Shown: one piece after another, positions 1-64,000 of the stretch | How positions within the stretch are numbered: position 1 is the first letter of the stretch | Layout: every line of letters starts with the position of its first letter | From: Microbacterium sp. GCS4 | GTDB lineage: Bacteria; Actinomycetota; Actinomycetes; Actinomycetales; Microbacteriaceae | DNA: 64,000 nucleotides | Assembly (NCBI RefSeq): GCF_001262495.1 | Contig: NZ_LGYE01000003.1 | Location: 310,001-374,000 of the forward strand | Direction: 5' to 3' | Notes under the pieces: model-generated | Databases searched by the model: none | What the model saw: the letters and a program-made list of their open reading frames with translations, nothing else | What the model was told of the DNA's origin: nothing | Program-made: the position numbers and the translations under genes

Positions 1-1
1 C

Positions 2-733
2 CTGTTCCGCGACCGGAACTTCTCGGGTGCCAACATCGCGATCGCGACCGTCGGCTTCGCGGTGACGAGCATGTCGCTGCCGCTGATGTTCTTCCTGCAG
101 ATCGCACGCGGGCTCACCCCGACGCAGGCGGCGCTGCTGATGATCCCGATGGCCGTGTTCTCGGGCGTCCTGGCCCCGGTCGCCGGCAAGATCCTCGACC
201 GCACCGACCCTCGGTTCATCCTCATCCCCGGACTGGTCATCTTCGCCTCGGCGCTGGTCTGGTACTCGTCGCTCGTGCGGATGGACACCGAGATCTGGAT
301 GTTCCTGTTCCCGTCGGCCCTCCTCGGCATCGGCAGCGCCGGCATGTGGGGGCCGCTCGCGACCACCGCGACCCGCCGCCTGCCGATGCGTCAAGCCGGA
401 GCGGGCGCGGGCATCTACAACACCACCCGGACGATCGGCTCGGTGATCGGCTCCGCCGCGATCGCGACGTTCATGCAGGCGCGGCTCGAGGCGAACCTGC
501 CGGGGATGGGAGACTCCGCGGGATCGATCAGCTCCGGCGGGACGCTCCCGGCGCCCGTGGCGGACGGGTTCGCCGCGGCGATGTCGCAGTCGATCCTGCT
601 GCCGGCGAGTGTGATCGTGATCGGTCTGATCGCGGCGCTCTTCCTCCGCGGTGCGCCGAAGGAGGAGGATGCCGGTGCGCCCGCCGCATCCGCTCCCGCC
701 GCCCCGGCCGCCGACCCGGCGCCCGCCGCCTGA
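2..733 (+). CDS. MFS transporter, DHA2 (EmrB/QacA-like) family, C-terminal part
   Basis: The reading frame is open from the left edge, so only the last 243 residues are present and the N-terminal half lies outside the window. About six hydrophobic helices remain. A loop between two helices reads GKILDRTDPR, the basic/acidic cytoplasmic loop typical of MFS proteins. The GIYNTTRTIGSVIGSA stretch matches the C-terminal half of 14-helix drug:proton antiporters. The protein ends in an Ala/Pro-rich cytoplasmic tail. Its role is probably proton-driven efflux of small toxic compounds; the substrate cannot be told. A hairpin and a block of intergenic repeats follow the stop codon. Confidence 0.85.
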   Translation: MFRDRNFSGANIAIATVGFAVTSMSLPLMFFLQIARGLTPTQAALLMIPMAVFSGVLAPVAGKILDRTDPRFILIPGLVIFASALVWYSSLVRMDTEIWMFLFPSALLGIGSAGMWGPLATTATRRLPMRQAGAGAGIYNTTRTIGSVIGSAAIATFMQARLEANLPGMGDSAGSISSGGTLPAPVADGFAAAMSQSILLPASVIVIGLIAALFLRGAPKEEDAGAPAASAPAAPAADPAPAA

Positions 734-754
734 CGCGAGGCCCGAAGAAACGAG

Positions 755-780
755 ACGCGTCGATCGATCGGTCGACGCGT
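755..780 (+). terminator. Hairpin after the MFS gene
   Basis: Nine-base arms ACGCGTCGA and TCGACGCGT enclose an 8-base loop 22 bases after the MFS stop codon. It runs straight into the repeat block. No U-tract is seen, so the terminator role is inferred. Confidence 0.45.
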
Positions 781-930
781 TTCGTCTCGCTTCGCTCGCT
801 CAACGACCGGAGGGGATGCCCCCGGTCGTTGAGCGAGGAGCGCAGCGTCGTCTGTCGGGTCGTTGAGCGAGGAGCGCAGCGTCGTCCCGTCGGGTCGTTG
901 AGCGAGGAGCGCAGCGACGAGACGAAACGC
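777..930. repeat. Intergenic repeat family A, locus 1 (three tandem cores)
   Basis: The block opens with GCGTTTCGTCTCGC and closes with GACGAGACGAAACGC, which are inverted copies of each other. Between them are an inverted copy of the core and three direct copies of TCGTTGAGCGAGGAGCGCAG. The same family occurs at 34517-34605, 40485-40571 and 59504-59701, always between genes. Confidence 0.9.
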
Positions 931-981
931 GGTGAGTCCCGCGGTTTTGCCCGCGCAGACGGGGTGTGATTCTATCGGGCG

Positions 982-1536
982 ATGACCGTCGCATTCGTCC
1001 GTCCCACGACCGCTCTGTATGACAGTTGGGCCTCGGCTGTCGCGGAGTTCGGTGAGGGTCACGTCGACGGATCAGGTCTGCAGGCGCCGGTGACTCCCGA
1101 CCGCGCGACTCTCGACGCACTGATCGCGAAGTCCGAGCTGCTCGCCGACACCTCGGCGCCCGCCCCCGAGGGCGCTGTGCACAACGACCTCTACTGGATC
1201 GTCGACGAGGGCGAGGTCGTCGGCTTCGTGTCCTTCCGGCACGAGCTCAACGACTGGTTGCGCGAGGTCGGCGGCCACATCGGCTACTCGGTCCGCGCGT
1301 CGCGTCGGCGCCAGGGAGTCGCCTCGGCGGGCCTCGCGCTCGCACTGGACCGCGCCCGCGAGATCGGCCTCGACCGGGTGATGGTCACGTGCGACGACGA
1401 CAACATCGCGTCGTACCGCACCATCGAGCGCGCCGGCGGCGTGCTGCAGGACGTCAGCGATCAGAGCGAGCGCGGCTATCCGATGGTGCGCCGGTACTGG
1501 ATCGACCTCGCGGGGCCCGGAGCGCGCGCAAAGTAG
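982..1536 (+). CDS. GNAT family N-acetyltransferase
   Basis: A 184-residue single-domain acetyltransferase that probably moves an acetyl group from acetyl-CoA to an amine. The acetyl-CoA pyrophosphate loop is visible as RRQGVA near residues 109-114, followed by the helix of the GNAT core and an ASYRTIERAGG segment typical of the C-terminal fold. The ATG at 982 fits a leaderless transcript: TTCTAT ends exactly 6 bases upstream and no Shine-Dalgarno sequence is seen. Substrate unknown. Confidence 0.85.
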   Translation: MTVAFVRPTTALYDSWASAVAEFGEGHVDGSGLQAPVTPDRATLDALIAKSELLADTSAPAPEGAVHNDLYWIVDEGEVVGFVSFRHELNDWLREVGGHIGYSVRASRRRQGVASAGLALALDRAREIGLDRVMVTCDDDNIASYRTIERAGGVLQDVSDQSERGYPMVRRYWIDLAGPGARAK

Positions 1537-1590
1537 GGTGGATGCTCGGCGGCAGTCCGTCCGCCGTATCCGATCCGAGGAGCATCCGTC

Positions 1591-3078
1591 GTGATCCCGA
1601 AATCCACCTCTGCGACCGCGCGCCTGCGACGGCTCGGTCGCACCGTCGGCGCGATGGCGCTCACGGCGTTCGTCGCCGCGGGCGCCCTGCTCGGCGGCGC
1701 CACCGCCGCGACCGCCGACACCACCGGCGAGACCTACGTCATCGGCACCGACACGACGTTCGCGCCGTTCGAGTTCACCGATCCGAACGGCGACCTCGTC
1801 GGCATCGACATGGACCTGCTCCGCGCGATCGCGAAGGATCAGGGCTTCGACGTCGAGATCCGCCAGCTCGGGTTCGACGCCGCCGTACAGGCCCTGCAGG
1901 CCAACCAGGTCGACGCGGTCATGGCCGGCATGTCGATCACGGACGAGCGCAAGCAGGTCTTCGACTTCAGCGACCCGTACTTCACCAGCGGCATCCAGCT
2001 CGGTGTGCTCGACTCCAGTGACATCGAGTCGCTCGACGACCTCGACGGCAAGACCGTCGCCGTCAAGACCGGCACCCAGGGCCAGACCTTCGCCGAGGAC
2101 AACCAGGACGAGTACGGCTTCCGCGTCACGCCCTACTCCGACACGACCGACATGGTCGACGCGGTCAAGGCCGGTCAGGCCGTCGGCTACTTCGAGGACT
2201 TCCCGGTGCTCGCCTACGGCATCCAGCAGGGATCGGGCTTCCGTCTCGTGGGCGAGCCGGAGCTCGGCGGCGAATACGGCTTCGCGGTCAACAAGGGGAT
2301 GAACCCCGAGCTGATCGAGATGTTCAACGCCGGGCTCAAGAACCTGCAGGACTCGGGGGAGTACGACGAGATCGTCGACACCTACCTGTCGGCCGGCGAC
2401 GGCGAGGGCGGATCCACGCAGGCCACCGACATCTTCTCCGTGGCCGTGAAGTACTGGCCGGCGCTCATGGAGGGCCTGTGGCTCACGATCCTCGCGACGC
2501 TCGTCGCGATCGTCGCCGCGTTCATCCTCGGCCTCGTGTTCGGCTTCGGACGCATCTCGCGCATCGCCCCGTTCCGCTGGATCGCCACCGCCTACGTGTT
2601 CGTGTTCCGCGGCACACCGATCCTCGTGCAGGCCTTCTTCGTGTTCTTCGCCATCCCGCAGCTGTTCCCCGGGCTGACGTTCAACCCGTTCGTCGCCGGT
2701 GCGATCACGCTGTCGCTCAACACCGGTGCGTACATGACCGAGATCATCCGCGGCGGCATCCAGGCCGTCGATCCCGGTCAGAACGAGGCCTCGCGCTCAC
2801 TCGGCCTGGGACACTGGAAGACGATGCGCAAGGTCGTGCTGCCGCAGGCGTTCCGCATCATGATCCCGTCGTTCGTGAACCAGGGCATCATCACCCTCAA
2901 GGACACGTCGCTGATCAGCGTCATCGGCCTCGCCGAGCTCACCTTCGTGTCGCGTCAGATCATCGCGTCGACGTACCTGTCGGCGCAGGTACTGACGATC
3001 GTCGCCATCATCTACTTCGTCGTGATCACGCTGCTCACGCTGCTGGCCAACCGCCTGGAGAGGAAGTTCAACGCATGA
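1591..3078 (+). CDS. Polar amino acid ABC transporter, fused substrate-binding protein and permease
   Basis: One 495-residue polypeptide carries both an extracellular solute-binding domain and the membrane permease of a PAAT-type amino acid importer. Residues 1-43 form a signal sequence. Residues about 48-265 are a family 3 binding protein (TTFAPFEF and [10 protein letters not shown] segments). Residues about 285-495 are a HisM/GlnP-type permease with the EAA loop ([20 protein letters not shown]). These parts are usually separate genes, though fusions are known in Gram-positives. GTG start with GAGGAG upstream. The stop overlaps the start of the ATPase gene by four bases (ATGA). Confidence 0.93.
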
Positions 3079-3803
3079 GCAAGATCGAGGTCAAGGACCT
3101 GCACAAGTCGTTCGGCGACAACCAGGTGCTCAAGGGCATCGACCTCACGGTCGAGGACGGCGAGGTCATCGCGGTCATCGGGCCGTCGGGCTCGGGCAAG
3201 TCGACCCTGCTGCGCTGCCTGAACAAGCTCGAGGAGCCCACGTCGGGCCACGTCGTGATCGACGGCGTCGACCTCACCGACAAGAGCGTCAAGCTCGACG
3301 GCGTGCGCCAGCGAATCGGGATGGTGTTCCAGCACTTCAACCTGTTCCCGCACATGACCGTGCTCGAGAACATCACGCTCGCGCCCGTCGAGACCGGCAA
3401 GATGTCGAAGGCCGAGGCGCGCGAACGTGCGCTGGCGCTGCTCGACCGGGTGGGTCTCGCCGAGAAGGCCGACGCGAAGCCGGCATCCCTCTCGGGCGGT
3501 CAGAAGCAGCGCGTGGCGATCGCCCGCGCGCTCGCGATGGACCCCGAGATCATGTTGTTCGACGAGGCCACGAGCGCACTCGACCCTGAGATGGTCGGCG
3601 AGGTGCTGCAGGTCATCCGCGACCTCGCCTCCGGCGGCATGACGATGGTGCTCGTGACGCATGAGATGGGCTTCGCGCGGGAGGTCTCCGGCCGCACGGT
3701 GTTCATGGACGGCGGCGTCGTCGTCGAGTCCGCGCCGCCGGCCGAGCTCTTCGGGTCGCCCAAGAACGAGCGTCTGAAGGACTTCCTCTCGAAGGTGCTC
3801 TGA
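3075..3803 (+). CDS. Amino acid ABC transporter ATP-binding protein (GlnQ/HisP type)
   Basis: A 242-residue ATPase that powers the fused binding protein/permease encoded just upstream. Walker A (GPSGSGKST), the LSGGQKQR signature, Walker B ([14 protein letters not shown]) and the switch histidine (VTHEMGF) are all intact. Length and motif set match the polar amino acid uptake family. The start overlaps the preceding stop by four bases, so the two are probably translated together. Substrate likely a polar or charged amino acid; which one is not visible. Confidence 0.95.
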
Positions 3804-3827
3804 GGGTCCCCGCGCGCCCGTCTCAAG

Positions 3828-3897
3828 ACCGTCTGTTTCTGCCGTATGGCAGAAACAGACGGTCTGTTCGCGTCATACGGCAGAAATAGACGGGCGG
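3828..3897. repeat. Palindromic intergenic repeat family B, copy 1
   Basis: A perfect hairpin with 16-base arms (ACCGTCTGTTTCTGCC and its complement) around a GTAT loop at 3828-3863 is followed by a second half, CATACGGCAGAAATAGACGG, to about 3890. It lies between two convergent genes and may serve as a bidirectional terminator. A near copy in the same orientation is at 5758-5825. Confidence 0.85.
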
Positions 3898-3898
3898 G

Positions 3899-5209
3899 TC
3901 AGAGGGTCTCGACCGGGGAAGGATGCCGGCGGATCGTGGCGCTCACGACGGCGGCGACCGCGCACAGCCCGGCGGCCGCGAACCACGCGATCGTGTACTG
4001 GCCGGTGTGGTCGCGCACGATCCCGGCGAGCACCGAGGCGATCCCGGCGCCGACCTGGTGCGCCGCGAACACCCACCCGAACACGAGCGGTCCGCGGTCG
4101 CCGAACACCTCGCGGCACAGGGCGATCGTCGGCGGCACGGTGGCCACCCAGTCGAGCCCGTAGATCACGATGAACACGACGATGCTCGGCTGCACCTCGG
4201 CCGACAGCAGGCTCGGCAAGAACAGCAGACTCACCCCGCGGAGGGCGTAGTAGGCGGCGAGCAGGATGCGAGGGTTCACGCGGTCGGTGAGCCAGCCCGA
4301 GAACACCGTGCCGGCGATGTCGAAGATCCCGACGACGGCGAGGAGCCCCGCGGCAGTGGTCGTCGGCATCCCGTGGTCGTGCGCGCTGGGGATGAAGTGC
4401 GTGCCGATCAGGCCGTTCGTCGTGGCGCCGCAGATCGCGAAGCCGATCGCCAGCGCCCAGAAGGTCTTCGTGCGGGCCGCGTCGCGCAACGTCGTGAGGG
4501 CGAGGCGCGCAGCGCCCCAGGCGTTGCCGCGCGGACGCGGTGCGGGCGGAGCGGTCGGGGCCGCCTCTCCGAAGCGCCCGACGCCGAGGTCGCTCGGTCG
4601 GTTGCGGAGGAAGATCCACACGAGTGGCACGACCGCGAGAGCGCCGCCGGCGATGATGAGGGATGCTCCGCGCCAGCCGATCTGCTCGGCGGACGCCGCG
4701 ATCACGGGGAGGAAGATCAGCTGCCCAGTGGCGCTGCCGGCGGTGAGCACACCGGAGACCAGGCCACGCCGCGTCGCGAACCACGTGTCGGTGATGGTCG
4801 CTGCGAAGACCAGGGCCATCGATCCGGTGCCGAGGCCGATCAGCACGCCCCACGTGAGGATGAGCTGCGCCGGTGTCGCGACGAACACGCTGAGTGCCGA
4901 GCCCGCGCCGATCACGAACAGCGCGGTCACGGTCACCGCACGGATGCCGAAGCGCTGCATGAGCGCGGCGGCGAACGGGGCGGTGAGCCCGAACAGCAGC
5001 AGGTTGACCGTGACGGCGAGGGAGAGCTCGGCGGTGGTCCAGCCGAACTCGTCCTGCAGCGGGAGCATGAGAACACCCGGCGCGGCACGGAACCCGGCGG
5101 CGCCGATCAGGGCGATGAGCGCGACGAGCGCGACGATCCACGCCGGGTGCAGGCGGCGCGGTCGGGGTGTCGGAGTGCCGGTCGGCTCCTCGACGGACTC
5201 GGCGGTCAT
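3899..5209 (-). CDS. MFS transporter
   Basis: A 436-residue major facilitator with about 12 predicted helices. An N-terminal Arg/Pro tail precedes TM1. Loops with Arg/Asp signatures, such as GWLTDRVNPR after helix 7, are visible. The protein resembles actinobacterial oxalate/formate- or monocarboxylate-type MFS carriers and exporters; substrate unknown. ATG at 5209 is chosen because it overlaps the stop of the upstream HxlR gene (ATGA, 5206-5209), so the two are probably translationally coupled. Expression is expected to follow the HxlR operator at 5698. Confidence 0.88.
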   Translation of the reverse strand: MTAESVEEPTGTPTPRPRRLHPAWIVALVALIALIGAAGFRAAPGVLMLPLQDEFGWTTAELSLAVTVNLLLFGLTAPFAAALMQRFGIRAVTVTALFVIGAGSALSVFVATPAQLILTWGVLIGLGTGSMALVFAATITDTWFATRRGLVSGVLTAGSATGQLIFLPVIAASAEQIGWRGASLIIAGGALAVVPLVWIFLRNRPSDLGVGRFGEAAPTAPPAPRPRGNAWGAARLALTTLRDAARTKTFWALAIGFAICGATTNGLIGTHFIPSAHDHGMPTTTAAGLLAVVGIFDIAGTVFSGWLTDRVNPRILLAAYYALRGVSLLFLPSLLSAEVQPSIVVFIVIYGLDWVATVPPTIALCREVFGDRGPLVFGWVFAAHQVGAGIASVLAGIVRDHTGQYTIAWFAAAGLCAVAAVVSATIRRHPSPVETL

Positions 5210-5691
5210 TCGGATGCTCCCGGCGCCCGCGTCTCGCCGGAGACGAGGGCGAAGGGCTCGCCGCCCATGCTCCGCCGCGCCCACAGCGTCGAGTCGGTGT
5301 CGAGTGGGGCATCGCAGTGCGTGCACCAGTCGGCGGATGCGGCGGCCTCGCCGCATCGCGCGCAGGACACCGTGAGCCCCCAGGGGCCGTCGGGGTCGGT
5401 CACGCGGGAGAAGCGCGCGAAGGCGTGCAGGACCGGAAGCGTCTCGCGTCCGGCATCCGTGAGGGCGTAGCCGCGCTCCTCACTGCGAGCGATCAGGGCG
5501 GCGTCGGTCATGGCGGTGAGGCGTCGGGACAGCACGGAGTCGGCCGCGCCGGTGGCGTCGCGCAGCTCGTCGAAGCGCGTGCGGCCGGAGAACAGCTCGC
5601 GCAGGATCAGCAGGACCCAGGGATCGGCGAGGACGTCGGCGGAGCGGGCGATCGGACACGTGGCTGTCGACCAGTCGGAGCGGAGCGGCAT
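5206..5691 (-). CDS. HxlR family transcriptional regulator with C-terminal zinc-ribbon-like tail
   Basis: A 161-residue winged-helix regulator. The N-terminus has the HxlR hallmark, a cysteine followed by PIARSADVLADPWVLLILREL (Cys12), which in the family senses thiol-reactive or aldehyde stress. The HTH and wing lie at residues 25-85. The C-terminal part adds two CxxC pairs (Cys110/113 and Cys123/126) spaced like a zinc ribbon, which minimal HxlR proteins lack. It is first in an operon with the MFS gene. The start is supported by a -35 TTGACA at 5726-5721, 17 bases before GAAAGT, which ends 6 bases before the ATG. Confidence 0.9.
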   Translation of the reverse strand: MPLRSDWSTATCPIARSADVLADPWVLLILRELFSGRTRFDELRDATGAADSVLSRRLTAMTDAALIARSEERGYALTDAGRETLPVLHAFARFSRVTDPDGPWGLTVSCARCGEAAASADWCTHCDAPLDTDSTLWARRSMGGEPFALVSGETRAPGASE

Positions 5692-5697
5692 CCACCC

Positions 5698-5714
5698 ACT
5701 TTCTTGAAGAAAGT
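5698..5714. promoter_or_regulatory. Predicted HxlR operator (perfect 17-bp palindrome)
   Basis: ACTTTCTTGAAGAAAGT is a perfect inverted repeat around one central base. It covers the -10 region of the hxlR-MFS promoter (TTGACA at 5721-5726, minus strand) and lies 6 bases from the start codon. HxlR proteins usually bind such palindromes next to their own gene, so autoregulation is likely. Confidence 0.8.
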
Positions 5715-5757
5715 GCGCGGTGTCAAGTGCCGATGCTCACGCGCGACCCACCCGCCT

Positions 5758-5825
5758 CTCTGTTTCTGCCGAACGGCAGAAACAGAGGGTCCATTCGTGC
5801 CGAACGGCAGAAATAGACGGGCGGG
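5758..5825. repeat. Palindromic intergenic repeat family B, copy 2
   Basis: Arms CTCTGTTTCTGCC and their complement around GAAC, then a second half with CGGCAGAAATAGACGGGCGG, closely matching the copy at 3828. The two copies bracket the hxlR-MFS operon in the same orientation. Confidence 0.85.
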
Positions 5826-5877
5826 CGGACGCGCGGACGGGAGGGCGGGCGGACGGGAGGCCCGGGCGGGAGGGCGG
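5817..5877. repeat. G-rich short tandem tract downstream of purD
   Basis: The plus strand has a run of GGGCGGACG/GGGAGGGCGG-like units with strong G over C bias and many runs of three Gs, ending two bases before the purD stop codon. It could form a G-quadruplex or help end purD transcription; no function can be read from it. Confidence 0.6.
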
Positions 5878-5878
5878 A

Positions 5879-7156
5879 CTACTCCGCGACGCGCGCGGCG
5901 ATGTCGCTGCGGTGGTGCGAGCCCTCGAGGCGGATACGGCCGATGGCCTCATACGCACGGTCGCGCGCGGTGCGGAAGTCGGATGCCGTCGCCACGACGT
6001 TCAGCACGCGCCCTCCGGTCGCGACGAGCGACCCGCCGGGAGCGTCGGGGCTGGCGGTCGCGGCGTGCACGAGGCGCACACCCTCGACCTGGGCCGCCTC
6101 GGCCAGACCCTCGATCGGGCGGCCGGTCTGCGGAGCCTCGGGATAGCCCTCGCTCGCGAGGACGACCGTGATCGCGACGTCGTCGGAGAACTTCGGCTCC
6201 GGCTGGTCCTCGAGGGTGCCGGATGCTGCGGCGAGCAGCAGCTTCGACAGCGGCGTCACGAGACGGGGCAGCACGACCTGCGTCTCGGGGTCGCCGAAGC
6301 GGGCGTTGAACTCGATCACGCGCACGCCGGCGGGCGTGAGGATGAGCCCGGCGTAGAGCAGGCCGATGAACGGGGTGCCCTCGCCGTCGAGCTGCCGGAT
6401 CACGGGGAGGGCGACATCGCGCGTGACCTCCTCGACGAACGCCTGCTCGCTGCCGAACTGCTCGGCGAGCCAGGGGAGGGGGGAGTATGCGCCCATGCCG
6501 CCGGTGTTGGGACCCTCGTCGCCGTCGAGCGCGCGCTTGAAGTCCTGCGCGGGGCTCAGCGCGCGCACCGTGTCGCCGTCGCTGAGGAAGAACAGCGAGA
6601 CCTCCGGTCCCGAGAGGAACTCCTCGATCAGCACAGGGCCCGACGGGAGGTACTGCTCCGCGTGCGCGAGGGCCTCGGCACGATCCGAGGTCACGATGAC
6701 GCCCTTGCCGGCGGCCAGGCCGTCGGCCTTCACGACGTGCGGGGCGCCGAGCTCGTCGAACGCGGCCTCGACCTCGGCGGTCGTCGTGGCGCGCACCGCG
6801 CGCCCGGTCGGCACGGAGGCTGCATCCATGATCCGCTTCGCGAACGACTTCGATCCCTCGAGCTGCGCGGCGGCCCTACCCGGGCCGAACACCGGGATGC
6901 CGCGCTCACGCAGCACGTCCGCGACACCCGCGACGAGCGGGGCCTCGGGGCCGACTACGACGAGATCGATCGCGTTGTCGTTCGCGAACGCCGTGATGGC
7001 GGCGCCGTCGAGCGGGTCGACCGAGACGGGCGTCGCGTCCTGCGCGATGCCCGCATTGCCCGGTGCCACGAAGACCTCGTGCTCCGTCTGCTCGGCCCGC
7101 AGGGCGAGGATGATCGCGTGCTCACGGGCACCGGAACCGAGGACGAGGATCTTCAC
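5879..7156 (-). CDS. purD: Phosphoribosylamine-glycine ligase (GARS)
   Basis: Second step of de novo purine synthesis: joins glycine to phosphoribosylamine with ATP to give GAR. The 425-residue length is typical. The N-terminus MKILVLGSGAREHAI is diagnostic, and the ATP-grasp core follows (VVKADGLAAGKGV; NTGGMGAYSP; EFNARFGDPETQ). Start is the GTG at 7156: TAGGCT ends 6 bases upstream, and the 18 bases over this promoter and start are identical to those at purM, suggesting shared control of leaderless transcripts. Confidence 0.97.
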   Translation of the reverse strand: MKILVLGSGAREHAIILALRAEQTEHEVFVAPGNAGIAQDATPVSVDPLDGAAITAFANDNAIDLVVVGPEAPLVAGVADVLRERGIPVFGPGRAAAQLEGSKSFAKRIMDAASVPTGRAVRATTTAEVEAAFDELGAPHVVKADGLAAGKGVIVTSDRAEALAHAEQYLPSGPVLIEEFLSGPEVSLFFLSDGDTVRALSPAQDFKRALDGDEGPNTGGMGAYSPLPWLAEQFGSEQAFVEEVTRDVALPVIRQLDGEGTPFIGLLYAGLILTPAGVRVIEFNARFGDPETQVVLPRLVTPLSKLLLAAASGTLEDQPEPKFSDDVAITVVLASEGYPEAPQTGRPIEGLAEAAQVEGVRLVHAATASPDAPGGSLVATGGRVLNVVATASDFRTARDRAYEAIGRIRLEGSHHRSDIAARVAE

Positions 7157-7171
7157 GCGTCCAGCCTACCG
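7154..7171 (-). promoter_or_regulatory. purD -10/start element identical to purM
   Basis: The minus strand reads CGGTAGGCTGGACGCGTG, which holds the -10 TAGGCT, a 6-base gap and the GTG start. The identical 18 bases occur at 16541-16558 in front of purM. Confidence 0.75.
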
Positions 7172-7196
7172 AGGCGCGTCGCGACGTTTCAGCGGA

Positions 7197-7877
7197 TCAG
7201 AGCTCGATCGGGCGCTCGACTCCGCGGTCCCACTCCTGCGTCCAGCCGGTCGCGTCGAACAGGGCGTCGAGCACCATCGCCGTGAAGCCCCACACGATCG
7301 TGCCGTCGACGTCGAACGCCGGTCCGCGCCAGGTGCGGCCCATCCGGTGGATCGTCGAGGTGAAGCGGATGCTCGGATCGAGCAGCTGCGCCACCGGCAC
7401 GCGGAACACCTCGACCGTCTCGGCGTGATCGACCGCGGCGACGCGAGACGGCGCACGCCACCAGGCCAGCACCGGCGTCACGAGGTGGTTGCTCGCGGCC
7501 AGCGGGAGCTCGCCGAGCGTCGCGAGCACCTCGACTCCGGAGGGATCCAGGCCGGTCTCCTCCTGCGCCTCGCGGAGCGCGGTGGCCGCGGCGTCGGCAT
7601 CCTCGTCCTCGCGACGACCGCCCGGGAACGACACCTGACCGGGATGCGAGGACAGCGTGGCGGCCCGGCGCTGCAGGAGCACATCGAGGTCGGCCGCGAC
7701 GGTCAGCTCGTCCGTCTGCGCCGGGACGCTGTCGAGCCGCCCGAACAGCACGAGCACGGACGCGGCGTGGGCGTCGCCGACGTTCGGCGGGAGGGCCGGG
7801 GCCCAGGCATCCGCGCGCTGCGCGGCCGCGAGCAGTTCGGCTCGTGCGCCGTGCAGTGTCTCGGGATTCTGGCTCAT
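7197..7877 (-). CDS. NUDIX hydrolase, CoA pyrophosphatase-like
   Basis: A 226-residue NUDIX protein of the NudL/YeaB type, which cleaves the pyrophosphate of CoA or a similar nucleotide. The extended box is visible: FPGGRREDED, then TALREAQEETGL, with the REAxEE metal-binding glutamates intact. The start at 7877 is 7 bases after a TAGGCT -10 on the minus strand, consistent with a leaderless mRNA. Divergent from the SCP-like gene at 7933. The exact substrate is not fixed by the sequence. Confidence 0.85.
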   Translation of the reverse strand: MSQNPETLHGARAELLAAAQRADAWAPALPPNVGDAHAASVLVLFGRLDSVPAQTDELTVAADLDVLLQRRAATLSSHPGQVSFPGGRREDEDADAAATALREAQEETGLDPSGVEVLATLGELPLAASNHLVTPVLAWWRAPSRVAAVDHAETVEVFRVPVAQLLDPSIRFTSTIHRMGRTWRGPAFDVDGTIVWGFTAMVLDALFDATGWTQEWDRGVERPIEL

Positions 7878-7932
7878 CGTGTCGAGCCTATGCCCGGCCC
7901 GCAGTATCCGGGTCGGGCGTACCCTGGATCGC

Positions 7933-8304
7933 ATGCCCTCCCGCAGGATCGACATCATCGACGGCCGTGCCGCGCTCGACGCCGTCCGCGCCGCCGACGC
8001 TGCGAGCGAGAAGCCGGCACGCACCGACCTCGCGACCGCGGTGCGGTACCTGCTGCAGCTGCTCGACGAGAAGGCGCCGGGCAACAGCGTCGAGGTGCGC
8101 GTGCCGCCGTTCGGCGCGGTGCAGGTGATCCAGGGTCCGCGGCACACGCGCGGCACCCCGCCGAACGTCGTCGAGATGGATGCCGTGACGTGGATCGCGG
8201 TCGCGACGGGCACACAGCATTGGACGGATGCCGCGGCCGCGGGCCGCATCCACGCCTCCGGCACCCGCGCCGACCTCGTCGACGTGCTGCCGCTGCGCCC
8301 CTGA
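7933..8304 (+). CDS. Sterol carrier (bacterial SCP ortholog) family protein
   Basis: A 123-residue soluble protein with no signal sequence. It resembles the small actinobacterial SCP-like family, with a central RTDLATAVRYLLQLL helix, PGNSVEVRVPPFGAVQ strand pair and a C-terminal WIAVATG...IHASGTRADL segment that recalls SCP2. Lipid binding is the family assumption; no biochemical role can be seen here. TACCCT ends 7 bases before the ATG. It shares a 55-base divergent promoter region with the NUDIX gene. Confidence 0.7.
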   Translation: MPSRRIDIIDGRAALDAVRAADAASEKPARTDLATAVRYLLQLLDEKAPGNSVEVRVPPFGAVQVIQGPRHTRGTPPNVVEMDAVTWIAVATGTQHWTDAAAAGRIHASGTRADLVDVLPLRP

Positions 8305-8322
8305 AGCCCTGAGCCCTGCGGT

Positions 8323-8381
8323 TTCGAATCGCTTGATTGGTGATTCCCAGGGCGTCAGAGCTGCAGATCAAGCGATTCGAA
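8323..8381. terminator. Long inverted repeat between convergent genes
   Basis: Fifteen-base arms TTCGAATCGCTTGAT (8323-8337) and the exact complement (8367-8381) are separated by 29 bases, between the convergent SCP-like and hmuV genes. Probably a bidirectional terminator or a REP-like element; the loop is longer than in a simple terminator. Confidence 0.55.
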
Positions 8382-8412
8382 TCGCGGGGACGTCCGCGTC
8401 CCCGGGCGCGGG

Positions 8413-9201
8413 TCAGCGTCGAGCGACGACCAGAGGCACGCCCGTGACGGGATGCGGGAAGACATCGACGGCCTGACCGTAGACGGCCTCGATCCGCGCG
8501 GCTGTCAGGACTTCCGCGGGTGTGCCCGACGCGGCGACCCGACCGCGGTCGAGCAGGGTGACGCGGTCGGCGTGCGCGAGGGCCGCGTTCAGGTCGTGCA
8601 GCACGATCGCCACCGCGATGCCGGCGTCTGCCTGCGCGCGGATCAGTCGCATGACGTCCTCGTGGTGCTTGAGGTCGAGGGCCGCGGTGGGTTCGTCGAG
8701 CAGCAGGATGCCGGTGCTCTGCGCGAGCACGCGGGCCAGGGCGACCCGGGCGCGCTCTCCGCCCGACAGCGAGGTCACCGGGCGTGAGCCGAGCGGGAGC
8801 ACCTCGGTCGCGGCCATCGCCGCGGCGACGACCACGTCGTCCTCCGCGGACGCCTCGGTGCGCGCCCACGGCGCCCGTCCCATGCGCACGACCTGCTCGG
8901 CGCTGAACGGGAACGAGACGGCGTTCTCCTGCAGCAGCACGGCGCGTGCGCGGGCGAGGTCGGCTGCGCGGATGTCGTCGAGCGGCGTCCCGTCGAGCGC
9001 GACCTCTCCGGAAGCCGGGGCGATGTCGCCCGCCAGGACCCCGAACAGCGTGGACTTGCCGGCTCCGTTCGGGCCGACCAGGGCGTGGATCTCGCCGGCC
9101 CTGATCTCGATCGAGGCGTCGTCGAGGATCGCGCGGTCGCCGCCGAGGCGCACGGTGATGCCGGACGCACCCAGGCGCGCGGAGGCGTCGGCGGCGCTCA
9201 T
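8413..9201 (-). CDS. hmuV: Heme ABC transporter ATP-binding protein
   Basis: A 262-residue FecE/HmuV-type ATPase that energises import of heme (or another iron compound) through HmuU. Walker A GPNGAGKS, signature LSGGERARVALARVL and Walker B ILLLDEPTAALD are complete. ATG at 9201 is preferred because it overlaps the hmuU stop (ATGA); an in-frame ATG two codons upstream is possible. Last gene of an iron-regulated hmuTUV operon. Confidence 0.9.
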   Translation of the reverse strand: MSAADASARLGASGITVRLGGDRAILDDASIEIRAGEIHALVGPNGAGKSTLFGVLAGDIAPASGEVALDGTPLDDIRAADLARARAVLLQENAVSFPFSAEQVVRMGRAPWARTEASAEDDVVVAAAMAATEVLPLGSRPVTSLSGGERARVALARVLAQSTGILLLDEPTAALDLKHHEDVMRLIRAQADAGIAVAIVLHDLNAALAHADRVTLLDRGRVAASGTPAEVLTAARIEAVYGQAVDVFPHPVTGVPLVVARR

Positions 9202-10271
9202 GCCCATCCTCCCGAGCGGCGTCGCGTGCGAACGAGCAGCCACAGGAAGAACGGTCCGCCGACGAGCGAGGTGATCATGCCGATGGGGAGGTCGGCGAGC
9301 GGCACGGCCGTGCGGGCGACGAGGTCGGCCAGCGCGATGAGCAGCGCACCGCCGAGCGCTGAGGAGATCATGAGCGGCAGGTGCGCCGGTCCGATCAGCA
9401 TGCGCATGAGGTGCGGCACGACGAGTCCGGCGAAGCCGATGATGCCTGCGAACGCCACCGCGGCGCAGACGAGGATCGCGACCGTGACGATCACGACCAT
9501 GCGCAGCGCCTCGACGCGGACTCCGAGGTGTCGTGCGGTGCGCTCGCCGAGGGCGAAGAGGTCGAGCTCCGGGGACACGATCAGCGCCACGACCACGCCG
9601 ATAGCGACGAGCGGAGCGACGAGCGCGGAATGCGACCAGAGCGCGCCGTTGAGGGATCCGAGCTGCCAGAACACGATCTGCTCACGCGTCGACGTCGTGC
9701 CGAGGAACGTGAGGAACGCCATGCCGGCGCCGGCGATCGCGTTGATCGCGATGCCGGTGAGCAGCAGCGTCACGACCTCGGTGCGCCCGCCCGACCGGCT
9801 GATGAAGTACACCGCGAGCACGGCGGCGAGTCCGCCGAGGAAGGCGAAGGCCGGGGTCGTCCACATGCCGAAGGATGCGAGGCCGAGGGTGATGCTCGCT
9901 GCCGCGCCGAGCGCCGCGCCGGAGGAGACGCCGACGACTCCGGCATCCGCTAGCGGGTTGCCGAAGATCGCCTGCATGAGCACGCCCGAGACGGCGAGGG
10001 CCGCGCCGACGAGCAGTCCCAGGACGAGGCGCGGGAGGCGGAGGGTGTAGATGACGCCGTAGTCGGTCGTGGCGGCCGGGGCCCAGGCCGAGTCGATGCC
10101 GACGCCCTTGAGCAGCACGCCGATGAGGTCGGTGGGTGACAGCGTGTACTGGCCGCTCGTGATCGACAGGACGGCCGTCGCGACGAGCGCGGTGACCAGC
10201 CCGGCGACGACGAGGGTGAAGCGCAGCGTCCGATGGCCCGCGGGAGTGCGGGTGACGACCTCGCCGCTCAC
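9198..10271 (-). CDS. hmuU: Heme ABC transporter permease (FecCD family)
   Basis: A 357-residue inner-membrane permease with about nine to ten helices, of the BtuC/FecCD/HmuU type. Family segments are visible: LPRLVLGLLVGAALAVSGVLMQAIFGNPLADAGVVGVSSGA and, near the C-terminus, GIIGFAGLVVPHLMR. It overlaps both hmuT (10268-10271) and hmuV (9198-9201) by ATGA, so the three proteins are made in step. Heme as substrate is inferred from the adjacent HtaA-type gene. Confidence 0.92.
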   Translation of the reverse strand: MSGEVVTRTPAGHRTLRFTLVVAGLVTALVATAVLSITSGQYTLSPTDLIGVLLKGVGIDSAWAPAATTDYGVIYTLRLPRLVLGLLVGAALAVSGVLMQAIFGNPLADAGVVGVSSGAALGAAASITLGLASFGMWTTPAFAFLGGLAAVLAVYFISRSGGRTEVVTLLLTGIAINAIAGAGMAFLTFLGTTSTREQIVFWQLGSLNGALWSHSALVAPLVAIGVVVALIVSPELDLFALGERTARHLGVRVEALRMVVIVTVAILVCAAVAFAGIIGFAGLVVPHLMRMLIGPAHLPLMISSALGGALLIALADLVARTAVPLADLPIGMITSLVGGPFFLWLLVRTRRRSGGWA

Positions 10272-11392
10272 TTCGCGGGCTCGGCTGCGGCGGCCTCGGG
10301 CGCGTACAGGGCGCGGGCGATCGCGCCGATCAACTCGGCGGAGCGGGGCCCGAAGCTGAGAATCTCGCTGTCGGCCATGTCGATCACGCGACGGTTCGCG
10401 CCCGCGGGGGTCTCGGCGATCGCCGGGATGCGCTCGATCAGCCCGTCGATGCCGCCGACCGAATCGAGCCCGTCGGTCATCATGACGAGCACATCGGGCT
10501 GCGCGGCGACGAGCGCCTCGGCGGTCATGGGCTTCATGCCCTCCCAGCCGATCTCGCCCGCGACGTCGACGCCGCCGACCGCGTCGATCAGGGAGTCGGC
10601 TCCGGAGTCCTCTCCGAAGATGTAGTACACGTTGGCGCTGCCGCGGACGTAGAGGAACAGCATCCGCGCGCGGTCCTCGGCATCGGCCGGCACGACGGCG
10701 GCGATCTCCGCGAGCGACGCCTCGAGGTCGGCATCCAGTCGTTCGATGAGGGCTTCCCCGCGCGAGGGCACGCCCAGGGCACTGGCGATCTCGGTGACCA
10801 GCTCGTCGGTCGTGTCGAGGCGGCGGTCGCTCGAGATCACGACGACGGCGATGCCGGCATCGCGCAGCTGCTGCCGCACCTCCTTGGGGCCGATCGTCGT
10901 GTCGGTGAGGATCACGGTGGGGGCGAGTTCGAGGATCGCCTCGGCGTTGAGCGTGTGGCCGGACTTCGTGACGACGGGCAGGTCCTCGGTGCCGACGAAC
11001 TGGGTGGATGAGTCACGGCCGACGACCCGATCGCCGAGTCCGAGCGCGAACACGGTCGACGCGATCGTGCCCGAGATGTCGATGGGGAGGATGCGGTCGA
11101 CGTCCGTGACCTCGACCTCGCGGCCTTCGCTGTCGGTCAGTGTGACGGGCAGGTCGGGGGCGGTGTCGTCGCTCACGGGCTCGATCGCGTGGCTCGACAG
11201 GCAGGCCGTGGAACCACCGGTCGCGGCGCGGACGTCGTCGACCAGGTCGAGCGAGGCGAGGGGGACGGATGCCTGGGGGCACGCGTCCGGAGTCACGGCG
11301 TCCTGCGGTGCGGCGGTAGCGCCGGGGTCGGCGCACGCGGTGAGGCCGACGGCGAGAGCGGCAGCGAGCAGGAGGGCGGGGACTCGACGCAT
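10268..11392 (-). CDS. hmuT: Heme ABC transporter substrate-binding lipoprotein
   Basis: A 374-residue lipoprotein with signal sequence and lipobox LTAC, so it is anchored outside the membrane. The mature part has two Rossmann-like lobes of the periplasmic-binding family for heme and siderophores (VDRILPIDISGTIAS; TKSGHTLNAEAILELAPTVILT; IGWEGMKPM). It hands ligand to HmuU. The ATG at 11392 lies 6 bases after TAGCCT, and the iron box covers both, implying a leaderless iron-repressed transcript. Confidence 0.92.
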   Translation of the reverse strand: MRRVPALLLAAALAVGLTACADPGATAAPQDAVTPDACPQASVPLASLDLVDDVRAATGGSTACLSSHAIEPVSDDTAPDLPVTLTDSEGREVEVTDVDRILPIDISGTIASTVFALGLGDRVVGRDSSTQFVGTEDLPVVTKSGHTLNAEAILELAPTVILTDTTIGPKEVRQQLRDAGIAVVVISSDRRLDTTDELVTEIASALGVPSRGEALIERLDADLEASLAEIAAVVPADAEDRARMLFLYVRGSANVYYIFGEDSGADSLIDAVGGVDVAGEIGWEGMKPMTAEALVAAQPDVLVMMTDGLDSVGGIDGLIERIPAIAETPAGANRRVIDMADSEILSFGPRSAELIGAIARALYAPEAAAAEPAK

Positions 11393-11410
11393 TAGGCAAG
11401 GCTATCCTAA
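11392..11410. promoter_or_regulatory. DtxR/IdeR iron box at hmuT
   Basis: TTAGGCAAGGCTATCCTAA matches 16 of 19 positions of the DtxR/IdeR consensus. It covers the -10 (TAGCCT on the minus strand) and the first base of the hmuT start codon, so bound repressor would block both. Confidence 0.85.
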
Positions 11411-11433
11411 AACTTGACGCAGTCTTCCGCGCG

Positions 11434-11455
11434 GCTCTATTCTCAGGAATAGAGC
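11434..11455. promoter_or_regulatory. Hairpin between the two iron boxes
   Basis: Perfect 9-base arms GCTCTATTC and GAATAGAGC around a TCAG loop in the hmuT-htaA divergent region. It could be a second regulator site (for example a heme sensor) or an RNA hairpin in the htaA leader; the sequence does not decide. Confidence 0.5.
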
Positions 11456-11459
11456 TCAC

Positions 11460-11478
11460 TTAGCTAAGCCTAACCAAC
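11460..11478. promoter_or_regulatory. Predicted iron box upstream of the HtaA-type gene
   Basis: TTAGCTAAGCCTAACCAAC matches 14 of 19 positions of the DtxR/IdeR consensus, about 75 bases before the GTG start of the large surface protein. Confidence 0.65.
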
Positions 11479-11553
11479 AATCACCCTTCGCCCGATCGCA
11501 TTGCGGCACCGCCGGCGCGCGCCCGAACCGCGCGCCCGGGAGCCTGGAGAACC

Positions 11554-14500
11554 GTGAATCACACAGCCACAGCATCCTGGGGGAGCAGGCGTCTGCGCGT
11601 CGCGCTCGCCGCTCTCCTCTCCTTCCTCCTGATCGCCGCCGGAGCCGTGATCGTGCCTCCCGCGCACGCCGCGTCCGGCTCGGTCGCAGCGACCGTGGCC
11701 TCCGCCGACGCCGCAGGCGTCTCGGTGCAGGTGCAGGCATCGGGGCTCCCCGAGGTCTCCAGCGCCTACGCCGCGCTCATCGTCAAGGGCACCGAGGCCG
11801 GACTCTCGGGCCCCGGCGGTGGCTACGCGGCGTTCGCGACGCCGTTCCCGGCGGTGAGCGCCGGTGCGAGCTCGTTCACGCTGACCGCCCCGGCCGACAA
11901 GCTCGACCGCACGCAGGTGTACGAGGTCCTGATCTGGCAGCAGCACTCGGTGCCGAACGCCGACACGATCTACGCCCGCGGCGACGTCGCGATCTCCGAT
12001 GCGCAGTGGGATGCCGTCTTCCCGCCGACCACCGACCCTGGCACAGACCCCGGTACCGACCCCGGCACGGACCCGGGAACCGATCCCGGCACGGACCCGG
12101 GTACCGATCCCGGCACGGACCCAGGTACCGACCCCGGCACGGACCCCGGCACGACGCCGGAGCCGACCGAGCCGTCGATCGCCGTCTTCCTCGCCGACGG
12201 CACCACGCCCGCCGGCACGACCGCTCTCAAGGCCGGCGACAAGGTCGTCGTGAAGGGCTCCGGCTACGACCCGACCGCGAACGTGGGCGGACGGGGCGTA
12301 CCGATCCCCGCGAACCTCCCGCAGGGCACGTACGTCGTGTTCGGCAACTTCGCCTCGGCCTGGCAGCCCTCGACGGGCGCCGCGTCCGCGACCCGTTCGG
12401 TCGGTGCGCAGCAGTGGGCCCTCGCCGAGTCCGTGCTCCTCCAGGTGCCCTCGCAGTACCAGTCGACGATCCGCTCGCAGTGGGTCGACATCGCTGCCGA
12501 CGGCACGTTCACCGCGACCCTCACGCTCAAGGACACGGCCGCGACGCCCGGTGCCTATGGCGTCTACACCTACGGCGCCGGCGGGGTGAGCAACGCGGCG
12601 CAGGAGCGCAGCGTCGCCCTGAACTACGCCGTCACTCCCAAGATCACGGCCGTGGCATCCCTGGCCGAGGGCGCGCCCGGCGTCACCACGAAGGTCACCG
12701 GCACCGCGTTCGGCAGTGCCACCGGGGTGTATGCCGCGGTCATCGAGACCGGCACCGAGGCGAACGTCACCGCGGGCGGCGGCTTCGCGGCCATGCAGTA
12801 CGTGCGCTCGGTCACGGGTGGGGCGTTCACGGTCGACCTCAACGCCCCGGCTGCGGCTCTCGACCGCACGAAGACCTACGAGGTCATCGTGTGGCAGCAG
12901 CACACCATGCCGAACGCGCAGACGATGCTCGCCCGCACGCCCGTCGCGATCAGCGACGCGATCTGGGATGTCGTCGACCCCGCACCGGCCATCACCGTGT
13001 TCCTCTCCGACGGCACCACACCCGCCGGCGCGACCGCGCTGAAGGCAGGCGACACGATCGTCGTGAAGGGCTCCGGCTACGACCCGACCGCGAACGTGGG
13101 CGGCCGCGGGGTGCCGATCCCGAACACGTTGCCGCAGGGCACGTACGTCGTGTTCGGCAACTTCGCCTCGCAGTGGCAGCCGTCTACCGGGGCCGCGTCC
13201 GCGACCCGCTCGGTCGGTGCGCAGAAGTGGGCGCTGGCCGAGTCGGTGCTCGATCAGGTGCCCTCGCAGTATCAGTCGATCATCCGCTCGCAATGGGCCG
13301 ACATCGCGGACGACGGCACGTTCACCGCGACGCTGACCCTGAAGGATGCTCCCGCGACGCCCGGCGCATACGGCGTGTACACCTACGGCGCCGGTGGCGT
13401 GACCAACGCGGCGCAGGAGCGCGGCGTCCTGCTCAACTACGGCAACGCCCCGGTCGTCTCTGCGACCGTCACGGACGCGACCGCGGCCGAGGGCCTCGCC
13501 GTCACGGCATCCGCGTCGAAGCTCGGCGACATCGCCGGCGCCTACGTTGCGCTGATCGAGACCGGCACCGAGGCCGATGTGACGGCGGGCGGCGGCTTCG
13601 CCGCGATGCAGTACGTGCGTCCCGTCACGGGCGGCGCACTCACGGTCGACCTCACGGCGGCCGCGAAGCTCCTCGACCGCACCAAGACCTACGAGGTCAT
13701 CGTGTGGCAGCAGCACACCATGCCCACCGCGAGCACCATCTACGGCCGCAGCGCGGTCACGGTAGCGCCCGAGCAGTGGGAGAGGATCTTCGGCCCGACG
13801 ACCACACCGCCCGTCACGCCGACGGCCCCCGAAGTCGTGGTGCCCGGAGTCGTGGTGCCCGGTGGCTCGCTGCGCTGGGGCATCTCGACCTCGTTCACGA
13901 ACTACGTCACGGGTCCGATCGCCAAGGGCGCGATCGAGGTCTCGGGCGGTGCGACGCGGTCCGAGGGTCGCTTCCAGTTCGGTCAGATGGCCGGGGGCGA
14001 CTACAGCACGGCTTCGGGGCTCGGCAGCGTGATCTACCGCGGCTCCGTGCGTTTCACGGGTCACGGCGGTGTGCTCGACGTCACGGTCTCCAACCCGCAG
14101 GTCACCGTGACCTCCGCCGGCGCGGCGACCCTGTCGGTCACGCACGGCGGCGCGCAGGTGGCGTTCGCGACGCTCGACCTCTCGCGGGCCGTCGTCACTT
14201 CGGCCAACGGTGCGGTCACGTACTCGGGAGCTCCCGCGACGCTCACGCCTGCCGGTCGCGACCGCGTGCTCGCGGGCTTCTCGACGACGCTCGACCCGGT
14301 GACGTTCACGATCGGATCCGTCGCCGCCGCCCCCGCGGGCACGACCGGAACGGTGGCCGCGGCCGCCGTGAAGGCGAAGACGACGATCCCTGCGACCCCG
14401 CCGGCGACCACCGGCATCCAGATCGACGGGACGAACCTCACCGCACTCCAGTCCGGGCAGTCGGCCAGCTTCTCGGCATCCGGCTTCCAGGCGGGCGAGA

Positions 14501-15408
14501 AGGACATCAAGGTCGTCGTGTACTCGACGCCCGTGCTGCTCGACACCGTCACGGCGGATGCCGACGGCGTGGCGACCTGGACGGGCACACTGCCCGCGAG
14601 CCTCGAGGACGGCGCGCACACGCTCACCCTGCAGGGCTCGGTGTCGCGCGGGCTCGAGTTCACCCTCACCCGCGCCACCACGGCGGCGCTCGGCCAGTGC
14701 ACGGTGGAGGGAGCGACCCTGCAGTGGGGCTTCAAGGAGTCGTTCCGCACGTACATCGAGGGCATCGCCGCGGGCGGATGGACGCTCGACGGCGTCGAGT
14801 ACCGCTACCCGGACTATGTGTGGGAGGGCGGCGCGGGCTCGTTCGAGGACGAGACCTTCACCGGTCTGGTCGCGTTCGGCGGCAGTATCGCTTTCACCGG
14901 ACACGGGGGAGCACTGAACACGACGATCGCGAATGCACGGGTCGAGCTCGCGGGCGACACCGGCTACATCGTCCTCGACGTGCTCGGTACGACGCAGGAC
15001 GGTCAGAGCATCGACCAGCAGGGCGTGCGGTTCGCGGAGTTCTCGCTCGCGGACGCCGCCGCCGTCGACGGGATGCTGTCGCTCGACGCGCTGCCCGCGA
15101 CCCTCACCGAGGCCGGGGCTGCAGCCTTCGGCACGTATGCCGCCGGTGAGGAGCTCGACCCGGTGACCGCGCGGATCCCCGTCGCCACTGCGTGCGGTGC
15201 GACCGCCGAGGAGCAGGACGACGCGCCCGCCGAGGCCAGCGCGGCCACGACCGCGGTCACCGCCGTGGCCGATGTCGACGGCGCGCCGGTGTGGCCGTGG
15301 ATCGTCGGCGGCCTCGTGATCGTCGCGCTCGCCGCAGGCGGAGGCGTGCTGCTGGTGCGCCGCGCCCGGGCGAAGGCCGAGGGGGCCGAGGTCACGACCG
15401 AGGTCTGA
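11554..15408 (+). CDS. Large cell-surface HtaA-domain heme-binding protein with internal repeats
   Basis: A 1284-residue surface protein, probably the heme receptor feeding HmuTUV. Residues 1-39 are a signal peptide. Then come a repeat A (about 35-160, ending in WQQHSVPNA), a TDPG x10 linker (161-200), repeat B (about 209-360), A2, B2 and A3 (to about 750). HtaA domain 1 begins at 770 (SLRWGISTSFTNYV), an Ig-like linker spans about 950-1045, and HtaA domain 2 begins at 1052 (TLQWGFKESFRTYI). A helix (1246-1270) and an RRARAK tail anchor it in the membrane. Cys1049 and Cys1214 flank HtaA2 and could form a disulfide. GTG start with CTGGAGA upstream. Corynebacterial HtaA has no such A-B array. 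Confidence 0.88.
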   Translation: MNHTATASWGSRRLRVALAALLSFLLIAAGAVIVPPAHAASGSVAATVASADAAGVSVQVQASGLPEVSSAYAALIVKGTEAGLSGPGGGYAAFATPFPAVSAGASSFTLTAPADKLDRTQVYEVLIWQQHSVPNADTIYARGDVAISDAQWDAVFPPTTDPGTDPGTDPGTDPGTDPGTDPGTDPGTDPGTDPGTDPGTTPEPTEPSIAVFLADGTTPAGTTALKAGDKVVVKGSGYDPTANVGGRGVPIPANLPQGTYVVFGNFASAWQPSTGAASATRSVGAQQWALAESVLLQVPSQYQSTIRSQWVDIAADGTFTATLTLKDTAATPGAYGVYTYGAGGVSNAAQERSVALNYAVTPKITAVASLAEGAPGVTTKVTGTAFGSATGVYAAVIETGTEANVTAGGGFAAMQYVRSVTGGAFTVDLNAPAAALDRTKTYEVIVWQQHTMPNAQTMLARTPVAISDAIWDVVDPAPAITVFLSDGTTPAGATALKAGDTIVVKGSGYDPTANVGGRGVPIPNTLPQGTYVVFGNFASQWQPSTGAASATRSVGAQKWALAESVLDQVPSQYQSIIRSQWADIADDGTFTATLTLKDAPATPGAYGVYTYGAGGVTNAAQERGVLLNYGNAPVVSATVTDATAAEGLAVTASASKLGDIAGAYVALIETGTEADVTAGGGFAAMQYVRPVTGGALTVDLTAAAKLLDRTKTYEVIVWQQHTMPTASTIYGRSAVTVAPEQWERIFGPTTTPPVTPTAPEVVVPGVVVPGGSLRWGISTSFTNYVTGPIAKGAIEVSGGATRSEGRFQFGQMAGGDYSTASGLGSVIYRGSVRFTGHGGVLDVTVSNPQVTVTSAGAATLSVTHGGAQVAFATLDLSRAVVTSANGAVTYSGAPATLTPAGRDRVLAGFSTTLDPVTFTIGSVAAAPAGTTGTVAAAAVKAKTTIPATPPATTGIQIDGTNLTALQSGQSASFSASGFQAGEKDIKVVVYSTPVLLDTVTADADGVATWTGTLPASLEDGAHTLTLQGSVSRGLEFTLTRATTAALGQCTVEGATLQWGFKESFRTYIEGIAAGGWTLDGVEYRYPDYVWEGGAGSFEDETFTGLVAFGGSIAFTGHGGALNTTIANARVELAGDTGYIVLDVLGTTQDGQSIDQQGVRFAEFSLADAAAVDGMLSLDALPATLTEAGAAAFGTYAAGEELDPVTARIPVATACGATAEEQDDAPAEASAATTAVTAVADVDGAPVWPWIVGGLVIVALAAGGGVLLVRRARAKAEGAEVTTEV
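12034..12153 (+). repeat. Ten tandem TDPG codon repeats
   Basis: Ten consecutive 12-base units encode Thr-Asp-Pro-Gly, forming a stiff, acidic linker between repeat A1 and repeat B1 of the HtaA-type protein. Third-position changes between units show the repeat is old enough to have drifted or was selected at protein level. Confidence 0.95.
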
Positions 15409-15420
15409 CCCCGCAGGACG

Positions 15421-15459
15421 GCACCGCCCTCCCCGCAGCGGACGCGGGGTGGGCGGTGC
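15421..15459 (+). terminator. Terminator after the HtaA-type gene
   Basis: Arms GCACCGCCCTCCCCGC and GCGGGGTGGGCGGTGC pair almost fully around a 7-base loop (one A-T-position mismatch), 12 bases after the stop codon. Confidence 0.75.
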
Positions 15460-15528
15460 TCTGCGTCCGGGGGCATCCCCGTCGCAGACCCGGCAGCGGT
15501 GCACGGACAACGGTGGGACAATGGAGTC

Positions 15529-15843
15529 ATGTCCTCCCACGATTCCTCCCAGACGGTCGAGGCGACCGTCCGCCGCGTGCCGCGCTACGGCGTGTTCATG
15601 GGCATCGGCGTCGTGCTCGGCATCGTCGTCGCCGGCATCCTCACGCTCGTGGGCAGCTACGAGCCCTCCGACGCCGTGAACGTCGTCTACCCGCCCGGAC
15701 AGGTGTTCGGCTTCCTGCTGCTGTGGACCGTGCCGATCGGCCTCGCGCTGGGCGGCGTCGTCGCCCTCGTGATCGAACGCGTCTCGCGTCGCCACGACCG
15801 CGTCGTGCGCGTCGAGCACGAGACGATCGTCGAGAGCGACTGA
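15529..15843 (+). CDS. Small two-helix membrane protein of unknown function
   Basis: A 104-residue protein with helices near residues 22-42 and 58-80, a basic cytoplasmic tail (RVSRRHDRVVRVEH) and no recognised domain. The ATG at 15529 follows GACAAT by 6 bases, the leaderless arrangement common in this window. It stands alone between the heme island and an unrelated unknown gene, so context gives no role. Confidence 0.7.
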   Translation: MSSHDSSQTVEATVRRVPRYGVFMGIGVVLGIVVAGILTLVGSYEPSDAVNVVYPPGQVFGFLLLWTVPIGLALGGVVALVIERVSRRHDRVVRVEHETIVESD

Positions 15844-15866
15844 CCCCCTCCGACGTCGGGCCCCGC

Positions 15867-16493
15867 CTACGCCAGCTCGGCGATGATGGGCCGGATGGCC
15901 GCGTCGAACGACACCACGTCGCGCCGCAGGCCGTCGGTCACCGCGACCGTGAGGGCGCCGATCCACCAGATCCCGCGCTGCGAGAACGGCAGCACCTGCA
16001 CGTTGAGTTCGAACGAGTGCGCGCGGCGGCCGATGTCGCGCTCGAATTCTGCGATCGCACTCGCGTACGCACGGTAGGCCTCACCGTCGGTCGAGCCGGA
16101 CCGGTGAGCCATGGAGCTGCGGATCGACGCCACATAACGGTCGTGTGCGACGCGGGCGTAGTGCAGCGCGGATGCCGCGTGCGGGGCGATCGCGTCGGTG
16201 AGCTGCTCCGCGCCGGAGGCCGGCAGTGCGACGAGGGTGTCGAAGCCGTCGACGAGTTCGAGCGGCACACCGGAGTGGTGGGCGCGCGGCTCCACCGTCA
16301 TGTCCCAGTAGTCGCGCCACTGCGTCTCGAGCTCGGGCGTCGCGTCGGCCGCATCCGGAGCCCTCACCGGCAGATCGCGCAGCGAGGGCAGATCCTGCGG
16401 GGTGCGGATGCCGAGCGACTGGCGCAGCGCGAGCGCCACGAGCACGGGGACGCTCGCGTCCTCGCGGATCAGCCACTGCGGCTTGTCGGCCAT
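15867..16493 (-). CDS. Conserved hypothetical protein
   Basis: A 208-residue soluble protein with no signal or membrane segment and no catalytic motif I recognise. The N-terminus (MADKPQWLIREDASVPVLVALALRQ) and the C-terminal WWIGALTVAVTDGLRRD look like a conserved actinobacterial family. It is divergent from purM. TACGAT ends 6 bases before the ATG, supporting this start. Function unknown. Confidence 0.7.
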   Translation of the reverse strand: MADKPQWLIREDASVPVLVALALRQSLGIRTPQDLPSLRDLPVRAPDAADATPELETQWRDYWDMTVEPRAHHSGVPLELVDGFDTLVALPASGAEQLTDAIAPHAASALHYARVAHDRYVASIRSSMAHRSGSTDGEAYRAYASAIAEFERDIGRRAHSFELNVQVLPFSQRGIWWIGALTVAVTDGLRRDVVSFDAAIRPIIAELA

Positions 16494-16540
16494 GGCCCCA
16501 TCGTAGGAGATGCCGCGCGGGGATCGGAGGGCGCCGCGGG

Positions 16541-16558
16541 CGGTAGGCTGGACGCGTG
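16541..16558 (+). promoter_or_regulatory. purM -10/start element identical to purD
   Basis: CGGTAGGCTGGACGCGTG contains TAGGCT, a 6-base gap and the GTG start of purM. The same 18 bases precede purD on the other strand (7154-7171). Confidence 0.75.
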
Positions 16559-17671
16559 GCTGCCTCCCCCACCAACCCCTATTCCGAAGCCGGCGTCGAC
16601 ACCGCTGCCGGCGATCTCGCGGTCGAGCTCATGAAGTCGTCCGTGCGTGCGACGCACGGGCCCGAAGTGCTCGGCGGCGTCGGCGGATTCGCCGGCCTGT
16701 TCGACGCCAGCGCGCTGCGCGATTTCCGGCGTCCGCTGCTCGCGACCAGCACCGACGGCGTCGGCACGAAGGTCGCGATCGCGCAGGCGATCGACAAGCA
16801 CGACACGATCGGCCAGGACCTGGTCGGCATGGTCGTCGACGACATCGTCGTGGTGGGCGCGAAGCCCCTGTTCATGACCGACTACATCGCGTGCGGCAAG
16901 GTCGTGCCCCAGCGCATCGCCGACATCGTGCGCGGCATCGCGGAGGCGTGCTCGGCGACCGGCACCGCGCTGGTCGGCGGCGAGACCGCCGAGCACCCCG
17001 GTCTGCTGGGACCCCGCGACTACGACGTCGCCGGCGCCGCGACCGGTGTGGTCGAGGCCGACGGCATCCTCGGTGCGGAGCGCGTGCAGGACGGCGACGC
17101 CGTGCTCGCGGTCGCCTCCAGCGGGCTCCACTCCAACGGATACTCCCTCGTGCGCCACATCGTCACGAACGCCGGCATCGGCTACGGCGACAACGCCGCC
17201 GACTTCGGCACCACGTGGGGCGAGGCGCTGCTCGAGCCCACGCGTCTGTACACGCTGCCGCTGCTGCGCCTGATCTCGGCGCTCGACGGCGGGGTCCACT
17301 CTCTCAGCCACGTCACGGGCGGCGGCATCGCCGCGAACCTCGCCCGCGTGCTGCCTCAGGGCAGCTGGGCCGAGGTCGACCGCAGCACGTGGTCGCCGAG
17401 CCCCGTCTTCCGTGTGCTCAGCGACATCGCGGGATCGACGCTCGAATCGGCCGAGGGCACCTGGAACCTCGGCATCGGATTCCTGGCGATCGTGTCGGCG
17501 GAGAAGAAGGACGCGGCGATCGCGGCGCTCGAGGCCGAGGGGATGCCGGCCTGGCAGGTCGCGACGGTCGGTTTCGGCCCGCGTCCCGATGGCGAGTTCG
17601 AGCAGGGCGCCAAGGGCGTCGACGGTGGAGCGGTGCGCCTGGTGGGCGCATACGCGGATGGAGCGAAGTAA
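16556..17671 (+). CDS. purM: Phosphoribosylformylglycinamidine cyclo-ligase (AIR synthetase)
   Basis: Closes the imidazole ring in de novo purine synthesis (FGAM plus ATP to AIR). The 371-residue length is slightly above the usual 340-350. The family N-terminus (NPYSEAGVDTAAGD), DGVGTKVAIAQAIDKHDTIGQDLVGMVVDDI and GGETAEHPG ATP-binding segments are all present. GTG start, leaderless. purF follows after 6 bases, so the two form an operon. Confidence 0.97.
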   Translation: MAASPTNPYSEAGVDTAAGDLAVELMKSSVRATHGPEVLGGVGGFAGLFDASALRDFRRPLLATSTDGVGTKVAIAQAIDKHDTIGQDLVGMVVDDIVVVGAKPLFMTDYIACGKVVPQRIADIVRGIAEACSATGTALVGGETAEHPGLLGPRDYDVAGAATGVVEADGILGAERVQDGDAVLAVASSGLHSNGYSLVRHIVTNAGIGYGDNAADFGTTWGEALLEPTRLYTLPLLRLISALDGGVHSLSHVTGGGIAANLARVLPQGSWAEVDRSTWSPSPVFRVLSDIAGSTLESAEGTWNLGIGFLAIVSAEKKDAAIAALEAEGMPAWQVATVGFGPRPDGEFEQGAKGVDGGAVRLVGAYADGAK

Positions 17672-17677
17672 CCACAC

Positions 17678-19150
17678 ATGTGCGGCATCGTCGGAATGGT
17701 CGGAACGGCCCCGGTCAATCAGGACATCTACGACGCTCTCCTCCTGCTGCAGCACCGCGGTCAGGATGCGACGGGCATCGCCACGGCAGAGGCCAACGGC
17801 GTCATGCACAACGCGAAGGCTCAGGGCATGGTGCGCGAGGCGTTCCGCACCCGCGACATGCGCGGACTGCTCGGCAACGTCGGCCTCGGCCACGTGCGCT
17901 ACGCCACCAAGGGCACGGCGTCGAGCGAGGAGGAGATGCAGCCGTTCTACGTGAACGCGCCCTACGGCATCATCCTCATCCACAACGGCAACCTCACGAA
18001 CACGCGTGAGCTCACCGCCGAGATGGCGAAGCGCGACCGCCGCCACCTGAACTCCTCGAGCGACACCGAGCTGCTGCTGAACGTGCTCGCCGGGGAGCTG
18101 CAGAACACCACCTCGACGGTCGACCTCGACCCCGAGCGCATCTTCGAGGCCGTCTCCCGCACGCACGAGCGCATCGAGGGCGCCTACGCCGTGATCGCCG
18201 TGATCGCCGGCTATGGCCTGCTCGCATTCCGCGATCCCTTCGGCATCCGTCCCCTGATCCTGGGACGTCGTCCCTCGACGGTGCCCGGCGCCGAGGGCAA
18301 GGACGAATGGGTCGTCGCGAGCGAGTCGCTCGTGCTCGAGAACGCCGACTACGAGGTCGTCCGCGAGGTCGAGCCCGGCGAGGCCGTGTTCATCACGAAC
18401 GATGGCGAGTTGCACACGAAGCAGTGTGCGGACGAGACGACGCTCGCGCCCTGCGCGTTCGAGTACGTCTACCTCGCGCGTCCCGACTCGGTGATGAACG
18501 GCATCTCGGTCTACGAGTCCCGTCTGCGCATGGGCGACCGCCTCGCCGACACGATCGCGAAGCACGTGCCGATGGACAAGATCGACGTCGTCATGCCGAT
18601 CCCCGACTCCTCGCGGCCCGCCGCGATGGAGGTCGCGCGCAAGCTGGGCATCGAGTACCGCGAGGGCTTCTACAAGAACCGCTACGTCGGCCGCACCTTC
18701 ATCATGCCCGGGCAGGCCGTGCGCAAGAAGAGCGTCCGGCAGAAGCTCAACGCCATGTCGACGGAGTTCCAGGGCAAGAACGTGCTGCTCATCGACGACT
18801 CGATCGTGCGCGGCACGACGTCGAAGGAGATCATCCAGATGGCGCGGGATGCCGGTGCCACCTCGGTCACGTTCGCCTCGGCGGCGCCGCCGGTGCGGCA
18901 TCCGCACGTGTACGGCATCAACATGCCCTCGCGTCAGGAACTGATCGCCCACGGGCGGACGATCCCCGAGATCGCCGAGGTGCTCGGCTGCGACCACCTC
19001 GTGTACCAGGAGGTCGACGACCTCAAGGCCGCGATCACCGAGGGTTCGGCGATCGAGGATCTCGACATGAGCTGCTTCGACGGCCGCTACGTCACGGGCA
19101 CCGTCTCCGACGAGTACCTCGCGTGGGTGGAGGGGTCGCAGACCTCGTGA
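17678..19150 (+). CDS. purF: Amidophosphoribosyltransferase
   Basis: First committed step of purine synthesis: glutamine plus PRPP to phosphoribosylamine. The 490-residue protein begins MCGIVGMV, so Cys2 becomes the N-terminal nucleophile of the class II glutaminase domain with no propeptide. The glutaminase part spans residues 2-240. The C-terminal phosphoribosyltransferase carries the PRPP loop VLLIDDSIVRGTTS. Cysteines in the C-terminal half (for example DMSCFDGRY) are in places where some PurFs bind an iron-sulfur cluster, but this is not certain here. Confidence 0.97.
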   Translation: MCGIVGMVGTAPVNQDIYDALLLLQHRGQDATGIATAEANGVMHNAKAQGMVREAFRTRDMRGLLGNVGLGHVRYATKGTASSEEEMQPFYVNAPYGIILIHNGNLTNTRELTAEMAKRDRRHLNSSSDTELLLNVLAGELQNTTSTVDLDPERIFEAVSRTHERIEGAYAVIAVIAGYGLLAFRDPFGIRPLILGRRPSTVPGAEGKDEWVVASESLVLENADYEVVREVEPGEAVFITNDGELHTKQCADETTLAPCAFEYVYLARPDSVMNGISVYESRLRMGDRLADTIAKHVPMDKIDVVMPIPDSSRPAAMEVARKLGIEYREGFYKNRYVGRTFIMPGQAVRKKSVRQKLNAMSTEFQGKNVLLIDDSIVRGTTSKEIIQMARDAGATSVTFASAAPPVRHPHVYGINMPSRQELIAHGRTIPEIAEVLGCDHLVYQEVDDLKAAITEGSAIEDLDMSCFDGRYVTGTVSDEYLAWVEGSQTS

Positions 19151-20448
19151 CCGGCGGTGCGCAGCCGCTCTGGCGGGGGCGTGCCCTCGCCCTGATCGGC
19201 ATCGTGCTGGTCGCCTTCTCGCTGCGATCCGCCGTGGCGTCGCTGTCACCGGTGATCGATCACATCGCCGAGGACTTCCCGGTGACCCCGGTCGTGGCCG
19301 GACTCATCGGCGCCGCACCACCCGTGTGCTTCGCCGTGTTCGGCCTCCTGACGCCGCTCGTCGAACGGCGCTTCGGTCTCGAGCGCATCGCGGTCGCCGC
19401 GATCGCTCTCATCGCCGCCGGGCTCCTCCTGCGCGGGTTCGCGGTGGACTCGACCTCGCTGCTCGCGGCGACCGTCGTGGTGTTCGCGGGCGTCGGCTCG
19501 GGCAACGTGCTGCTGCCGCCGCTCGTGAAGAAGTACTTCCCCGACCGCCTCGGCGTCATGATGACCGTGTACTCGACCATGATGGCGGTGTCGACGTTCG
19601 TGCCGCCGCTGATCGCGGTGCCGATCGCCGACTCCGCGGGGTGGCGCGTCTCGCTCGGCCTCTGGGGTGTGTTCGCGGCGATCGCGCTCGTGCCGTGGAT
19701 CGTGATGCTCGCCACGAACCGCACTCAGGGGCCCGTGCTCACCCCGCCGATCGTGAAGCCGTCGATCGAGCAGCTCGAGAACCCCGATCCGGCGTCGGTG
19801 TCGACCGGGCCGATCGTGACCCGACCGGCGAACCCGCGGGTGTTCGGGCGGCTGTGGCGGCTGCCTATGGCGTGGGCGGTCGCCCTCGTGTTCGGCACCT
19901 CGTCGACCCTCGCGTACGTGTCGTTCGCCTGGCTGCCGGCCATCCTCATCGAGGTGGGTGATGTCACGCCGGCCGATGCGGGACTCCTGCTCTCGCTGTT
20001 CGGGCTGATGGGCCTGCCGTGCTCGCTGATCGTGCCGCTGCTCATCGTGCGCTTCCACGCGACGCGGCCGGTGTTCTTCGTCGGGATCGTCGCCGGCCTC
20101 GCCGGGCTCGCCGGGCTGCTGTTCGCGCCGACGGTCGCGCTCCCGCTGTGGGTCGCGCTGTTCGGCCTCGGACCGATCCTGTTCCCGCTCAGCCTCGTGC
20201 TGCTCAGCATCCGGGCGCGCACGCCGGAGAGCGCGGTGGCGCTGAGCGGGTTCGCGCAGAGCATCGGCTACGCGGTCGCGGCCGTCTTCCCGCTGCTGGT
20301 GGGTCTACTGCACGAGGTCACCGGGGGGTGGCAGCTGCCGCTGTGGCTGCTCGTCGGCATCCTCCTCGCGGCGATCCCCGCCGGATGGGTCGCGGGTCGC
20401 CGGCGCACGATCGAAGAGGACTGGGAGCGCCGGCACGGCCGGTGGTGA
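19147..20448 (+). CDS. MFS transporter, CynX/NimT-like
   Basis: A 433-residue, about 12-helix carrier. The N-terminus (GIVLVAFSLRSAVASLSPVIDHI) matches the CynX/NimT group, named for cyanate and 2-nitroimidazole transport. The GTG start at 19147 overlaps the purF stop (GTGA), so it is probably translated with purF, which hints at a purine-related or co-regulated export/uptake role. That link is inference; substrate unknown. A variable linker of about 60 residues lies between the two six-helix halves. Confidence 0.85.
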   Translation: MTGGAQPLWRGRALALIGIVLVAFSLRSAVASLSPVIDHIAEDFPVTPVVAGLIGAAPPVCFAVFGLLTPLVERRFGLERIAVAAIALIAAGLLLRGFAVDSTSLLAATVVVFAGVGSGNVLLPPLVKKYFPDRLGVMMTVYSTMMAVSTFVPPLIAVPIADSAGWRVSLGLWGVFAAIALVPWIVMLATNRTQGPVLTPPIVKPSIEQLENPDPASVSTGPIVTRPANPRVFGRLWRLPMAWAVALVFGTSSTLAYVSFAWLPAILIEVGDVTPADAGLLLSLFGLMGLPCSLIVPLLIVRFHATRPVFFVGIVAGLAGLAGLLFAPTVALPLWVALFGLGPILFPLSLVLLSIRARTPESAVALSGFAQSIGYAVAAVFPLLVGLLHEVTGGWQLPLWLLVGILLAAIPAGWVAGRRRTIEEDWERRHGRW

Positions 20449-20460
20449 CCCGGCCAGGGC

Positions 20461-21279
20461 TCAGTCCGCGCGCACCTCGTCGCCGATGCGGATGACTCCG
20501 CCCCGCCACTCTCCGCCGTCGTCCTGCGCCGAAGCCGGGAGCAGCAGGCGTCCCAGGGTCGGCTCCTCCTGATCGAAGCTGCGGGTGAGCGTGGTCAGCA
20601 CCTTCGCGTCGCGCTCGCCGGTGTCGGGGTTCGCGTGCGTCGCGAGGCAGCGCACGATCGGTCCGGCGGCGCGGAACACGAGGTCGCCGACCGTGACCTC
20701 CCCGCTCCAGTCGAGTTCGGCCCAGGGCGCGACGCCGTCGATCGCGATGTTGGAGCGGAACCGCCGATCGTCGATGCCGAGTCCGAGCGCGTCCCCCAGG
20801 GCGTCGACGCTGCCGTGGCTGTGCACCGACACGTATCCCTGCGGACGGTCCTGGAACCTCGACGTGAGCCCGTCGCCGACCAGCACGAGCGGCAGGCGCC
20901 CGGGTCGACGGAGCCGGCGACCTTCCGGGGTCGCGAGGACGTAGTCGGTGACCGCCGCGCTCAGCTCCGCGCGGCCGTGCTCGTCGAGCCCGGCCTCCAC
21001 GAGCATCCCGCCGTCGTGTTCGATCCGCAGCCGTCGATCGACGTCGTCGAAGCGCAGGCGCAGCGCGGCCAGTGCCGGGAAGTCCTGCAGCGAGAGCCCC
21101 TGAGACTTGGGCCAGTAGTCGAGACCGTCGCGGTCCTCGGGCGCAGCGGCGTCCGCGAAGCGGAAGGCGAGCACTCGATCGCCGGCCACGCGCCCGTCGG
21201 CCTGCACGGTGAGCGCATCCACGCGCTCGGGAGTGAAGCCCTTCACGGGATGACGGTAGAGCGCGACGACGTGAGCCAT
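20461..21279 (-). CDS. MOSC domain-containing protein
   Basis: A 272-residue protein with the MOSC N-terminal beta-barrel (ALYRHPVKGFTPERVD) followed by a MOSC domain holding the conserved cysteine and motif RCLATHANPDTGERD. In this family (YcbX, mARC) the cysteine binds molybdenum cofactor and reduces N-hydroxylated compounds. No ferredoxin domain is fused, unlike YcbX. It lies 19 bases downstream of the LacI gene on the same strand, so they may share a transcript. Confidence 0.88.
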   Translation of the reverse strand: MAHVVALYRHPVKGFTPERVDALTVQADGRVAGDRVLAFRFADAAAPEDRDGLDYWPKSQGLSLQDFPALAALRLRFDDVDRRLRIEHDGGMLVEAGLDEHGRAELSAAVTDYVLATPEGRRLRRPGRLPLVLVGDGLTSRFQDRPQGYVSVHSHGSVDALGDALGLGIDDRRFRSNIAIDGVAPWAELDWSGEVTVGDLVFRAAGPIVRCLATHANPDTGERDAKVLTTLTRSFDQEEPTLGRLLLPASAQDDGGEWRGGVIRIGDEVRAD

Positions 21280-21298
21280 CCCTCGATCCTCTCAGGCG

Positions 21299-22333
21299 TC
21301 AGCGGGCGGTCGACGGTGGTGCGGTCGACGACCGCACCACGAGCTGGGGATCGGTCGACGGGATCTCGCCGATTGCGTCGTGTCCCTCGATCTTCGCGAT
21401 CACGCGCAGTGCAGCTGCACGTCCCATGTCCTCGAAGGGCTGCCGCACGGTCGTGAGCGCAGGGGAGGCATAGGCGGCCAAAGCGATGTCGTCGACGCTG
21501 ACCACCGACACGTCGTCGGGCACGCTGCGTCCGGCCTCGTGCAGCGCACGGATCAGGCCGAACGCCATCTCGTCGCTGCTCACGAACACGGCCGTGACGT
21601 CGGGGATGGCGGCGATCGTGCGTCCCGCGCGGTAGCCGGATTCCGGCGTCCAGTCGGCGGGGATCAGCGGCGGGGGTGCGATGCCGCGGTCGCGCAGCGT
21701 CTGCTCCCACGCCTCGATGCGGTGCTGCGTCTCGATCCAATAGTCGTCGCCGGAGACATGCCAGACCGTCGCGTGGCCGAGGTCGAGCAGATGCTCGACC
21801 GCAAGCCGGGCGATCGCGCGCTGGTCGACGGCGAGCGGCGCGTCGTCGTCGAGGGAGCTCCTCTCGCTGCGGGTGGCCGGGGTCCGCTCGGTGCGCGCGC
21901 GCATGGCCGGGCTGTCGAGCTCGACCGGCACGCCCAGGATGATGCCTTCGGCGCCTTGGCGCTCGAGCCGGTCGAACGCTTCGAGGAAAGCTTCGGTGGA
22001 GGCGTGGTCCGCGACCGCCGCCGTCGTGACGGTGTACCCGTTCGCGGCGGCGACCTGCTGGATTCCGACGCCGAGCGCGGCCGACGAGTAGCGATCGGTC
22101 GAGACGACGATCACCCCGAGCACGCGCGTGCGACCGGAGGCGAGGGATGCCGCGGCCGCGTGCACCCGGTAGCCGAGCTCCTCCACGGCCGCGAGCACGC
22201 GGCGCGCAGTGTCGGGGCGGACGTTGTCCTGTCCCGACACCACACGGGAGACCGTCTGGGTCGACACTCCCGCGAGGCGGGCCACGTCGACCTGGCTGGG
22301 GGATCGGTCTTCCTGATGGCGACGAGGGGGCAT
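21299..22333 (-). CDS. LacI family regulator of the GH35/GH101/sugar-ABC regulon
   Basis: A 344-residue LacI/GalR repressor: HTH near residues 14-38 (VDVARLAGVSTQTVSRVVSG), hinge helix, then a periplasmic-binding-like sugar sensor (SSDEMAFGLIRAL; VSVVSVDDIALAAYASPALTTVRQP). Start at 22333 is 6 bases after TACCAT on the minus strand. It is divergent from the GH35 gene. The LacI-type site at 22391-22412 in the shared region recurs before the GH101 gene and the ABC importer, making this protein the likely regulator of all three and of itself. Confidence 0.92.
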   Translation of the reverse strand: MPPRRHQEDRSPSQVDVARLAGVSTQTVSRVVSGQDNVRPDTARRVLAAVEELGYRVHAAAASLASGRTRVLGVIVVSTDRYSSAALGVGIQQVAAANGYTVTTAAVADHASTEAFLEAFDRLERQGAEGIILGVPVELDSPAMRARTERTPATRSERSSLDDDAPLAVDQRAIARLAVEHLLDLGHATVWHVSGDDYWIETQHRIEAWEQTLRDRGIAPPPLIPADWTPESGYRAGRTIAAIPDVTAVFVSSDEMAFGLIRALHEAGRSVPDDVSVVSVDDIALAAYASPALTTVRQPFEDMGRAAALRVIAKIEGHDAIGEIPSTDPQLVVRSSTAPPSTAR

Positions 22334-22390
22334 GGGGCAATGGTAGCGATCAAACAGCGGAATATCACGAACCACGGGGAGCTGTGGTGC

Positions 22391-22412
22391 AATAATGTGA
22401 ACGCAAACACTA
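22391..22412. promoter_or_regulatory. LacI-type operator O1 (regulator/GH35)
   Basis: The minus strand reads AGTGTTTGCGTTCACATT, matching the consensus RTGTTTRCGYT shared with 24342, 24402 and 33391. It sits between lacI and GH35, 14 bases before the GH35 start, so bound repressor would block initiation. Confidence 0.75.
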
Positions 22413-22425
22413 TCGCTGGAGGATC

Positions 22426-24258
22426 ATGTCAGACCTTCTCGCCCGCGCCGTCGACGGTCGTTCCCCGGGCGCCGACGCCCCGGAGCGCACCGTCGGGGCC
22501 CCGGCGTCCGCCCTGTCCTGGCGCGACGGCGCGCTCTTCCGCGGCGGCGTCCCGCACCGCATCCTCTCGGGAGCGATCCACTACTTCCGCGTGCACCCCG
22601 ACCAGTGGGAGGACCGGTTGCGCCGCCTCGCCGCGATGGGCGCGAACACGGTCGACACCTATGTCGCGTGGAACTTCCACGAGCGCGTCGAGGGCGAGCG
22701 CCGCTTCGACGGCTGGCGCGACGTCGAGCGCTTCATCGCGCTCGCCGGAGAGATCGGCCTGGACGTGTTCGTGCGGCCGAGTCCGTACATCTGCGCGGAG
22801 TGGTCGAACGGCGGCATCCCCTTCTGGCTCTCGGGTCGCGTCGCCGCGCTGCGTTCGAGCGACCCCGACTTCCTCGAGGCCGTCGACGCCTGGTACGACG
22901 AGCTGATGCCTCGGCTGGCCCCGCTGCAGGCCGCCCACGGCGGGCCGATCGTCGCGGTGCAGATCGAGAACGAGTACGGCTCCTACGGCAGCGACGCCGC
23001 ATACCTGGTGCACCAGCGGGATGCGATGCGCCGTCACGGCATCGTCGAGCTCCTGACCACGGCCGACGGGATCACCGCGGACATGATCGAGCACGGCAGC
23101 GTGCCTGGTGCGATGACGACCTTCACGTTCGGGACCGGGGTTGCCGCAGCCCGCGCACTCCGGCGGGGCGATGAGGCGCTCATGTGCAGCGAGCTGTGGG
23201 GCGGATGGTTCGACCACTGGGGTGAGCGTCATCACGTGCGATCGGCGGCCGGCATGGGCGGAACGGTGCGGGAGCTGCTGGATGCCGGAGGATCGGTGAG
23301 CCTCTACATGGCGCACGGCGGCACGAACTTCGGCCTGTGGAACGGCGCCAACCACGACCGGGTTCTGCAGCCCACCGTGACGAGCTACGACTCGGACGCC
23401 CCGATCGGAGAGGACGGGACGCTCGGCGAGAAGTTCCACGAGATGCGCCGGATCCTCGAGCCCTTCCACGACAGGGAGCTCCCGCCGGTTCCCGCGCAGC
23501 CTCGGCGTCAGCGCCCGGCGTCCGCGCCGTTGCGGGCGGTCGCCGGACTCGTCGACGTGATCCGCTCCGCACCGGTGGTCGGCTCGGCATCCGCGCGCCC
23601 GCAGACGTTCGAGCATCTCGGCGCAGAAGACGGCCTCGTCGCGTACGAGGCGACCGTGTCCTTCCGCGACGGAGCCGCGCTCACGGTCGACGGGCTGCAC
23701 GACCGCGCCACGGTGCTGCTCGACGGCGAGTGTCTCGGTGTGCTCGAACGCGACGGCCTGACCACCGTCACCTTGCCGGGGGCGAGGCGCGAGGCGCATC
23801 TCACCCTCCTCGTGGAGAGTCTCGGGCGGATCAACTACGGGCCCTACACGGGGGAGGGCAAGGGGATCATGCGCGGCGTGATGATCGGGCGGCGCCTGGT
23901 GCACGGGTGGACCCACAGGGTTCTCCCGCAGGACGCGCCGCGCCTCGACGAGACGGCCATGGCGGCGGTGGCGGCCACCGGTTCGGAAGGGCTGGCCACG
24001 GCATCCATCGTGGTCGAGGAGGCGCTGGACGCCTGGCTCGCGTTCCCCGGCGGCACGAAGGGCATGGTGTGGCTCAACGGCTTCCTGCTCGGCCGCTACT
24101 GGGAGATCGGACCGCAGGAGACCCTCTATGCGCCGGCGCCGCTGTGGCGGGCGGGCGAGAACGAGATCGTGGTGCTCGACACTGCAGGTCTCGGAGGGGC
24201 GGTGGAGATCCGGGAGCAGCCCTCGTTCGGGCCCCGCGAGGAGTTCATCGGCTCCTGA
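22426..24258 (+). CDS. Beta-galactosidase, glycoside hydrolase family 35
   Basis: A 610-residue retaining beta-galactosidase with no signal peptide, so it works in the cytoplasm on imported oligosaccharide. The TIM barrel (about 30-360) has the GH35 opening (SGAIHYFRVHPDQWEDRL), acid/base Glu183 in IENEYGSYG and nucleophile Glu256 in CSELWGGWFDHWG. C-terminal jelly-roll domains follow (GRINYGPYTGEGKG; GMVWLNGFLLGRYWEIGPQ). Bacterial GH35 enzymes such as BgaC favour Gal-beta-1,3 linkages, which fits the adjacent GH101 gene. GGAGG precedes the ATG. Confidence 0.93.
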   Translation: MSDLLARAVDGRSPGADAPERTVGAPASALSWRDGALFRGGVPHRILSGAIHYFRVHPDQWEDRLRRLAAMGANTVDTYVAWNFHERVEGERRFDGWRDVERFIALAGEIGLDVFVRPSPYICAEWSNGGIPFWLSGRVAALRSSDPDFLEAVDAWYDELMPRLAPLQAAHGGPIVAVQIENEYGSYGSDAAYLVHQRDAMRRHGIVELLTTADGITADMIEHGSVPGAMTTFTFGTGVAAARALRRGDEALMCSELWGGWFDHWGERHHVRSAAGMGGTVRELLDAGGSVSLYMAHGGTNFGLWNGANHDRVLQPTVTSYDSDAPIGEDGTLGEKFHEMRRILEPFHDRELPPVPAQPRRQRPASAPLRAVAGLVDVIRSAPVVGSASARPQTFEHLGAEDGLVAYEATVSFRDGAALTVDGLHDRATVLLDGECLGVLERDGLTTVTLPGARREAHLTLLVESLGRINYGPYTGEGKGIMRGVMIGRRLVHGWTHRVLPQDAPRLDETAMAAVAATGSEGLATASIVVEEALDAWLAFPGGTKGMVWLNGFLLGRYWEIGPQETLYAPAPLWRAGENEIVVLDTAGLGGAVEIREQPSFGPREEFIGS

Positions 24259-24265
24259 CGCCGTG

Positions 24266-24305
24266 ACGAAGGGCCGCCTCGCGCTGACGCGAGGCGGCCC
24301 TTCGT
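24266..24305 (+). terminator. Terminator after GH35
   Basis: Perfect 18-base arms, opening ACGAAGGGCCGCCTCGCG, around a CTGA loop, eight bases after the stop codon. Confidence 0.85.
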
Positions 24306-24341
24306 GTGCCCGGCGGGGGAGACCGTCGCGAGCGAAATCCG

Positions 24342-24359
24342 TGAATGTTTACGCTTATA
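24342..24359. promoter_or_regulatory. LacI-type operator O2 (GH101)
   Basis: TGAATGTTTACGCTTATA matches the regulon motif on the plus strand, 130 bases before the GH101 start. Confidence 0.65.
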
Positions 24360-24401
24360 TCACTCAGGGTATTGCAAAATCGAGCATGATCCGCCTACGG
24401 T

Positions 24402-24419
24402 GATAGCGCAAACATTCGT
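24402..24419. promoter_or_regulatory. LacI-type operator O3 (GH101)
   Basis: The minus strand reads ACGAATGTTTGCGCTATC, in opposite orientation to O2 about 60 bases away. Two sites at this spacing could allow looping. Confidence 0.7.
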
Positions 24420-24488
24420 GTCCGCGAGTGTCCAGCGCGACGCATCGAGGCGTCTCCTCGCCGTGTCGCCCCATCCGAGAGGCAAGAC

Positions 24489-27400
24489 GTGTTGAGTACA
24501 CCCCGAGCCCACCGCGCAGGGAGAGCCGTCGGCTCCCTGCTGGTGACCGCCCTCGCCGTCGGCGGAGTCGTCGCGCAGGCCGCGCCGGCCCAGGCGGCCG
24601 ATCTGATCCCGGTTCCGAAGTCCGAGTACCGCCTGGCCGCGGTCTCGAGCGAATCCGACGCGTACCCCGCACCCCCGGCGCTCGACGGCACCGCGCTCGG
24701 AGCCTTCGACGGCGACTTCTCCACGCAGTGGGTCTCGCGCTACACGACGCCGGCCCCCGCCCCGCACTGGCTCTCGCTCGACCTGCAGCGGTCCATCTCG
24801 ATCTCCGCGGTCGACTATTCCGGCAAGAGGGGCCAGCGCGTCTCGGCCAAGAACGTCGAGGTGTACGTCACGGACGACGCGGCCGTCGCCCTCACGGATC
24901 CGAAGAACGGCGGCTGGGGCGCGGCGGCCGCCACCGCCACTCTGCACGCCCCGACCGCGAACGACGAGAAGCAGCGCATCGCGCTCGGCGAGGCGAAGAC
25001 CGGCCGCTACGTCGCCTTCGTGATCCTCGACGCACAGGACGCCGCGGGCAACGGAGGGGGAGCGGGCGAGATCGAGGTGCTCAGCGACGAGGCGCTCCCG
25101 CCCATCGTGACCGATCCCGGCGGACCCGCCGTCGGTGACACGGTGCAGATCTCGAGCGGAGGAACGACGGCGACGGTCGCCGCGGACTTCCCGCAGATCG
25201 TCGAGTACTCCGTAGGCGGCGCCACGATCGGCGGCCAGCGCGCAGCCGGTGCGACGTGGTCGGTGAACGGCACCGCGCGCACCGCGACGACCACGGCGAC
25301 ACCTTCCGCGGCCGGTGTCGACTACATCTCAGTGCTCGACGGGATCGACGTGACGGTGCGCAGCAGCATCCGGGTCGACGCCGAGGGGTCTGTCGTGTTC
25401 GAGGTCACGGGCGTCGAAGGCTCGACTCCCGTCACCACGCTCGGCCTGCCGGACAACGCCTTCCTCTCCGCCGGAGCATCCGACGGGTCTCCCGTGCTCG
25501 ACCGCACGGTCATCAGCCCCGACAGCACCAAGAACGCCGACGAGCACATCGCGGTGAACGCCGGGACGCCCACAGGGCAGAAGGGCGCGGCCTTCGCGTT
25601 CCTCGGCACCGGCGACCTCATCGGCAGCGTGATCTCCAACTCGACCACCCAGGCGTCCGGCAGCACGGCGCCGTGGAACACACGACTGACCACCCGCATC
25701 ACCGGCGTCGACGGACGCACCGCCGAGATCGGCTCGAACAGCTGGCTCATCCACCCGACGACCGCCGTGGACGACCGCGTGACGACCTACGAGCTGCCGA
25801 AGGTCACCGTGCTGCTCACCGGCGACCGCAACGGCGACGGCGCGGTGGACTGGCAGGATGCCGGAATCCGCTATCGGGAGGTGGACACGCCACGACTCGG
25901 CGCCGACCGCGTCGCGGAGCGCGTCGTGAGCCGCATCCCGTTCAACTTCGCCTCGAGTGCCACCAACTACTTCGACCTGACGCTCGACAACACCAAGCGC
26001 ATCGCGAACCAGACCGACGGTCTTGGTCAGTGGGTGCTCAACAAGGGCTACGGCAGCGAGGGGCACGACTCGGCCAACACCGACTACGGCGACAACGTCA
26101 ACGAGCGCGCCGGCGGTGTCGAGGCCCTCAACCACCTCGTGGACGAGGGCGCGAAGCTCAACGCCGACATGAGCGTGCACGTCAACGCGACGGAGATGTA
26201 CCCGCAGGCGAATGCCTTCGACACGGCGATCATCGACGGCGCCGCCCCCTACAAGCCGGGCTGGAACTGGCTCGACCAGTCGTACTACATCAACCAGCAG
26301 GCCGACCTCGGGTCGGGACGTGTGCTCGACCGCTTCCAGCAGCTGCGCGACGAGGTGCCGGGACTCAGCGGTGTCTACATCGACGTCTACTACTCCAACG
26401 GCTGGGTCGCGGAGGAACTCGCCGACGAGCTGCACGGCATGGGGCTCGAGGTCGCGACCGAGTGGGGCGACAAGTTCGTCGACAACACCGTGTGGTCGCA
26501 CTGGCCGAACGACCTCAGTTACGGAGGCGTCACGAACAAGGGCATCAACTCGACCATGGTGCGCTTCATCCAGAACGGACAGGCAGACATCTGGAACGAC
26601 GACGCCCTGCTCGGCCAGCAGCGACTGGTCGACGCCGAGGGATGGGTGGGCAACCAGAACTGGGACGGCTTCATCGGCAACGTGTGGACGCAGAGCCTGC
26701 CGACCAAGTTCATCCAGCAGTTCGATCTGCTCGCCTACGAGGCGGGGAAGTCGGCGGCGCTCACCGACGACGTCGCGATCACGATGGACGGCAGCACACG
26801 CGTCATCACGATGGACGGAGCCACGGTACTGCGCGGCGACTCGTACCTGCTTCCCTGGCAGTCGCTCGCGTCGAACACGGAGGCCGGATCGCCCGTCGAC
26901 GCCGACAAGATGTACTTCTACTCGGCCTCGGGCGGAGCTCAGACGTTCGGCCTCACCGACGCCTTCGGTGCGAACACGGCGTTCGAGGTCTTCGCGCTGG
27001 GCGACCAGGGCCGGCAGAAGGTCGGGACCGTGAACGCGGTCGGCGGCGAGCTGACGATCACCGGCGACAAGGGCGTGGCGTACGTCGTCGTGCCGCAGGG
27101 CGGCTCCGAGCGGGCCGCGGTCGACTACCGCGACGCCGGCCTCGACGACCCCGGATTCAATGCGGGATCGCTCGACGCGTGGCACCCGAGCGGTGATGTG
27201 GCGATCGCACGCACCGACGAAGGGACGGCGAAGGGCGACTCCCGCGGCGACAACATCGCCGTGCTCGGCGACGCCGCGTCGTCGATCGGCCAGACCGTCA
27301 CCGGGCTCACTCCGGGAGAGCGGTACTCCTTCTCGGCGCAGGTGGAGATCGATCCGATCGCGACACGCGACGTCACGATGTCGGTCGACACCGGCTCGGG

Positions 27401-29681
27401 TGCCGTGCAGCGCACCTGGAATCTCTCGCCGACGATCAACTACGTGGCCGCGGACTCCAAGAACGGTCGGCACTCGCAGCGCGCGACCGTGTCGTTCCTC
27501 GCACCGGCGTCGGGCGAGGTGCGGGTATCGATCGCCGCGGCCGAAGGCGAGGCGACGGTGCGGATCGACAACGCGCGGATCATGTCCGACACCACGACGC
27601 CCTTCGCAGCCGGAACGGTCTATTCGAACGACTTCGAGGGCAACCAGCCCGGATGGGGGCCGTTCGTGAAGGGCGACGCGGGCGGTGTGACCGATGCGCG
27701 CACCAGCATCTCGCGACGCCACGATCCGTACGCGAGCAGCGAGTGGCGCAACACCGCCGCACCGTTCGCTCCCGGAGGCGCGCTCGCAGGTCTCGCGGTG
27801 GACTCCACCCTCACCGGCGACCACTCCCTGATGTCGCACTCCGAGAACAACGGGCTCGTCTATCGGACCGACCCGACGCTCGTGCCGTTGCAGGCGGGCC
27901 ACACGTACCGCATCGGCTTCGACTACCAGGCCGGTGCGATCGGCTCCTACCGCTGGCTCACCGGCACCGACGCGGTGACCGACGGCGAGGTGTCGTCGAC
28001 TGTGCTGAACCGCACCCCTGTCGAGCAGGCGCTCGAGACGACGGCGTTCTCGCAGGACGTGGTCGTCGGATGCGGCGACTACACCTGGGTGGGCCTCGAA
28101 CGCGCCGGCGGACCCGACGTCGACTTCGTGCTCGACGACTTCACCGTCACCGATCTCGGGCCGACCGCGGGCGGGACGCCGTGCGCGACGGTCTCGGGAG
28201 CGAGCGCAGTGCTGAACCCCGGCGCCCAGGCGACGTTCACGACGCAGTTCACGAACAGCGAGGACATCGTCGCCGAGAACGTCGCGGTCGCGCTCGACCT
28301 GCCCGAGGGATACGACATCGAGGTGGCCGACGGATCGTCGAACCTGTTCGCCTCCGTCGACCCCGGGAAGACCGTCGAGACGACCTGGCTCGTCACCGCC
28401 CCGGCGGAGGCCGCCGGGGCGACGGTCGCCATCGGCATCGCGGCGACCTACCTCGTCGACTGCGATGTGCGCACGGTGCGCACGACGCAGCAGACGGCTG
28501 TCGCGAGCAGGGCGAGGATCCCGAACGCGCAGATCACCGCCTCCGCGAGCTCGGAGGAGACCGAGGGAGAGGACGGCGCTGCGGCGAACATGCTCGACGG
28601 AGAGGCCGGGAGCTTCTGGCACAGCCGCTGGAGCACGAGCGCGACGTCGTATCCGCACGTCGTGACGCTCGACCTCGGAGCCGCCGAGACGGTCGACGGC
28701 GTCTCGTACCTGCGTCGCGGCGCCAACCAGAACGGTCCCATCAAGGGCTACGAGGTCGCGGTCTCGACCGACGGTCAGACGTACACGCCGGTGGCTTCGG
28801 GCGACTGGCAGAACGTCGCCGGATGGCAGGACGTGGACTTCGCCGAGACCACCGCGCGCTACGTGCGGATCACGGCGACATCGTCGATCTCCGGCACGCA
28901 GTTCGCCGCGATCGCCGAGGTGGCCGTGTACGGCACGCCCGCGGCGAAGGCCGGGCATGCGCCGAAGCCCCGCCCTGACGACGCTCTCGACGGATGCGGC
29001 CAGGCGACCGATCCGGTGCTCGACCTCGATGCCGGATCGGTACGGGCGGGGGACAGCGTGGGCGTCGCGCTCACCGGCTTCGCCCCGGATTCGGCGGTGT
29101 CGTTCTGGCTCGATGGCATGAGGATCGCGGATGCCGCGGTGGACGGAAAGGGCGCCCTGTCGACGTCGCTGCTGATCCCCGCGGATGCCGTGGTCGGGGC
29201 GCACCGGTTGATCGTCAAGGACGCCGGAGGCGCGGAGCTCGCGAGCTCGGCGCTGGAAGTCACCACGGCGGCGACGCCGAAGGACGCCACGATCACCGCC
29301 TCCGTCGCCACGGCGCGCGCTGGCGCGAGCCTCAGCGTGCAGCTGCGCGGCTTCGTCGCCGGAGCGGTCGTGCAGGTGTGGCTGCACTCCGACCCGGTGC
29401 GCCTCGGCGAGGTGACGGTGGGTGCCGACGGCACCGCCGTCGCGACCGTGACGGTCCCGGCGAACACGCCCGCCGGCGCCCACGCCCTCGTCGCCACGAA
29501 CGCCCAGGGCGCGGAGCTCGCGCGCACCGGACTGGCCGTCACGGCGGTGCCGGGTTCGGCGACCGGCGCGCTCGCCGTCACGGGCGGCGACGGCGCGGCA
29601 TGGGCCGCGCTCGCGGCATCCGCCCTGGTGCTGCTCACGATCGGCGGTCTGATGTGGGGCAGGCGCCGCCGCGCAGACTGA
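24489..29681 (+). CDS. Endo-alpha-N-acetylgalactosaminidase (GH101), wall-anchored multidomain protein
   Basis: A 1730-residue secreted enzyme expected to cut the Gal-GalNAc disaccharide from Ser/Thr of O-glycosylated proteins. Signal peptide 1-37; discoidin-like CBM about 45-200; GH101 supersandwich about 205-440; catalytic barrel about 445-740. It is preceded by the family calcium loop GDRNGDGAVDWQD (near 445). Candidate nucleophile Asp632 (GVYIDVYYSNGW) and acid/base Glu658 (VATEWGDKF) are in family order. Then come beta-rich carbohydrate-binding modules, an F5/8 type C domain (about 1335-1455), two Ig-like repeats, sortase motif LAVTG at 1695-1699, a helix and RRRR. GTG start, GAGGCAAGACGT upstream. 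Catalytic residues are assigned by motif, not alignment. Confidence 0.9.
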   Translation: MLSTPRAHRAGRAVGSLLVTALAVGGVVAQAAPAQAADLIPVPKSEYRLAAVSSESDAYPAPPALDGTALGAFDGDFSTQWVSRYTTPAPAPHWLSLDLQRSISISAVDYSGKRGQRVSAKNVEVYVTDDAAVALTDPKNGGWGAAAATATLHAPTANDEKQRIALGEAKTGRYVAFVILDAQDAAGNGGGAGEIEVLSDEALPPIVTDPGGPAVGDTVQISSGGTTATVAADFPQIVEYSVGGATIGGQRAAGATWSVNGTARTATTTATPSAAGVDYISVLDGIDVTVRSSIRVDAEGSVVFEVTGVEGSTPVTTLGLPDNAFLSAGASDGSPVLDRTVISPDSTKNADEHIAVNAGTPTGQKGAAFAFLGTGDLIGSVISNSTTQASGSTAPWNTRLTTRITGVDGRTAEIGSNSWLIHPTTAVDDRVTTYELPKVTVLLTGDRNGDGAVDWQDAGIRYREVDTPRLGADRVAERVVSRIPFNFASSATNYFDLTLDNTKRIANQTDGLGQWVLNKGYGSEGHDSANTDYGDNVNERAGGVEALNHLVDEGAKLNADMSVHVNATEMYPQANAFDTAIIDGAAPYKPGWNWLDQSYYINQQADLGSGRVLDRFQQLRDEVPGLSGVYIDVYYSNGWVAEELADELHGMGLEVATEWGDKFVDNTVWSHWPNDLSYGGVTNKGINSTMVRFIQNGQADIWNDDALLGQQRLVDAEGWVGNQNWDGFIGNVWTQSLPTKFIQQFDLLAYEAGKSAALTDDVAITMDGSTRVITMDGATVLRGDSYLLPWQSLASNTEAGSPVDADKMYFYSASGGAQTFGLTDAFGANTAFEVFALGDQGRQKVGTVNAVGGELTITGDKGVAYVVVPQGGSERAAVDYRDAGLDDPGFNAGSLDAWHPSGDVAIARTDEGTAKGDSRGDNIAVLGDAASSIGQTVTGLTPGERYSFSAQVEIDPIATRDVTMSVDTGSGAVQRTWNLSPTINYVAADSKNGRHSQRATVSFLAPASGEVRVSIAAAEGEATVRIDNARIMSDTTTPFAAGTVYSNDFEGNQPGWGPFVKGDAGGVTDARTSISRRHDPYASSEWRNTAAPFAPGGALAGLAVDSTLTGDHSLMSHSENNGLVYRTDPTLVPLQAGHTYRIGFDYQAGAIGSYRWLTGTDAVTDGEVSSTVLNRTPVEQALETTAFSQDVVVGCGDYTWVGLERAGGPDVDFVLDDFTVTDLGPTAGGTPCATVSGASAVLNPGAQATFTTQFTNSEDIVAENVAVALDLPEGYDIEVADGSSNLFASVDPGKTVETTWLVTAPAEAAGATVAIGIAATYLVDCDVRTVRTTQQTAVASRARIPNAQITASASSEETEGEDGAAANMLDGEAGSFWHSRWSTSATSYPHVVTLDLGAAETVDGVSYLRRGANQNGPIKGYEVAVSTDGQTYTPVASGDWQNVAGWQDVDFAETTARYVRITATSSISGTQFAAIAEVAVYGTPAAKAGHAPKPRPDDALDGCGQATDPVLDLDAGSVRAGDSVGVALTGFAPDSAVSFWLDGMRIADAAVDGKGALSTSLLIPADAVVGAHRLIVKDAGGAELASSALEVTTAATPKDATITASVATARAGASLSVQLRGFVAGAVVQVWLHSDPVRLGEVTVGADGTAVATVTVPANTPAGAHALVATNAQGAELARTGLAVTAVPGSATGALAVTGGDGAAWAALAASALVLLTIGGLMWGRRRRAD

Positions 29682-29694
29682 CGCACGGCATCCC

Positions 29695-29728
29695 GAGGAG
29701 GCCCGGACGATCACGTCCGGGCCTCCTC
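29695..29728 (+). terminator. Terminator after GH101
   Basis: Perfect 15-base arms, opening GAGGAGGCCCGGACG, around an ATCA loop, 13 bases after the stop. Confidence 0.85.
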
Positions 29729-29970
29729 TGCGTGCGCGGGCTCTGCGTGCACGGGCGGTGGTGCTTCGCAGCTCGGTGGCCATGCCAGGATCTGGGCGGC
29801 GCTGCCCACGCGTGCGTCGCGGACGGAGAGCTCGGTCCCGGACGGCAGGCCCGGCCCCGATCTTCCGCGCCCGATGAGAAGTCCTTCCGCCCGACACGGG
29901 TGCTCGAGGGGCCCGGAGGCCATGGCGAGGGTGTCGAGGCGTCACCGCGCTAGGGCACCCCCGGACACGC
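29729..29970. other. Intergenic, nothing recognised
   Basis: Space between the GH101 terminator and the terminator of the minus-strand ABC operon. Short frames exist on both strands but have no start signal, no family resemblance and no context, so none is annotated. Confidence 0.6.
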
Positions 29971-29972
29971 GA

Positions 29973-30001
29973 AGAGGCCCCCGCCGTGGCAGGGGCCTCT
30001 T
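29973..30001 (-). terminator. Terminator of the sugar ABC operon
   Basis: Arms AGAGGCCCC and GGGGCCTCT around a 10-base loop, 15 bases after the stop of the last permease gene on the minus strand. It is flanked by a short A/T run. Confidence 0.75.
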
Positions 30002-30015
30002 TCCCAGGTTCCGGA

Positions 30016-30936
30016 TCAGCCCTTCACGGCGCCGGCCGCCAGCCCCGACCGCCAGTAGCGCTGCAGCGTGAAGAACAGGAGGATCAGCGGGATGACGCCG
30101 AGCAGTGCGCCGAGCATGACGGCGCCCTTGTCGGGCGAGAAGTAGCTCATCATGCCGTACAGACCGAGCGTCACCGGCTTGAGGTCCTGGCTCGAGATCA
30201 TCATGAGCGGCAGCAGGAAGTTGTTCCAGGTCGCGACGAAGATGAAGAGGAAGATCGTCACCATGGCGGGGCCGAGGAGGCGAAGCACGATCGTGAAGAA
30301 GATGCGCGCCTCGCCGGCTCCGTCGATCCGCGCCGCCTCCAGGAGCTCGGTCGACACCGAGGATTCGGCGTAGACCATTCCGAGGAACACGCCGAACGGC
30401 GACACGGCCGAGGGGATGATGATCGCCCACACCGTGTTCGTGAGTCCGAGGGCGTGGAACTCGATGTACAGGGGCACGGTCAGCAGCGCCACCGGGAGCA
30501 GGAGTCCCGCCATGATGATCCCCACGGCGATGCGCTTGCCGGGAAAGGCGAACTTCGCGATCGCGTATCCGGCCATGACCGCGAACAGGGTCCCGATGAC
30601 GCCCGCGCTCACCGAGTAGAAGAGCGAGTTGCCGACCCAGCGCCAGAACAGCCCCTGAGTCCAGCCCATCAGGCTGTCGTAGTTCGCGACGAGGTTCGGT
30701 TCCGCGAACCAGAACCCGAACGTCGAGGTGAGGTCGGTGTTGTCCTTCGTGGAGGCGACGACGAGCCAGTACACCGGCACGAGGAAGTACAGGGTCGCGA
30801 CGACGAGGGCGATGATCCCGAACGCGCGGGCGACGGGTCCGGGTGCGATCGAGGGCGGCGGGGCGTCGAGGTCCGGGCGGCGCGCGCGGCGACGCCCCGG
30901 GGCGGGCACGGTGGTGGCGAGAGCGGTGGCGGTCAT
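30016..30936 (-). CDS. Sugar ABC transporter permease, MalG type
   Basis: A 306-residue permease with six helices and the EAA loop (ELLEAARIDGAGEARIFFTIVLRLL). It pairs with the upstream permease to import an oligosaccharide. ATG at 30936 overlaps the preceding stop (ATGA). No ATPase gene is in the operon, so a shared MsiK/MsmK-type ATPase is expected elsewhere. The LacI site at 33391 suggests induction together with GH35 and GH101. Confidence 0.92.
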   Translation of the reverse strand: MTATALATTVPAPGRRRARRPDLDAPPPSIAPGPVARAFGIIALVVATLYFLVPVYWLVVASTKDNTDLTSTFGFWFAEPNLVANYDSLMGWTQGLFWRWVGNSLFYSVSAGVIGTLFAVMAGYAIAKFAFPGKRIAVGIIMAGLLLPVALLTVPLYIEFHALGLTNTVWAIIIPSAVSPFGVFLGMVYAESSVSTELLEAARIDGAGEARIFFTIVLRLLGPAMVTIFLFIFVATWNNFLLPLMMISSQDLKPVTLGLYGMMSYFSPDKGAVMLGALLGVIPLILLFFTLQRYWRSGLAAGAVKG

Positions 30937-31916
30937 GCGTCCCCCTTCCGGCGCTGCAGCAGCGCGTACACGATGGCGAGGACCCCGGCGATCAGGGCCA
31001 TGAGCAGGGAGTAGGCGGATGCCGGGCCGCTGCCCGACGGCGACAGTTCGCCCATCATCGAGTTGTAGGTGAGCATCATCGGGGTGAAGTCCTTGCCCAT
31101 CCAGGAGTTGGCGCTCTCCATGATCACGGGCTCGTTGAACAGCTGGATGGTGCCGATGATCGACAGCAGCACGGCGAGGAGAGCTGCGCCTCGGACGAGC
31201 GGCACCTTGATGCGCATCGAGATCTGGAATCCGGATGCGCCGTCGAGACGTGCGGCTTCGTAGAGGTCGCGGGGCACCGCCTGCAGGGCCGACAGGAAGA
31301 TGAGCATGTTGTAGCCCATGTACGTCCACGTCGTCATGTTCGCCATGGAGAAGAGGATGGTCTGCGGCGACATGAGGTCGGTGCCGTCCGGCAGGTAGGG
31401 GAGGAAGGGTGAGACCTCGGGCGTGTAGAGGTAGAGCCACATCATCGCCGCGATCACGCCGGGCACCGCGTACGGGAGGAAGAACGACAGGCGGAAGAGG
31501 GCGGGCCGTCTGACGATGAACGAGTCGAGCATCAGGGCGAGGGCCAGCGCGCCGACGATCATGACGGGGATCTGCAGGCATGCGAAGAGGATGACGCGTC
31601 CCATGCCGAGCCAGAACGCGCCGTTGCCCGCCGCGGCGACGAAGTTGTCGAGCCCGACGAACGTGTCGACGAGCTCGCCGCCTCCGTAGAGGCCGCCCCC
31701 GGCGGGGACCTGAGCGAAGAACGACGACCGTACCGACACGATGATCGGCACGAGGAACACGATCGCGAAGAGCGCCGCGAACGGCGCCATGAACAGCCAG
31801 CCGGTGAGTCCCTCGCGCCTCCGTCCGACTCCTGTGCGGCGGGTACGTGTCGCCGTCGAGGGGAGGCGCGGTCTCGTCGACGGCGACGTCGCCCTCGTGT
31901 CGGTCACAGTGGCCAT
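30933..31916 (-). CDS. Sugar ABC transporter permease, MalF type
   Basis: A 327-residue permease with a basic N-terminal tail, six helices and the EAA loop (DLYEAARLDGASGFQISMRIKVPLV). Second gene of the importer operon, 87 bases after the binding protein gene and coupled by ATGA to the next permease. Substrate probably a Gal-GalNAc disaccharide or related sugar, inferred only from the regulon. Confidence 0.92.
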   Translation of the reverse strand: MATVTDTRATSPSTRPRLPSTATRTRRTGVGRRREGLTGWLFMAPFAALFAIVFLVPIIVSVRSSFFAQVPAGGGLYGGGELVDTFVGLDNFVAAAGNGAFWLGMGRVILFACLQIPVMIVGALALALMLDSFIVRRPALFRLSFFLPYAVPGVIAAMMWLYLYTPEVSPFLPYLPDGTDLMSPQTILFSMANMTTWTYMGYNMLIFLSALQAVPRDLYEAARLDGASGFQISMRIKVPLVRGAALLAVLLSIIGTIQLFNEPVIMESANSWMGKDFTPMMLTYNSMMGELSPSGSGPASAYSLLMALIAGVLAIVYALLQRRKGDA

Positions 31917-32003
31917 TGTCCTGCCTCTCGGTCCATGACGGTGGCGGAGCGCACGTGATCGTGCACTCCGCCACCGGTCATCTCGTGCTCTTGCTGTGGT
32001 CGA

Positions 32004-33314
32004 TCACTCGGCGACGGGGAGGCCGAGGTCCTTCAGCGAGGCGACGGCCGTGTCCTGTGCGGTGGTGAAGATGTCCGCGACGGTCGCCGAGCCGGATGCC
32101 GCGGCTGCGGCGGTCTCGTTCATCTTCGACAGCGTGGAGAATCCGGGCGCGTACGGGAAGTCCGGGTTGAGGTTCTCGGTCGCGGTGGCGAGCTCGGCGA
32201 GCACGTCCTGGCCGCCGAACTGCCGGAGCATCTTCTCGGGGGTCTCGACGTCGCCCTTCGCGGCGACCACGAGCCCCTGCGAGGCGAGGTCGTCGACCTG
32301 CGTGTTGAACCAGTCGTTGAACTCCATGGCCTCGGCCGGGTGCTCGCATCCCTTCATGATCGAGACTCCGGATCCGCCGTCGGGGCCGCTCTGGGCGCCG
32401 GCGCCCATGTCGGGGAGCTGTGCGACGCGCCACTGTCCTTCGGCGGGGGTGCCATCGAGGGAGTCGAGCAGGAACCCCGCCTCCCATGCCGCGCCCACGT
32501 GGCCGATCAGGCTGCCGTCGTTGAGTGCGGAGGTGAAGCCTTCGCCCCAGCGCTCCGTGGTCAGGGTCTGCTTGTTGTCGAGGAGTCCCTGCCAGAAGGC
32601 CGCGACCTTATGCGAACCGTCTCCCTCGGTGTCGACCTTCCACTCGTCGCCCTCGGCGGCGAACCAGGTGTCTCCCGCGGCCGCGGCTTGCCCTGCGAGC
32701 CAGTTCTGGGCCTCGTCGGGGGTGAAGGCGGTCACGAACTTGCCTGCAGCGGCCGCGGTCGCGGAGTCCGCGGCGAGGTCGTCGAGCGTCGCGGGGGCGT
32801 CGAGACCGAGAGCGGCGAACTCGGCCTCGTTGTAGAAGTAGACGAGGGGTCCGGTGTCCTGCGGCAGTCCGACGATCGCGTCGCCGACCTTCATACCGCT
32901 GAACGCGCCGGCGGAGTAGTGCTCCTCGTACTTCGTCGCCTCGTCGGCGACGTCCTGCAGGAGGCCCTTGACGAAGAGCTGAGGGACCTCCGAGTACCCG
33001 GTCTGCGCGAGGCACGGGCCGTTCCCGGCTTTGATGTCGGTCTCGAGCTTGAGGATCATATCGCTCGACTTGCCGTCGAACTTCGTCGCCTTCACCTGGA
33101 CGTCGGGGTGATCGGCGTTCCAGCGCTTCACGATGTCGTCGACCTTGGTCATGCCGTCTCCGTCGGGCAGACGGTGGACGTACTCGATCGTGATCGGCTC
33201 TCCCGCGTCGGCGCCGCCGGAGTCGGTGGTCGAGCAGGCCGCGAGTCCGAAGGCCGAGACGGTGCCGACGGCGACGACGGCTGCGGTGCGGATGAGGCGA
33301 GGGGTGGGTGCCAT
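32004..33314 (-). CDS. Sugar ABC transporter substrate-binding lipoprotein
   Basis: A 436-residue family 1 solute-binding lipoprotein: signal sequence, lipobox LAAC at about residues 18-21 (GLAACSTT), then two lobes with typical segments (VKGLLQDVADEATKYEEHYSAGAFSGMKVGDAIVGLPQDTGPLVYFYNEAEFAALG). Start at 33314 is set by the AGAGGAGA ribosome site 5 bases upstream. First gene of the importer operon. The operator at 33391 lies about 80 bases upstream. Confidence 0.93.
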   Translation of the reverse strand: MAPTPRLIRTAAVVAVGTVSAFGLAACSTTDSGGADAGEPITIEYVHRLPDGDGMTKVDDIVKRWNADHPDVQVKATKFDGKSSDMILKLETDIKAGNGPCLAQTGYSEVPQLFVKGLLQDVADEATKYEEHYSAGAFSGMKVGDAIVGLPQDTGPLVYFYNEAEFAALGLDAPATLDDLAADSATAAAAGKFVTAFTPDEAQNWLAGQAAAAGDTWFAAEGDEWKVDTEGDGSHKVAAFWQGLLDNKQTLTTERWGEGFTSALNDGSLIGHVGAAWEAGFLLDSLDGTPAEGQWRVAQLPDMGAGAQSGPDGGSGVSIMKGCEHPAEAMEFNDWFNTQVDDLASQGLVVAAKGDVETPEKMLRQFGGQDVLAELATATENLNPDFPYAPGFSTLSKMNETAAAAASGSATVADIFTTAQDTAVASLKDLGLPVAE

Positions 33315-33390
33315 GCTGTTCTCCTCTTTGAGGTCATGTTCGTGCGGGTCCGGCACCGGGGCGCCGTCGATCACATGCACATCAAATCAG

Positions 33391-33410
33391 AAAATGTTTG
33401 CGCTCACAAG
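33391..33410. promoter_or_regulatory. LacI-type operator O4 (sugar ABC importer)
   Basis: AAAATGTTTGCGCTCACAAG holds TGTTTGCGCTCACA, which differs from O1 by one base over 14. It lies in the upstream region of the binding protein gene, which also holds no gene down to 33579. Confidence 0.8.
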
Positions 33411-33579
33411 AGCGTGAGGACAACGATTACGGCGTCAGCAGCCTTCGCTTAGGGAGCGCTGACATTGCCGGCGCCGTCGGCGGGTCGACTCGATCGCGGG
33501 ACGGACGCACGGCCTCCTCGCGATGCCTCGCGGAACTCGATCGGCAGGTGTTCCCGAATGCTCTCCGGGCACGACGAAA

Positions 33580-33600
33580 CCCCCGTGCGGTGCACGGGGG
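33580..33600. terminator. Terminator of the DUF3073 gene
   Basis: Nine-base arms CCCCCGTGC and GCACGGGGG around a GGT loop, 21 bases past the minus-strand stop at 33622. Confidence 0.75.
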
Positions 33601-33621
33601 AGACGACGAACGGGAAAGCGG

Positions 33622-33810
33622 TCAGGCCTTCTCTAGTTCGTCCTCGTCTTCGTCGGCGTACTCGTCAGCCCACTTGTCGACGTACTCGTTCTCCGAGTCA
33701 CTCGGGTGACCGAGTTCGCGCTCGAGCGCCGAGTAGTTGACAGACGGACTGAATGACTTCAGTTCGCGGGCGATTTTGGTGTGCTTCGCCTTCTGACGGC
33801 CACGGCCCAT
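33622..33810 (-). CDS. DUF3073 family protein
   Basis: A 62-residue actinobacterial protein: basic N-terminus (MGRGRQKAKHTKIARELK), conserved FSPSVNYSALERELG, and a very acidic tail (DEYADEDEDELE). The size and both ends match the family, whose function is unknown; the charge pattern suggests RNA or protein binding. Divergent from the UspA gene. Confidence 0.9.
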   Translation of the reverse strand: MGRGRQKAKHTKIARELKSFSPSVNYSALERELGHPSDSENEYVDKWADEYADEDEDELEKA

Positions 33811-33959
33811 GCCTGAGACCCCCTCACGAGTTGAGCTGCGGGCTAGCTGGGGCCCGATGCATTCACGACACCGGCGCGAGGCCGGTAAGAGTAGCATTCA
33901 GAATAGCACGCGGCTACGCCGTACTGCCTGACAGCAGCACTGTGAAGGGAGCGATTCTC

Positions 33960-34502
33960 ATGACCGACAACGCCTCCACTCCCTCCGATGAGGCCGCCCA
34001 GAACGCCACTCTGCAGAAAGCCGTGATCGTCGGCATGCAGCCGGGGCAGAGTGCGCACGTCATCCATGAAGCCGCGCGGTTCGCGCGCCTGCTGCGGGTG
34101 CCGCTCGTGGTCGTGCACGTCGACGTCACGCGGTTCGTGACGTACGAGGATCCGGACGGATACGTGCACTCGGCACCGATCGACATCAACTTCGACGCGG
34201 GCACCGCCGAGTTCGAGGCCGTGCAGTCGGAGGCCGCCGCGGCGCTCGACGGCACCGGGCTCACCTGGACGGCGCGTCAGCTCGTCGGCGACCCGGCTCT
34301 CGCGATCAAGCAGCTCGCGAACAAGCTCGACGCTCAGCTGATCGTGGTCGGCACCCGCAAGCGGGGGATCGGCGAGTCGATCCGCGAGTTCTTCACCGGA
34401 TCGGTCGCCGCGCGTCTCGCTCATCGGCAGCATCGCTCCGTGCTCGTCGTGCCGCTCGAAGAGCCGGTGCCCGACACGCAGCCCGAGATCTGGACCGAGT
34501 AG
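33960..34502 (+). CDS. Universal stress protein (UspA family)
   Basis: A 180-residue single Usp domain. The ATP-binding signature is present near the C-terminus (VVGTRKRGIGESIREFFTGSVAARLAHRQHRSVLVVP), so it is probably the nucleotide-binding type. An unusual N-terminal tail of about 20 residues precedes the first strand. ATG at 33960 has GAAGGGAG upstream. Such proteins adjust metabolism under stress; the partner is unknown. Confidence 0.92.
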   Translation: MTDNASTPSDEAAQNATLQKAVIVGMQPGQSAHVIHEAARFARLLRVPLVVVHVDVTRFVTYEDPDGYVHSAPIDINFDAGTAEFEAVQSEAAAALDGTGLTWTARQLVGDPALAIKQLANKLDAQLIVVGTRKRGIGESIREFFTGSVAARLAHRQHRSVLVVPLEEPVPDTQPEIWTE

Positions 34503-34516
34503 CAGCTCGGAGCACG

Positions 34517-34605
34517 GCGTTTCGTCTCGTCGCTCCGCTCCTCGCTCAACGACCGGGTAAGACCCCTGGTCGTTGAGCGACGAGCGCAGCGAGGAGACGA
34601 AACGC
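34517..34605. repeat. Intergenic repeat family A, locus 2
   Basis: A near-perfect inverted repeat that starts GCGTTTCGTCTCGTCGC and ends with its complement, with one inverted and one direct core (CGTTGAGCGACGAGCGCAGCG, slightly changed). It lies between the convergent UspA and PadR genes and may also end transcription. Confidence 0.9.
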
Positions 34606-34614
34606 GCCGCCCGA

Positions 34615-35241
34615 TCAGCGCGACAGGGTCGACAGAGCCGCCGTGATACCCCTGGCCGCGGCATCCAATCCGTCTTCGAGCTCTGACACGACGGATGCCG
34701 GCAGGCGGCCACCCTGCGCCACATGCGTGCGCAGATCGGTGCGCACCCTGGCGCGGAACGCGTTGATCACGGCATCCGCCCGGTGCATCTCCTCGCGGCT
34801 GACGATGCGCTCGTCATCGCCGGGCGTGCGGGGACGGGCCTTGGAGGCCGCGCGGTCGTCCTTCTCGGCGGAGGCGAAGTCGGCGCGCAGGCTCTTCATC
34901 GCCTCCTTGACGCTCTGGCGCACCTCGTTGGCGATCAGACGCACCGAGTCGGTGAGTCCCGCCTCGATGCCGGCGAGGTCGCCCTCGCGAGACGTGAGCT
35001 CGGCGCGTCCGGCGTCGGTGATCGCGTAGATCGTGGTGCGACCGTCGACGGTCTTGGAGACCAGGCCCTCCTCCTCGAGCTTCGCGAGACGCGGGTAGAT
35101 CGTGCCGGCACTGGGCGTATAGGTGCCTCCCGTGCGGTCGGTGAGCGCCTGGATGATGCCGTAACCGTGCTGCGGCGCCTCGGCGAGCAGCGACAGCAGG
35201 TACAGGCGCAGGTCGCCGTGGGAGAAGACTGCGGGACTCAT
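34615..35241 (-). CDS. PadR family transcriptional regulator
   Basis: A 208-residue regulator: PadR winged helix at residues 8-85 (YLLSLLAEAPQHGYGIIQAL; TYTPSAGTIYPRLAKLEEEGLV) and a C-terminal helical dimerisation part with an added charged region. ATG at 35241 overlaps the DUF4097 stop (ATGA), so the regulator is made with its neighbour. The ATATAT-centred sites upstream of DUF4097 are the likely operators, giving autoregulation. Confidence 0.92.
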   Translation of the reverse strand: MSPAVFSHGDLRLYLLSLLAEAPQHGYGIIQALTDRTGGTYTPSAGTIYPRLAKLEEEGLVSKTVDGRTTIYAITDAGRAELTSREGDLAGIEAGLTDSVRLIANEVRQSVKEAMKSLRADFASAEKDDRAASKARPRTPGDDERIVSREEMHRADAVINAFRARVRTDLRTHVAQGGRLPASVVSELEDGLDAAARGITAALSTLSR

Positions 35242-36080
35242 GCGTCCTCCCACTCGGCGTCGTTCTCGATCGAGGCGGGGGTGCGGCGCAGCACCGTCAC
35301 TCCGCCCGAGACGGAGTTCACGCGCAGGTCGACGAAGCGTCCGGCGAGCTCTCCGGTCGAGCCGGTGTAGTTGCTGGGGCCCGAGGAGGACCGCTCGACG
35401 CCGTCGATCAGGAGTCGGCCGCTGAGCGAGCGCAGCACGTAGTTCGCCGCGAGGGACTCGTCGAGCCGCACGGTCGTTCCGCCCGACACCGAGTTCACGG
35501 TGACGGTGTTCACGTCGCCGGCGGCGTCGACCAGGGTCGCGCCCGACACGGTGTCGACGGTCGCCTTGCGCACGGTGCCGGTCACGGCGATGTCGCCTGA
35601 GACGCTGTTGGCGCTGATCGAACCGGTGAGGCCGCGCACCTGCACGTCTCCCGAGACGGAGTTGACGGTGAGGTCGCCGATCAGCGTGTCGACGATGAGG
35701 TCGCCTGACACGGTGTTGAGGCGGGCGTCGTTGCGGATGCCGGAGACCAGCGCGCCTGCGCTCACGACGCCGAGGTTCAGCGCGATCGAGCGCGGGACCG
35801 CGACGCTGACCTCGGCCTTGGGTCCGCCGGAGCCGAAGTTGCGGAAGACCTCGAGGAAGTTGTCCCAGCCGAGCTGCGGGTGGTCGATCTCGACCTCTCC
35901 GTCGTGGGACTCGATGCGGAGGTCCTTGATGGTCACTCCGTGCACTTCGATGCGGATGCCGGGTTCGTCGTGCGCGATGACGTCGACCTGGCCGCCGACC
36001 AGGCCGATCTTCAGCCGACTGACGTTCTCGATGTCGATGACGCGTTCCTCGCCGGGGGCGATGAGCCACTTCTCGGTCAT
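35238..36080 (-). CDS. DUF4097 family beta-strand repeat protein
   Basis: A 280-residue protein almost wholly made of short strands in repeated SVSGD / VSGD units (for example NSVSGDVQVRGLTGSISANSVSGDIAV), which predicts a right-handed beta-helix like bactofilin- or adhesin-type DUF4097 proteins. It has no signal peptide or membrane helix. ATG at 36080 is preceded by AGGAGA. It is regularly paired with PadR or envelope-stress regulators in Gram-positives; the function is not established. Confidence 0.88.
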   Translation of the reverse strand: MTEKWLIAPGEERVIDIENVSRLKIGLVGGQVDVIAHDEPGIRIEVHGVTIKDLRIESHDGEVEIDHPQLGWDNFLEVFRNFGSGGPKAEVSVAVPRSIALNLGVVSAGALVSGIRNDARLNTVSGDLIVDTLIGDLTVNSVSGDVQVRGLTGSISANSVSGDIAVTGTVRKATVDTVSGATLVDAAGDVNTVTVNSVSGGTTVRLDESLAANYVLRSLSGRLLIDGVERSSSGPSNYTGSTGELAGRFVDLRVNSVSGGVTVLRRTPASIENDAEWEDA

Positions 36081-36119
36081 TTCTTCTCCTGTGGGTGGTG
36101 GGGCCGTGTTGAGACGGAT

Positions 36120-36161
36120 CACGATATATCGTGTGTGAGAAGCGTAACACGATATATCTCG
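36120..36161. promoter_or_regulatory. Two predicted PadR operators
   Basis: A perfect palindrome CACGATATATCGTG (36120-36133) and a partial copy CACGATATATCTCG (36148-36161), 28 bases apart. A consensus -35 TTGACA lies on the minus strand at 36171-36166, so the second copy falls in the promoter spacer. ATATAT-centred sites are typical of PadR proteins. Confidence 0.85.
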
Positions 36162-36167
36162 AAAGTG

Positions 36168-36734
36168 TCAAGACTGTGATCGCGCCTTCTCGTCGGTCGG
36201 CGGGATCCCGGTGATGGATCGCTCGCACCCGATCCACCGATGCCACGACCGGGCGCCCGCGATCGCGGCGCGCCCGTCCGCGAAGATCGGGACCAGGAAG
36301 AGCCCGTGCGCGAGGAACCACGCGTGCAAGAGGAGGTCCGGGCACGCGAGCAGGAGCAGGAGACCGACTGCGACGCATCCGCCCGGACCCGCGGCAGCCG
36401 CGACGAACATGTCGCGACCTCGGATGCGACCGCGCGCCGACACCGAGATCCGCCAAAGCGTGCGCTCGAGCGTGAGCGTCGTCACCCCCGGCGAGCGTCG
36501 GAGCGCGATCGCGTGACCGAGCTCATGGAGCACGAAGGAAGCGCAGAGTCCGCACGAGTAGTGGACAGCGAGCAGGATCGTGCCGACGAGAAGGGCCGGC
36601 TGCGCCGTGACGACGCCGAGCACGCCGGCCGCGGTGGCGGTGGACGCGAAGACGATGTGCAGCGGCCATCCCGCCAGCAATAACCAACGGCTCAGCGTGC
36701 GGACGTCAAAGGAGTCGATGGCCCGCGTCCACAC
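36168..36734 (-). CDS. M50-like intramembrane metalloprotease of the peptide/ABC operon
   Basis: A 188-residue membrane protein with about four helices. HELGH at residues 70-74 in a hydrophobic helix gives two zinc ligands and the catalytic Glu. A later DG (Asp153 in VPIFADGRA) is placed like the third ligand of site-2 proteases. It is shorter than SpoIVFB or RseP and has no PDZ domain. It is the last gene of the operon headed by an 80-residue single-helix protein, a layout like YydH in the yyd epipeptide locus. It probably cuts that peptide in or near the membrane (inference). GTG start, one base after the upstream stop. Confidence 0.75.
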   Translation of the reverse strand: MWTRAIDSFDVRTLSRWLLLAGWPLHIVFASTATAAGVLGVVTAQPALLVGTILLAVHYSCGLCASFVLHELGHAIALRRSPGVTTLTLERTLWRISVSARGRIRGRDMFVAAAAGPGGCVAVGLLLLLACPDLLLHAWFLAHGLFLVPIFADGRAAIAGARSWHRWIGCERSITGIPPTDEKARSQS

Positions 36735-36735
36735 G

Positions 36736-37050
36736 TCATTCCGCTTCGGCGAGGAGCTGCGCCCGGCGTTCGACCAGCATGTCGTACACGGCGAGCGTCG
36801 CGAGCAGCAGGAACGTCACGACGACGAAGGCGATCACGAGCGGTGCCGGATTCGCGAGTCCCACCTCCAGCCCTGTCGTGCCGTCCTCGCGCTGATCGAC
36901 GCTCACGAACAGCGAGTCGAAGAAGCCGAGTCGTCGGCCCTCAGTCGACCCCGACGAGAACATCAGCCACACCAGCGTGACGGTCACGATCCCCGCCACG
37001 GCGACGGCGGCCGCTACGACGCATCCGAGTGCTCTGAACATCCACTTCAT
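36736..37050 (-). CDS. Small two-helix membrane protein of the peptide/ABC operon
   Basis: A 104-residue protein with a helix at residues 8-32, an extracytoplasmic loop of about 35 residues (EGRRLGFFDSLFVSVDQRED...) and a second helix at 70-90, ending in a charged tail. No family recognised. ATG at 37050 has AAAGGAC upstream and is well supported, yet it lies 110 bases inside the end of the permease frame. It may be an immunity protein, an accessory of the transporter or a second peptide. Confidence 0.75.
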   Translation of the reverse strand: MKWMFRALGCVVAAAVAVAGIVTVTLVWLMFSSGSTEGRRLGFFDSLFVSVDQREDGTTGLEVGLANPAPLVIAFVVVTFLLLATLAVYDMLVERRAQLLAEAE

Positions 37051-38455
37051 GACGTTCCGTCCTTTCGATCTTCTGCATTCCGAGGAGCGAGAGCCCCACT
37101 GCCGCAGCGCTGATGACGAGGAGCGAGACGACGCTCACTCCGGTGGGGAGACCGAGGAGATCGGTCCCGAGGAGAAGGGTGCCGGTGACGATGCCTGTCG
37201 TCACGATGCCGACGATGACGGAGAACGGATTGCCCTTCTCCGGCGGGAAGGCGATGCCGGCGAGGGTCAGCACGACGATGTTCGACAGTGCGAAGCCGAC
37301 CACGGCGAGGATCGTGACCACGTCGATCCCGGTGAGGGCCGACATCACGCCGATCGGCACGGCGCACAGGACCAGCGCGGTCGCCTGCGGCGCGACGATG
37401 AGCAGATAGCGCACGAGCAGGCCGTGCCGCCGCGGCCCGATCGCGCGGAGCGGAGCCGTGGAGACGTGGGCGTACACCGCGGACACCGTGCAGGCCACGA
37501 GCAGGAACGGCGGCAACTCGATGTCGAGGAGCAGGAGAGCGTAGGACCCGCCCAGCACGAGGCCGTACACCGTCATGGTCTCGATCGGGCGGAGGTGCGC
37601 GGCGACGTAGGCGCCGAACTCGGAGCTCCCGAACAGGCGGGGAGCGATCGCGAATCTCCGGGTCGGCTCGAAGCTGCGCGGGTTCACGACAAGGATCAGC
37701 GCGACGAGCACGGCGACGATCGCGAGCCAGGCGACGGTCGCGACGACCGGTCCGAGCGTCTCGGCGAGATCGGCGAAGAGCAACTGGACCGCGAAGTGCT
37801 CGGGGCCGCGGTCGACCGCCGCGAACAGCACGCGCTCGGACTGGGCGGTGGTCACGACGGACAGGGCGATCAGGGAGCCCGCGAGGATCACCGGGACGAG
37901 GAATGACCGCAGCCGCGCGAGCCGCAGGCGCAGGAGTCCGCGCTCGAGCGCCAGGTAGAGAGCGCTCGCGAGGAGGTAGGAGATCACGGACGGCATGACG
38001 AGACACGTGACGATGTCGTCGAGAATCCCGATCCCGCCGATCGACAGGGCGCCGACGACGAGCGCTCCGAGGATCACGGCGGTCCCCGCGCCGACGAGCG
38101 CCGCTTCGAACAGCATGAACCCGATCGTGCGCGCGCGATTGGTCACGGGGAGGCAGTAGGTGAGTTCGACGAGGTCGTTCGACCGCAGGAACAGGACGCG
38201 GACGACCGTGAACAGCGCGAGGGTCCACATCGGCACGGCGGTGCCGGCCACGCGCAGCAGCGGGCGGAGCAGCTCGGGGTCGGTGATGATGCTCCGCAGC
38301 GTCACCACCCCGAACGTCAGCGCGCCGCCGAGGGCGATCACGACGACCGCCACGAGCAGCGCGCGGATCGCGGGCACTCGGAGAACCCCGTGCCGGAGAA
38401 CCCTGCGGACCAGGAAGGTGCCGAGGAATCCGGCCAAGGTCAGCGCGGGAGTCAT
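36941..38455 (-). CDS. ABC-2 type transporter permease of the peptide/ABC operon
   Basis: A 504-residue, about 12-helix membrane protein, long for a bacteriocin-type permease, partnered with the ATPase upstream (ATGA overlap at 38452-38455). Hydrophobic segments run from residue 1 to about 466. The last 37 residues (HEVDVQSTRMRRSGRRRRGG...) are Arg-rich and encoded where the next gene starts, so the natural end may be earlier or a frameshift may be present. Likely exports or extracts a peptide or lipid. Confidence 0.8.
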   Translation of the reverse strand: MTPALTLAGFLGTFLVRRVLRHGVLRVPAIRALLVAVVVIALGGALTFGVVTLRSIITDPELLRPLLRVAGTAVPMWTLALFTVVRVLFLRSNDLVELTYCLPVTNRARTIGFMLFEAALVGAGTAVILGALVVGALSIGGIGILDDIVTCLVMPSVISYLLASALYLALERGLLRLRLARLRSFLVPVILAGSLIALSVVTTAQSERVLFAAVDRGPEHFAVQLLFADLAETLGPVVATVAWLAIVAVLVALILVVNPRSFEPTRRFAIAPRLFGSSEFGAYVAAHLRPIETMTVYGLVLGGSYALLLLDIELPPFLLVACTVSAVYAHVSTAPLRAIGPRRHGLLVRYLLIVAPQATALVLCAVPIGVMSALTGIDVVTILAVVGFALSNIVVLTLAGIAFPPEKGNPFSVIVGIVTTGIVTGTLLLGTDLLGLPTGVSVVSLLVISAAAVGLSLLGMQKIERTERHEVDVQSTRMRRSGRRRRGGDRDRHAGVADVLVGVD

Positions 38456-39174
38456 GACGTCGGAGAGGATGCCGGACTGCGCGTGGCCTCTGCGACGAGG
38501 GCATCGAGAGACCCATACCGAGCGAACACCTCGTCAGTGGAGAGATCGTGGCGGACGGTGCCGTCGACCAGGAGGATCACTCGGTCGCAGACGGCCTCGA
38601 TGAGACGCAGGTCGTGGCTGCAGAAGACGAGTGCGCGGTCCGCGCCCAGGCGACGGGCGTCGGCGGTGAACGCGCGCACTGCATCGGCGTCGACGCCGTT
38701 GAGCGTCTCGTCGATGATCGTGAGGGGCCGCTCGACGAGAAGGCTCGCGATGACCTGCACCTTCTTGCGCATGCCGTGGGAGTAGTCCTCGATGAGGTCG
38801 CCCTCGCGGCCCGCCATGTCGTAGCGGCGGAAGAGGTCGGCTGCCTTCGCCGCGTCGGTCTCCTGACCGTAGAGGCGGTGCATCAGATCGACGTACTCCT
38901 GTCCGGTGAGGAACTGCGGGAGGGTGTCGTTGCTCGCCGAGTAGGCGAGATCCCGACGGGAGGCCCGGTCGCGGTGCGGGCGTCCCTGCATGCTGATCCG
39001 GCCGCTGCGAAGCTGCAGCAGATCGGCGAGAAGGCGGATGAGGGTCGACTTCCCGGAACCGTTCGGTCCGACGAGGCCCACACGCTCGCCTCGGTTCACG
39101 GCGAAGGACACGTCCCGCAGGACGGGCCGGGACTTCACATAGGAGAATCCGACGGACGAGACGTCCAGCAGCAT
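38452..39174 (-). CDS. ABC transporter ATP-binding protein of the peptide/ABC operon
   Basis: A 240-residue ATPase: Walker A GPNGSGKST, a changed signature YSHGMRKKV in place of LSGGQ, Walker B LTIIDETLNGVD and a switch His in CSHDLR. This signature (YSxGMxxK) is typical of ABC-2 exporters for bacteriocins and antibiotics. Start at 39174 uses AAAGGTGCCGAG upstream. It lies 65 bases after the small peptide gene. Confidence 0.9.
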   Translation of the reverse strand: MLLDVSSVGFSYVKSRPVLRDVSFAVNRGERVGLVGPNGSGKSTLIRLLADLLQLRSGRISMQGRPHRDRASRRDLAYSASNDTLPQFLTGQEYVDLMHRLYGQETDAAKAADLFRRYDMAGREGDLIEDYSHGMRKKVQVIASLLVERPLTIIDETLNGVDADAVRAFTADARRLGADRALVFCSHDLRLIEAVCDRVILLVDGTVRHDLSTDEVFARYGSLDALVAEATRSPASSPTS

Positions 39175-39239
39175 CTCGGCACCTTTCTTCTGGGTGTCCC
39201 TCGGCGCACCGTCGGTGACGCCGAGGGAACGGGGTGGTG

Positions 39240-39482
39240 TCACACGCACTCGATCGACACGGAGACGCCCTTCTTGCTCCACTTCCAGTTGCCGGTGAAC
39301 TTCCTGCCTCCGTTGGAGAAGAAGCACCAGAGCGCGAGGGCTGCGAGGAACGCCACCCCGAACACGAGGATCGCTGCGATCAGCACCAGCCACCAGGCGT
39401 CGACGCGGACGATCACGTCGTCGACGGCGTCCTGGACGCGTCGGCGCATCAGTGTGGGCTCGATCATCGACATCACGGACAT
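39240..39482 (-). CDS. Small single-helix protein, candidate peptide precursor heading the ABC/M50 operon
   Basis: An 80-residue protein of no family I recognise. Residues 1-29 are soluble and charged (VQDAVDDVIVRVD), 30-54 form one strongly hydrophobic helix, and 55-80 are a cationic, Trp-containing tail: SNGGRKFTGNWKWSKKG, then VSVSIECV with Cys79 next to the end. GGGGG lies 4 bases before the chosen ATG; two more in-frame ATGs follow within six codons. As the first gene before an ABC exporter and an M50-like protease, it could be the precursor of a secreted peptide released by cutting near the helix (the GG at 58-59 is a possible site). Not a standard bacteriocin; no modification enzyme is nearby. 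Confidence 0.7.
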   Translation of the reverse strand: MSVMSMIEPTLMRRRVQDAVDDVIVRVDAWWLVLIAAILVFGVAFLAALALWCFFSNGGRKFTGNWKWSKKGVSVSIECV

Positions 39483-39619
39483 GAACCCCCTTCTTTCTAC
39501 TTGTTGTCGGTGGGACGATGCTCGCAGTCGGGCGACCACTTCCACAAGCGATTCAAGGCGTATATACCGTCATACGACTACATTGCGTCGACAGGTTCTC
39601 GCGAGTGAGTGAATCGTAC
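39483..39619. promoter_or_regulatory. AT-rich upstream region of the peptide operon
   Basis: The stretch 39540-39620 is clearly poorer in GC than its surroundings. It holds CGTATATACC/GTCATACG (39559-39576), a short inverted repeat with ATACG/CGTAT ends that could be an operator or the -10 region for the minus-strand operon. Confidence 0.45.
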
Positions 39620-39648
39620 TTGACCTTGACGTAGCGTCAACCTCTACC
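39620..39648 (+). promoter_or_regulatory. MerR-type promoter/operator
   Basis: -35 TTGACC (39620), inverted repeat TTGAC-GTAGC-GTCAA (39626-39640) in the spacer and a weak -10 TCTACC (39643). A dyad in the spacer of a MerR gene's own promoter is the standard MerR family operator arrangement. Confidence 0.75.
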
Positions 39649-39687
39649 GTGGAGTCATCCGGTACGAACCCCGCGGAAGGAGCAGCC

Positions 39688-40476
39688 ATGACCGGTCGGG
39701 ACTGGTCGATCCAGGAGATCGCCCGCCTCGCGGGAACCACCAGCAGGACGCTGCGTCACTACGACGACATCGGCCTGCTGCCGCCGACGCGAATCGCGCA
39801 CAACGGATACCGGCACTACGACCAGGCGGCGCTCGTGCAGCTGCAGCGGATCCTGCTCCTGAGAGAACTCGGACTCGGACTGCCGCAGGTGGCCGACGTG
39901 TTGCGAGCCGCTCCACAGGGCCAGGCCGAGGCCGCAGCCCTGGAGACGCACCTCGCGCTGCTGCGCGAAGAGCAGGACAGACTGGCGCGTCAGATCGCGT
40001 CGGTCCAGAGCACCATCACGGCACTGAGAGGAGGTGAAGAGCTCATGGCAGAGAACATGTTCGACGGCTTCGACCACACGCAGTACAAGGACGAGGTCGA
40101 GCAGCGCTGGGGCCGCACGGCCTACGCCGACGGCGACGGCTGGTGGCGGGGGATGACGGATGCCGAGCGCGCCGACTGGCAGCAGTGCGTGGCCGACCTC
40201 GGTCGCGACTGGATCAGGGCGGCGGAGAGCGGCATCGACCCGGCATCCGCGGACGCCCAGGACATCGCACGTCGCCACGTCGAGTGGGTGACGGGCGTGC
40301 CCGGCACCCCGGCATCCGTGCCCGGTGGCGACGTGAAGGCGTACGTGATCGGTCTCGGCGAGATGTACGTCGCCGATCCGCGCTTCGGCGCGAACTACGC
40401 GACGTCGTCCGGCGGGACCCACGGCGCCGAGTTCGTCCGTGACGCGCTCCGCGTCTATGCGGACGCGTACCTGTAG
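39688..40476 (+). CDS. MerR family regulator with TipAS drug-sensing domain
   Basis: A 262-residue protein. MerR winged helix at residues 4-75 (SIQEIARLAGTTSRTLRHYDDIGLLPPTR), coiled-coil dimer helix about 80-118, then a TipAS domain (about 130-255: FDHTQYKDEVEQRWGRTAYADGDGWW; GLGEMYVADPRFGANYA). TipAL proteins bind thiopeptide-like antibiotics and activate efflux or binding responses. ATG at 39688 is set by GGAAGGAG. Divergent from the peptide/ABC operon, which it might control. Confidence 0.93.
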   Translation: MTGRDWSIQEIARLAGTTSRTLRHYDDIGLLPPTRIAHNGYRHYDQAALVQLQRILLLRELGLGLPQVADVLRAAPQGQAEAAALETHLALLREEQDRLARQIASVQSTITALRGGEELMAENMFDGFDHTQYKDEVEQRWGRTAYADGDGWWRGMTDAERADWQQCVADLGRDWIRAAESGIDPASADAQDIARRHVEWVTGVPGTPASVPGGDVKAYVIGLGEMYVADPRFGANYATSSGGTHGAEFVRDALRVYADAYL

Positions 40477-40484
40477 GACCTGGC

Positions 40485-40571
40485 GCGTTTCGTCTCGTCG
40501 CTCCGCTCGCTCAACGAGCGGGGGCTGTTCCTCGGTCGTTGAGCGAGGAGCGCAGCGACGAGACGAAACGC
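40485..40571. repeat. Intergenic repeat family A, locus 3
   Basis: Inverted repeat with ends GCGTTTCGTCTCGTCG and its complement and one direct core TCGTTGAGCGAGGAGCGCAG, nine bases after the MerR stop. Its hairpin probably ends transcription too. Confidence 0.9.
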
Positions 40572-40656
40572 GTCTCCTTCCGCGCGACCCGTACCGAACA
40601 CGCGCACGCGCCGCAAGAGCCGAGCCGGACGCCGCCTCCGGGCGTAGGGTCGTGCC

Positions 40657-41031
40657 ATGACCCACCGCCGGGAGCGCACGAACGCGGCTCCGCTGTTCGC
40701 AGCGGCCGCCGTCGCCTACGGCGCGAACGCCGCGCTCGGCACCGCGGTCGCCGCGCGGCTCATCGACACCCGTGGGTTCCGCTGGGTCCATCACGCGCTC
40801 TACATCGCCACGTGCGTCACGACCGCCGCCGCGCTGAGCGCTGTGCTGTGGGCACGTCCGAAGCGGGCCAGCCGCCGCGCCGCGGCATCCCTCGCTCCGG
40901 CGATCGCACCGCTCGCGGCCATCCCGTACCTCGGTACCCACACCCGACGGCATCCGCTCGTCGCGCTCGCCGCAGCGCCCTTCGTCGTCGCGGGCCTCGT
41001 GTGCTCGCGCATCCCCTCCGACCGGAAGTGA
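40657..41031 (+). CDS. Four-helix membrane protein of unknown function
   Basis: A 124-residue hydrophobic protein with four predicted helices and short basic loops (RPKRASRRA). No family recognised. TAGGGT ends 6 bases before the ATG. The nitroreductase gene starts four bases after its stop, so they are co-transcribed. Confidence 0.75.
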
Positions 41032-41035
41032 ACGC

Positions 41036-41848
41036 ATGGAACTGCTCGATGTCATCCGCCGCCGCAAGACGACGAACGGTCCGTTCCTGCCGGACCCGGT
41101 GTCGGAAGAGCATCAGCGCATCCTGCTCGAGGCCGCCGGCCGCGCCCCCTCGCAGCTGAACAGCCAACCGTGGCGGTTCGTCGTGATCGAGGACCGCGGC
41201 ACGATCGACCGCATCGCGCGCATCTCGGGCGAGAGCATGACCGAGGCGATGTCGAACGGCACGTTCTTCGAGCGCTACAAGCCGTACTTCCGCTTCAGCC
41301 AGGCCGAGATGGAGGAGAAGCGCAGCGGGATGCTGTTCGACAAGCTCCCCGCCGCGCTCCGGCCCTTCACGAGCCAGGTGTTCACGAAGCGCGGGCAGAA
41401 GCTCATGAACACGTTCGGCGTGCCCAAGACGCTCGGCGAGGAGAACCACAAGCTCGTGGCGGGGTCGCCGCTGCTGCTCGGCGTGATGCTCGATCGCAGC
41501 GAGTACCGGCCCGGTCAGCTGTCGTCGTTCTACTCGGTGTTCAGCATGGGCGCCGCGATGGAGAACGTCTGGCTGACCACGGTCGAACTCGGCATGGGCA
41601 TCCAGTTCATCTCGTTCCCGATGGAGGTGCCGGGGCGATGGGAGGAGATCATCGAGCTCCTCCACGTGCCCGACGATCTCGAGCTCATGGCCGTGTACCG
41701 GCTCGGCTACCTGCCGCCCGAGCAGCGCCGCCCCGCGATCGACTGGTCGAGCCACCAGCGCAAGCTCGTCTCGCAGTACGTGTTCCGTGAAACGTGCGAG
41801 CAGCCGCAGCAGGGCTGGGACGGCCCGCCCGCCGACGCCGCGCGCTGA
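41036..41848 (+). CDS. Nitroreductase family protein
   Basis: A 270-residue FMN-dependent oxidoreductase. The FMN phosphate-binding start is [11 protein letters not shown] (residues 7-17), followed by [14 protein letters not shown], the usual RAPSxxNxQPW motif. The C-terminal FMN loop is probably [10 protein letters not shown]. It has an insert around residues 65-130 relative to minimal members. It likely reduces nitro or quinone compounds with NAD(P)H. Confidence 0.88.
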
Positions 41849-41850
41849 GC

Positions 41851-43377
41851 TCAACCGGCGCTCGTACGCGGCAGCGTCTTCAGGTCGCGCAGCGCCGGAC
41901 CCTCGATGCGCGTGCCGTCGGGCGAGAAGCGCGAGGCGTGCAGCGGGCAGTCCCACGTGCAGTCGGCGTCGTTCCAGGCGAGCACGCCGCCGAGGTGCGG
42001 GCACACCGCGTCGACGGCTCGAGTGACGCCGTCGACCGTCGAGACGCCCACCGGCAGTCCGCCGCGGTTCGCGACGACGCCCTGGCCCTCCACGGGCCGG
42101 GGGACGGGGACGCGCCGTCTCTCGGCGTCCACCCACCCCGTGGTCGCGGCGGCGGCGACCTTCGCGCCCTCGACCGCCCCGCGAGCGAGGTCGGCGGGCA
42201 CGGTGAGCCGCGTGCCGATCTTCACCATCCAGTCGGGGCGGTCGTGCCAGCTCGCGCCGAGCACCTCGGCGGTGAGGCGGAGGGCTGCGGCAGGGGCGTT
42301 CGAGAGGCCCCACTTCGCGTACCCGGTCGCGAAGCGCACGGCACCGAGACCGCGGGGCATCGCGCCGACGAACGGCAGCAGGTTGTGCGACTCGTAGTCC
42401 TGAGCGGACCAGCGGTGCGTCTCCTCGGCGCCGGGGAAGTGCTGCTGCGTCCACGCGACCAGGTCGTCGACCGCGGCGCGCTCGCCGTCGGAGCGCCCGA
42501 CCGGGTGCCCGTTGCCGCCGACCACGAGGTTCGAGCCGTCCTCGGGCCCGTCGGACGGCGAGACGGGACGGATCGACCTGGTCGGCCCGTCCGCGGAGAT
42601 GTAGGTGGCGACCGGGATGTCCCCGGGCACGCGGAACGAGACGCAGTACGACCGGAACGCGCGCATCTTGGCGAAGTACAGGCCGCGGTCGAGGATCGGG
42701 GCGCCGGTCGTGACGACGATGTGCTCGCCGAACAGCGGGCCGGACGCTGTCTCCACCCGCGAGTCCGGCAGGGCATGGACGGCCGTCACGCGGATGCCGG
42801 TGTGCAGCGTCCCTCCCGCGGCGAGGAACTCCTCGGCCAGGGCTCGGGCCACCCGCATCGGGTCGATCGTCACCTGCTCGCCGAGCGCGACGGCTCCTGC
42901 GACCGGGAACGTCTCGGGCACCTGCGTGCCGATCAGCATCCGCGTCGGAAGTCCCGCTTCGCGTGCGGCGGCATGCGAGGCGCGCACGCTCTCCAGTGCG
43001 TCGGGGGTCTGCGCGTAGGTGTGGTCGGTGCGGCGCTCGTACGGCACGCCCGCGTGCTCCGCGAACTCGAGCAGCCAGTCCATCCCGGCGCGGTTCGCGT
43101 CGACGTACGCGCGGAGCAGCGACGCCGAATGATGTCGACGGATCTCGGCCAGGCGCTGTCCCTGCAGGAGCGACAGCTTGCCGGTGTTGCCGCCCGTCGC
43201 GAGTTCGCCGACCGCGCCGGCTTCGACCACGGCCACGTCGAGCCCCGCACGCACGAGCATGACGGCGGTGGCGAGACCCGTGAGGCCCGCACCGACGATG
43301 ACGACGTCGTGCCGCCCTCCGGACTCGAAGGGCGTGCCGACGGGCGGGGCGGAGTCGATCTTCCACAGCGGCTTCAT
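41851..43377 (-). CDS. FAD-dependent oxidoreductase with C-terminal Rieske domain
   Basis: A 508-residue DAO/GlpO-type flavoprotein fused to a Rieske cluster domain. The FAD motif GAGLTGLATAVMLVRAG is near residue 30. The Rieske ligands are Cys459-x-His461 and Cys477-x2-His480 (CPH...CPLH). Such fusions exist in actinobacteria and probably oxidise an amino acid- or amine-like substrate while passing electrons through the cluster; the substrate is unknown. Convergent with the nitroreductase (two bases apart). Confidence 0.92.
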   Translation of the reverse strand: MKPLWKIDSAPPVGTPFESGGRHDVVIVGAGLTGLATAVMLVRAGLDVAVVEAGAVGELATGGNTGKLSLLQGQRLAEIRRHHSASLLRAYVDANRAGMDWLLEFAEHAGVPYERRTDHTYAQTPDALESVRASHAAAREAGLPTRMLIGTQVPETFPVAGAVALGEQVTIDPMRVARALAEEFLAAGGTLHTGIRVTAVHALPDSRVETASGPLFGEHIVVTTGAPILDRGLYFAKMRAFRSYCVSFRVPGDIPVATYISADGPTRSIRPVSPSDGPEDGSNLVVGGNGHPVGRSDGERAAVDDLVAWTQQHFPGAEETHRWSAQDYESHNLLPFVGAMPRGLGAVRFATGYAKWGLSNAPAAALRLTAEVLGASWHDRPDWMVKIGTRLTVPADLARGAVEGAKVAAAATTGWVDAERRRVPVPRPVEGQGVVANRGGLPVGVSTVDGVTRAVDAVCPHLGGVLAWNDADCTWDCPLHASRFSPDGTRIEGPALRDLKTLPRTSAG

Positions 43378-43465
43378 GGCGTCAGTCTTGGCCCCTCGGG
43401 TGAGGTCGCACAGCGGGTTGACAAGCGTCCGCGGCGCTGCGAGAGCGGCGGACTAGAGTGGCCGG

Positions 43466-43852
43466 GTGACTCCCCGCCGCCTGCTCCTCGTGTTCCTCGG
43501 GGGCGCCGCGGGCACGGCGGCGCGGCTCGCCCTGGGCCTGTGGATCCCGGAGGTCGGCGGCTTCCCGGTCGCGACTTTCGCCGTGAACGTCGCGGGCTCG
43601 TTCCTGATCGGCGTCCTCGCGGCGCGACTTCCGCAGACCACGGATCTGCGCGTGCTGCTGGGCACTGGAGTGCTCGGGGGCTTCACCACATACAGCGCGT
43701 TCATGACCGGCACGGTGGGGGTGTGGGCGTCGGCGCCTGCTCTGGCGGTGGCGTACGCGGTCGCGAGCCTGGTGCTCGGATTCGCCGCGGCGGCGCTGGG
43801 GCTGCGTCTCGGGGGTCGGGCCGCCGGGTCGACGCCGGAGGGTGCGCCGTGA
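43466..43852 (+). CDS. crcB: Fluoride channel CrcB/Fluc, subunit 1
   Basis: A 128-residue four-helix protein with the family core GVLGGFTTYSAFMTGTVG and N-terminal GGAAGTAARLALG. Two crcB genes in tandem usually form a heterodimeric fluoride exporter. TAGAGT ends 6 bases before the GTG start, so no leader (and no fluoride riboswitch) is present. The stop overlaps the next start (GTGA). Confidence 0.95.
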   Translation: MTPRRLLLVFLGGAAGTAARLALGLWIPEVGGFPVATFAVNVAGSFLIGVLAARLPQTTDLRVLLGTGVLGGFTTYSAFMTGTVGVWASAPALAVAYAVASLVLGFAAAALGLRLGGRAAGSTPEGAP

Positions 43853-44208
43853 GTCCGCTGCTGTTCCTCGGTGCCGCGCTCGCCGGGGGAGTGGGGGCCA
43901 CGCTGCGGTATGTGCTCGATGTCGCTGTGGGGTCGCTCGCCGGACGACGCTTCCCCTGGGGCATCCTGGCGGTGAACCTCACCGGTTCCTTCGCGCTCGG
44001 TCTCGTCACGACGGCCCTGCCCGAGCAGGCGTTCCTCCTCGGGGCGGGATTGCTGGGCGGGTACACGACCTTCAGCACCGCGATGCTCGACACGGTCGCG
44101 CTGTGGCGCGACGGCGAGCGCCCGGCATCCGTCTTCAATGTGGTGGGGATGCTGGTGCTGGGCCTGCTCGCGGCAGGCCTCGGGATGCTGCTCGGAGCGC
44201 AGCTCTGA
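43849..44208 (+). CDS. crcB: Fluoride channel CrcB/Fluc, subunit 2
   Basis: A 119-residue four-helix protein with GLLGGYTTFSTAMLD and the N-terminal GAALAGGVGATLRYVLD. It partners with the preceding CrcB; both are needed in Gram-positives with paired genes. GTG start overlapping the upstream stop. Confidence 0.95.
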   Translation: MSPLLFLGAALAGGVGATLRYVLDVAVGSLAGRRFPWGILAVNLTGSFALGLVTTALPEQAFLLGAGLLGGYTTFSTAMLDTVALWRDGERPASVFNVVGMLVLGLLAAGLGMLLGAQL

Positions 44209-44265
44209 CGCCACCGGCGAATCGATGCTTGCGCGCGGCCGCCTGGCCGGGTTAGTCTCCTTGCT

Positions 44266-44292
44266 AATCGTTTAACTGTTAATCGTTTAACA
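44266..44292. promoter_or_regulatory. Tandem LacI-type operators of the second sugar ABC operon
   Basis: TAATCGTTTAAC occurs twice as a direct repeat (44266-44277 and 44281-44292), 15 bases apart, ending 41 bases before the binding protein start. It differs from the 22-33 kb operators and probably binds the LacI protein at 47460. Confidence 0.75.
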
Positions 44293-44333
44293 CTATCGAC
44301 GCACACCTCCCGCACCCGTCAAAGGAGACACCG

Positions 44334-45605
44334 ATGCCCCGCACCTCCCCTCGCGCCCTCGGCGCCCTCGCCGCCTCCGCGGTCGCCGTCCTGGCACTCA
44401 GCGCCTGCTCGTCCTCCACGGGCGGCGACTCCGCCTCCGGTGGCGACGTCACGCTCAGCTACGCGATCTGGGACGAGAACCAGAAGCCGGCCATGGAGGA
44501 GATCGCTGCGGCGTTCGAGAAGGAGAACCCGAACGTCTCCATCGACATCCAGGTCACGCCGTACAAGGAGTACTTCACCAAGCTGCAGACCGCGGCGACC
44601 GGAGGCTCGGCCGCCGACGTGTTCTGGATGAACGGCCCCAACTTCCAGCTCTACGCCTCGAACGGTCAGCTCGCCCCGCTCGACGACGCCGGAGTGGATG
44701 CCGCGGACTACCCCGAGGGATTGATCGACCTCTACACCTACGACGGGAAGCTGTACGGCGCCCCGAAGGACTTCGACACCGTCGCGCTCTGGTACAACAA
44801 GGAGCTGTTCGACGCGGCCGGCGTCGCCCACCCCGCCGCCGGATGGACGTGGGACGACTTCACGGCCGCCGCCGCCGCCCTCACCGACCCCGCCACGGGC
44901 CAGTTCGGCGTCGCGGCGAGCCAGTACGGTCAGGAGAACTTCTACGACTCGATCGCGCAGGCCGGCGGCGAGGTCATCTCGGAAGACGGCACGAAGACCG
45001 GGTACGACAGCCCCGAGGCGCTCGAGGGCATCGAGCTGTGGACCGATCTGATCGCTGCGGGGTCCTCGCCCACGGCGCAGCAGATGACCGACACGAACCC
45101 CGAGGACATGTTCCTCTCGGGCAAGGTCGCCATGTTCCAGAATGGCTCCTGGGCGGCGATCGCCTACGGCAGCAACTCCGATATCGCCGACAAGGTCGAC
45201 GTCGCTCCCCTTCCCGCCGGACCCGAGGGCAACCAGAGCGTGATCCACGGTGTCGGCAACGTCGCCAACGCGAAGAGCGCGCACCTGGCTGAGGCGAAGG
45301 CGTTCGCGGCGTTCGCGAGCGGCGAGGAGGCCGCGAAAATCCAGGCCGAGACCGGCACCGTGATCCCCGCGTTCGACGGCACGCAGGATGCCTGGGTCGA
45401 CGCGCTGCCGCAGTACGACCTCCAGGTCTACATCGACGCGCTCGCCACCGCCGTGCCCTACCCCGTGTCGAGGAACACCTCGGCGTGGACGAGCATCGAG
45501 AGCGAGGTGCTCTCGCAGGTCTGGTCGGGAGCGGTCACGCCCGAGGCCGGCCTGAAGGACCTGGCCGAGAAGATGCAGGCCGCGCTGGACGCCGAGCAGG
45601 AGTGA
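44334..45605 (+). CDS. Sugar ABC transporter substrate-binding lipoprotein
   Basis: A 423-residue family 1 binding lipoprotein with lipobox LSAC (about residues 21-24), the family start LSYAIWDENQKPAMEEIAAAFEKENP and TAATGGSAADVFWMNG. Extracytoplasmic sugar capture for the two permeases that follow. AAAGGAG upstream of the ATG. Substrate unknown. Confidence 0.93.
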   Translation: MPRTSPRALGALAASAVAVLALSACSSSTGGDSASGGDVTLSYAIWDENQKPAMEEIAAAFEKENPNVSIDIQVTPYKEYFTKLQTAATGGSAADVFWMNGPNFQLYASNGQLAPLDDAGVDAADYPEGLIDLYTYDGKLYGAPKDFDTVALWYNKELFDAAGVAHPAAGWTWDDFTAAAAALTDPATGQFGVAASQYGQENFYDSIAQAGGEVISEDGTKTGYDSPEALEGIELWTDLIAAGSSPTAQQMTDTNPEDMFLSGKVAMFQNGSWAAIAYGSNSDIADKVDVAPLPAGPEGNQSVIHGVGNVANAKSAHLAEAKAFAAFASGEEAAKIQAETGTVIPAFDGTQDAWVDALPQYDLQVYIDALATAVPYPVSRNTSAWTSIESEVLSQVWSGAVTPEAGLKDLAEKMQAALDAEQE

Positions 45606-45612
45606 CGCCGTC

Positions 45613-46572
45613 ATGACCGTCGTCGCCCCCCGCGAAGCCGTGCAGGCGGAGCGGATGCCGGAGCCGCCGCGCTCCGGCATCCGCCGCCGACGGCGCAGCC
45701 CCGGCGCCTCGCCCTGGTGGGCGTTGGTCTTCCTCGGCCCCACGGCCGTCGGCATCGCCGCGTTCTACCTGTGGCCGACCGTGCGGACGCTCCTCATCTC
45801 GTTCACCAAGTCCGGGCCGTTCGGCGGCTCGGAGTGGGTCGGGATCGACAACTACGCCCGTCTGTTCCAGGATCCCGAGCTGATCGGCGCCCTGCGCAAC
45901 ACCGCGCTGTACACGGTGATCGCGCTCATCGGCATCCCGCTCGCGGTGGCGATCGCCGCCCTCCTCAACACCACGGGCCTCAAGGGGCGCAGCGCGTACC
46001 GCACGCTGTACTTCATCCCGGTCGTGACGATGCCCGCGGCGATCGCGCTGGTCTGGCGCATGATCTACAACGGCGACTACGGGGTGCTGAACGCCGCGCT
46101 CGGCGCAGTGGGCATCGACGGGCGCAGCTGGCTGACCGATCCGAGCACGGCGCTGATCGCGATCGCCGTCGTGGGGATCTGGGCCGGCCTCGGCACGAAC
46201 ATCGTGATCTTCCTCGCGGGGCTGCAGGGCATCCCCGACACGATCATGGAGGCCGCCGACCTCGACGGCGCCGGCCCCGTGCGCAAGTTCTTCTCCATCA
46301 CGATCCCGCTGCTGTCGCCCTCGATCTTCTTCGTGAGCGTCATCAGCGTGATCGGCGCGCTGCAGGTCTTCGACCTCGTCTACATGATGCTGGGACGCAG
46401 CAACCCGGCCATGCCCAACACCCGCACCGTGGTCTACCTGTTCTACGAGGCCGGGTTCCTCGACAACGACCGCGGCTACGCGGCCGCCGTCGCCTTCCTG
46501 CTGCTGCTCATCATCCTGGTGCTGACGATCGTGCAGTTCCGCCTGCAGAAGAAGTGGGTGCACTATGAGTGA
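45613..46572 (+). CDS. Sugar ABC transporter permease, MalF type
   Basis: A 319-residue permease with a basic, Pro-rich N-terminal tail, six helices and the EAA loop (TIMEAADLDGAGPVRKFFSITIPLL). It overlaps the next permease by eight bases. Confidence 0.93.
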   Translation: MTVVAPREAVQAERMPEPPRSGIRRRRRSPGASPWWALVFLGPTAVGIAAFYLWPTVRTLLISFTKSGPFGGSEWVGIDNYARLFQDPELIGALRNTALYTVIALIGIPLAVAIAALLNTTGLKGRSAYRTLYFIPVVTMPAAIALVWRMIYNGDYGVLNAALGAVGIDGRSWLTDPSTALIAIAVVGIWAGLGTNIVIFLAGLQGIPDTIMEAADLDGAGPVRKFFSITIPLLSPSIFFVSVISVIGALQVFDLVYMMLGRSNPAMPNTRTVVYLFYEAGFLDNDRGYAAAVAFLLLLIILVLTIVQFRLQKKWVHYE

Positions 46573-47458
46573 CGTCTCGCTCGACACGCGCGCCGTCGTC
46601 GGCGCCGCCCCCGGCCGATCGGGATCCCGCCCCGGAAAGCCGCGCAACCGCGGCCTCTGGATCGTGCACCTCGTGCTCATCGTCGGCGCGGTCCTCATGG
46701 TGTTCCCGTTCGTCTGGCAGCTGCTGACCTCGTTCAAGACGCTGTCCGACTCGGTGCAGGTGCCGCCGTCGATCCTGCCGCGCGAATGGGTCTTCACGAA
46801 CTTCGCCGAGGTCTTCGACTCGATGCCCTTCGCGCAGATGTTCGCCAACTCGGTCCTGCTCACGATCGGGCGCACGGTGGGTCAGGTCGTGCTGTGCACG
46901 ATGGCCGGCTACGCCTTCGCGCGCATCCCGTTCCCCGGCCGCAACGCGCTGTTCGTCGTGTTCCTCTCGGTGCTCATGGTGCCCTCGCAGCTGTACCTGC
47001 TGCCGCAGTACGAGATCATCCAGGCGCTCGGGTGGCTCAACACGCTGCAGGCGCTCATCGTGCCCGGCATCTTCAGCGCCTTCGGCACCTTCCTGATGCG
47101 GCAGTTCTTCCTCTCGATGCCCGCCGAGCTCGAGGAGGCCGCGCGCATCGACGGCGCGAATCCGTGGCAGACCTTCTGGCGGATCATGGTTCCGCTCGCG
47201 AAGCCTGGCATCATCGCACTTGTGGTGTTCACTGTGCTGTGGTCCTGGAACGATCTGCTCTGGCCGTTGATCGTGACGACCGACCCGGCGCGGATGCCGC
47301 TGTCGGTGGGACTCTCGCAGCTCGTCGGCATCCACGGTACCGACTACCCGGTGCTCATGGCCGGTGCCCTGCTCGCCACGCTGCCGATGCTGGTGACGTT
47401 CATGATCCTGCAGCGGCAGTTCATCCAGGGCATCGCCTTCAGCGGATCGAAGGGATGA
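46565..47458 (+). CDS. Sugar ABC transporter permease, MalG type
   Basis: A 297-residue permease with six helices and EAA loop (ELEEAARIDGANPWQTFWRIMVPLA). ATG at 46565 overlaps the previous gene. The operon again lacks an ATPase. Confidence 0.93.
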   Translation: MSDVSLDTRAVVGAAPGRSGSRPGKPRNRGLWIVHLVLIVGAVLMVFPFVWQLLTSFKTLSDSVQVPPSILPREWVFTNFAEVFDSMPFAQMFANSVLLTIGRTVGQVVLCTMAGYAFARIPFPGRNALFVVFLSVLMVPSQLYLLPQYEIIQALGWLNTLQALIVPGIFSAFGTFLMRQFFLSMPAELEEAARIDGANPWQTFWRIMVPLAKPGIIALVVFTVLWSWNDLLWPLIVTTDPARMPLSVGLSQLVGIHGTDYPVLMAGALLATLPMLVTFMILQRQFIQGIAFSGSKG

Positions 47459-47459
47459 C

Positions 47460-48518
47460 ATGACCGAGCGCAGACAGCACGCACCCCGCCGCCCCACGCT
47501 GCGGATGGTGGCGGAGCGCGCGGGCGTGTCGACCGCGACCGTGTCGTACGTGTTCTCCGGTCGGTCGGGATCGTCGGGTGCCGGGGTCGCCGAGGCCACG
47601 GCGGCCCGCGTCCTCGCGGCGGCGGAGGCGCTGAACTACCGGCCGAACAGCGCGGCGCGCGCGATCCGGACCGGTCGCACCGGCATGATCCAGCTATCGC
47701 TGCACATGCTCAGCGACCCGTGGTCGCTCGCGGTCGCGGACGCCGTCAACGTGGAGGCGAACCGGCACGGCCTCACCACCCTGATCCTCGCCGACGGCGA
47801 CTGGCACGCAGCCCTCGATCGCGTCGAGAGCGACGTCGCCTATCTCGATGGGATCGGCCTCGACGAGGACGCCGTGGGAAAGCTCGGCGACCTCGTGCAG
47901 CGGGGGCAGCGGCTCGTGGTGTTCACGGAGCAGCCGCTCGACCCTGACGGCTTCGACGTGGTGCGCTCGGATGCGATCCCCGGCTGTGAGATCGCGATGG
48001 ACCATCTGCTCGAGCGGCATACGCGGATCGGCGCTCTCACGGCCGAAGGCGCGGTGCGCCTCGCCCCGACTCAGGTCACGCGGTACACCCCGTACCTCCG
48101 GCGCATGGCCGACGCCGGGATCGAGGTCGACCCCGCGTGGACGGCCACCTACGGCGACTCGCAGTCGAGCGCGTTCGAGGCGGCCGTCGGGCTGCTGTCC
48201 CGCGACGACAGGCCCGAGGCGATCTACGCGACGACCGACTTCGCGGCGATCGCGGCGATCAACGCGGCGCACATGCTCGGACTGCGGGTGCCGCACGACG
48301 TCGCGGTGATCGGCATCGGCAACACCCCGGACGCGCAGCTCGTCGCCCCGACCCTCACCACGGTCGGCCCGACCGACTTCTTCGCGCGTCAGGCACGCAT
48401 CATCACCGACCGCGCTCTCGCACCCGACGGCTCAGCCCCGCAGGTGCACGAGTTCCCGTGGTCACTCTTCCCCGGAGCGTCGACGGACCTCGACGCCCCG
48501 GCCTCCCGTTCGCGGTGA
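47460..48518 (+). CDS. LacI family transcriptional regulator
   Basis: A 352-residue repressor: HTH at about residues 13-40 (TLRMVAERAGVSTATVSYVFSG), hinge (RPNSAARAIRTGRTG) and a sugar-binding domain. It is one base after the permease stop, inside the operon, and probably acts on the TAATCGTTTAAC pair at 44266 in response to the imported sugar. Confidence 0.92.
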   Translation: MTERRQHAPRRPTLRMVAERAGVSTATVSYVFSGRSGSSGAGVAEATAARVLAAAEALNYRPNSAARAIRTGRTGMIQLSLHMLSDPWSLAVADAVNVEANRHGLTTLILADGDWHAALDRVESDVAYLDGIGLDEDAVGKLGDLVQRGQRLVVFTEQPLDPDGFDVVRSDAIPGCEIAMDHLLERHTRIGALTAEGAVRLAPTQVTRYTPYLRRMADAGIEVDPAWTATYGDSQSSAFEAAVGLLSRDDRPEAIYATTDFAAIAAINAAHMLGLRVPHDVAVIGIGNTPDAQLVAPTLTTVGPTDFFARQARIITDRALAPDGSAPQVHEFPWSLFPGASTDLDAPASRSR

Positions 48519-48559
48519 CGCTCGCGCACCGCATCTCTCTCTCGACTCAAGGACTCACC

Positions 48560-49741
48560 GTGGATCTCACCATCGGCATCATCGGCTTCGGCGCGCGCGC
48601 CACCCTCCGCGACGAGGTGCATCGCCCCGGCGAGGGCTCGCGCGTCACCGCCGTCTGCGACCCCTCCGAGCGCGCACGGGACGACGCGCGCCGCCTGTTC
48701 CCCGAGGCGCTCGTCACCGATTCGCTCGACGAGCTGCTGGCCTCGGGGGTGGATGCCGTCATGGTGCTGACCCCGGACGACACGCACGCCGCGCTGAGCA
48801 TCCGGGCGCTCGAGGCGGGCGTCGCGGTGTTCTGCGAGAAGCCGCTCGCGATCGACCTCGCCGACGCCGACGACATGCTGCGGACGGCACGGCGCACCGG
48901 CAGTCGCCTCTACATCGGCCACAACATGCGCCACATGCCGGTCATCACCCTCATGCGCGGCCTGATCCAGGACGGCCGCATCGGCGACGTGAAGGCCGTG
49001 TGGGTGCGGCATTTCGTCGGACACGGTGGCGACTACTACTTCAAGGACTGGCACGCCGACCGCCGCCGCACCACCGGGCTGCTGCTGCAGAAGGGCGCGC
49101 ACGACATCGACATCATCCACTGGCTCGCGGGCGCCTACACCGAGCAGGTCGCCGCGATGGGCGAGCTCAGCGTGTACGGCGCGATCACCGATCGGCGCGA
49201 GCGCCGGGGGGAGCGGATGCCGGACTGGTTCAGCGTCGACAACTGGCCGCCGACCTCGCTGACCGGACTGCATCCGGTGATCGACGTCGAGGACATCTCG
49301 ATGGTCAACATGCGGCTGTCCGGCGGCATCCTCGCCTCGTACCAGCAGTGCCACTTCACGCCGGACTACTGGCGCAACTACACCGTGATCGGCACCGAGG
49401 GGCGCATCGAGAACTTCGGCGACACGGCCGGCAGCGAGGTGCGTCTGTGGAACAGGCGGCACCGCGGGGCGGCGGACGCCGACGAGACGTTCATCGTTCC
49501 CGAGGTGGTCGACGCGGGGCACGAGGGGGCGGACGCCCTGCTCGTCGCCGAGTTCCTGCGGTTCGTGCGCGACGGCGGCCTCACCGAGACCTCGCCGGTC
49601 GCGGCGCGCGAAGCCGTGGCCGCCGGCATCCTCGCGACGCAGTCGCTGCGCGGCGACGGCTCGGCGATCGAGGTCCCCGAGCTCGACGCCGACCTCGTCG
49701 CCTACTTCGAGCGCGGTCAGGTGGAGGTCTCCGCCGCCTGA
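48560..49741 (+). CDS. Gfo/Idh/MocA family oxidoreductase
   Basis: A 393-residue NAD(P)-dependent dehydrogenase: Rossmann start GIIGFGARA, then the EKPL motif (CEKPLAIDL near residue 95) and a beta-sheet C-terminal domain with QKGAHDIDIIHWLAG, where the His pair resembles the catalytic site. Sits after the ABC-LacI genes, so it probably acts on the imported sugar or polyol (inositol, sugar acid or aminosugar). GTG at 48560 has AAGGA upstream. Confidence 0.9.
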   Translation: MDLTIGIIGFGARATLRDEVHRPGEGSRVTAVCDPSERARDDARRLFPEALVTDSLDELLASGVDAVMVLTPDDTHAALSIRALEAGVAVFCEKPLAIDLADADDMLRTARRTGSRLYIGHNMRHMPVITLMRGLIQDGRIGDVKAVWVRHFVGHGGDYYFKDWHADRRRTTGLLLQKGAHDIDIIHWLAGAYTEQVAAMGELSVYGAITDRRERRGERMPDWFSVDNWPPTSLTGLHPVIDVEDISMVNMRLSGGILASYQQCHFTPDYWRNYTVIGTEGRIENFGDTAGSEVRLWNRRHRGAADADETFIVPEVVDAGHEGADALLVAEFLRFVRDGGLTETSPVAAREAVAAGILATQSLRGDGSAIEVPELDADLVAYFERGQVEVSAA

Positions 49742-49793
49742 CCCGGCCCGTCCTGTCCGGTCGAGCCGGCACATGACCGTCTCGACCGGGTGC

Positions 49794-51170
49794 TCACTCG
49801 GGTGTCGCGATGCGGTCGCGCGCGGCATGGGCGACCATCGTGGGCACGATGGTCGCGATCACGTTGAGGAGGAGGAGCACGCTCAGGATGATCCCGAAGT
49901 CCCTCCATGGCGGTGCGAAGTCGGCGGCCCCCTGCGTCGCGAGCGCGGCGTCCAGAAGCGTGCTGAAGAACAGCCCGATGCCACCGCCGGTGCCGACGAC
50001 GATCACGCCCTCGAACAGCGCTTGCCGACGCTGCTGGGCGGGGGTGGCGCCGGCGAGCTCGGCGAGGTGGATCTCGCGTTCCCGCTGCTGCCCCGCCATG
50101 AACACGAGCACGACGGATCCGGTGACCGATACTCCCAGGGGGAACCCGACCAGCAGGATGAAGCCCGCCAACTGAGAGGCGCTGCCGGAGTTGCTCGCGA
50201 ACAGCGAGGTGAACAGGAAGACCGCTGTCGCGATCGAACCGGATGCCGCGACCGTCCTGGCCGTCGAGGCGATCAGCGTCTTGCGCGCGAGGAACCATGA
50301 CGCCGAGGAATGCTCCGGTACCAGACCGGTCCAGAAGCGGACGAGACCGATGATGGTGACCGGTCCCCCCGTGTTCACCGCCGCGATGCCGAGGACTCCG
50401 CCGAGGAGCGCCAGCATCGCGGCTCCGCTCGGGTCGGCCGAGGTGAATGCGGCGGCGATCGCGCATGCCGCGAGCACGCCGAAGACGATCATGCCGGTCC
50501 AGCGTCGGCGATCCATCGGGAGTTCGCGCACGCCCTCGGAGCGGATCGCCTCGAGGGGGCTGATCGTGCGCAGTTCTCTGCCGACGCCTCGCACGGCCAG
50601 CACGCAGACCAGCGCGATAGCGGCGGCGCCGAGGGCGTAGCCGGGATACACCCCGGCTGTCGACATCGGCGGGGTGTAGAGCAGTTGCGCTGATCGCATG
50701 ATGTCCAGGACGGCGGGCGTCAGAAGGATCGCGACCGGCGTCGCGACGATGAACGCGGCGACGGACAGGAGGGCGATCTGCGCGCGCAGCACGCGGAGCA
50801 GCTGGCGGTCGGTCATCCCGGCCAGTTGCCACAGAGCCATCACGCGTCGCCGTTGGTAGACGATCGAGTTCACGACGTTGCGCACGGTGAGAGAGCCGAC
50901 GAACGAGATGACGATGAACGCCATCGTGGTGGCGGAGGAACCGGCTGCACCGAGCAAGGACACCAGCTGCGGATCGAGAGGGGACCCGTCGGCCGCACGG
51001 AACGGCGGCCGGGTCGCAGGCTCCATCAGGAAGAGGGGCGTGTTGGTGATGCTGACCATGAGCATGCCGGTCACGCTCATCGCGCTGATCTGCACGACGA
51101 TGAGCACGACGAGGGCACCGATCCAGATGCGGAGCGAGTGCCGTAGATCGGCGATCACGAGGTGGAGCAT
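49794..51170 (-). CDS. ABC transporter permease, FtsX/MacB-like
   Basis: A 458-residue membrane protein with two FtsX-like domains, each with about four helices (first about 20-220, second about 230-455). ATG at 51170 is two bases after the ATPase stop. It pairs with the MacB-type ATPase to export a lipid, peptide or antibiotic, or to sense envelope stress; no substrate visible. Confidence 0.85.
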   Translation of the reverse strand: MLHLVIADLRHSLRIWIGALVVLIVVQISAMSVTGMLMVSITNTPLFLMEPATRPPFRAADGSPLDPQLVSLLGAAGSSATTMAFIVISFVGSLTVRNVVNSIVYQRRRVMALWQLAGMTDRQLLRVLRAQIALLSVAAFIVATPVAILLTPAVLDIMRSAQLLYTPPMSTAGVYPGYALGAAAIALVCVLAVRGVGRELRTISPLEAIRSEGVRELPMDRRRWTGMIVFGVLAACAIAAAFTSADPSGAAMLALLGGVLGIAAVNTGGPVTIIGLVRFWTGLVPEHSSASWFLARKTLIASTARTVAASGSIATAVFLFTSLFASNSGSASQLAGFILLVGFPLGVSVTGSVVLVFMAGQQREREIHLAELAGATPAQQRRQALFEGVIVVGTGGGIGLFFSTLLDAALATQGAADFAPPWRDFGIILSVLLLLNVIATIVPTMVAHAARDRIATPE

Positions 51171-51172
51171 CG

Positions 51173-51910
51173 TCAGAGCTCCCCGCGAAGGGCGACGAGC
51201 ATCTCGGCGACGTCCTCGCTCGTCGGGGCCGTCATCTGCGACACCACGGCGCCGTCGCGCAGGAAGACGACGCGGTCGCACTGCGCGGCGACGGTCGGGT
51301 CGTGCGTGGCCATCACGACGCACTGCCCGTGCTGACGCACGGCGCGCTGCAGGAGCGCGAGGACGGCGGCCCCGGTGGCGGTGTCGAGCGCGCCGGTGGG
51401 TTCGTCGGCGAACACGATCGCCGGCTGGGACGCCATCACGCGGGCGATCGCGACGCGCTGCTGCTGTCCGCCGGAGAGCTGGCTGGGCATCCGGTTCTCG
51501 CGCCCCTCGAGCCCGACCTCGGCGATCGTGCGACGGATCTGAGCGGGGTCGACCTTGCGCTTCGCCAGGCGGGCCGGCAGTGCCACGTTCTCGAACACCG
51601 TGATCGACGGGATGAGGTTGTACTGCTGGAAGATGAAGCCGACGTGGTCGCGGCGGAACTCCGCCAGCTGGGCGCGGTTCAGTGCGGCGATATCGGTGCC
51701 GAGGAGCATCGACCGGCCGCTGGTCGGAGTGTCGAGGCCGGCGAGGTTGTACAGGAGTGTCGACTTGCCCGACCCGGATGGACCCATCAGTGCCGTGATG
51801 CTCGCCGGTGCGAAGGAGATGTCGACGCCGCGCAGCGCGTGCGTCTCCTCCCCGCCGGTGCGGAATACCTTCGTGAGCCCCTCTGCGCGGATGATGACGG
51901 GAGACGACAT
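51173..51910 (-). CDS. ABC transporter ATP-binding protein, MacB/LolD-like
   Basis: A 245-residue ATPase: Walker [10 protein letters not shown], signature LSGGQQQR, Walker [14 protein letters not shown] and switch His in MATHDP. The DEPTGALD form is typical of the LolD/MacB group. GGAAGGGC precedes the ATG. Operon with the FtsX-like permease; divergent from the TetR-RND pair. Confidence 0.92.
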
Positions 51911-52030
51911 GGTGCCCTTCCGGATCTCGAGGAATAGGCGGCCGACTCTATTCGCGTCGCGTTCACGTGCGACGCGTTCTTAAGTGAACGGAGGTCGTCC
52001 CGGGCGAATCCTCAGGTTCGGCGGGCAAGA

Positions 52031-52058
52031 TGTACAAACGTACATGTACGCCCGTACA
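52031..52058. promoter_or_regulatory. Predicted TetR operator (28-bp dyad)
   Basis: A central 12-base palindrome CGTACATGTACG (52039-52050) is framed at equal distance by TGTAC (52031-52035) and GTACA (52054-52058). The whole dyad is symmetric about one centre, ten bases before the TetR start. Four half-sites suggest two dimers. Confidence 0.85.
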
Positions 52059-52067
52059 GGAGGTCGG

Positions 52068-52661
52068 ATGAGCGAGGGCACCCGGCGGCGCCGCGACCCC
52101 GAGGCGCGACGTCGCGAGATCGTGACCGCAGCCGCCGAGCTCATCGTCGAGATCGGGGTCGACGCCCTCACGCACCGCAAGGTGGCCGCCCGCGCCGGCG
52201 TCCCGCTCGGCGCGACGACACAGTACTTCGCGACGCTCGACGACCTGCGGGATGCCGCGCTCGGGGCGCTGGCCGCCGAGATCCAGATCCGCGTCGACGA
52301 GACCCGCCGCGCAGTGATCGCCGAGGGCGTGACGCCCGACGGCATCGCGCGCCTCGTGCGCCAGGCGCTCGACGACGCACGCGCCGTCCACGCCGACCGC
52401 GCGGTCGTCACCGCCGCGGTGCACGACCCCCGCGTGCGCGATTTCGCCCGCCAGTGGTCCGACGAGATCGTCGGCTTCATGTCCCCCGTGCACGGTCAGC
52501 GTCGCGCACGGGCTGCCGCCGTCTTCATCGACGGCGTACTCTGGCACGCGCAGATCCACGACGAGCCGCTCGACGAAGAGCTGATCCGCGACGCCCTCGC
52601 CGGCATCCTCACCCCGGCACAGGTGTCCGCACCCGCATCGACCGCCGCAGCATCCGCTTGA
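52068..52661 (+). CDS. TetR family transcriptional regulator
   Basis: A 197-residue repressor: HTH near residues 18-50 (IVTAAAELIVEIGVDALTHRKVAARAGVPLGATTQYF) and a ligand-binding helical domain. ATG at 52068 has CAGGAGG upstream. The RND exporter gene starts 17 bases after its stop, so it most likely controls the pair through the dyad at 52031. Confidence 0.93.
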   Translation: MSEGTRRRRDPEARRREIVTAAAELIVEIGVDALTHRKVAARAGVPLGATTQYFATLDDLRDAALGALAAEIQIRVDETRRAVIAEGVTPDGIARLVRQALDDARAVHADRAVVTAAVHDPRVRDFARQWSDEIVGFMSPVHGQRRARAAAVFIDGVLWHAQIHDEPLDEELIRDALAGILTPAQVSAPASTAAASA

Positions 52662-52678
52662 CCGACAGAGAGAACCCC

Positions 52679-55600
52679 ATGTCGAACCTCGCCGTCCTGA
52701 GCCTCAAGAACCGCGCACTGATCGCCCTGATCACGATCGTCGCGGCGATCTTCGGCGGACTCGCCCTGACGAACCTCAAGCAGGAGCTCATCCCCTCGCT
52801 GGAGCTGCCCAACCTCATGGTCATGACGACCTACCCGGGCGCATCGCCCGAGGTCGTCGAGAACGACGTGTCGACGCCCATCGAGGCGGCGATCCAGGGT
52901 GTGCCCGGGCTCGACAGCACCACCGCGACCAGCACCACGAACGCCTCGATCGTGCAGGCGACCTTCGCGTACGGCACGAACCTCGCCACGGCGGAGCAGA
53001 AGATCCAGCAGGCGATCAACCGCATCTCGGGGCAGCTGCCCGAAGACCTCAGCCCGCAGGTGCTCGCGGTCTCGATCGACGACTTCCCGGTGATCCAGGT
53101 CGCGGTGACGGGCTTCGACGACGCCGACAACGCCCAGGCGCAGCTCGAGAACGTCGCGATCCCCGAGCTCGAGGACGTCGACGGGGTCAACGCGGCGCAG
53201 ATCATCGGCGGCGTCGGCCAGCGCATCACCATCACGCCGGACGTCGCCGCGCTCGCCGCCGCAGGGGAGAGCACGCAGGCGATCAGGACGGCCCTGCAGC
53301 AGAACGGAACCCTGTTCCCGGGTGGCGACATCACCGAGGACGGCCAGACGCTCACCGTGCAGACCGGCGCGAAGATCACCTCTGTCGAGGAGATCGCCGC
53401 GCTGCCGCTCGTCGGCACCGACGTCACGATCGGCGAGGTCGCGACCGTCGCGCAGGAGGACGACCCGATCTCGTCGATCTCCCGCGTCGACGGCGAGGAC
53501 GCCCTCTCGATCTCGATCACGAAGCTCCCCGCCGCGAACACCGTCGAGGTCTCTCAGGGCATCATCGCCGCTCTCGACACGATCGGCGAGGCGCTGCCGG
53601 ATGCCGAGTTCACGATCATCTTCGACCAGGCGCCGTTCATCGTGCAGTCGATCGAGACCCTCGCGACCGAGGGACTCCTCGGACTCGTGATGGCCGTTCT
53701 GGTCATCCTCGTGTTCCTCATGTCGGTGCGGTCGACGCTCGTCACGGCGATCTCGATCCCGACCAGCGTGCTCATCACGTTCATCGGGCTGCAGGCGTTC
53801 GGGTACTCGCTCAACATCCTGACCCTCGGGGCCCTGACGATCGCGATCGGCCGGGTCGTCGACGACTCGATCGTCGTGATCGAGAACATCAAGAGGCATT
53901 ACGTCGGGGATGCTGACAAGGGCACCGCTATCCGGCTGGGGGTGCGCGAGGTCGCGATGGCGGTGACCGCGTCGACCATCACGACCGTCGCGGTGTTCCT
54001 GCCCATCGTGTTCGTCGGCGACATGGTCGGTGAGCTGTTCCGTCCGTTCGCGATGACGGTGACGATCGCGATGGTCGCGTCGCTCCTGGTCTCGCTGACG
54101 ATCGTGCCGGTGCTCGCGTACTGGTTCCTTCGTCCGGGCAAGCCGCTGCTCGACGAGAACGGCGTGCCGATCGATCCCGAGCACGAGGATGCTCCGCCCA
54201 CGCGTCTGCAGCGCGGCTACCGGCCGGTGCTCGCCTGGACGCTCAAGCACTCCTGGATCACAGTGATCCTCGCGGTCGTGGTGCTCGGCGGGACGATCGC
54301 GGCGGCCCCGCTCATGAAGGTGAACTTCCTCAGCGACTCCGGCCAGAACACCATGACCGTCACGCAGGACCTCGGACCGACCGCGAGCCTCGAGACGAAG
54401 TCCGAGGCGGCCGTGGCCGTGGAGGACGCGCTGAGCGGCATCGACGGCATCACGCACGTGCAGGCCTCGATCGGGTCCAGTGGCTCCGCGCTACGCGACG
54501 CCTTCTCGGGCGGAGCGGGCGTGACGTACTCGGTGCTCACCGACAGCGACGCCGACCAGGAGAAGCTCCGCACGGAGGTGCAGGATGCGATCGAGAAGCT
54601 CACGGACGTGGGCGAGGTGTCGGTCGCGGCATCCGCGGGCCTCGGATCGAGCGATATCGAGATCACGGTCTCAGCCTCGACCGCCGACGACCTCGACACC
54701 GCGACGAAGGCCGTGGTCGCCGAACTCGACGGACGGGACGGCATCGGTCAGGTGAGCGACAACCTCGCGGCCGCCCTGCCGTACCTCGCCGTGGTCGTCG
54801 ACCGCGACGCCGCCGCCGCGCGCGGTCTGTCGGAGGCCGCGGTCGGAGGGATCGTCTCGGGCACCATGCGTCCGCAGCAGCTCGGGACGGTCGAGATCGA
54901 CGACACCTCTCTCACGGTGTACCTCGCCACGGCCGAACCGCCCGCGACCGCGGACGCGCTGCGCGAACTGGCGATCCCGACCCCGCTCGGCGTCGTGCAA
55001 CTGCAGGACATCGCGACCGTCGAGGAGCGCAACGGACCCACGTCGATCACGACCGAGCAGGGACGCCGAACCGCGACCGTGACCGTGCCCCCGGCATCCG
55101 ACAACCTCGCCACCGCGACGCAGTCGGTGACCGAGGCGCTCGCCGCGGTCGACCTGCCCGACGGGGCGTCGGCCGAGGTCGGCGGCGTGGCCTCCCAGCA
55201 GGCGGACTCGTTCTCGCAGCTCGGTCTCGCGATGCTCGCGGCGATCCTCATCGTGTACGTCGTGATGGTCGCGACGTTCAAGTCGCTGCGTCAGCCGCTG
55301 CTGCTGCTCATCTCGGTGCCGTTCGCGGCGACCGGGGCGATCCTGCTGCAGATCGTGACGGGTGTGCCGCTCGGCGTCGCCTCGCTCATCGGCGTGCTGA
55401 TGCTCATCGGCATCGTGGTGACGAACGCGATCGTGCTGATCGACCTCGTGAACCAGTACCGCGAGAAGGGGCTGTCGACCGCCGCGGCGGTGATGGCCGG
55501 CGGTGAGAAGCGTCTGCGGCCGATCCTCATGACGGCCCTCGCGACCATCTTGGCGCTGACCCCGATGGCGCTGGGCATCACCGGGCACGGCGGATTCATC

Positions 55601-55885
55601 TCGCAGCCGCTCGCGATCGTCGTGATCGGCGGTCTGCTGTCGTCGACCGTGCTCACGCTGGTCGTGCTGCCGACGCTGTACAACCTCGTCGAGGGCGCGA
55701 AGGAGCGGCGCCGGGCGCGCAAGAGCGGTGGCTCGGATGGTGCCGCGGATGCTCTGGACGACGACCCGACTGCACCGTCCGGCGAGCCGGGGGCAGCCGG
55801 GACGGCATCCGCCACGGCATCCGATCTCCCGCCGGCCCCGAAGCTGACCCGCCGCGAGCTTCGGGAGCAGGCGCACGGGCACTGA
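52679..55885 (+). CDS. Efflux RND transporter permease (AcrB/HAE1-like)
   Basis: A 1068-residue protein with two halves, each one helix plus a large extracytoplasmic porter region plus five helices. The proton-relay acids are Asp395/Asp396 in GRVVDDSIVVIENIKRH. It matches HAE1-type RND exporters of Gram-negatives, yet there is no membrane-fusion protein gene next to it, as in other actinobacterial forms. The tail of about 80 residues is Ala/Asp/Pro-rich. Probably expels hydrophobic drugs; substrate unknown. Confidence 0.92.
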   Translation: MSNLAVLSLKNRALIALITIVAAIFGGLALTNLKQELIPSLELPNLMVMTTYPGASPEVVENDVSTPIEAAIQGVPGLDSTTATSTTNASIVQATFAYGTNLATAEQKIQQAINRISGQLPEDLSPQVLAVSIDDFPVIQVAVTGFDDADNAQAQLENVAIPELEDVDGVNAAQIIGGVGQRITITPDVAALAAAGESTQAIRTALQQNGTLFPGGDITEDGQTLTVQTGAKITSVEEIAALPLVGTDVTIGEVATVAQEDDPISSISRVDGEDALSISITKLPAANTVEVSQGIIAALDTIGEALPDAEFTIIFDQAPFIVQSIETLATEGLLGLVMAVLVILVFLMSVRSTLVTAISIPTSVLITFIGLQAFGYSLNILTLGALTIAIGRVVDDSIVVIENIKRHYVGDADKGTAIRLGVREVAMAVTASTITTVAVFLPIVFVGDMVGELFRPFAMTVTIAMVASLLVSLTIVPVLAYWFLRPGKPLLDENGVPIDPEHEDAPPTRLQRGYRPVLAWTLKHSWITVILAVVVLGGTIAAAPLMKVNFLSDSGQNTMTVTQDLGPTASLETKSEAAVAVEDALSGIDGITHVQASIGSSGSALRDAFSGGAGVTYSVLTDSDADQEKLRTEVQDAIEKLTDVGEVSVAASAGLGSSDIEITVSASTADDLDTATKAVVAELDGRDGIGQVSDNLAAALPYLAVVVDRDAAAARGLSEAAVGGIVSGTMRPQQLGTVEIDDTSLTVYLATAEPPATADALRELAIPTPLGVVQLQDIATVEERNGPTSITTEQGRRTATVTVPPASDNLATATQSVTEALAAVDLPDGASAEVGGVASQQADSFSQLGLAMLAAILIVYVVMVATFKSLRQPLLLLISVPFAATGAILLQIVTGVPLGVASLIGVLMLIGIVVTNAIVLIDLVNQYREKGLSTAAAVMAGGEKRLRPILMTALATILALTPMALGITGHGGFISQPLAIVVIGGLLSSTVLTLVVLPTLYNLVEGAKERRRARKSGGSDGAADALDDDPTAPSGEPGAAGTASATASDLPPAPKLTRRELREQAHGH

Positions 55886-55920
55886 GTCGGCGCCGAGCGA
55901 GGCGCCGAGGGAGGCGATGA

Positions 55921-55963
55921 CGCCGGGGGAGGGGGATTCCTCAAGAATCCTCCTCCCCCGGCG
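55921..55963 (+). terminator. Terminator after the RND gene
   Basis: Nineteen-base arms with one mismatch, opening CGCCGGGGGAGGGGG, around a CTCAA loop, 35 bases after the stop. It could also serve the convergent epimerase gene. Confidence 0.8.
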
Positions 55964-56008
55964 CTATGTCCGCCCTCCGCGACGGGTGATCCGGAGGTGG
56001 GACTCGGC

Positions 56009-56905
56009 TCAGTCGAGCGTGAGGCCCCAATGCAGAGTCCAGGTCTCGCCCGGCGCGAGGCGGCGGAGACCGCGACCGCTGTTCAGCGCGTCCGCGGGGG
56101 CGGTCATGGGCTCGATCGCGACGGCCAGGGGCCGTCCGGGGTACTTGTCGGTCGTGAAGACCTGCACGACGTCGAAGCCTTCGCCCTGCCACAGGGTCAG
56201 TCGACGTCCGTCCGGTGCCGTGAGCGTGTGCCGGACCAGGCCGTCGGCATCGCGGTCGAGGTCGGTGAAGCCGGTGTCGAGCGACACGTCGCCGAGGCGG
56301 ACGCCCTCCCGCAGGGAGGCATCGGCCGGGTGGGTGCCGACGGGCAGCATCCGCTCGTCGGTCTCGAACCGCGTGCGCGCGGGCACGCGCAGCACGAGGT
56401 CCTGTTCCGCGACGCCGCCGATCGTGAGGAACGGATGCGTCCCGACCGCTACCGGGGCCGCGGTGTCGGAGTGGTTCGTGATGACGTGCTCGACGTCGAT
56501 GCCGTCCGCGCGCAGCGTGTAGGTCACGCTCGTCTCGAGCAGGTAGGGGTATCCGGTCTGCGGCACGACCCACGCGCGCAGAGTCGCGGACGATGCGCCC
56601 TCGGTGATCTCGTAGGCGGTGAAGCGCAGCAGCCCGTGGCTCGCGTTCGAGAACTTCGGTTCGGTGATCGCCAACTGCCGTTCGACGCCCTCGTCGCTCC
56701 ACCGACCGTCACGCACCCGGTTCGGCCAGGGCACGAGCACGACGCCCGAGCACGACGGCGTCGGGGCGTCGAGCGGGTACGGGGCGACGAGGTCGACGCC
56801 GCCGATCTGCAGGGAGCGGAGCGAGGCGCCGACCTGCGCGATCTGGGCCGAGACGTCGCCGAGCTGGAGATGAACCTGGGTGCCGGTGGGGGATGCGGAG
56901 GTCAC
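56009..56905 (-). CDS. Aldose 1-epimerase family protein
   Basis: A 298-residue mutarotase-like protein interconverting sugar anomers (or a hexose-6-phosphate epimerase). The catalytic pair is probably the His in VGTHPFLTIGG and the Glu in AVAIEPMTAPADALN. GTG at 56905 is chosen because TACGAT ends 6 bases upstream and the codons before it lack any signal. It probably prepares sugars for kinases; no operon partner. Confidence 0.9.
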   Translation of the reverse strand: MTSASPTGTQVHLQLGDVSAQIAQVGASLRSLQIGGVDLVAPYPLDAPTPSCSGVVLVPWPNRVRDGRWSDEGVERQLAITEPKFSNASHGLLRFTAYEITEGASSATLRAWVVPQTGYPYLLETSVTYTLRADGIDVEHVITNHSDTAAPVAVGTHPFLTIGGVAEQDLVLRVPARTRFETDERMLPVGTHPADASLREGVRLGDVSLDTGFTDLDRDADGLVRHTLTAPDGRRLTLWQGEGFDVVQVFTTDKYPGRPLAVAIEPMTAPADALNSGRGLRRLAPGETWTLHWGLTLD

Positions 56906-57186
56906 ACCGTCATCGTAGGGCGCGGTGGCACGGGGCGGGCTCCCAGGTGCGACGGGTACACTGGCGGAGTCGGCTTCGGGCACCCGCGTATGGACGCGGA
57001 CGTTTTCGAGCAAGAAGTGTGAGCCCAGGGGCCGATGGTGAGCGTCGATCGACGTTAATCAACCATCACATGAATGGCCCCGGCCGCTGACAGTCCGGAC
57101 CCGCTGCACGATCGACAGATCGGATGCCGGGTGCTCGCGCGTGTGCGCGGCGCTGTTCTCGTGCGAGAACTCAGAAGGACAGAACC

Positions 57187-59442
57187 ATGCCCAAGAACAA
57201 GAAGCCCCGCGGCGGACGACCCGCCGCCAACTTCGAGCCGCGCTACGGCGCCAAGAAGGCCTCGTTCCACGATCGTCACGCCGGCGGTCGCGACGGGGGT
57301 CGCGATGCACGTGACGCCCGCGACACCCGTGGCGGGCGAGCGGATGCCGGTGAGCGGCGCCCCGCGGCGACCGGCTACGACCGTCGTCCGGGCAGCCGCA
57401 GCCCCGGCCACCGCGGATACCGTGCCGCCGAGGAGGGCGGTGCACCCAAGCAGCGCTGGAACGCCCAGGAGCGCGCGGGCCGCGACGAGGCTCGCAGCAT
57501 CCGCAATCGCGCGGAGTCCGGCCGCCGTGAGGCGCCGCACCGCCGCGACGAGAACCCGCGCTTCGGCGACCGGAACGAGCGTCCCCGGTACGGCAACGAC
57601 CGTCCCGCCGGCGCCCGCCGCTTCGACGACCGCCCGCGCCGGGACGACCGCTCCGAGCGTCCGCGCTTCGACCGTGACGACCGTGGTGGCCAGCGTTTCG
57701 ATCGTGATGCGCGTCCGCAGCGCGACGACCGCGGCTACGGCGACCGTGGTCCGCGTCGTGACGACCGTGGCGAGCGTCCCCGGTACAGCGACCGTGGCGC
57801 CGAGCGTCCTCGCTTCGATCGTGATGCGCGTCCGCAGCGCGACGACCGCGGCTACGGCGACCGTGGTCCGCGTCGTGACGACCGTGGCGAGCGTCCCCGG
57901 TACAGCGACCGTGGCGCCGAGCGTCCTCGTTTCGACCGCGACGACCGTCCGCAGCGTGACGACCGGCGCGCCGAGCGCCCCGAGCGTTCCTACGATGCGG
58001 ATCGCGCACGCCGCGCGTTCGATCGCGACCGCGCCCAGCGTTCGATCGAGGGTGGCCGCGACGAGCGGTCGCGTCCCTCGACCGGCGGCGCGTACCGCAC
58101 CGAGCGCCCTCGTCGCGACGACCGTTCGCAGCGCGACGCGCGTCCGAGCCGGAGCGACTGGAACGCCACGCCGAAGGCCGCGTTCGAGCCGACCGAGGAC
58201 GCCGTGCACGAGCGTCTCGAGGCGAAGGCCGTGCAGGCCGTCGAGGTGAACGATGTGACCTTCGCCGACCTCGGTCTCGGATCGAACATCGTCGAGACGC
58301 TCGCGAACATGGGGGCGGCGACGCCGTTCCCGATCCAGGCCGCCAGCATCCCGGCCGTGCTCGAGGGACGCGACGTGCTCGCCCGCGGGCGCACCGGCTC
58401 GGGCAAGACGATCGCGTTCGGCGCGCCGCTCGTCGAGAAGGTCCTGCAGTCCCAGGCGGGCAAGCGCCGCGAGTTCGGCCGCTCGCCGCGCGCGATCATC
58501 CTCGCTCCGACGCGCGAGCTCGCACTGCAGATCGACCGCACGATCCAGCCGATCGCCCGCAGCGTCGGACTCTTCACGACGCAGATCTACGGTGGCGTGC
58601 CGCAGGGCCGTCAGGTGGGCGCGCTCAAGAAGGGCGTCGACATCGTGATCGGCACGCCCGGTCGCATCGAGGACCTCATCAACCAGGGCAAGCTCGACCT
58701 CTCCGACTGCCGCATCGCGGTGCTCGACGAGGCCGACCACATGTGCGAGCTCGGATTCGTCGAGCCGGTCCAGCGCATCCTCCGGGCGACGGCCGACGGC
58801 AGCCAGAAGCTGCTGTTCTCCGCGACGCTCGACCGTGAGGTCGCCGCGCTCGTCGACGAGTTCCTCGTCGACCCGGCCGTGTACGAGGTCGCGGGTGAGG
58901 ACCAGGAGTCCAGCACGATCGAGCACCGCGTGCTGGTGATCGAGCACCGCGACAAGGCCGAGATCCTCACGTCGCTCGTCGACCGCGAAGGCAAGACGCT
59001 CGTGTTCGCCCGCACTCGCGCGTATGCCGAGATGCTCGCCGAGCAGTTCGACGACGCCGGCATCCCCGCGGTGTCGCTGCACGGTGACCTCAACCAGAAC
59101 AAGCGCACGCGCAACCTCGAGCGTCTGACCTCCGGACGCGTGAACGTGCTCGTCGCGACCGATGTCGCCGCGCGCGGCATCCACGTCGACGACATCGACC
59201 TGGTGGTGCAGGCCGACGCCCCCGACGAGTACAAGACCTACCTCCACCGCTCGGGCCGCACCGGCCGTGCGGGTCGCTCGGGCCGTGTCGTCACGCTCAT
59301 CACGCGTCAGCGTCAGCGTCGTATGAACGAGCTGCTGGAGCGCGCCGAGATCGAGGCGCCGTTCGAGAACGCGCGTGTCGACGACGATCTGATCGAGGAG
59401 ATCGCCGGTCGGATGCCGTCGGCGGCCGACCTCACCGCTTGA
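57187..59442 (+). CDS. DEAD-box RNA helicase with Arg/Asp-rich disordered N-terminus
   Basis: A 751-residue RNA helicase. Residues 1 to about 340 are low-complexity, Arg/Asp/Gly-rich and predicted disordered, made of RDDRG and ERPRFDRD units. The core then has the Q motif (FPIQAASIP), motif I GRTGSGKT, motif II DEAD, motif III SAT and motif VI HRSGRTGRAGR. Long RD-rich tails favour RNA binding and condensate formation. ATG at 57187 has AAGGAC upstream. The 281 bases upstream contain no gene; a possible -10 is TACACT at 56956. Confidence 0.95.
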   Translation: MPKNKKPRGGRPAANFEPRYGAKKASFHDRHAGGRDGGRDARDARDTRGGRADAGERRPAATGYDRRPGSRSPGHRGYRAAEEGGAPKQRWNAQERAGRDEARSIRNRAESGRREAPHRRDENPRFGDRNERPRYGNDRPAGARRFDDRPRRDDRSERPRFDRDDRGGQRFDRDARPQRDDRGYGDRGPRRDDRGERPRYSDRGAERPRFDRDARPQRDDRGYGDRGPRRDDRGERPRYSDRGAERPRFDRDDRPQRDDRRAERPERSYDADRARRAFDRDRAQRSIEGGRDERSRPSTGGAYRTERPRRDDRSQRDARPSRSDWNATPKAAFEPTEDAVHERLEAKAVQAVEVNDVTFADLGLGSNIVETLANMGAATPFPIQAASIPAVLEGRDVLARGRTGSGKTIAFGAPLVEKVLQSQAGKRREFGRSPRAIILAPTRELALQIDRTIQPIARSVGLFTTQIYGGVPQGRQVGALKKGVDIVIGTPGRIEDLINQGKLDLSDCRIAVLDEADHMCELGFVEPVQRILRATADGSQKLLFSATLDREVAALVDEFLVDPAVYEVAGEDQESSTIEHRVLVIEHRDKAEILTSLVDREGKTLVFARTRAYAEMLAEQFDDAGIPAVSLHGDLNQNKRTRNLERLTSGRVNVLVATDVAARGIHVDDIDLVVQADAPDEYKTYLHRSGRTGRAGRSGRVVTLITRQRQRRMNELLERAEIEAPFENARVDDDLIEEIAGRMPSAADLTA
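57697..57930 (+). repeat. Exact 117-bp tandem duplication in the helicase gene
   Basis: Two back-to-back copies, 57697-57813 and 57814-57930, each encoding 39 residues of the RDDRGYGDRG region; a shorter, changed third copy follows. In frame, so the protein tail has grown without frameshift. Confidence 0.9.
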
Positions 59443-59455
59443 TCGCTCGTGCTTC

Positions 59456-59491
59456 GAAGGCCTCGTCCCGCATCCGTGGGGCGAGGCCTTC
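59456..59491 (+). terminator. Terminator after the helicase
   Basis: Arms GAAGGCCTCG and CGAGGCCTTC with further CCC/GGG pairing around an 8-base loop, 13 bases after the stop. Confidence 0.75.
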
Positions 59492-59503
59492 TGCGTGTTC
59501 AGG

Positions 59504-59701
59504 ACGTTTCGTCTCGCTGCGCTCGCTCAACGACCGCCAGCGGAGCGCAGCGATGTCTCCCAGTCGTTGAGCGAGGAGCGCATGGACGTTCTCCCGGTCG
59601 TTGAGCGAGGAGCGCAGCGACGTTCTCCCAGTCGTTGAGCGAGGAGCGCAGCGACATTCTCCCGGTCGTTGAGCGAGGAGCGCAGCGACGAGACGAAACG
59701 C
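59504..59701. repeat. Intergenic repeat family A, locus 4 (four tandem cores)
   Basis: Opens ACGTTTCGTCTCGCTGCGC and closes with the complement, with one inverted and four direct copies of TCGTTGAGCGAGGAGCGCA spaced 33-36 bases. One copy carries ATGGACG instead of AGCGACG. Longest of the four loci. Confidence 0.9.
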
Positions 59702-59718
59702 GCCGCCGCCCGCGGGAC

Positions 59719-60258
59719 TCAGTCGAGGGCGTGCTCGTGCACGGCCGTCGTCAGGGTCGTGCCGTTCAGCGTGAGGTAGAGGGTCTGCTCGGTGACGGTG
59801 AGCGTCACGGTGTTGCGCCGTTCGAGGAGCGGGGCGGCGGTGGCGATGAACTCGGGGTCGAAGCTGTAGACGCGCACGTCGTCGGCGCGGTGGATGCGCT
59901 TGTCGGCCCAGGGTGCCATGACCTTGGCGGGATCGCGGTGCGTGTAGACCACGACGCGGTCCGCGAGTCGCGTCGCATGGTGCAGACGCTCGGCGTCGGG
60001 CGCTCCGACCTCGATCCAGGCGGTGATCGCCCCGGTGAGGTCGCGGGCGATGACGGCGGGTTCTTCGGTCGACGACACGCTGCCCCCGAACTCGATGCCT
60101 TCGGTGTGCTCGAGCCCGTAGGCGAGGACGCGCGTGAGCATGTACGCGTCGGTCTCGGACGGATGCCGGGCGGCGCGCAGCGAGTAGTCCTCGTACACGC
60201 CCCGGTCCATGTCCGCGAGCTGCACGTCGAACGTGTGGATTGTCGAGCCGATCGCCAT
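59719..60258 (-). CDS. YaeQ family protein
   Basis: A 179-residue protein matching YaeQ over its whole length (MAIGSTIHTFDVQLADMDRGVYEDYSLRAARHPSETDAYMLTRVLAYGLEH). The family has a PD-(D/E)XK nuclease-like fold, but a nuclease activity has not been settled. The Met at 60258 is preferred over one two codons upstream: TAGGCT ends 8 bases before it. Downstream neighbour of the radical SAM gene (19 bases), same strand. Confidence 0.88.
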   Translation of the reverse strand: MAIGSTIHTFDVQLADMDRGVYEDYSLRAARHPSETDAYMLTRVLAYGLEHTEGIEFGGSVSSTEEPAVIARDLTGAITAWIEVGAPDAERLHHATRLADRVVVYTHRDPAKVMAPWADKRIHRADDVRVYSFDPEFIATAAPLLERRNTVTLTVTEQTLYLTLNGTTLTTAVHEHALD

Positions 60259-60276
60259 AGTCATCGAGCCTACGGG

Positions 60277-62427
60277 TCAGAACAGCATGGGTTGCGCGGG
60301 CACGGCAGGGGAGGTCCCCGTGGTGCGGAACCCGACCGACGTCCTCTCGCGTGCGCCACCCCGCGTCTCGTCCTGGTTCCAGATCGAGTCCACGTGACCC
60401 TGACCCGGACGATGTCCTCGGCGGGGGTAGTCGTTCTCATCGCGCCCGTCGAGCCCGTGCATCCGGATCAGCGGCCGAGCACGCTTGGCGAGCCACTGCC
60501 GGTACCCCTTCGGGGCTTCCGCCGAGACGCCGGGGTAGAGCCCGAGGTACGACGACACGAGGTCGGGCCGCGCGTCGCCGAGCCACTTCATGAACCAGGG
60601 CTTCACGCCGGGCCGCAGGTGCAAGGCGCCGTAGATGACGCGTCCGGCACCGGCATCCTTGATGCGCTTCAGCGCCGTGTCGATCGCCTCGACGGAATCG
60701 GTCATGTGCGGCATGATCGGCATCAGGAACACGGTCACCGGGAACCCGGCATCCGCCAGCGCCCTCACGGTGTCGAGCCGCGCCTGCGTGGTCGGGGCGC
60801 CGGGCTCGATGGCCTTCTGCAGGTCGTCGTCGTACATCGCGATCGACATCTGCACGTCGACGGGCACGCGCTGCGCGGCCTTCACGAGCAGGGGGATGTC
60901 GCGGCGGATCAAAGTCCCCTTGGTGAGGATCGAGATCGGCGTGCCCGACGCTGCCAGCGCGTCGATGATGCCCGGCATGAGCCTGTATCGACCTTCTGCA
61001 CGCTGGTACGGGTCGGTGTTGGTGCCGAGCGCGACGGTCTCGTGCTGCCAGCTGCCCTTGCGCAGCTCGCGCTGCAGCACCTCGACGACGTTGGTCTTGA
61101 CGACGATCTGCGAATCGAAGTCCGCGCCGCCGTCGAGGTCGAGGTACTCGTGCGTCCCGCGGGCGAAGCAGTTGTGGCTGATCACGCCGTTGGCGATGAA
61201 GTCACCGGTCCCGGTGGTGATGTCGACAAGGTCCTGTTCGCCGGGGAGTGCCTCGATGCTCACGACCCGCAAGTCGGCGACGCTCTTGACTGCGGCACCC
61301 TCGACGGAGAGCTTGCGGCTGATCGCCGGCGCAGCGACCGAGAAGAATCGCTGGCGATTCGGAAGACCTCCGACGATCCGCACGATTCGAACGCCGTTCT
61401 CGCGTGCGGGTTCCGTGACGTGAGGGATGCCGAAGACGCTCAGGGCGCGTCGGATCGAGTCGATCAGCTCGTCATCCTTGTTGGATATCCGGATGACCCC
61501 TCGCGAACAGCTCCCCTCCGCGTCGAAGATTCCGCCGAGGAAACCGGCATGCCAGTCCGGAGTCTGCTCGTGGGGCGTGAGGATCAGCGACTCGATCGTC
61601 GCGACGTCGCTGCGTCTGGCCGTATGGATGGCATCGGCGGCGCTGCGTGTCGCGGTGGCGATCGCGAACGGACGAGTGCGTGTGGATACGCCTTCCTGTT
61701 CGAGGAACGTACGGGTGCGTGACAGTGCTTCATCGTCGATCAGCGCGAGGCGGAACCTGTGGATGTCCCGCGTGCGCTTCTCGCTCGGATAGGTACTGTG
61801 GAAGATCATGCCGTCACCGCGGATCATCCCCGAGAGGTACCCCCGTCGGTACTCGGAGGACGTGGTGTCGGCATGGGCGCTGGCGATGCCTATGCCGAAC
61901 CCCATGAGCCGGTTGTTCACCGTCAGGTGCGGTCGCTGACCGCTCTCCGCATCAGTGACGTGCTTCCAGCCGCGATCCGTGAGGAAGCGGTGGTCGCCGC
62001 TGGCGACGAGCTTCGTCCCGTCGGCGAGCGTGACGCGGTGAGCCTTTTTGCGAGTCGACCATTTCGCCTGGATCGTGGTGCGCACATAGCGTCGATAGAC
62101 GCCTCTGCGCTCGGTTCCGATGATCTCGTCGCCGACTTCGAGATCGCGGAGAGTTCTCTGGCGCCCGTCTGCGCAGAGGATCAGCGTGTCGGGTGAGAGG
62201 CAGTAGACGCAGGCATGACTGCATCCGCGGTAGGGGTTGATGGTCCAGGCGAACGGCATGCGCGAAGCGCCGGGGACGTGGTTGAGCGCCGATTTCGACA
62301 GCACCTCGTGGAACGTCATGCCCGCGAACTCGGGTGTCGTCACCGACCGCAGCACGCTCGACCGGTCTTCGAGACCGGGGAGTGCCGCAGCATCCGTCTC
62401 TCCGAGCTTTTGTCCCTGCCACCGCAT
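60277..62427 (-). CDS. Rv2578c-family radical SAM protein interrupted by an intein
   Basis: A 716-residue precursor that would splice to a 372-residue radical SAM enzyme. The N-extein (1-75) starts MRWQGQKLG, a family mark. The cluster motif reads CSHACVY (Cys69, Cys73), is then broken by the intein (residues 76-419), and its third cysteine is the +1 residue of the C-extein (CFARGTHEYLDL). After splicing the motif CxxxCxxC is restored, so the enzyme is inactive until the intein leaves. The C-extein holds radical SAM barrel segments (LGTNTDPYQRAEG; SILTKGTLIRRDIPLL). Function resembles SPL-like enzymes but is unknown. TCGAAT ends 6 bases before the ATG. Confidence 0.93.
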   Translation of the reverse strand: MRWQGQKLGETDAAALPGLEDRSSVLRSVTTPEFAGMTFHEVLSKSALNHVPGASRMPFAWTINPYRGCSHACVYCLSPDTLILCADGRQRTLRDLEVGDEIIGTERRGVYRRYVRTTIQAKWSTRKKAHRVTLADGTKLVASGDHRFLTDRGWKHVTDAESGQRPHLTVNNRLMGFGIGIASAHADTTSSEYRRGYLSGMIRGDGMIFHSTYPSEKRTRDIHRFRLALIDDEALSRTRTFLEQEGVSTRTRPFAIATATRSAADAIHTARRSDVATIESLILTPHEQTPDWHAGFLGGIFDAEGSCSRGVIRISNKDDELIDSIRRALSVFGIPHVTEPARENGVRIVRIVGGLPNRQRFFSVAAPAISRKLSVEGAAVKSVADLRVVSIEALPGEQDLVDITTGTGDFIANGVISHNCFARGTHEYLDLDGGADFDSQIVVKTNVVEVLQRELRKGSWQHETVALGTNTDPYQRAEGRYRLMPGIIDALAASGTPISILTKGTLIRRDIPLLVKAAQRVPVDVQMSIAMYDDDLQKAIEPGAPTTQARLDTVRALADAGFPVTVFLMPIMPHMTDSVEAIDTALKRIKDAGAGRVIYGALHLRPGVKPWFMKWLGDARPDLVSSYLGLYPGVSAEAPKGYRQWLAKRARPLIRMHGLDGRDENDYPRRGHRPGQGHVDSIWNQDETRGGARERTSVGFRTTGTSPAVPAQPMLF
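61171..62202 (-). mobile_element. Intein with LAGLIDADG homing endonuclease
   Basis: A 344-residue in-frame insertion. It begins with Cys1 (CLSPDTLILCADGRQ, block A), has block B GDHRFLTDRGW (its His assists the first acyl shift), and ends VISHN followed by Cys+1, with the asparagine and penultimate histidine needed for splicing. The middle carries the two LAGLIDADG-type helices YLSGMIRGDG and FLGGIFDAEG, with their acidic residues intact, so the endonuclease may still be active. Confidence 0.95.
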
Positions 62428-62488
62428 ACCCTCATTCGAACATGAAGTCGAAAGGAGCGCAAGTGAGATTCGAAGAAAAAGACGAACT

Positions 62489-62632
62489 CTAGCCGGATGG
62501 CTCAGTGGCACGGATCAGGCCGCACTCGACGCATGACCACACCACGAGGAACCGTTCGTCGTCGAGGATCTCGAAGCTCAGTGGCCCGCCGCAGGTCGGA
62601 CAGGTCCGGGGGTCCTGCGTGCGTGCGTGCAT
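62489..62632 (-). CDS. Tiny zinc-ribbon protein
   Basis: A 47-residue protein with two CxxC pairs, CPTCGG (Cys11/14) and CVECG (Cys34/37), spaced to bind one zinc; the linker is FEILDDERFLVVWS. TAGGCT ends 7 bases before the ATG, the same signal found at longer genes here, which supports translation. It is 61 bases upstream of the radical SAM gene on the same strand. Role unknown; nucleic acid or partner protein binding is likely for this fold. Confidence 0.75.
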   Translation of the reverse strand: MHARTQDPRTCPTCGGPLSFEILDDERFLVVWSCVECGLIRATEPSG

Positions 62633-62721
62633 GCACTCCAGCCTACGGACGCTGTGAACCGATGCGACCAGTATTCCGGACTCTGAATGCGGCTCCCCGC
62701 CGCTCGCGGCACAATGGAGGG

Positions 62722-63657
62722 ATGACCCTCATGCCGCAGCCTCGGCATGCGGCGCCTCGCTCCCCGATCAGCGGTCCCGCCCTGCCCGTCGGGCTCGCGG
62801 TGACCGCTGTCGGCATCCTGCTGTCGATCGCGGCGGCGCCCGTCGCGACCTCGGCGCAGAAGGAGCCGACTCTGCCCGAGCCGGTCGTCGTCGCCGAGGT
62901 GCCCGAGGTCCAGGTCGGCGCGACGACCGCCGCCGACCCCTGCTCCGAGCCCGCCGTGCTGGAGGCCATCGCGGTCGCCGATGACGCGGCCATCATCGCG
63001 GGCTTCGGCGGCGGGGCGAGTTTCCAGGCGGCGGTCGTCGCGGGAAACGCGCCCTGCATCTCCCTCGACGACCCCGCGCACGTCTGGGTCGTGGTGAACA
63101 AGGCCCGCCCGTTGAACCCCGTCGATTTCGCCCCCGCGTCGCTCGTCGACATCCCCCTGCAGATGACGACGCGATCGGGTCAGGCGCGCGCCGACGCCGC
63201 GGCGGCTGTCGGACAGATGGCGGCGGCCGCGGTCGCCGAGGGCGCGGGGGAGATCGGCGCCAACAACGGCTACCGCTCCTACGACCTCCAGGTCTCGACG
63301 CATGCCTCGCACGTCCGCAACAGCGGGCAGGCCGAAGCGGATGCCGCGTCGGCGCGAGCCGGCCACAGCGAGCATCAGACGGGGCTCGCCATGGATGTCG
63401 TCGCCTGCAGCCCCTCGTGCGGCGAGATCGGCGCCTTCGGCGCGACGCCGCAGGGGGCCTGGGTCGCGGAGAACGCCTGGGAGTACGGCTTCATCGTGCG
63501 CTACGAGGACGTGGGGTCAGGCATCACGGGATACAAGCCCGAACCGTGGCATCTGCGCTATCTGGGGCCGGAGCTGGCGGCGGCCTATCATCACGGCGGC
63601 TTCCACACGCTGGAGGAGTTCTTCGGGTTGCCCGCGGCACCCGACTACGCGCACTGA
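62722..63657 (+). CDS. VanY-like D-alanyl-D-alanine carboxypeptidase (M15B)
   Basis: A 311-residue exported peptidase that trims the C-terminal D-Ala of peptidoglycan stems. N-terminal anchor or signal helix near residues 22-44, a spacer with paired cysteines, then the M15B domain with the zinc ligands in SEHQTGLAMD and EPWHLRY and the arginine-bearing NNGYRSYD. CACAAT ends 6 bases before ATG 62722 (leaderless start); the ATG at 62731 is an alternative with GGAGG 10 bases upstream. Confidence 0.92.
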   Translation: MTLMPQPRHAAPRSPISGPALPVGLAVTAVGILLSIAAAPVATSAQKEPTLPEPVVVAEVPEVQVGATTAADPCSEPAVLEAIAVADDAAIIAGFGGGASFQAAVVAGNAPCISLDDPAHVWVVVNKARPLNPVDFAPASLVDIPLQMTTRSGQARADAAAAVGQMAAAAVAEGAGEIGANNGYRSYDLQVSTHASHVRNSGQAEADAASARAGHSEHQTGLAMDVVACSPSCGEIGAFGATPQGAWVAENAWEYGFIVRYEDVGSGITGYKPEPWHLRYLGPELAAAYHHGGFHTLEEFFGLPAAPDYAH

Positions 63658-63725
63658 GACCAGTCGGAGGGTCGACGGGGCCGGCGCGCGGCTGTCTGGC
63701 GGCATCCGACAATCGCGGTACCCAG

Positions 63726-63742
63726 TCCCACGCAATGTGGGA
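63726..63742. promoter_or_regulatory. Short inverted repeat before the acyl-CoA dehydrogenase gene
   Basis: TCCCAC and GTGGGA around GCAAT. It lies between the carboxypeptidase stop and the dehydrogenase start and could be an operator or weak terminator. Confidence 0.35.
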
Positions 63743-63829
63743 TGCATTCTCACAACGCGCTGTCGTCTGATCGGTGTACCGGCATATGATCGCCGGAGCA
63801 ACGACGCACGACACGTTCGGGAGGACGTC

Positions 63830-64000
63830 ATGGAACGCGACATCTACGAAGAGGATCACGAGGCCTTCCGCGACCTCGTCAAGGATTTCGTCAAACGGCA
63901 CGTGAACAACGAGGCCATCGAGCGGTGGGATGCTGCGGGGGAGATCGACCGCGACACCATGCTCGCCGCCGGAGAGGCCGGACTCATCGGACTGTCCGTG
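63830..64000 (+). CDS. Acyl-CoA dehydrogenase, N-terminal part
   Basis: The first 57 residues before the window ends (MERDIYEEDHEAFRDLVKDFVKRH, then AGEAGLIGLSV) match the helical N-terminal domain of FAD-dependent acyl-CoA dehydrogenases, which oxidise acyl-CoA in fatty acid or amino acid breakdown. GGGAGGA precedes the ATG. The catalytic part is outside the window. Confidence 0.85.
   Translation, partial: MERDIYEEDHEAFRDLVKDFVKRHVNNEAIERWDAAGEIDRDTMLAAGEAGLIGLSV

Follow-up and report, generated by a model that had tools for sequence, protein, structure and literature searches.

TMcins and related peptide operons

The epipeptide operon yydFGHIJ of Bacillus subtilis holds a small precursor, an M50-type protease and an ABC exporter in a single operon, and it requires a radical SAM epimerase. 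The operon described here has a small precursor, an M50-type protease and an ABC exporter as well, but is without a radical SAM enzyme.

The TMcins are a class of bacteriocins known since 2025. The type member, TMcin-G1905, is encoded on the Staphylococcus aureus plasmid pCT545, which is 9.4 kb and has a tmcA gene of 297 bp (PMC12328743; PMC13252029, a 2026 preprint on the biosynthesis). The core operon is tmcA-B-C-E-P. TmcA combines a transmembrane helix with a beta loop that is closed by a disulfide. Its leader is stripped by the intramembrane protease TmcP, TmcE acts as an escort and TmcBC is the exporter; the peptide kills Gram-positive cells via beta-barrel pores. Mutants show that these genes make and export the killing peptide. 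Two universally conserved cysteines of the mature peptide, C25 and C50, enclose the hairpin (PMC12328743; PMC13252029). Actinomycetota are already listed among the TMcin homologues (PMC12328743; PMC13252029). The homologues of known function are staphylococcal only. A literature search for TMcins in Microbacterium yielded PMC12328743 alone. Its main text does not mention Microbacterium, though the genus may appear in its figures (for example in the Fig. 3 tree) or supplements.

The Microbacterium operon

The window is the stretch of 64,000 nt from Microbacterium sp. GCS4 that was analyzed. Five co-directional ORFs, all open, span positions 36168-39482 on the minus strand; the order and strand are as originally predicted:

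39240-39482, minus strand: tmcA homologue, 80-aa precursor (ORF, relatives and AlphaFold2 model)
38452-39174, minus strand: tmcB homologue, ABC transporter ATPase, 240 aa (Pfam ABC_tran, E 5.2e-25)
36941-38455, minus strand: tmcC homologue, polytopic permease, 504 aa (homologues by profile)
36736-37050, minus strand: tmcE homologue, 104 aa, two hydrophobic stretches (homologues by profile)
36168-36734, minus strand: tmcP homologue, site-2-type intramembrane metalloprotease, 188 aa, GTG start (active site and fold)

A comparison of gene kinds pairs the published core operon one-to-one with this set. Judged against the published description of TMcin-G1905, the operon is very probably a TMcin biosynthetic operon. 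Its product is most likely a small membrane-spanning peptide that would be exported and would pierce competitor bacteria. The two systems share the five gene kinds, the helix and hairpin of the peptide, the flanking Trp residues and the invariant residues of the protease. The Microbacterium operon differs in that it is chromosomal and is without tmcD and the regulatory pair. The lack of tmcD weighs against the TMcin reading, as do the shorter leader, the lack of a PF11667 match, the moderate confidence of the peptide model, the loci without a TmcE match and the purely staphylococcal set of homologues with known function. The original prediction of a precursor grouped with a protease and an ABC pair is supported, but the description as an uncharacterised and new system is not supported, because the TMcin family was published in August 2025 (PMC12328743). 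The operon is a fresh example of this class and not a new kind of system. It presents a complete TMcin gene set in Microbacterium and thereby offers naturally occurring variants against which the pore model can be examined. The class had been missed by genome mining, as its discoverers point out (PMC12328743), yet this operon was spotted from the raw sequence alone.

Family searches of the five proteins show no radical SAM gene in the operon, as was first stated, and the genome's nearest radical SAM match lies at window positions 60694-61089, about 21 kb away. This bears on a highly improbable alternative, that the operon is of the epipeptide (yydFGHIJ) or SKF type and relies on a modifying enzyme from another locus. 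The logic of a small precursor, an M50-type protease and an ABC pair is common to these systems. The resemblance first noted to yydFGHIJ and skf lies in this logic and not in a shared family. Against membership are the distance of about 21 kb from the operon to the nearest radical SAM match and the TMcin match, which accounts for every gene without such an enzyme. The word "unmodified" in the earlier view of the peptide is inexact since TMcins undergo leader loss and disulfide closure.

The small precursor and the predicted mature peptide

AlphaFold2 modelled TmcA with moderate confidence (mean pLDDT 71.2, pTM 0.42), and the model displays a helix at residues 8-56 followed by a two-stranded hairpin with strands at 62-69 and 72-79. 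One helix and then an antiparallel hairpin is the arrangement of TMcin precursors. The predicted layout is a leader at residues 1-28, a transmembrane helix at about 30-52 and the hairpin. In an alignment of 12 rows from two phyla, C53 and C79 are invariant, as are W30 and W52 on either side of the helix. The two cysteines, which were absent from the original description, are encoded at the following positions:

39324-39326, minus strand: codon of Cys53 at the outer helix end, invariant in 12/12 rows
39246-39248, minus strand: codon of Cys79 at the hairpin end, invariant in 12/12 rows
39243-39398, minus strand: predicted mature peptide, residues 29-80, 52 aa (from the Cys position in TMcin-G1905)

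The tail is also conserved: the motif F-[TS]-G-x-W-x-[WF] and the final Cys are present in 12/12 rows from the two phyla. The distance from the first helix Trp to the first Cys is 23 residues in all peptides measured. The spacing between the cysteines is 26 in Microbacterium, compared with 25 in TMcin-G1905 and 24-25 in the peptides elsewhere.

In mature TMcin-G1905 the first Cys stands at residue 25 (PMC13252029), and counting back from C53 places the predicted mature start at residue 29. The leader would thus be about 28 aa, compared with 45 aa in TMcin-G1905. A tail peptide starting at about residue 58, as first proposed, is probably not the product because mature TMcin-G1905 retains the entire transmembrane helix; residues 29-80 are expected instead. 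With one disulfide their computed monoisotopic mass is 5757.07 Da, a target that can be sought in Microbacterium. If the peptide began at residue 28 or 30 instead, the mass would be 5872.10 or 5686.03 Da.

The protease and the two-helix protein

The protease has the HELGH motif originally reported, and the site-2 protease assignment is supported by both fold and active site. HExxH, Pro149 and Asp153 are invariant in 12/12 rows, which corresponds to the site-2 clan protease (HExxH and a distal Asp) of TMcin operons:

36513-36527, minus strand: HELGH zinc motif, tmcP residues 70-74, with H70, E71 and H74 invariant
36276-36278, minus strand: codon of distal Asp153 of tmcP, invariant; a metal ligand in site-2 proteases

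By its position after the Pro, Asp153 is probably the counterpart of Asp158 in the TmcP of PMC13252029. The sole PDB sequence match in a profile search is 3b4r (E 7.5e-5), which is also the best structural match of the protease model (pLDDT 90.9). The top six rows of a structural search (VIA) are all site-2 proteases with Z from 9.9 to 6.4, followed by a row with Z 5.0; the tool itself notes that helical bundles can often reach Z values up to about 13. The fold and active-site residues are like those of mjS2P (3b4r), SpoIVFB and RseP, but the window protease is shorter. TmcP is reported to be without the last two helices of site-2 proteases, with TmcE filling their place (PMC13252029).

TmcP has been placed in Pfam PF11667 (DUF3267) (PMC12328743; PMC13252029). 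In searches with this family there was no match to the window protease at E <= 1 or to the proteases of loci L027 and L033 at E <= 0.1. The protease of L052 alone matches, with an E value of 0.0016 that does not reach the cut-off. A PqqD-like (RRE) domain is found on the proteases of L034, L049, L050, L051 and L052.

The 104-aa protein encoded at 36736-37050 has the two helices of the TMcin escort protein, as counted from its hydrophobic stretches. A role as escort is carried over from PMC13252029 and is probable by analogy. Inspection by eye had suggested that TmcE mimics the peptide hairpin; this was rejected with a profile-profile probability of 1%. A profile-profile comparison of the protease with TmcE gave a probability of 1.5%.

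The ABC transporter

The ATPase has the YSHGM signature first described, found in the 240-aa ORF. Together with the permease it represents, by profile homologues, the tmcB and tmcC ABC transporter of the TMcin core operon. The permease has no Pfam or NCBIfam family match. Its homology stops near residue 467 (near position 37055), and the remainder runs over the following gene in a different frame. In L016 and L047 tmcC is split over two frames.

Two other assignments of the five proteins were rejected. As a defence system, PADLOC gave generic ATPase matches to the ABC subunit and none to the other four proteins. As phage genes, the five proteins tested had no PHROGs match.

Distribution and conservation

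Profiles were seeded from the window genes and from L027 and L029 genes picked by position, so that the L027 and L029 homologues rest partly on synteny. Of the 30 loci that carry the small gene and were profiled, 24 have all five genes; they come from Actinomycetota and Bacillota. This count and the constant gene set in the genus exceed what chance would give. L024 and L025 lie on the contigs of L015 and L014, respectively, and are not counted in the 30. Nor are the short loci L001-L010, L020, L021, L037-L046, L065 and L066, which duplicate counted loci or hold the G061 paralogue, L019, which is that paralogue, and another two Paraclostridium plasmids (H7, H9). The tmcB ATPase is found in 30/30 loci. 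TmcE homologues are found in 24/30 by profile search, with no match in L034, L036 and L049-L052; L036 also has no protease match by profile search, and L049 and L051 have no permease match at E <= 0.01. Gene order is permuted among the loci.

Plasmid pHOB2 (9.3 kb) of S. epidermidis 14.1.R1, a strain with a published antagonism assay, bears all five genes in the order B-C-E-P-A, including a TmcE homologue (E 2.7e-23). The precursor gene is first in the window operon and last in pHOB2, where it is 297 bp long, like tmcA on pCT545. The full cluster is also on one IMG/VR contig (L032). A search of phage records with a single peptide, that of L050, gave no match.

The operon is found in 9/198 sampled Microbacterium genomes; carriers include Microbacterium sp. 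Leaf320 and Leaf159 (loci L022 and L023). The 8 other genus members examined all have the five genes, with no change of order, and in the members seen the operon sits at one chromosomal site. Loss of the small gene from relatives that keep the other genes was not seen; it is present in 9/9 operon-bearing genomes of the genus. TmcA has 69-79% identity to the 8 genus relatives. The gene is under purifying selection (dN/dS 0.16-0.27; four pairs per gene, tmcC left out), and its dN is the lowest of the four genes in 4/4 pairs. In the pair with L011 the dN/dS of tmcB (0.19) is slightly under that of tmcA (0.21).

This conservation is unusual for a weapon. Together with the single chromosomal site, it would suit a machinery that frees a peptide signal or kin factor, where the actinobacterial branch on chromosomes retained the biosynthetic steps and dropped the antimicrobial role. 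That possibility is considered improbable: the patchy occurrence in the genus and the plasmid copies of the cluster in Bacillota suit a competition trait, and the peptide retains both Cys and the hairpin from which the TMcin-G1905 pore is built.

L047 has tandem copies of the small gene, and thioredoxin-family genes are within or adjoining four homologous clusters. Both suit a product better than a sensor. They argue against a module, now very unlikely, for self-protection or stress in the face of a foreign membrane peptide, with the small protein as a decoy or sensor cut by the protease. In its favor, self-protection was raised in the original prediction and no Microbacterium activity is known, but mutants in the TMcin papers link the same genes to production and export of a killing peptide (PMC12328743; PMC13252029).

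A proposed biosynthetic pathway

With a TMcin operon as the preferred reading, a pathway can be drawn from what was shown here: the five genes and how they are conserved, the predicted peptide fold and the protease fold and active site. TmcA would insert into the producer membrane so that the leader faces inwards and the C-terminal hairpin outwards. The C53-C79 disulfide would be formed by a thiol oxidase whose gene is outside the operon. TmcP, aided by TmcE, would cleave at the inner helix edge, most likely at D28/A29, and TmcBC would extract the 52-residue peptide from the membrane and then export it. In Gram-positive targets the peptides would insert via their helices and assemble beta-barrel pores. 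The step order, the site of cleavage, the disulfide and the part of TmcE as escort are carried over by analogy from TMcin-G1905, and so are export, the forming of pores and killing.

There may, tentatively, be two TMcin machineries. An escort type would have TmcE and a plain protease, with Microbacterium as its chromosomal actinobacterial branch. In an RRE-protease type, the protease's own RRE would bind the precursor and replace an absent or unrecognisable TmcE. The terms "PqqD" and "recognition element" do not occur in the main texts of PMC12328743 and PMC13252029.

Neighbouring genes

A MerR/TipAS gene may share a divergent promoter region with the operon. It was rejected as an operon regulator. 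With a homologue (E <= 1e-40) in 155/198 genus genomes and the operon in only 9/198, it does not mark the system. A DUF4097-PadR pair was rejected as a system part from 12 genus loci with merR. In L057, L061 and L063 there is no DUF4097 match in the 11 kb covered. In L062 DUF4097 is about 180 bp from merR and the operon is absent. The gap between the two is about 2.7 kb in L053-L056, L058 and L060, 3.9 kb in L064 and about 5 kb in L059. The intervening DNA in L053 reads as a glycogen-phosphorylase-like ORF.

Organization of the operon

The genome is 3.65 Mb in size, and the window is part of its contig C3. The original prediction described five genes in this stretch, and these are confirmed as open and consecutive genes on the minus strand. 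The first codes for an 80-aa protein and is followed by genes for an ABC ATPase and a 504-aa permease; the last two specify a 104-aa protein containing two hydrophobic stretches and a 188-aa HELGH protein.

36168–39482, minus strand, five-gene operon
39240–39482, minus strand, small gene (homologue of tmcA)
36168–36734, minus strand, protease gene (homologue of tmcP)

Permease homology stops at approximately residue 467; what lies beyond it overlaps the following gene in a different frame. Of the five proteins, the ATPase alone passes a Pfam cut-off, and no NCBIfam family is above its cut-off for the other four proteins. The best Pfam hint for the protease is Peptidase_M50, which is not significant (E 0.25). 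There is no oxidoreductase gene within the five-gene operon. A radical SAM match is found at 60694–61089 (minus strand), inside a 745-aa open frame that is far from the operon.

Relationship to the TMcins

TMcins are described as antimicrobial peptides that contain a single transmembrane helix and a two-stranded loop closed by a disulfide, and their core operon is given as tmcA, tmcB, tmcC, tmcE and tmcP (PMC13252029, PMC12328743). According to the mutants reported there, the leader is removed by TmcP, a site-2 clan protease with HExxH and a distal Asp; TmcE is required for this step, TmcBC is the exporter, and killing requires the disulfide. The peptide is reported to form large stable pores and to kill Gram-positive bacteria (PMC13252029, PMC12328743). 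Homologues are reported from Bacillota and Actinomycetota in three gene arrangements (PMC12328743).

All testable defining features of the TMcins are present in the window, apart from PF11667 membership of the protease, for which the signal is equivocal: the window protease has no PF11667 match at E <= 1, whereas the L052 homologue has one that stays below the cut-off (E 0.0016). It is very probable that the operon is a further member of the TMcin family, and by analogy the TMcin mechanism may apply to it. The observation behind the original prediction is confirmed and its interpretation is partly supported; the system is not new in kind, and the class has already been published.

The protease has HExxH, Pro149 and Asp153 invariant in all 12 sequences compared. 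A search of PDB sequences with the protease profile gives one match, the site-2 protease 3b4r (E 7.5e-5). This entry is also the best structural match of the protease model (pLDDT 90.9), with E 0.013 and probability 1.00 by Foldseek, and Z 9.9 and rmsd 3.7 over 154 residues by VIA. SpoIVFB and RseP entries follow; the first unrelated entry has Z 5.0.

Residues W30, W52, C53, F62, G64, W66, S74 and C79 of the small protein are invariant in 12 of 12 sequences across both phyla. AlphaFold2 models the protein as a single long helix plus a hairpin of two strands (62–69 and 72–79; mean pLDDT 71.2). The distance from the first helix Trp to the first Cys is 23 residues in all peptides measured. The cysteines of mature TMcin-G1905, the type member, are numbered C25 and C50 (PMC13252029). 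Counting back 24 residues from C53, taken as the equivalent of C25, places the predicted mature start at A29. The predicted mature peptide would then have 52 residues and a mass of 5757.07 Da including the disulfide; it replaces the tail from residue 58 that was originally proposed as the product. Outside the window, the genome contains five Thioredoxin_4 (DsbA-type) matches, and any of these proteins might close the peptide disulfide.

Distribution and conservation

The operon represents a real and well conserved system. An ATPase homologue (E <= 1e-30) is present in 10 of 198 Microbacterium genomes, and nine of these, the window included, have the full five-gene set in identical order. The tenth (G061) has a paralogue, 35% identical, and lacks the small gene there. 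Among the eight relatives, identities to the window proteins are 69–79% (small protein), 61–73% (ATPase) and 47–56% (protease). In four pairs dN/dS is 0.16–0.27 for the small gene, 0.19–0.40 for the ATPase gene, 0.37–0.58 for the two-helix gene and 0.35–0.51 for the protease gene; the small gene has the lowest dN of the four genes in every pair.

At family level the small-protein profile matches 2 of 398 genomes, both Microbacterium; at class level it matches 4 of 394, of which two are Microbacterium. Matches in Bacilli number 8 of 299 genomes, two already found by other searches, and in Clostridia 1 of 291, a genome also found by another search. A scan of named genomes gives ten loci: five Microbacterium, Enterococcus villorum, a Lachnospiraceae MAG, Paenisporosarcina, Pseudoscardovia suis and Pseudarthrobacter. 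Plasmid records with a match are from Roseburia, Peribacillus, Staphylococcus epidermidis and Paraclostridium bifermentans (three).

Profiles of the five proteins detect all five genes in 24 of 30 small-gene loci, in the orders A-B-C-E-P and B-C-E-P-A and in split forms; the two-helix protein is undetected by profile in the other six (L034, L036, L049–L052). At L047 (5909–6549) the precursor gene is in two tandem, nearly identical copies, and tmcC spans two frames. In one Microbacterium locus (L016, 9190–10607) tmcC is likewise in two frames, which represents either a decayed copy or a sequencing error. An IMG/VR contig filed as viral (L032, 2787–6092) has a full A-B-C-E-P cluster, which is prophage or plasmid cargo, or else the contig is misfiled.

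Clusters with PqqD-like domains and thioredoxin-family genes

Five of the six loci without a detectable two-helix protein have a PqqD-like N-terminal extension on the protease, and a profile search finds no TmcE match in their clusters. These TmcP-like proteases with a PqqD-like (RRE-type) domain are:

L034, 10514–11404, E 1.2e-13, above the curated cut-off
L049, 4809–5795, E 2.4e-7, above the curated cut-off
L050, 10441–11403, E 2.8e-6, above the curated cut-off
L051, 4829–5713, E 7.3e-4, below the curated cut-off
L052, 4847–5839, E 1.3e-5, above the curated cut-off

The main texts of PMC12328743 and PMC13252029 do not mention this branch by the term PqqD. The preprint states that tmcD is missing outside staphylococci (PMC13252029). 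However, thioredoxin-family genes do accompany four non-staphylococcal TMcin clusters, within or adjoining them:

L027, 8282–8665
L028, 1597–3030
L034, 11681–12091
L035, 9113–10621

Plasmid pHOB2 of S. epidermidis

All five TMcin genes, in the order B-C-E-P-A, are found at positions 716–3961 of pHOB2 (NZ_CP018844.1), a 9.3-kb mobilizable plasmid of S. epidermidis 14.1.R1. This strain is reported to inhibit Propionibacterium acnes by a heat-labile, protein-like activity, detected on agar only (PMC4770681). The genome paper attributes the activity to a type VII system (PMC5347227). The pHOB2 genes are a candidate source of the anti-P. acnes activity. The word "epidermidis" is absent from the main texts of both TMcin papers (PMC12328743, PMC13252029).

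Genomic site

The operon is flanked by a MerR/TipAS gene (39691–40476) on one side and a DUF4097-PadR pair on the other. The merR gene adjoins the operon in seven of eight relatives, and 155 of 198 Microbacterium genomes carry a homologue of it. DUF4097-PadR is on the opposite side in all eight, in two of them (L014 and L015) only after approximately 2.6 kb of other DNA. At one locus without the operon (L062) the two flanks are approximately 180 bp apart, and at six other Microbacterium loci they are separated by approximately 2.7 kb of mutually alignable DNA. In L014 and L015, DNA resembling this stretch is found after the operon. The site consists of merR, operon, phosphorylase-like gene and DUF4097-PadR, with the middle parts variably present among members of the genus. 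The flanks have the appearance of a variable site and do not seem to belong to the system.

Two copies of a ATATATCG-type palindrome are located upstream of DUF4097-PadR at 36118–36162, and the palindrome is also present in the operon-free L062. The pair is probably a PadR operator.
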